A DNA stretch of 13,314 bases, from NCBI GenBank assembly GCA_900554375.1, contig USHK01000011.1, positions 1-13,314 of the forward strand. The letters run 5' to 3'. The notes under the pieces are model-generated. The model did no database searches. It had not been told where the DNA came from and saw only the letters and a list, made by a program, of their open reading frames with translations. Of this stretch, positions 1 through 13,314 are shown one piece after another. This DNA is from an uncultured Sutterella sp. (GTDB lineage Bacteria; Pseudomonadota; Gammaproteobacteria; Burkholderiales; Burkholderiaceae_F). Numbering within the stretch: position 1 is the stretch's first letter; every line of letters begins with the position of its first letter. The position numbers and the translations under genes are program-made.

Positions 1-9
1 TTTCTTCAT
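1..9 (-). CDS. 5' end of a divergent gene (first three codons only)
   Basis: Read on the minus strand, the first bases give ATG AAG AAA (Met-Lys-Lys). This is preceded at five to six bases by GAGGTGA, a good Shine-Dalgarno sequence at positions 14-20. A Met-Lys-Lys opening is common for exported proteins, but three codons say nothing about function. The call is weakened by a plus-strand terminator-like hairpin at 71-109, which would suit a plus-strand gene ending just left of the window. In that reading, plus frame 1 stops at TAA 22-24. Confidence 0.4.
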
Positions 10-70
10 TTTATCACCTCATAAAAACGAACTAATTAAAGTTACAAGATACTAGCTTTTTGAATAACAT

Positions 71-109
71 AAGTTCCATCGAATAATTTACGATTCGGTG
101 GAACTTTTT
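71..109 (+). terminator. Rho-independent terminator-like hairpin
   Basis: The arms are AGTTCCATCGAAT (72-84) and ATTCGGTGGAACT (93-105). They form a 13-bp stem with one G-U pair around the 8-base loop AATTTACG, and A71-T106 can extend it. The right arm runs directly into TTTTT (105-109). This is the classic layout of an intrinsic terminator for transcripts moving rightward, presumably from a gene left of the window. The T-tract on the opposite strand is poor. Confidence 0.65.
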
Positions 110-196
110 CTAACACGTTAATCTAACAAAATTCAAGTTATTCTAACAATCTAACGCGCTAAATGTTAGATTCGTGTCGATTAACTAATTAGTTAG
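109..196. promoter_or_regulatory. Cluster of TCTAAC motifs plus a 14-bp palindrome (candidate operator region)
   Basis: TCTAAC occurs at 109-114, 122-127, 142-147 and 150-155, and inverted as GTTAGA at 165-170. The last two copies form the perfect 8-bp inverted repeat AATCTAAC (148-155) / GTTAGATT (165-172). A perfect 14-bp palindrome, TAACTAATTAGTTA, follows at 182-195, and its GTTAG end repeats the motif core. Such a density of one motif with dyad symmetry suggests binding sites for a dimeric regulator of one of the flanking genes. I do not recognise the regulator. Confidence 0.35.
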
Positions 197-428
197 GATG
201 GAATCGGGATATTTCAACGCGGCAAAGGTGGTTATTCCGCAAGAAAGAGTGTGCGCAAGGAGAAGTTGTTCATTAACCGAACTTAGGAAGGAAGCGATCC
301 TTCTTTGTAGAGCGTGATCCGCCTTGTTGACGGCATTCAATTAGCGAAGGTTATTCTCGGGAAAACGATTAGGCGTTTTGTATCTAAATGTGTGTCATAA
401 GAGTACTTGAGGTTCTAAGATAAAAAAA
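197..428 (+). other. Non-coding stretch upstream of the riboswitch
   Basis: No convincing gene is seen. The stretch contains a short hairpin, AGGAAGGA (285-292) with TCCTTCTT (298-305), which has a G-U pair and no clear T-tract. Two weak promoter candidates precede the riboswitch: TTGACG (327-332) with TTATTC (351-356) at 18-bp spacing, and a better-placed -10-like TAAGAT (416-421) with a poor -35. The second would start transcription about where the aptamer begins. Confidence 0.3.
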
Positions 429-597
429 TCAGGTAGAGGTGCAGACTTTATAAGTAGTTGCTTCCTTTAAAGGAGAATCGGGTGGCAGCGAAAGGAAAGT
501 TTGCCGAAGGCCGGTTGATTTCTCCTATATTGATCGGACCTGGGCCGTCGAAAAACATTCGACGGACTGTCACTGAAACAGTGGAGCGCTACCCGAG
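429..597 (+). promoter_or_regulatory. Lysine riboswitch (L box) aptamer
   Basis: The segment carries the conserved landmarks of the lysine riboswitch in order. These are AGGTAGAGGTGC (431-442), AAGTAG (452-457), GCAGCGAAAGGAAAG (485-499), GCCGAAGG (503-510), GGTTG (513-517), CTGGGC (540-545), ACTGTCACT (566-574), and AGTGGAGCGCTACC (580-593). The P1 stem pairs GGTAG (432-436) with CTACC (589-593). A perfect 8-bp hairpin, CCGTCGAA/TTCGACGG (545-552/558-565), and the CACTG/CAGTG hairpin (571-583) correspond to the last two arms. Known members bind free L-lysine and switch off lysine biosynthesis or uptake genes. Here it lies about 90 nt upstream of an NhaC-family transporter. I recognised it by motif order and pairing; a covariance-model search was not run. 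Confidence 0.93.
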
Positions 598-611
598 GTC
601 TCGAACCTTAT

Positions 612-683
612 TCCTTTTGATATTACCTTTAAGGTCCGGATGCTCGAGGAGCTCCGGAATGAAACATAACAATATCAAGAGGA
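612..683 (+). promoter_or_regulatory. Riboswitch expression platform that can sequester the Shine-Dalgarno
   Basis: Positions 612-624 (TCCTTTTGATATT) pair with 671-683 (AATATCAAGAGGA) over 13 bp, with only one G-U wobble. The right arm contains AGAGGA, the ribosome binding site 4 nt before the ATG at 688. The enclosed loop holds a second hairpin, TCCGGA-T-GCTC (635-645) with GAGCTCCGGA (649-658), with one bulged T. No T-tract follows either hairpin, so control looks translational rather than by intrinsic termination. A possible competing pairing exists between the sequestering arm (TTCCTTT, 611-617) and AAAGGAA in the aptamer core (491-497). That would free the ribosome site when lysine is absent. 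The competition is inferred. Confidence 0.65.
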
Positions 684-687
684 CGAA

Positions 688-2133
688 ATGTCTCAAACCA
701 ACTCAAATTCCAGCTTAGCGCCGTGGCAAGCTATGACCATGCTTGCCGTAGGTATTGCCATAATCTTTTTCGGCTTAATGGCCTTAAAGGTTAATGCTCG
801 TATTGTTCTTGCCGTTGATGGTGCCATTATGTGTTTAATGGCCTGTGCCTTCGGCATCTCTTATGACAATGTTCAGAAAGGAATTAAGGACACCATTGCT
901 TCAATGCTGGTGGCAATGCTGATTCTTTTATCTGTCGGCGTTCTTATCGGTTCCTGGATGGCCTCCGGCACGATTCCTGTGATGGTCTACTACGGTATGC
1001 AGGTGATTACTCCGGCTCTGTTCCTTCCGGTTGCCTGTATCCTGTGCACGTTAATGAGTACATTAGCCGGGACATCCTGGGGCACACTTGCTACCGTCGG
1101 TGTGGCCTGTATGGGTGTCGGCGAAGGCCTGGGTATTCCTGTGGAAGCGGCTGCCGGTGCAGTTTGCGTAGGCGCTTTCTTCGGCGACAAGATTTCTCCG
1201 TTAAGTGACTCTCCCGTAATTACGGCTACCGTGACGGATACTCCGTTAATGGAAGGCATTAAGCACGCATTGATTTCCACCGGTCCTGCTTATCTCATCA
1301 GCCTGATTTTCTTCTTTATCTATGGCCTGGAATTTAGCGGCGGCTCTGCAGCAGAGAGCGCTACTTATGTTGAGATTTTAAGAACGATTGAAAAGAGCTT
1401 TAATCTCAATCCGCTCAGCCTTTTACCTGTATTTGTTGTGATCGGACTGATCGCTTGGAAGAAGCCGACCATTCCGACATTCGTCGCCGGCATTGCTGTT
1501 GCCGCATTCTTAGGCATGTTCCTTCAGGACGTAAGCCTTAAGAATATGATGAACTACATGTACAGCGGCTTTAGCATTCATACGGATTCTGCTTTTGTTG
1601 ACAAGATGCTGAACCGCGGCGGTTTCACCAGCATGTTAAGCACGATCGGCTTATTAATGACAGCTGCTATCTTCGGTGCTCCTTTGAGAACTGCCGGCGT
1701 CGCTGATGTCTTATTGGACTACGTCAGAAAATTTGCTCGCAACAGCCGCATCATGGCTTTCTGCGTCATGTGCCTGCACACACTCTTTTTCATGATTACC
1801 GGCGCTTACTACGTCAGCTATCCGGTTGTCGGTTCCATGACAAAGGATATGTTCCCGAAATACGGTCTTCAGCGTAAGAATCTGATGCGCATGATGCTTG
1901 ATACCGGTACCGGTCTTGCTCCGTTGGTTCCATGGTCCACCACCGGCTCTTACACAGCTTCCACGTTAGGTGTTGCCAACATTGCTTTCTTTGCCTTCGC
2001 TCCGATGCTTTGGCTCTCCATCATCCTGTCTGCAGTCTATGCACTGACCGGTATCGGGATGGCTAAGCTTGAAGAACAAACGGTCGAGGAGGAAGAAGGT
2101 TCTCAATTCAACGGCCAGCTGGCCAAGGAGTAG
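688..2133 (+). CDS. lysW: NhaC-family transporter, predicted lysine importer (LysW type)
   Basis: The product is a 481-residue, very hydrophobic inner-membrane protein with roughly a dozen predicted membrane segments. The NhaC antiporter family hallmark GDKISPLSDS lies at residues 166-175, followed by the TDTPLMEGIKHA stretch; length and layout match the family. Family members exchange Na+ and H+, often with an organic substrate. LysW members are assigned to lysine uptake because they lie behind lysine riboswitches, as this gene does. The start at 688 is set by AGAGGA at 678-683, the site masked by the riboswitch platform. The gene is followed after 3 nt by an M20 peptidase whose own ribosome site (AAGGAG, 2125-2130) sits inside this gene's last codons, so the two are surely co-transcribed. 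The family call is firm. The lysine substrate is inferred from the riboswitch; a lysine derivative or peptide is possible. The symbol is by analogy. Confidence 0.85.
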   Translation: MSQTNSNSSLAPWQAMTMLAVGIAIIFFGLMALKVNARIVLAVDGAIMCLMACAFGISYDNVQKGIKDTIASMLVAMLILLSVGVLIGSWMASGTIPVMVYYGMQVITPALFLPVACILCTLMSTLAGTSWGTLATVGVACMGVGEGLGIPVEAAAGAVCVGAFFGDKISPLSDSPVITATVTDTPLMEGIKHALISTGPAYLISLIFFFIYGLEFSGGSAAESATYVEILRTIEKSFNLNPLSLLPVFVVIGLIAWKKPTIPTFVAGIAVAAFLGMFLQDVSLKNMMNYMYSGFSIHTDSAFVDKMLNRGGFTSMLSTIGLLMTAAIFGAPLRTAGVADVLLDYVRKFARNSRIMAFCVMCLHTLFFMITGAYYVSYPVVGSMTKDMFPKYGLQRKNLMRMMLDTGTGLAPLVPWSTTGSYTASTLGVANIAFFAFAPMLWLSIILSAVYALTGIGMAKLEEQTVEEEEGSQFNGQLAKE

Positions 2134-2136
2134 ATC

Positions 2137-3282
2137 ATGGAAAAACTTTTTCAGCGCTGGTTTGACCTGATTTCCATTGATTCGGTTTCCGGCCACGAAG
2201 TCGGCGCAGCGGACTACGTTGCCGAGGCTCTGCGCTCTATGGGATTGGAACCGCATTACAGCTTCTTTCCTGAAGACACCGACAGACAGCGTCCTTCTGT
2301 ATGGGCAGTGCTGGACAGCGGCAAACCCGGGAAGACGATGCTGCTCATCGGTCACATTGATACGGTCGATGTGAACTTAAAGAATTGGAAAACCAATCCC
2401 TTCATGCCGACTGAGATTGACGGTAAAGTTTACGGCCGCGGCTCCATGGATATGAAAGGAGGAGATGCAGCGATCCTTTCGACGGTTGAGTATTTTGCTC
2501 AACACAGAGACGAGTTCTCAGGAAAGATTTTGGTTTGCTTTGTGGCCGATGAAGAAGGATTAAGTAAAGGAACTTATCAGCTTGTCGCTGAGGACGTGGT
2601 TCATGCGGACTATGCCATCATGGCGGAGTGCCGCTACAGCAATGTTGCTGTGGGCTTCAGAGGACGTTTCAGTTTTGAGATTACCGTCAAAGGGAAGGCA
2701 GGACACGCCAGCCGTTATCCGGAAGTCGGAGAGAATGCCTTGATTTCCGCCGGTCGTTTGGCCGCCGCAATTGAAGCGCTTCCTACGCTCACTCATCCTA
2801 AGCTTCATCACGGCACGTGGTGTGTGCGTTATTTGGCGGGCGGCAATTCCGGTGCTCTTGTGGTTCCGGACAGCTGCTACATGTTTGTAGACCGCTATGT
2901 GGTTCCCGGAGAAGATGAAGCGATGTGCATTCGTCAGATGCAGGAAGCTGCTGAAAAACTCGGGTTGGCCGATAAGGTGGATATTCATCTCAAACCCCGC
3001 AATAGTCCTTACATGAAGTCTTTTGCTGTACCGGAAGATCATGAACTGGTTGTAAAACTTCAGGAAAGTTTTAAAGAAGTCACCGGAGAGGAACTTCCGA
3101 TTGACTACGATCCTTCGGTTTGTGACTCTAATATTCTTGCGGTTTCCTGCGGAATCCCGGTTGTGACATTCGGACCCTCGGGCGGAAATATGCACGGAGA
3201 CAACGAATACGGTTTTCCGTATCAAGTTAAAAACTGCTATGAAATTTACAAACAGACGATTAAAAAATTGCTCCCTGCATAA
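2137..3282 (+). CDS. M20-family zinc metallopeptidase / amidohydrolase
   Basis: This 381-residue cytoplasmic enzyme belongs to the ArgE/DapE/CPG2 (peptidase M20) family, which hydrolyses amide bonds in N-acyl amino acids or small peptides with two zinc ions. The expected residues are all visible: His73 and Asp75 in GHIDTVD, Asp105 in GRGSMDMKGG, Glu139-Glu140 in ADEEG (general base and zinc ligand), Glu164 in AECR, and His353 in NMHGDNEYG. The small dimerisation domain lies about residues 175-290, with GKAGHASRYP at its start. Length is normal and the enzyme should be active. The gene starts 3 nt after the transporter stop and shares its lysine riboswitch transcript. This suggests a substrate containing lysine or diaminopimelate, such as an N-acyl-lysine or a lysyl dipeptide. 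The exact substrate cannot be read from the sequence. It is not clearly orthologous to DapE or ArgE, so I give no symbol. Confidence 0.88.
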   Translation: MEKLFQRWFDLISIDSVSGHEVGAADYVAEALRSMGLEPHYSFFPEDTDRQRPSVWAVLDSGKPGKTMLLIGHIDTVDVNLKNWKTNPFMPTEIDGKVYGRGSMDMKGGDAAILSTVEYFAQHRDEFSGKILVCFVADEEGLSKGTYQLVAEDVVHADYAIMAECRYSNVAVGFRGRFSFEITVKGKAGHASRYPEVGENALISAGRLAAAIEALPTLTHPKLHHGTWCVRYLAGGNSGALVVPDSCYMFVDRYVVPGEDEAMCIRQMQEAAEKLGLADKVDIHLKPRNSPYMKSFAVPEDHELVVKLQESFKEVTGEELPIDYDPSVCDSNILAVSCGIPVVTFGPSGGNMHGDNEYGFPYQVKNCYEIYKQTIKKLLPA

Positions 3283-3336
3283 ATTCAATCGATAAACGCT
3301 GCGTGACACAACGCGGCCTCAAGCCATAAACAAATT

Positions 3337-3360
3337 GAGAGCCTCTGTAATGAGGCTCTC
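3337..3360. terminator. Hairpin between convergent operons, likely bidirectional terminator
   Basis: GAGAGCCTC (3337-3345) and GAGGCTCTC (3352-3360) form a perfect 9-bp stem with loop TGTAAT. The minus-strand transcript continues as AATTTGTTTAT, a fair T-rich tail, so it best terminates the histidine kinase gene ending at 3446. The plus-strand side has no T-tract. A second weaker inverted repeat, CGGTTT (3368-3373) with AAACCG (3387-3392), stands between it and the kinase stop. Confidence 0.55.
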
Positions 3361-3445
3361 GCCTTATCGGTTTCGGAGAATTCTCAAAACCGGAATATGC
3401 CCGAGCACTAAGTACTTATTTACGCAGACTTTGAAAAAGCTTGCA

Positions 3446-6130
3446 CTATTTGTCCTCGTTGTCTTTTCTGCCGGCGTATTTTCCTAAAACCGCATGGAGC
3501 TTCTTGAGGTCAATCGGTTTGGAAATATGATCGTTCATCCCGGCATTTAGGGACTTGGAAACATCTTCGGAAAAAGCGTTGGCCGTCATTGCTACGATCG
3601 GAATGGTATGTGCATCTTCGCGGAGAAGGCTGCGGATCATTTGCGCGGCTTCCAAACCGTTCATGACCGGCATCTGAATATCCATGAAGATCATGGAGTA
3701 ATAACCGGGCTCGTGGGTTTCAAATGCTTTAACGGCTTGCTCTCCATCACCGACAACTTCAGCCGTGTACCCGGCCATATCCAGGAAATCCTGAGCAACT
3801 TCTGCATTAAATTCATTATCTTCAGCCAGAAGAACTCGTTTCTTTTTCTTATTATCTTGGCCGACGATTTCTTTATCTCTGCCTTTATGTTCTTTAATAC
3901 TTGGGTCGGAAAGCCAGTTGTAGAAGGAAGAGCTGAAGAAAGGCTTGGCGATGAAGCCATTAATACCGATTTCTCTTGCGCGCTCTTCGATCGGAGACCA
4001 ATCGTAGGCGCTGATAATGATGATGAGGGTTTCCGGGCCGACGATCTTGCGAATTTCTCGGGCGGTAGCTTCACCGTCCATTTCCGGCATCTTCCAATCT
4101 AGGAAACAGATGTCGAAAGGATCATTTTCTTGGATGGCTTTTTTGATTTTTTCTACGCCTTCCTTACCGCTCAGAGCGTATTCCGTCTTTTGTCCTAACT
4201 GATCAAGAAGGACGCATGCATGTTCGCAGGTGTCTTTGTCGTCGTCAATGACTAAAGCACGAAGTTCGAGCAGACTTTCAGAACGTTTAGCAGAGTCTTT
4301 TGAAATTCCGAAGGGAAGGTCGATCGTAAACGTGCTGCCTTTTCCTTCTTCACTTTGAACGTCAATGCTGCCGCCCATCAAATTTACGAGATTGTGCGTA
4401 ATAGCAAGCCCCAAACCCGTGCCGCCGAAATGCTGAGCGATCTCGGCAGTTTCCTGTTCGAAAGGCAGGAAAACTCGGCTTAAAAAGTCTTTTTTCATGC
4501 CGATGCCATTGTCACTGATGACGCAGCGTAAATGGATATGTTCCGGACTGGTCTGCTTTTCTGATAATTTCATCGTGACTTTTCCGCCGGCAGGCGTAAA
4601 TTTCACCGCATTGGCAATCACGTTGATGAATACTTGGTTAACTCGAAGCTGGTCTCCCACCAGGCATTCCTGATTGACGTCGTTCGTAATAATTTCAAAA
4701 TTGACGCCTTTTTCTTTCGCTTGCGGTTCTATTAAGTTATAAATACTGTGAACGGTCTCCTGAAGATCAAATTTCTCATAAGAGAGGGACAGTTTATTGC
4801 TTTCGATCTTGGACATATCCAAAATGTCATTGATGAGGCCCAAGAGATGGCGTGAAGCTAAAAGCGTTTTCTTTAAGCAGTCTTCCACTTTCTGTCGGTC
4901 GCCGATTCGAGAAAGAGCAATGGTTGTCATGCCAATAATGGCATTCATCGGAGTGCGAATTTCATGGGACATATGCGACAGAAAATCGCTTTTTGCTTGA
5001 CTAGCATTCTTAGCCGTTGTCAAAGCATCGGCCAAGTTTCTTTGGTATGCAATTTGTTCTGTTTCATCAAATAATGAAACTACCGTCCAGTCAATTAATC
5101 CTTGGCGTACCGGGTAGACGCTTAACTGGAAAGTCTGATTGCTGCCTTTAAGTTCAATATTTCGCGTCGCAGTCTTTAAGATGGTTCGATCGTTCAGGAT
5201 ATTTCTGAGCCAAATTCTGTCTTCATCATAGAAGCGATTCAAAAGCTCTTCTTTGTTGTTTGTAATTGCGTCGGGGTCGAATCCGAGAATCCGAAGGCTG
5301 TTGTCGCTGACGTATTCCGGTTCCTTTTTCTCATTGAAAATAATAAAAACATCATCAACATTGGCGTAGAGCAATTTAAGTAATTTATCTCGTTTGAGCC
5401 CTTTGAGATAAGCACGATTCAGATCTCTCGAGCCGGTATAAATAAACCAGAGAAGCAAAATGCCCATGATGATTGTTCCGACCACAAACCCATAGATGTT
5501 CCTGTCGGATTTATCGTTGATGTCGCTGCCTCGCTGATCAGCGTTAGACGCAATCCGATCAAGAATATTGTCAAAGTTGATGAATGCAGGTTCAACGATT
5601 TGGTTATAGCGTTTAATGACATTTTCAACAGTCGGATCTTCGCGAGTGAGTTCGACGAGCTCGCGTCGACGCTGACCGATATTAACCAACGCGTCTTTTA
5701 ACTCTTGTAGTTCTTCCGGGCTGCCGCGATAGCGATCTTCAATAATCGTAATGCTTTGTCTTTGAAGCGTTTCCTGAGTTTTCAGGGCGCTTTCCAATTG
5801 AGCAGAATTAAGATCTTTTGATGAAAAAAGCACAGGTGTCAGACTTCGGAAGTCATAAAGCCTGCTTTTCATAATACGGGCTTGAGAAGAGACGAGGTAC
5901 GGAAAATCGTAAATATCCTGTGTGTATTGATTGACCTGAAGCAGAAAAACGATACTCGTAATCGTATACACCGCTACGAGGAAGCACATGATTACTCCTC
6001 GATTTTCTTTTTTCTCAACGCTTTTGCCGAACATGAAGGACCTTTCTCTTGGGAGATTTTTCGTAATGACGAAATTTTCTAATCTTTTCGTCATTTCTTT
6101 GATGTATTCGATGATTTTAAACTTATCCAT
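3446..6130 (-). CDS. Hybrid sensor histidine kinase with two receiver domains
   Basis: The 894-residue inner-membrane signalling protein has these domains in order. Membrane segment 1 spans about 45-65. A periplasmic, mostly helical region at 66-212 is compatible with a four-helix-bundle sensor. Membrane segment 2 is at 213-232, followed by a PAS-like domain at 246-360. HisKA carries phospho-acceptor His389 in SHEIRTPMNAIIGM. HATPase spans about 485-606, with Asn503/Asn507, the DNGIGM motif at 540-545 and GGTGLGLA at 569-576. Receiver 1 spans 623-740, with acidic Asp629-631, acceptor Asp678, Ser707 and Lys729. Receiver 2 spans 764-885, with Glu770-Asp771, acceptor Asp817, Thr849 and Lys871. 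Every catalytic residue is present. No HPt domain or DNA-binding regulator is encoded here, so the output partner lies elsewhere. The first ATG (6130) lacks a clear ribosome site. Met33 (ATG at 6032-6034) has AAAGG six bases upstream and may be the true start, giving 862 residues. The stimulus is unknown. Confidence 0.93.
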   Translation of the reverse strand: MDKFKIIEYIKEMTKRLENFVITKNLPRERSFMFGKSVEKKENRGVIMCFLVAVYTITSIVFLLQVNQYTQDIYDFPYLVSSQARIMKSRLYDFRSLTPVLFSSKDLNSAQLESALKTQETLQRQSITIIEDRYRGSPEELQELKDALVNIGQRRRELVELTREDPTVENVIKRYNQIVEPAFINFDNILDRIASNADQRGSDINDKSDRNIYGFVVGTIIMGILLLWFIYTGSRDLNRAYLKGLKRDKLLKLLYANVDDVFIIFNEKKEPEYVSDNSLRILGFDPDAITNNKEELLNRFYDEDRIWLRNILNDRTILKTATRNIELKGSNQTFQLSVYPVRQGLIDWTVVSLFDETEQIAYQRNLADALTTAKNASQAKSDFLSHMSHEIRTPMNAIIGMTTIALSRIGDRQKVEDCLKKTLLASRHLLGLINDILDMSKIESNKLSLSYEKFDLQETVHSIYNLIEPQAKEKGVNFEIITNDVNQECLVGDQLRVNQVFINVIANAVKFTPAGGKVTMKLSEKQTSPEHIHLRCVISDNGIGMKKDFLSRVFLPFEQETAEIAQHFGGTGLGLAITHNLVNLMGGSIDVQSEEGKGSTFTIDLPFGISKDSAKRSESLLELRALVIDDDKDTCEHACVLLDQLGQKTEYALSGKEGVEKIKKAIQENDPFDICFLDWKMPEMDGEATAREIRKIVGPETLIIIISAYDWSPIEERAREIGINGFIAKPFFSSSFYNWLSDPSIKEHKGRDKEIVGQDNKKKKRVLLAEDNEFNAEVAQDFLDMAGYTAEVVGDGEQAVKAFETHEPGYYSMIFMDIQMPVMNGLEAAQMIRSLLREDAHTIPIVAMTANAFSEDVSKSLNAGMNDHISKPIDLKKLHAVLGKYAGRKDNEDK

Positions 6131-6641
6131 ATTTGAATCTATGAAGTGTTATCGAATGGCTCTCTACGAGAGGAACTGAAAACTTCAACGGCTATTCTCT
6201 TTTGATCTTTAATAGAGCCTTACTGGTTTAGCCTCGAACTTTTTAAGTGAACAAACGGTATCTTTGAGGCTCCGCTCTCCTTAAGATTTGTCACACCGAT
6301 CAAAGATTCATGTTTCGCTACTCGTAATTGGACGAAGACTTTGTGTATAGCCGAAACTTGAGATTTATTGCCTAGATTTATTCTCAAGACATTTGTTTAT
6401 TGAGGAACAAATTTATCTTTTAATGAAATGCATTTGGCGTTACATGACTATTTATTGTTTGAGAAGCAGACAATCTTAGAAAAGAACCAAACAGTGATTA
6501 TTAGAACTTTTCGCTGAGAGCATTAGTATTTTTATTAATATGGCGCGTTAAACTGAAACGGTGATGAAAAAATTCGTAAAATGAAATAAACTGCCCGAAA
6601 GAAATCCTAATGAAAAATAGGATCGCAAGGAGAAAAAGAAG
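6131..6641. other. Divergent intergenic region between kinase and autotransporter
   Basis: No gene is seen. The region holds a small hairpin, CTCTC-TAC-GAGAG (6160-6172), just upstream of the kinase. It also has an inverted repeat, CTTGAGA (6357-6363) / TCTCAAG (6382-6388), enclosing the 9-bp direct repeat AGATTTATT (6361-6369 and 6374-6382). A promoter-like pair follows near the autotransporter. The stretch is AT-rich and must hold the promoters of both flanking genes. Confidence 0.5.
6553..6582 (+). promoter_or_regulatory. Candidate sigma-70 promoter for the autotransporter
   Basis: CTGAAA (6553-6558, four of six bases of TTGACA) is followed after 18 bp by TAAAAT (6577-6582, five of six bases of TATAAT). 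Transcription would start near 6589, leaving a leader of about 53 nt. The assignment rests on hexamer match and position only. Confidence 0.35.
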
Positions 6642-6896
6642 ATGAAAACATCATTAAAGAAAAATCATTTGCCGTTCTTATCCATGTTGCCTTTTTGTTT
6701 GATGGCAGCTTCAGGTTTCTGCTTTTCCCCGACATGTGCTGCTGCAGGCGTTGAATTAGGCAGTTCCGGCATCGACAGTAATAGCGATATTAGTAGGAAT
6801 GTTTTGGATATCAGCGGTAATGCTCTTGCCGTTGTTAGCGGGGGGGGGTATCTAGAGAAGGTGAATATAATTTCGACTATGACACCGGAGTTATAA
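6642..6896 (+). CDS. OFF-state truncated product: signal peptide plus 5' end of the autotransporter
   Basis: As sequenced, translation from 6642 yields only 84 residues. They comprise the signal peptide, a short mature stretch beginning GVELGSSG, three glycines encoded by the nine G, and about 17 out-of-frame residues before TAA at 6894-6896. It is not a functional protein by itself. It is the product made when the G-tract length is a multiple of three. With 8 G, the third frame would be read instead; I did not trace where that frame stops. Confidence 0.75.
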   Translation: MKTSLKKNHLPFLSMLPFCLMAASGFCFSPTCAAAGVELGSSGIDSNSDISRNVLDISGNALAVVSGGGYLEKVNIISTMTPEL

Positions 6897-9800
6897 CGGG
6901 TTCTCTCGATGGACCTTGGGCGATATGGGGAGGATATTCGCAAGGGACAGTAGAAGACAAAAAAATAACTTGCGACTGGAAAGAAGGTATCTCTGAAGTC
7001 AAGATTACACCAGAGATTTTCGGAGGATATGTCTCAGTTACAATCGACGACGCCAAGGCTAATACGATTCATAATTCAGTCGATCTTCAAAAGGGTAATT
7101 TAAGTTCCGTAGTCCTAACCGGTTACATTAAAGGCGGATACGCGTACGGACAGGGAGAACACGACGCACAATTTAATACTGTTAAACTGACGGAAATTAC
7201 CGCTAATACTAATGTTTACGGAGCTCATGTTTGGTACGGAAAAGGTGGGGCGGAAAACAATTCAGTTTCTTTGATAGATTCCTCCGTTTCCGGGTTTGTG
7301 GTAGGGGTACTTCAAGAAAAAGGCCAAGGTAACGAGGTTCTTAATTCGGTCGTAGCGGAAAATACCAATGTTGGTGGGTATGTTTATGGGGGTTACATCC
7401 TTCAGCCTACTGGGAGCGGCAACATCCTTAAGAATCAAGTCACACTTTCGAAAACCACGGTAAGCGGAGAGGGTGTAGTTGGTGGCTACCATACAGGAAT
7501 GGGTGACGTAACAGAAAATAGCGTCACTCTTGAAAATGGTTCGGAGGTTAAGGGCTTTGTCATTGGCGGCCATACTACAGGGTCGGGTTCAACTGATAAC
7601 AACACGGTTACGGCTACCGATACAAATGTTGGCGGATATCTTTACGGCGGATATGTTAATTCATTAACCGCAGCTGGAACTGCAAGTTCTAATACCGTTA
7701 AGCTAACGAATACTATAATCAAAGGGTTAGGAGCTGCTGGGGGATATTACACAGGAATTGGTAGTGCGGAAAAGCCGACCCAAGAAGATAAATTTAGTAA
7801 TGGTTCTAATTCCAACTTTATTAACGTGATCACTGAGAATAACGAAAAAACAGAGATCAATACTTACGTTATTGGAGGATATGTAGGAGATGTTGGAACG
7901 GATGATCAGAAAGGGCTCTTCTGGGACGCCAATAAAAACCGGGTTGAACTAACTAATACTGGCGGAGAGCTTACTGTAACCGGTTATGTTGCCGGGGGGT
8001 TTAATCAAAGCGCAGGATGCGCCAATTCAAGCTCAAACACAGTCTCTATAACTGCATCATCTTTAGTTAATTCTACCATTAGTGCCAATATCGATATCTC
8101 TGGTTATGTAGTCGGAGGTTATATTTGGGGAAGTGGTGATGGATCGACGGATTATAATACTGTTGAAATATTAATTACTAATAACAGCAGTCTTTCTGTT
8201 GGAGACTATATAGGGGGAGGCTCTTCTGACGCATCGGGGAAAACGGGATCAAGCCATAATACGGTCTCTATACATTCAGAAAACAACCCGATTGAGATTA
8301 GTTCTAGAGTTTTTGGCGGACTCATAGGGGCCAAATTAGATTCCAATGGAAATGTTGTATCCTCTGGTGCTGGAAGTACCAATGACAATAAAGTAACAAT
8401 CAACAATGCAAATGTTAAAACATATATTGTTGGTGGATATAACCAGGGACAAGGAAGAACCGACTCTGACGGCAGTATTATTGAAACTCATGCCACTCGT
8501 AATACAGTAACACTCTCCAATGTAACTTTAAAAGATCCGAAAGTTGGCTCCGACGGGTTCAATGTGGTTGGGCATTTTGTAGTTGGTGGCCTTATAGACA
8601 AAGGCGGCATTGGTAATGCTGAGATAAATACAGTCACTCTTTCGGACAGTAGCATCATTGCAGAATACGTTGCTGGCGGCGTTCACCTAGGTAAAGGTCT
8701 AGTTCAGAATAATTGGGTAAAACTCACGAATACAAAAGTTGTCGGTTTCGTTGCAGGGGGGCTGGATTGGTATGGAGAAGAAGTATCTCTGCTATCCAAT
8801 AATCACGTTGTCATTAATGGTGGTGAAATTACTGGCAGGGTAGTAGGAGCTCGCTCTATGTCCTCTATGTCCTCTAGCTCAGGAGAAAGACCAGGGGCGA
8901 ACTATAACTTTGTGACTATTTCGGATGCCAAAATAAAGAAGGATGATAGCAAGAGCTATAAAGGTCATGTTCTTGGAGCGGCTAATCAAAGGGGTGGAGA
9001 TGCTCTTGGGAATGAGGTTTTGGTTAAAACCAGCGAAGTAGACGGCTATGTAGGCGGTGGTTATATTGAAGGCGGAACCGGAGGTTTTACCGACGGGAAT
9101 AACGTCACCGTAGAAAACAGTACAGTAGGAAGTAATATCGCTGGCGGTTACAATCAAGCTGGAGGATCCGTTGGGTCTGACAATAATCACGTCACCATAC
9201 AAATCGATACCTCAACGGAAGGAAAGACATACACTTTCGGCGGTTTTGTTTCCGGTGGTATTATCGGTAAAGAAAAACTTATAAATGAGAATGATTCCTG
9301 GGGAAGCGGATCTGTTGATTCAAATATAGTCAAAATCGATAACCTCTCGGTAAAAAATACTCTTTCAATAAAGGAGTATGTTGCAGGTGGATATTTTGAC
9401 GGAGCTGGAAATGGCTCGGCTAGTGGTAATCATGTTTATATCGGTCAGAGTTCCCCCTCAACTGCTCAAATTCATATCGGTAGTTATGTTCTTGGAGGAT
9501 TTGTTGGCGCGGCTAAAAAAGATGCTGCCGGAAACGAGGTGCAAACCGCCGGAGATACTTCCGATAACGAAGTCTCCGTTAATAACACCCAAGTTAAATT
9601 GTACGTGGTTGGTGGATACAACAGAAGCTCACTAGGGAATGCAGAGAGAAATGTTCTCCACCTAAACAATGTTTCTCTAATGGATGACAGTGGCGAGATT
9701 AATGAACACTTTGTGGCAGGTGGTCTAATAGAACAGGCGGGGAACGGAAATACCTATAAAAATGAGGTTCACCTCACGAACAGCCACATCAGAGCTAAGT

Positions 9801-12517
9801 ATGTTGCCGGGGGAGTAAGCCAAGGCAACGGACAAGTGAATGAAAATATAGTTGATTTAACAGATACCGCTGTCCAAGGACTAGTAGTTGGAGGCCTTGA
9901 TTGGGGTGATAAAAATGTAAGTTTATACGGGAATAAAGTATCTATTATTGGAGGATTGGTTAAAGAAGTATCCGGCGAAGAGTTAACAGGTCGAGTGGTA
10001 GGGGCTCGTTCTATTGGTTCCGGGAACGTGTCTTCAAACACCGTCCAATTACAAGATGTCGAGTTAGTAGAGGGAGCTGTACGCGGTGGCGTTTCTGCCG
10101 GAGGCGGCAGTTCATTGAATAATCGGGTAACAATCCTAAAGAGCATTATTAAGAAGTCCGTTGCGGGAGGCTATATAGAAGCACATCTGCCCGGAGAAGT
10201 AGGTGACGCGCTAGGAAATTTCGTTTTAATCAGCGATTCTTCAGTTGATGACAACGTTGAGGGCGGCTTTAATCAAGTCTTAGGGAAAGGCGACGCGAGT
10301 CAAAATACGGTTCAGATAAATGGGACTACTAAGATTACCGGATTTGTTGCTGGCGGCGTTATCGGTGAGCAATCTGAGGGAAATACAGATGGAAACCAAG
10401 TGATAATTACAGTAGCCGAAAACGCTTCAATTTCCATTGACGGCTATGTAGCCGGCGGCTTTAACGACGGAAAAGGGCATGGCGCCGTTGGAAATACCGT
10501 TTGGCTTGAAGCAGCATCGACCAGCACTTCAAAACTTGCTGTAGATAATTTCGTAGTCGGAGGCTATCTAAGAAGCGGGGAAGGCAGCACAAATGGGAAT
10601 ACAGTCGTTATCAAAAACGCAGTCGTCTCTGGTCCTTACATTGCAGCAGGTCTTAATGAGGGCCTCGGCCAAGCTCAAAACAACTTAATCACTCTTGAAA
10701 ATGCAGACGTTACCGGAGGCGTGACCGGAGGCCGAGTGACGGCAGCAACGACATCCAGCGGGCGCAGCCTCAATGTGGCTAATTCCAATATCGGAGAATC
10801 GTCAGATAACTATTCTGCTTTAGTACAAAACAATACAGTTAATATCACCGGCAAAACTTCAGTAGTGGGATGGGTTGTCGGTGGCGAAAGCCTTGCGGGC
10901 AACGCTGTCACGGGAAAGCCTGCCTATATCCAAAATAATACTGTAGTGATTGATGATGGTTACGTTGAAGGAAGAATATCCGGTGGAGCGGCTGTCGCCG
11001 GTAACGTTATCGGCAATAAAGTATTCCTCAATGGAGGAACGATTAAAGGCTTGGTGTATGGAGGAACGAGCACCGGTGATGTTAAGAACAACGCCATTTA
11101 TCTAGATGGACGAAAAGGTATAGATGTCACGGGAGCCTGGATTTACGGTCGAGGAAGAGCAACGGCAGGAACAAATGGTAATACGCTAAATATTACTAAT
11201 TTCAAAGGTGCAATGCAAAATATCGGGAACTTCGATAGGATTGATCTTGATCTAGCCGGATTGATGGTCAGAGAAAAAGAACCGATTATTTTGTTGACCG
11301 AAAATCAATCAACGAATTTGGATAACAGCACTATCCACATTCACAGCAGCAGAAAGGCAATTGCTGTTACTGATGACTCTTCATTAGCCGATCGTTATGA
11401 AGTAATCAAAAACCAGTCGGGCAGTCTTACGGCATTTAATGTCATTTACGAAAAAGATAAGCTCGTTGTGGTTCATGAACGAGGCACAATGGAAGGGTTA
11501 TATCGTGTTGAGTGGGATGGCTTCCCTGATCAAATCGGAGACAGTATTGATCTAGTCCTAGAGAGGGTCGAGGAAAGACCAGAGAGCGGAACCTATATTT
11601 CGAACTCTTTAGCGTGGTCTCGCATGCATATGAGATTACACGACAGATTCGGTCAAGCCTACTATATCGATCCCTTCAGTGGAGAAGAAAGGGCTGCCGC
11701 CGGATGGGTTCGCCAAGTTGGGTCCCACTCGCATTTCCGCGCCGGTTCTGATATCAAGACCCATTCTCGAACCGCTGTAACCCAAATTGGCGCCGACCTC
11801 GTCAGAAATGAGTTTAATCAGGATGTCAAGTCTGTCTGGGGTGTCTTTACAGGGGGTTTGTACAATCGATCCAGCGCTAAGACCTACAGCTCCGCACAAA
11901 GCCGGTCAGATGGTTATGCTCTTGGTGTATACGGCACACTTTATACCGGGAACAGCCCGGATGACGGTTTCTATGTGGATTCCTGGCTTTTATTCGGCCA
12001 CTACAACAACAAACTTTGGAGTGACGATTTAGCTAACTTCCGATATAAATCTAATGGGTGGGTTTGGTCTGTGGAAAGCGGTTATACCATTCCACTTTCT
12101 CAATATGGCTCTAAAGACTTTAACAAACTCATTTGGACCTTCCAGCCTGAGATTCAGTTAGTGTGGGACGGTGTTAAGGCAGATACGACAGTCGATAAAG
12201 ATACGGAAACGCGCTTTAAACAACTAGGAACCAATAATGTTTCTTTACGTGTTGGTGCACGGCTTCATGCAAATCACATGAATAAAGGTCTCGGATTTAT
12301 CGAAGGCAATTGGATCCACAATACCAAGAGGGCCGGAGTAGAGATGGGAACGGGCTGTAAATATATTAAAGGCGGCAGGAACTTAGCCGAATTCAGAGCC
12401 GGTCTTGAAGGGCATGTGACTAAAAATCTGCTTGGGTGGGCTACCGTCGGCGTACAAGCCGGTCAGTATGGTTATCACAATGAAACTGCACAGATCGGTC
12501 TCAAATTTATGTTCTAA
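6642..12517 (+). CDS. Phase-variable autotransporter (type V secretion), interrupted by a G-tract frameshift (OFF as sequenced)
   Basis: The gene starts at ATG 6642 with AAGGAG at 6627-6632. A signal peptide (KK near the N-terminus, hydrophobic core, likely cleavage after CAAA at residue 35) precedes a 9-G run at 6840-6848. In the starting frame translation stops at TAA 6894-6896. The downstream frame is open from 6839, directly after a TAG at 6836-6838, all the way to 12517 and has no ATG or GTG before the passenger. One added G, or two lost, restores a single protein of 1,958 residues. The passenger (about residues 36-1680) consists of short repeats of the form N-x-V-x-I/L ... V-x-G-x-V-x-G-G-Y/F ... 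G-x-G, typical of a beta-helix surface protein. A beta-barrel of about 276 residues follows and ends in the outer-membrane signature Phe. The predicted role is a surface-exposed adhesin or structural passenger; the ligand is unknown. Ordinary pseudogene decay or a sequencing error are the alternatives, but the rest of the 5.6-kb frame is intact. Confidence 0.88.
6840..6848 (+). repeat. Poly-G tract of nine (phase-variation switch)
   Basis: Nine consecutive G lie within the coding region, about 198 bp after the start codon. The frame before the tract and the long open frame after it differ by one base. Tract lengths of 7, 10 or 13 join the two frames, while 8, 9 or 11 break them. Homopolymer G or C runs of 8 or more near the 5' end of surface-protein genes are the usual substrate for slipped-strand mispairing. 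The other G runs I noticed in this gene (for example 7994-7999 and 8756-8761) are six or shorter. Confidence 0.85.
7991..11050 (+). repeat. Large tandem super-repeats in the autotransporter passenger (about 1.1 kb each)
   Basis: Three successive modules begin with the same block at 7991 (AGGFNQSAG), 9140 (AGGYNQAGG) and 10259 (EGGFNQVLG). The spacings are 1,149 and 1,119 bp. Modules A and B match along their whole length: GGLIGAKLDSNGN against GGFVGAAKKDAAGN, FVVGGLIDKGGIGN against FVAGGLIEQAGNGN, AGGLDWYGE against VGGLDWGDK, GRVVGARSM against GRVVGARSI, and DALGNEV against DALGNFV. The third module keeps the first part and then diverges toward the barrel. Copies are clearly diverged at DNA and protein level, so the duplication is old. 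The boundaries are approximate. Confidence 0.7.
11690..12517 (+). other. Autotransporter beta-barrel domain
   Basis: The last 275 or so residues, from AAAGWVRQVGSHSHF to the C-terminal QIGLKFMF, have the alternating polar and aromatic pattern of membrane beta-strands. Their length is that of the autotransporter translocator family (Pfam PF03797). The passenger-to-barrel linker runs from about 11470 and includes the conserved-looking LAWSRMHMRLHDRFG stretch. The terminal Phe and aromatic last strand are the signal for outer-membrane insertion. Confidence 0.88.
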
Positions 12518-12530
12518 CTCGACCTAAGTA

Positions 12531-12566
12531 CCCGAGAGGAAAGACCATAAATTGTTTCCGCTCGGG
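12531..12566 (+). terminator. Stem-loop after the autotransporter (weak terminator or processing hairpin)
   Basis: CCCGAG (12531-12536) pairs with CTCGGG (12561-12566), and GGAAA (12538-12542) with TTTCC (12555-12559), across one A/G mismatch. This gives an 11-bp stem with a 12-base loop. No T-tract follows, so it is not a standard intrinsic terminator. It lies 13 bp after the stop and 30 bp before the next gene. It could lower read-through into the lipoprotein gene or protect the 3' end of the long mRNA. Confidence 0.4.
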
Positions 12567-12596
12567 CGGCTCCGCTGTTATTAACGGAATTAAGAA

Positions 12597-13270
12597 ATGC
12601 AAATAAAAAATACTTTTGTAGTCATGCTTCTAGCAACCGTGACCTTAGGTTTGAGCGCCTGCGCTTCCTATGATCACAAAGACTATCCTCGTGAAAGTTG
12701 GTTTGCACCATCTACTCAAGTGATTTCAGCCGATCAATTCAAGAAGGCAGAAACTCCTTTGAAGGTGGCTTTAGTGGTGAATTACACCTGGGAAGGCCGA
12801 CCTATTGTTCAAGAGCCCTTCGAAGAGCGTCCCGCCGATTGGCGAGAACAGTACGGCTTGGAATTGGCTGCTGCACGCTACCTGGAAGAAACCGGCAATT
12901 TCATCATTGTCGATCCAGACGACAAGGAGAAGCAGGGCGTCATCATAATTGATGTCACTCGTCAGATGGACGAAAAGACTAAAGCCGCGCTGGCCGCCAA
13001 GAAAGCTAACCAGAATGAATCTCCAGAAAAGATCGTCTATGAATATGACATGACAATGAAGATGGAACTGTCTTTAACAGACGGTAAGAAATTTGAAGTC
13101 ATCCCGAAAACCGACCACATGTTCATAGGCCATGAAGAATCAGAGGAAAGAAAAGTCGGCGTTAATCCAAAGCGTTTCACTTTTTCCTATTTCAACAATA
13201 TGGACTTTCACACAGAATTTGTTCGCCGCTTCTATAAACAGATGATTTTTGAAGGGGTTCAACAGATAGA
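12597..13270 (+). CDS. Putative outer- or inner-membrane lipoprotein, 3' end missing
   Basis: An open frame from ATG 12597 runs to the end of genomic sequence without a stop, giving about 224 genuine codons. The N-terminus is a lipoprotein signal: MQIKN, a hydrophobic core, then the lipobox LSAC with Cys22 as the lipidated residue. The mature part is soluble and mixed alpha/beta. It includes a stretch PLKVALVVNYTW (about residue 55), then an acidic and Lys-rich middle (KTKAALAAKKANQNESPEK). I do not recognise the family. The ribosome site is weak (GGAAT before the ATG). It lies 79 bp downstream of the autotransporter on the same strand and may be read from its transcript. The frame stays open through the adapter at 13271-13314, adding about 14 false residues (CLLYTSDAADDSLR) that must be discarded. 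Confidence 0.75.
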
Positions 13271-13314
13271 CTGTCTCTTATACACATCTGACGCTGCCGA
13301 CGACTCCTTACGTG
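13271..13314. other. Illumina Nextera adapter read-through (not genomic)
   Basis: The last 44 bases match the Nextera read-1 transposase adapter in reverse complement. They comprise the 19-bp mosaic end CTGTCTCTTATACACATCT (13271-13289), then GACGCTGCCGACGA (13290-13303), then CTCCTTAC (13304-13311), then GTG (13312-13314), the first bases of the P5 side. CTCCTTAC is the reverse complement of the i5 index GTAAGGAG (S505/N505). The genomic sequence therefore ends at or near 13270, and this is the raw end of an assembled contig. Confidence 0.97.

What the first reader, a model, noticed from the sequence alone, without database searches (positions are those of the whole stretch)
6840..6848. Nine-G tract puts a giant autotransporter under ON/OFF phase variation
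The frame from the start codon and signal peptide is broken exactly at a 9-G run, and the 5.6-kb passenger-plus-barrel frame is otherwise intact. The downstream frame opens at 6839, right after a TAG at 6836-6838, so it can only be entered by slippage within the tract. Ten or seven G give one 1,958-residue protein. Slipped-strand phase variation of surface proteins through G/C runs is established in host-adapted bacteria. Its use on this repeat-rich autotransporter may be undescribed.
Basis: partly seen in the sequence, partly recalled or inferred. Interest (0 to 1): 0.8.

Follow-up and report, generated by a model that had tools for sequence, protein, structure and literature searches.

The report
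Phase-variable surface autotransporter in Parasutterella
A run of nine Gs interrupts the gene of a giant surface protein in a gut Parasutterella-type bacterium in the way ON/OFF switch genes of other bacteria are interrupted, and close relatives carry similar tracts in many surface genes, so these gut commensals probably switch their surface at random.

Summary
Confirmed: G9 at 6840-6848 separates a signal-peptide frame (6642-6896) from an otherwise open 5.7-kb passenger-plus-barrel frame (6839-12517). The window is Parasutterella-like. The barrel is under purifying selection (dN/dS about 0.05). A natural relative (84% identical) is one continuous protein with signal peptide; a 95%-identical sister lacks its first 154 residues. 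In P. excrementihominis G/C runs peak at exactly 9; others split an HsdM methylase, an acyltransferase and two more autotransporters. Of 40 family autotransporter loci (window excluded), 11 have a G/C run of 7 or more within 150 bp of the frame opening (12 runs in 12 kb against 4 in 336 kb), 7 of the 8 closest ones; none of 17 from two other genomes. Slipped-strand phase variation is by far the best reading; length switching at this locus was not observed. The kind is known (Campylobacter capD, Neisseria nalP/mspA); its use here was not found in the library searched. Unexplained: 42 of 62 long tracts are followed by TA.

The parts
6627..6632 (+). Shine-Dalgarno-like AAGGAG, 9 bases before the ATG
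6642..6896 (+). Signal-peptide frame (84 aa), runs into the G tract and stops after it
6836..6838 (+). TAG, last stop of the barrel frame upstream of the tract
6840..6848 (+). G9 tract at which the two frames part; equivalent G9 in L001 (7863-7871) and in L079
6849..6850 (+). TA flank shared with most long G tracts of the closest genomes
6839..12517 (+). Open frame of passenger and barrel (stop TAA 12515-12517)
7271..11569 (+). Repeat-rich passenger part of the ORF listed from TTG 7271 (GGY / N-x-V repeats, by eye)
11570..12514 (+). Autotransporter beta-barrel (TIGR01414 E 7e-40; PDB 4mee, diffuse adherence adhesin, E 3.4e-31)
12597..13270 (+). Downstream partner gene, lipoprotein-like start (runs into adapter-like sequence here)

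Best explanation
The G9 tract is a simple-sequence contingency locus. Slipped-strand mispairing during replication changes the number of Gs, which connects or disconnects the signal-peptide frame and the passenger/barrel frame of an AIDA-like autotransporter of about 1,900-2,000 residues. Cells whose tract is in the right phase export the protein; cells like the one assembled here make only a short peptide. Shown here: the frame break at the tract, the open downstream frame, tract conservation in homologous loci, purifying selection, and an excess of such tracts at autotransporter frame openings in the closest genomes, with DNA-methylase and surface-sugar genes also affected. Inferred: the slippage itself, its reversibility, and surface expression.
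For: Frame anatomy. Natural relative P0005 (84% identical) runs from signal peptide through the equivalent site to the barrel, while P0002, 95% identical to P0005, is annotated only from P0005's residue 155 on. Barrel dN/dS 0.048, the 334 codons before it 0.18. In the P. excrementihominis genome (G001) G/C runs of exactly 7, 8, 9, 10 number 6, 2, 10, 2, a peak and not a decay; Campylobacter tracts peak likewise, 53% with 9 and 26% with 10 (PMC6321876, passages). Other G001 tracts part HsdM_N from N6_Mtase and divide an AT3/SGNH acyltransferase. Of 40 autotransporter loci of the family, window excluded, 11 have a run of 7 or more within 150 bp of the frame opening; 12 runs in 12.0 kb against 4 in 336 kb outside. 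Of the 8 with barrel identity of 70% or more it is 7. Of the 8 loci with such a tract in the coding part, 2 are in frame and 6 are not, not far from the one third expected for random phase.
Against: No tract-length variant of this locus was seen as DNA: all three copies have 9 G and all three are out of frame. P0005 and P0002 are protein records, so their tract lengths are unknown and P0002's missing start could have another cause. P0006, P0018 and P0025 begin with a signal peptide but show no GGG run at that site, so the tract is not universal. Two autotransporter genes are broken without any tract: L048 (frame shift) and L083 (in-frame stop). None of 17 autotransporters of genomes G048 and G049 has a tract near its opening, so the habit is limited to part of the family. 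A search with the 84-aa fragment found only the window's own protein.
Confidence: 0.86

Rival explanations
1. Decaying pseudogene: the tract indel is one inactivating mutation in a gene no longer needed.
For: Frame broken in all three DNA copies seen; broken autotransporters without tracts occur in relatives (L048, L083).
Against: 1,892 codons open with no other stop, barrel dN/dS 0.048, an intact relative exists, and in L001 and L079 the barrel frame opens at the same tract and then runs open through the barrel.
Confidence: 0.04
2. Assembly or sequencing miscall of the homopolymer in a constantly in-frame gene.
For: The contig carries adapter-like sequence at its 3' end, so its trimming was imperfect; no reads are available.
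Against: Two other genomes have an out-of-frame G9 at the equivalent site; other tract genes of the related genomes are found in both phases.
Confidence: 0.04
3. Programmed frameshifting or transcriptional slippage on the G run makes some full-length protein from the same DNA; the tract is a recoding site.
For: All three DNA copies have exactly 9 G, and 53 of 62 long tracts in the window and four genomes are exactly 9.
Against: With the same tract length the phase between the two frames differs between the window and L001/L079, which argues against one fixed recoding direction; no unusually stable RNA structure follows the tract (z -0.31); tracts also occur upstream of start codons and as C runs on the coding strand.
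Confidence: 0.06

Closest known systems
Campylobacter capD (and capC) autotransporters with poly-G tracts (PMC7168839, passages seen)
   Same: Poly-G tract in the coding sequence (capD) or in front of the gene (capC); conserved barrel, highly divergent passenger; G9 the commonest length for capC in C. jejuni.
   Different: Other phylum (recalled) and other passenger; for capC the tract length did not match intact/inactive status; here the tract sits shortly behind the signal peptide. No sequence comparison with Cap proteins was made.
Neisseria meningitidis nalP and mspA autotransporters (PMC3723659, passages seen)
   Same: Homopolymer inside the coding sequence sets ON/OFF of an autotransporter; for NalP confirmed there by immunoblot.
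   Different: Poly-C, 6-15 long in nalP and 6-14 in mspA; expression measured there, not here.
Campylobacter phasome of poly-G/C tracts (PhasomeIt, PMC6321876, passages seen)
   Same: Genome-wide set of tracts with a sharp peak at 9.
   Different: [quoted passage not shown] here several autotransporters do (L047, L051, L076, L078, L138-L140, L040). Most tracts here share a 3' TA; whether Campylobacter tracts do was not tested.

Membership tests
Simple-sequence contingency locus (translational phase variation) | Homopolymer of at least 7-8 G/C inside or at the start of the coding frame | tested here: met
   G9 from codon 67 of the signal-peptide frame
Simple-sequence contingency locus (translational phase variation) | Tract separates two frames that are otherwise intact | tested here: met
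   Signal-peptide frame upstream, 1,892 codons open from 6839
Simple-sequence contingency locus (translational phase variation) | Tract kept at the same place in relatives beyond chance | tested here: met
   L001 and L079, aligned DNA 44-56% identical; not in relatives P0006, P0018, P0025
Simple-sequence contingency locus (translational phase variation) | Tract length differs between isolates or cells | tested here: inconclusive
   Continuous P0005 versus shortened P0002 (95% identical) suggests it; no DNA of either seen
Simple-sequence contingency locus (translational phase variation) | Reversible ON/OFF expression | not testable with these tools
   needs cultures or reads
Classical (AIDA-type, T5a) autotransporter | C-terminal beta-barrel ending in an aromatic residue | tested here: met
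   TIGR01414 and 4mee match, last residue F; Pfam gave no family at E 0.001
Classical (AIDA-type, T5a) autotransporter | N-terminal Sec signal peptide and long passenger in one polypeptide | tested here: inconclusive
   One polypeptide in P0005; in the window the two parts are in different frames; no signal-peptide predictor was run
Classical (AIDA-type, T5a) autotransporter | Passenger forms a beta-solenoid | not tested
   structure prediction not accepted

The most novel reading that the evidence does not exclude
Parasutterella and its nearest relatives possess a Campylobacter-like phasome, not found in print here, built on a defined element of nine Gs followed by TA on the G strand, whichever strand codes. 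The flank would then be part of the mechanism (for example it sets where the polymerase slips or where the run starts and stops growing), so that these tracts form a sequence-defined class and not just homopolymers.
Probability: 0.3. Interest if true: 0.75.

Novelty: new member of a known kind. Interest (0 to 1): 0.52.

Why it matters
Slipped-strand phase variation is best known from pathogens and their close kin (recalled). Here it would be a main way by which Parasutterella-type gut commensals diversify autotransporters, sugar-coat enzymes and DNA methylases, which makes roles in colonisation or phage resistance testable by simple tract typing. It also warns that annotations of these genes can begin at false downstream starts (P0001, P0002, P0003, P0017). 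The TA flank raises a concrete question on what sets tract position and length.

Tried and rejected
Own-genome search: none held. Two malformed queries were corrected (15, 16). The scan of viral contigs found no stretch matching its patterns. A search with the 84-aa fragment found only the window's own protein. Pfam gave no family for the downstream ORF, the fragment or the partner gene; NCBIfam and PDB sequences gave the barrel. RNA structure as a recoding signal: not more stable than shuffles. The idea that TA is kept because it gives an immediate stop (TAA/TAG) does not suffice, because it also lies on the non-coding side of poly-C genes. My first enrichment count (12 of 24) left out 17 loci of G048 and G049; they were fetched afterwards and lower it to 12 of 41.

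Full report
Observation. The window holds, from left to right, an NhaC-type antiporter, an M20 peptidase, a hybrid histidine kinase on the minus strand, the autotransporter region and a lipoprotein-like gene cut by the contig end. G9 at 6840-6848 is real and the only G/C run of 7 or more; 0.06 runs of 9 or more are expected. The ATG frame 6642-6896 has a ribosome-binding site, a hydrophobic signal-peptide-like start (by eye) and enters the tract. The barrel frame has its last stop at 6836-6838 and is open from 6839 to 12514, 1,892 codons.

What it is. The downstream ORF ends in an autotransporter barrel (TIGR01414 E 7e-40; the one solved relative found is the diffuse adherence adhesin 4mee, E 3.4e-31). 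The passenger consists of repeats of the GGY...N-x-V type (by eye on the consensus). The pattern scan of the species-genome collection gave one relative with this query, P. excrementihominis YIT 11859, with the same gene order. So the window is from Parasutterella or very near it.

Relatives at the tract. The aligned DNA is 44, 49 and 56% identical for the three pairs; the window has about 90 more bases between signal peptide and tract; the tract is followed by TATCTA, TATTTA and TATCTA. The phase between the two frames differs between the window and the other two. Of the 39 proteins the first 25 were inspected at their starts: P0005 (1,956 aa, 84% identical), P0006, P0018 and P0025 begin with a signal-peptide-like stretch; P0006, P0018 and P0025 have no GGG at the site, so some alleles may be locked. 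P0008 starts in a frame without signal peptide. The others begin inside the passenger or at the tract, several perhaps because of contig ends. P0002 is 95% identical to P0005 but begins at P0005's residue 155, as expected for a copy in another phase; contig cuts cannot be excluded, though the longest of its 13 contigs is 192 kb. An intact copy therefore exists in nature.

Selection. Against L001 the barrel has dS 0.20 and dN/dS 0.048; the 334 codons before it dS 0.18 and 0.18; in the first 1,100 codons synonymous sites are saturated or nearly so (crude Nei-Gojobori). So the gene is kept under purifying selection, and its passenger has been exchanged or has diverged strongly, as described for capC/capD (PMC7168839, passages).

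Genome-wide regime. In P. excrementihominis, runs of exactly 7, 8, 9 and 10 number 6, 2, 10 and 2. Genes at the runs of 8 or more include the syntenic autotransporter (G9); an autotransporter-like frame opening at C10 (L040; PF03797 E 1.5e-17 but only profile positions 12-147 of 255, so it may have a second break); HsdM_N and N6_Mtase in different frames at G8; an AT3/SGNH acyltransferase divided at G9; a repressor-like gene, a resolvase and a glycosyltransferase frame. A further autotransporter opens at a C7 (L047). They were chosen for their tract and are not a random sample. Other tract frames matched DNA methylases (L114, L132, L134), a glycosyltransferase (L123), a UDP-sugar dehydrogenase (L112, in frame), ManC (L135), a sulfatase (L116) and baseplate-like proteins (L128). 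Of the 27 frames scanned had no Pfam family; five of these 13 were cut starts of the autotransporters just named and one was a partner gene, not a tract frame. Labels are of separate frames.

Enrichment test. Barrel similarity gave 46 hits in 16 of 67 family genomes. For 43 I had upstream DNA (26 at first, 17 of G048 and G049 added); three partial hits were left out. Three of the 43 were cut by contig ends before the frame opening (L049, L080, L094) and dropped, which leaves 40, plus the window. A G/C run of 7 or more lies within 150 bp of the opening of the barrel frame in 11 of 40 (12 of 41 with the window): 12 runs in 11,998 bases against 4 in 335,997 outside, P 1e-19 under a Poisson model that treats sites as independent (some loci overlap). 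The 11 are unevenly spread: 7 of the 8 loci with barrel identity of 70% or more (L050 is the exception), and 0 of 17 in G048 and G049. In 8 of the 11 a tract is in the coding part (L001, L079, L047, L076, L084, L091 out of frame; L078 and L051 in frame), and three (L077, L085, L090) have only an upstream tract in that range. L077 has a further in-frame G9 at +612. L048 and L083 are broken without a tract.

Length and flank. The 62 distinct tracts of 9 or more in the window and four genomes have lengths 9 (53), 10 (8) and 13 (1). Campylobacter tracts: 53% with 9 and 26% with 10 (PMC6321876, passages). 42 of the 62 are followed by TA, against 1,924 of 29,007 G runs of 2-6 in the same loci. Over 67 family genomes, 171 of 495 runs are followed by TA and 44 are preceded by AT, the mirror control; by genome the share runs from 10 of 12 in G001 to 4 of 19 in G003 and 0 of 16 in G024. 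In 55 other genomes of the class it is 35 of 281, mirror control 16 (summed). Some G002 tracts lie in low-complexity contig parts and may be assembly noise. I have no mechanism for the TA; coding does not explain it, since it lies on the G strand also where C is coding.

Mechanism and rivals. Best reading: slipped-strand phase variation of the autotransporter (0.86). Pseudogene (0.04), miscall (0.04) and recoding (0.06) fit less well. Not shown: length variants of this locus, switching rate, expression.

Known or new. The kind is well known. For this group, full-text searches gave: Parasutterella with phase variation, one paper, unrelated by its listing; Sutterella with autotransporter and phase-vari, none; Parasutterella with autotransporter, two, unrelated by their listing; Sutterella with phase variable, none; P. 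excrementihominis with genome and adhesin, three, unrelated by their listing. Searches were mixed-term searches; only 10 of 225 papers were listed. None of these papers was opened. The library lacks most subscription journals.

Noticed in passing
window 6849-6850; tracts in G001, G002, G064, G065: Long G tracts are followed by TA on the G strand in 42 of 62 cases, also where C is the coding strand (short G runs about 7%); cause unknown.
   Followed up: partly
window 13271-13314: The 3' end reads like a sequencing transposon adapter (name recalled, from no call), cutting the partner gene; the last predicted residues are artefact.
   Followed up: partly
window 12597-13270; L001, L047, L050, L051, L076: A lipoprotein-like gene with the motif DHKDYPRESWF follows autotransporters of this barrel family (window and 5 further loci) and had no Pfam or NCBIfam match; the motif is absent from L077, L078 and L079.
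   Followed up: partly
L128 (G002:C135), L039 (G001:C22), L103/L106 (G064:C11): Clusters of 6, 4 and 3 tracts of G9-G10 at about 450-820 bp spacing, apparently one per tandem gene; two G002 frames match the Gp10_C baseplate domain, suggesting phase-variable phage tail or surface proteins.
   Followed up: partly
L044 6425-6432: P. excrementihominis type I methylase HsdM divided at a G8 between HsdM_N and N6_Mtase: a candidate phase-variable methylation system.
   Followed up: partly
window 7271-10570 versus L001: Passenger DNA is saturated or nearly saturated with synonymous differences while the last 650 codons differ little, pointing to allele exchange or mosaic passengers.
   Followed up: partly
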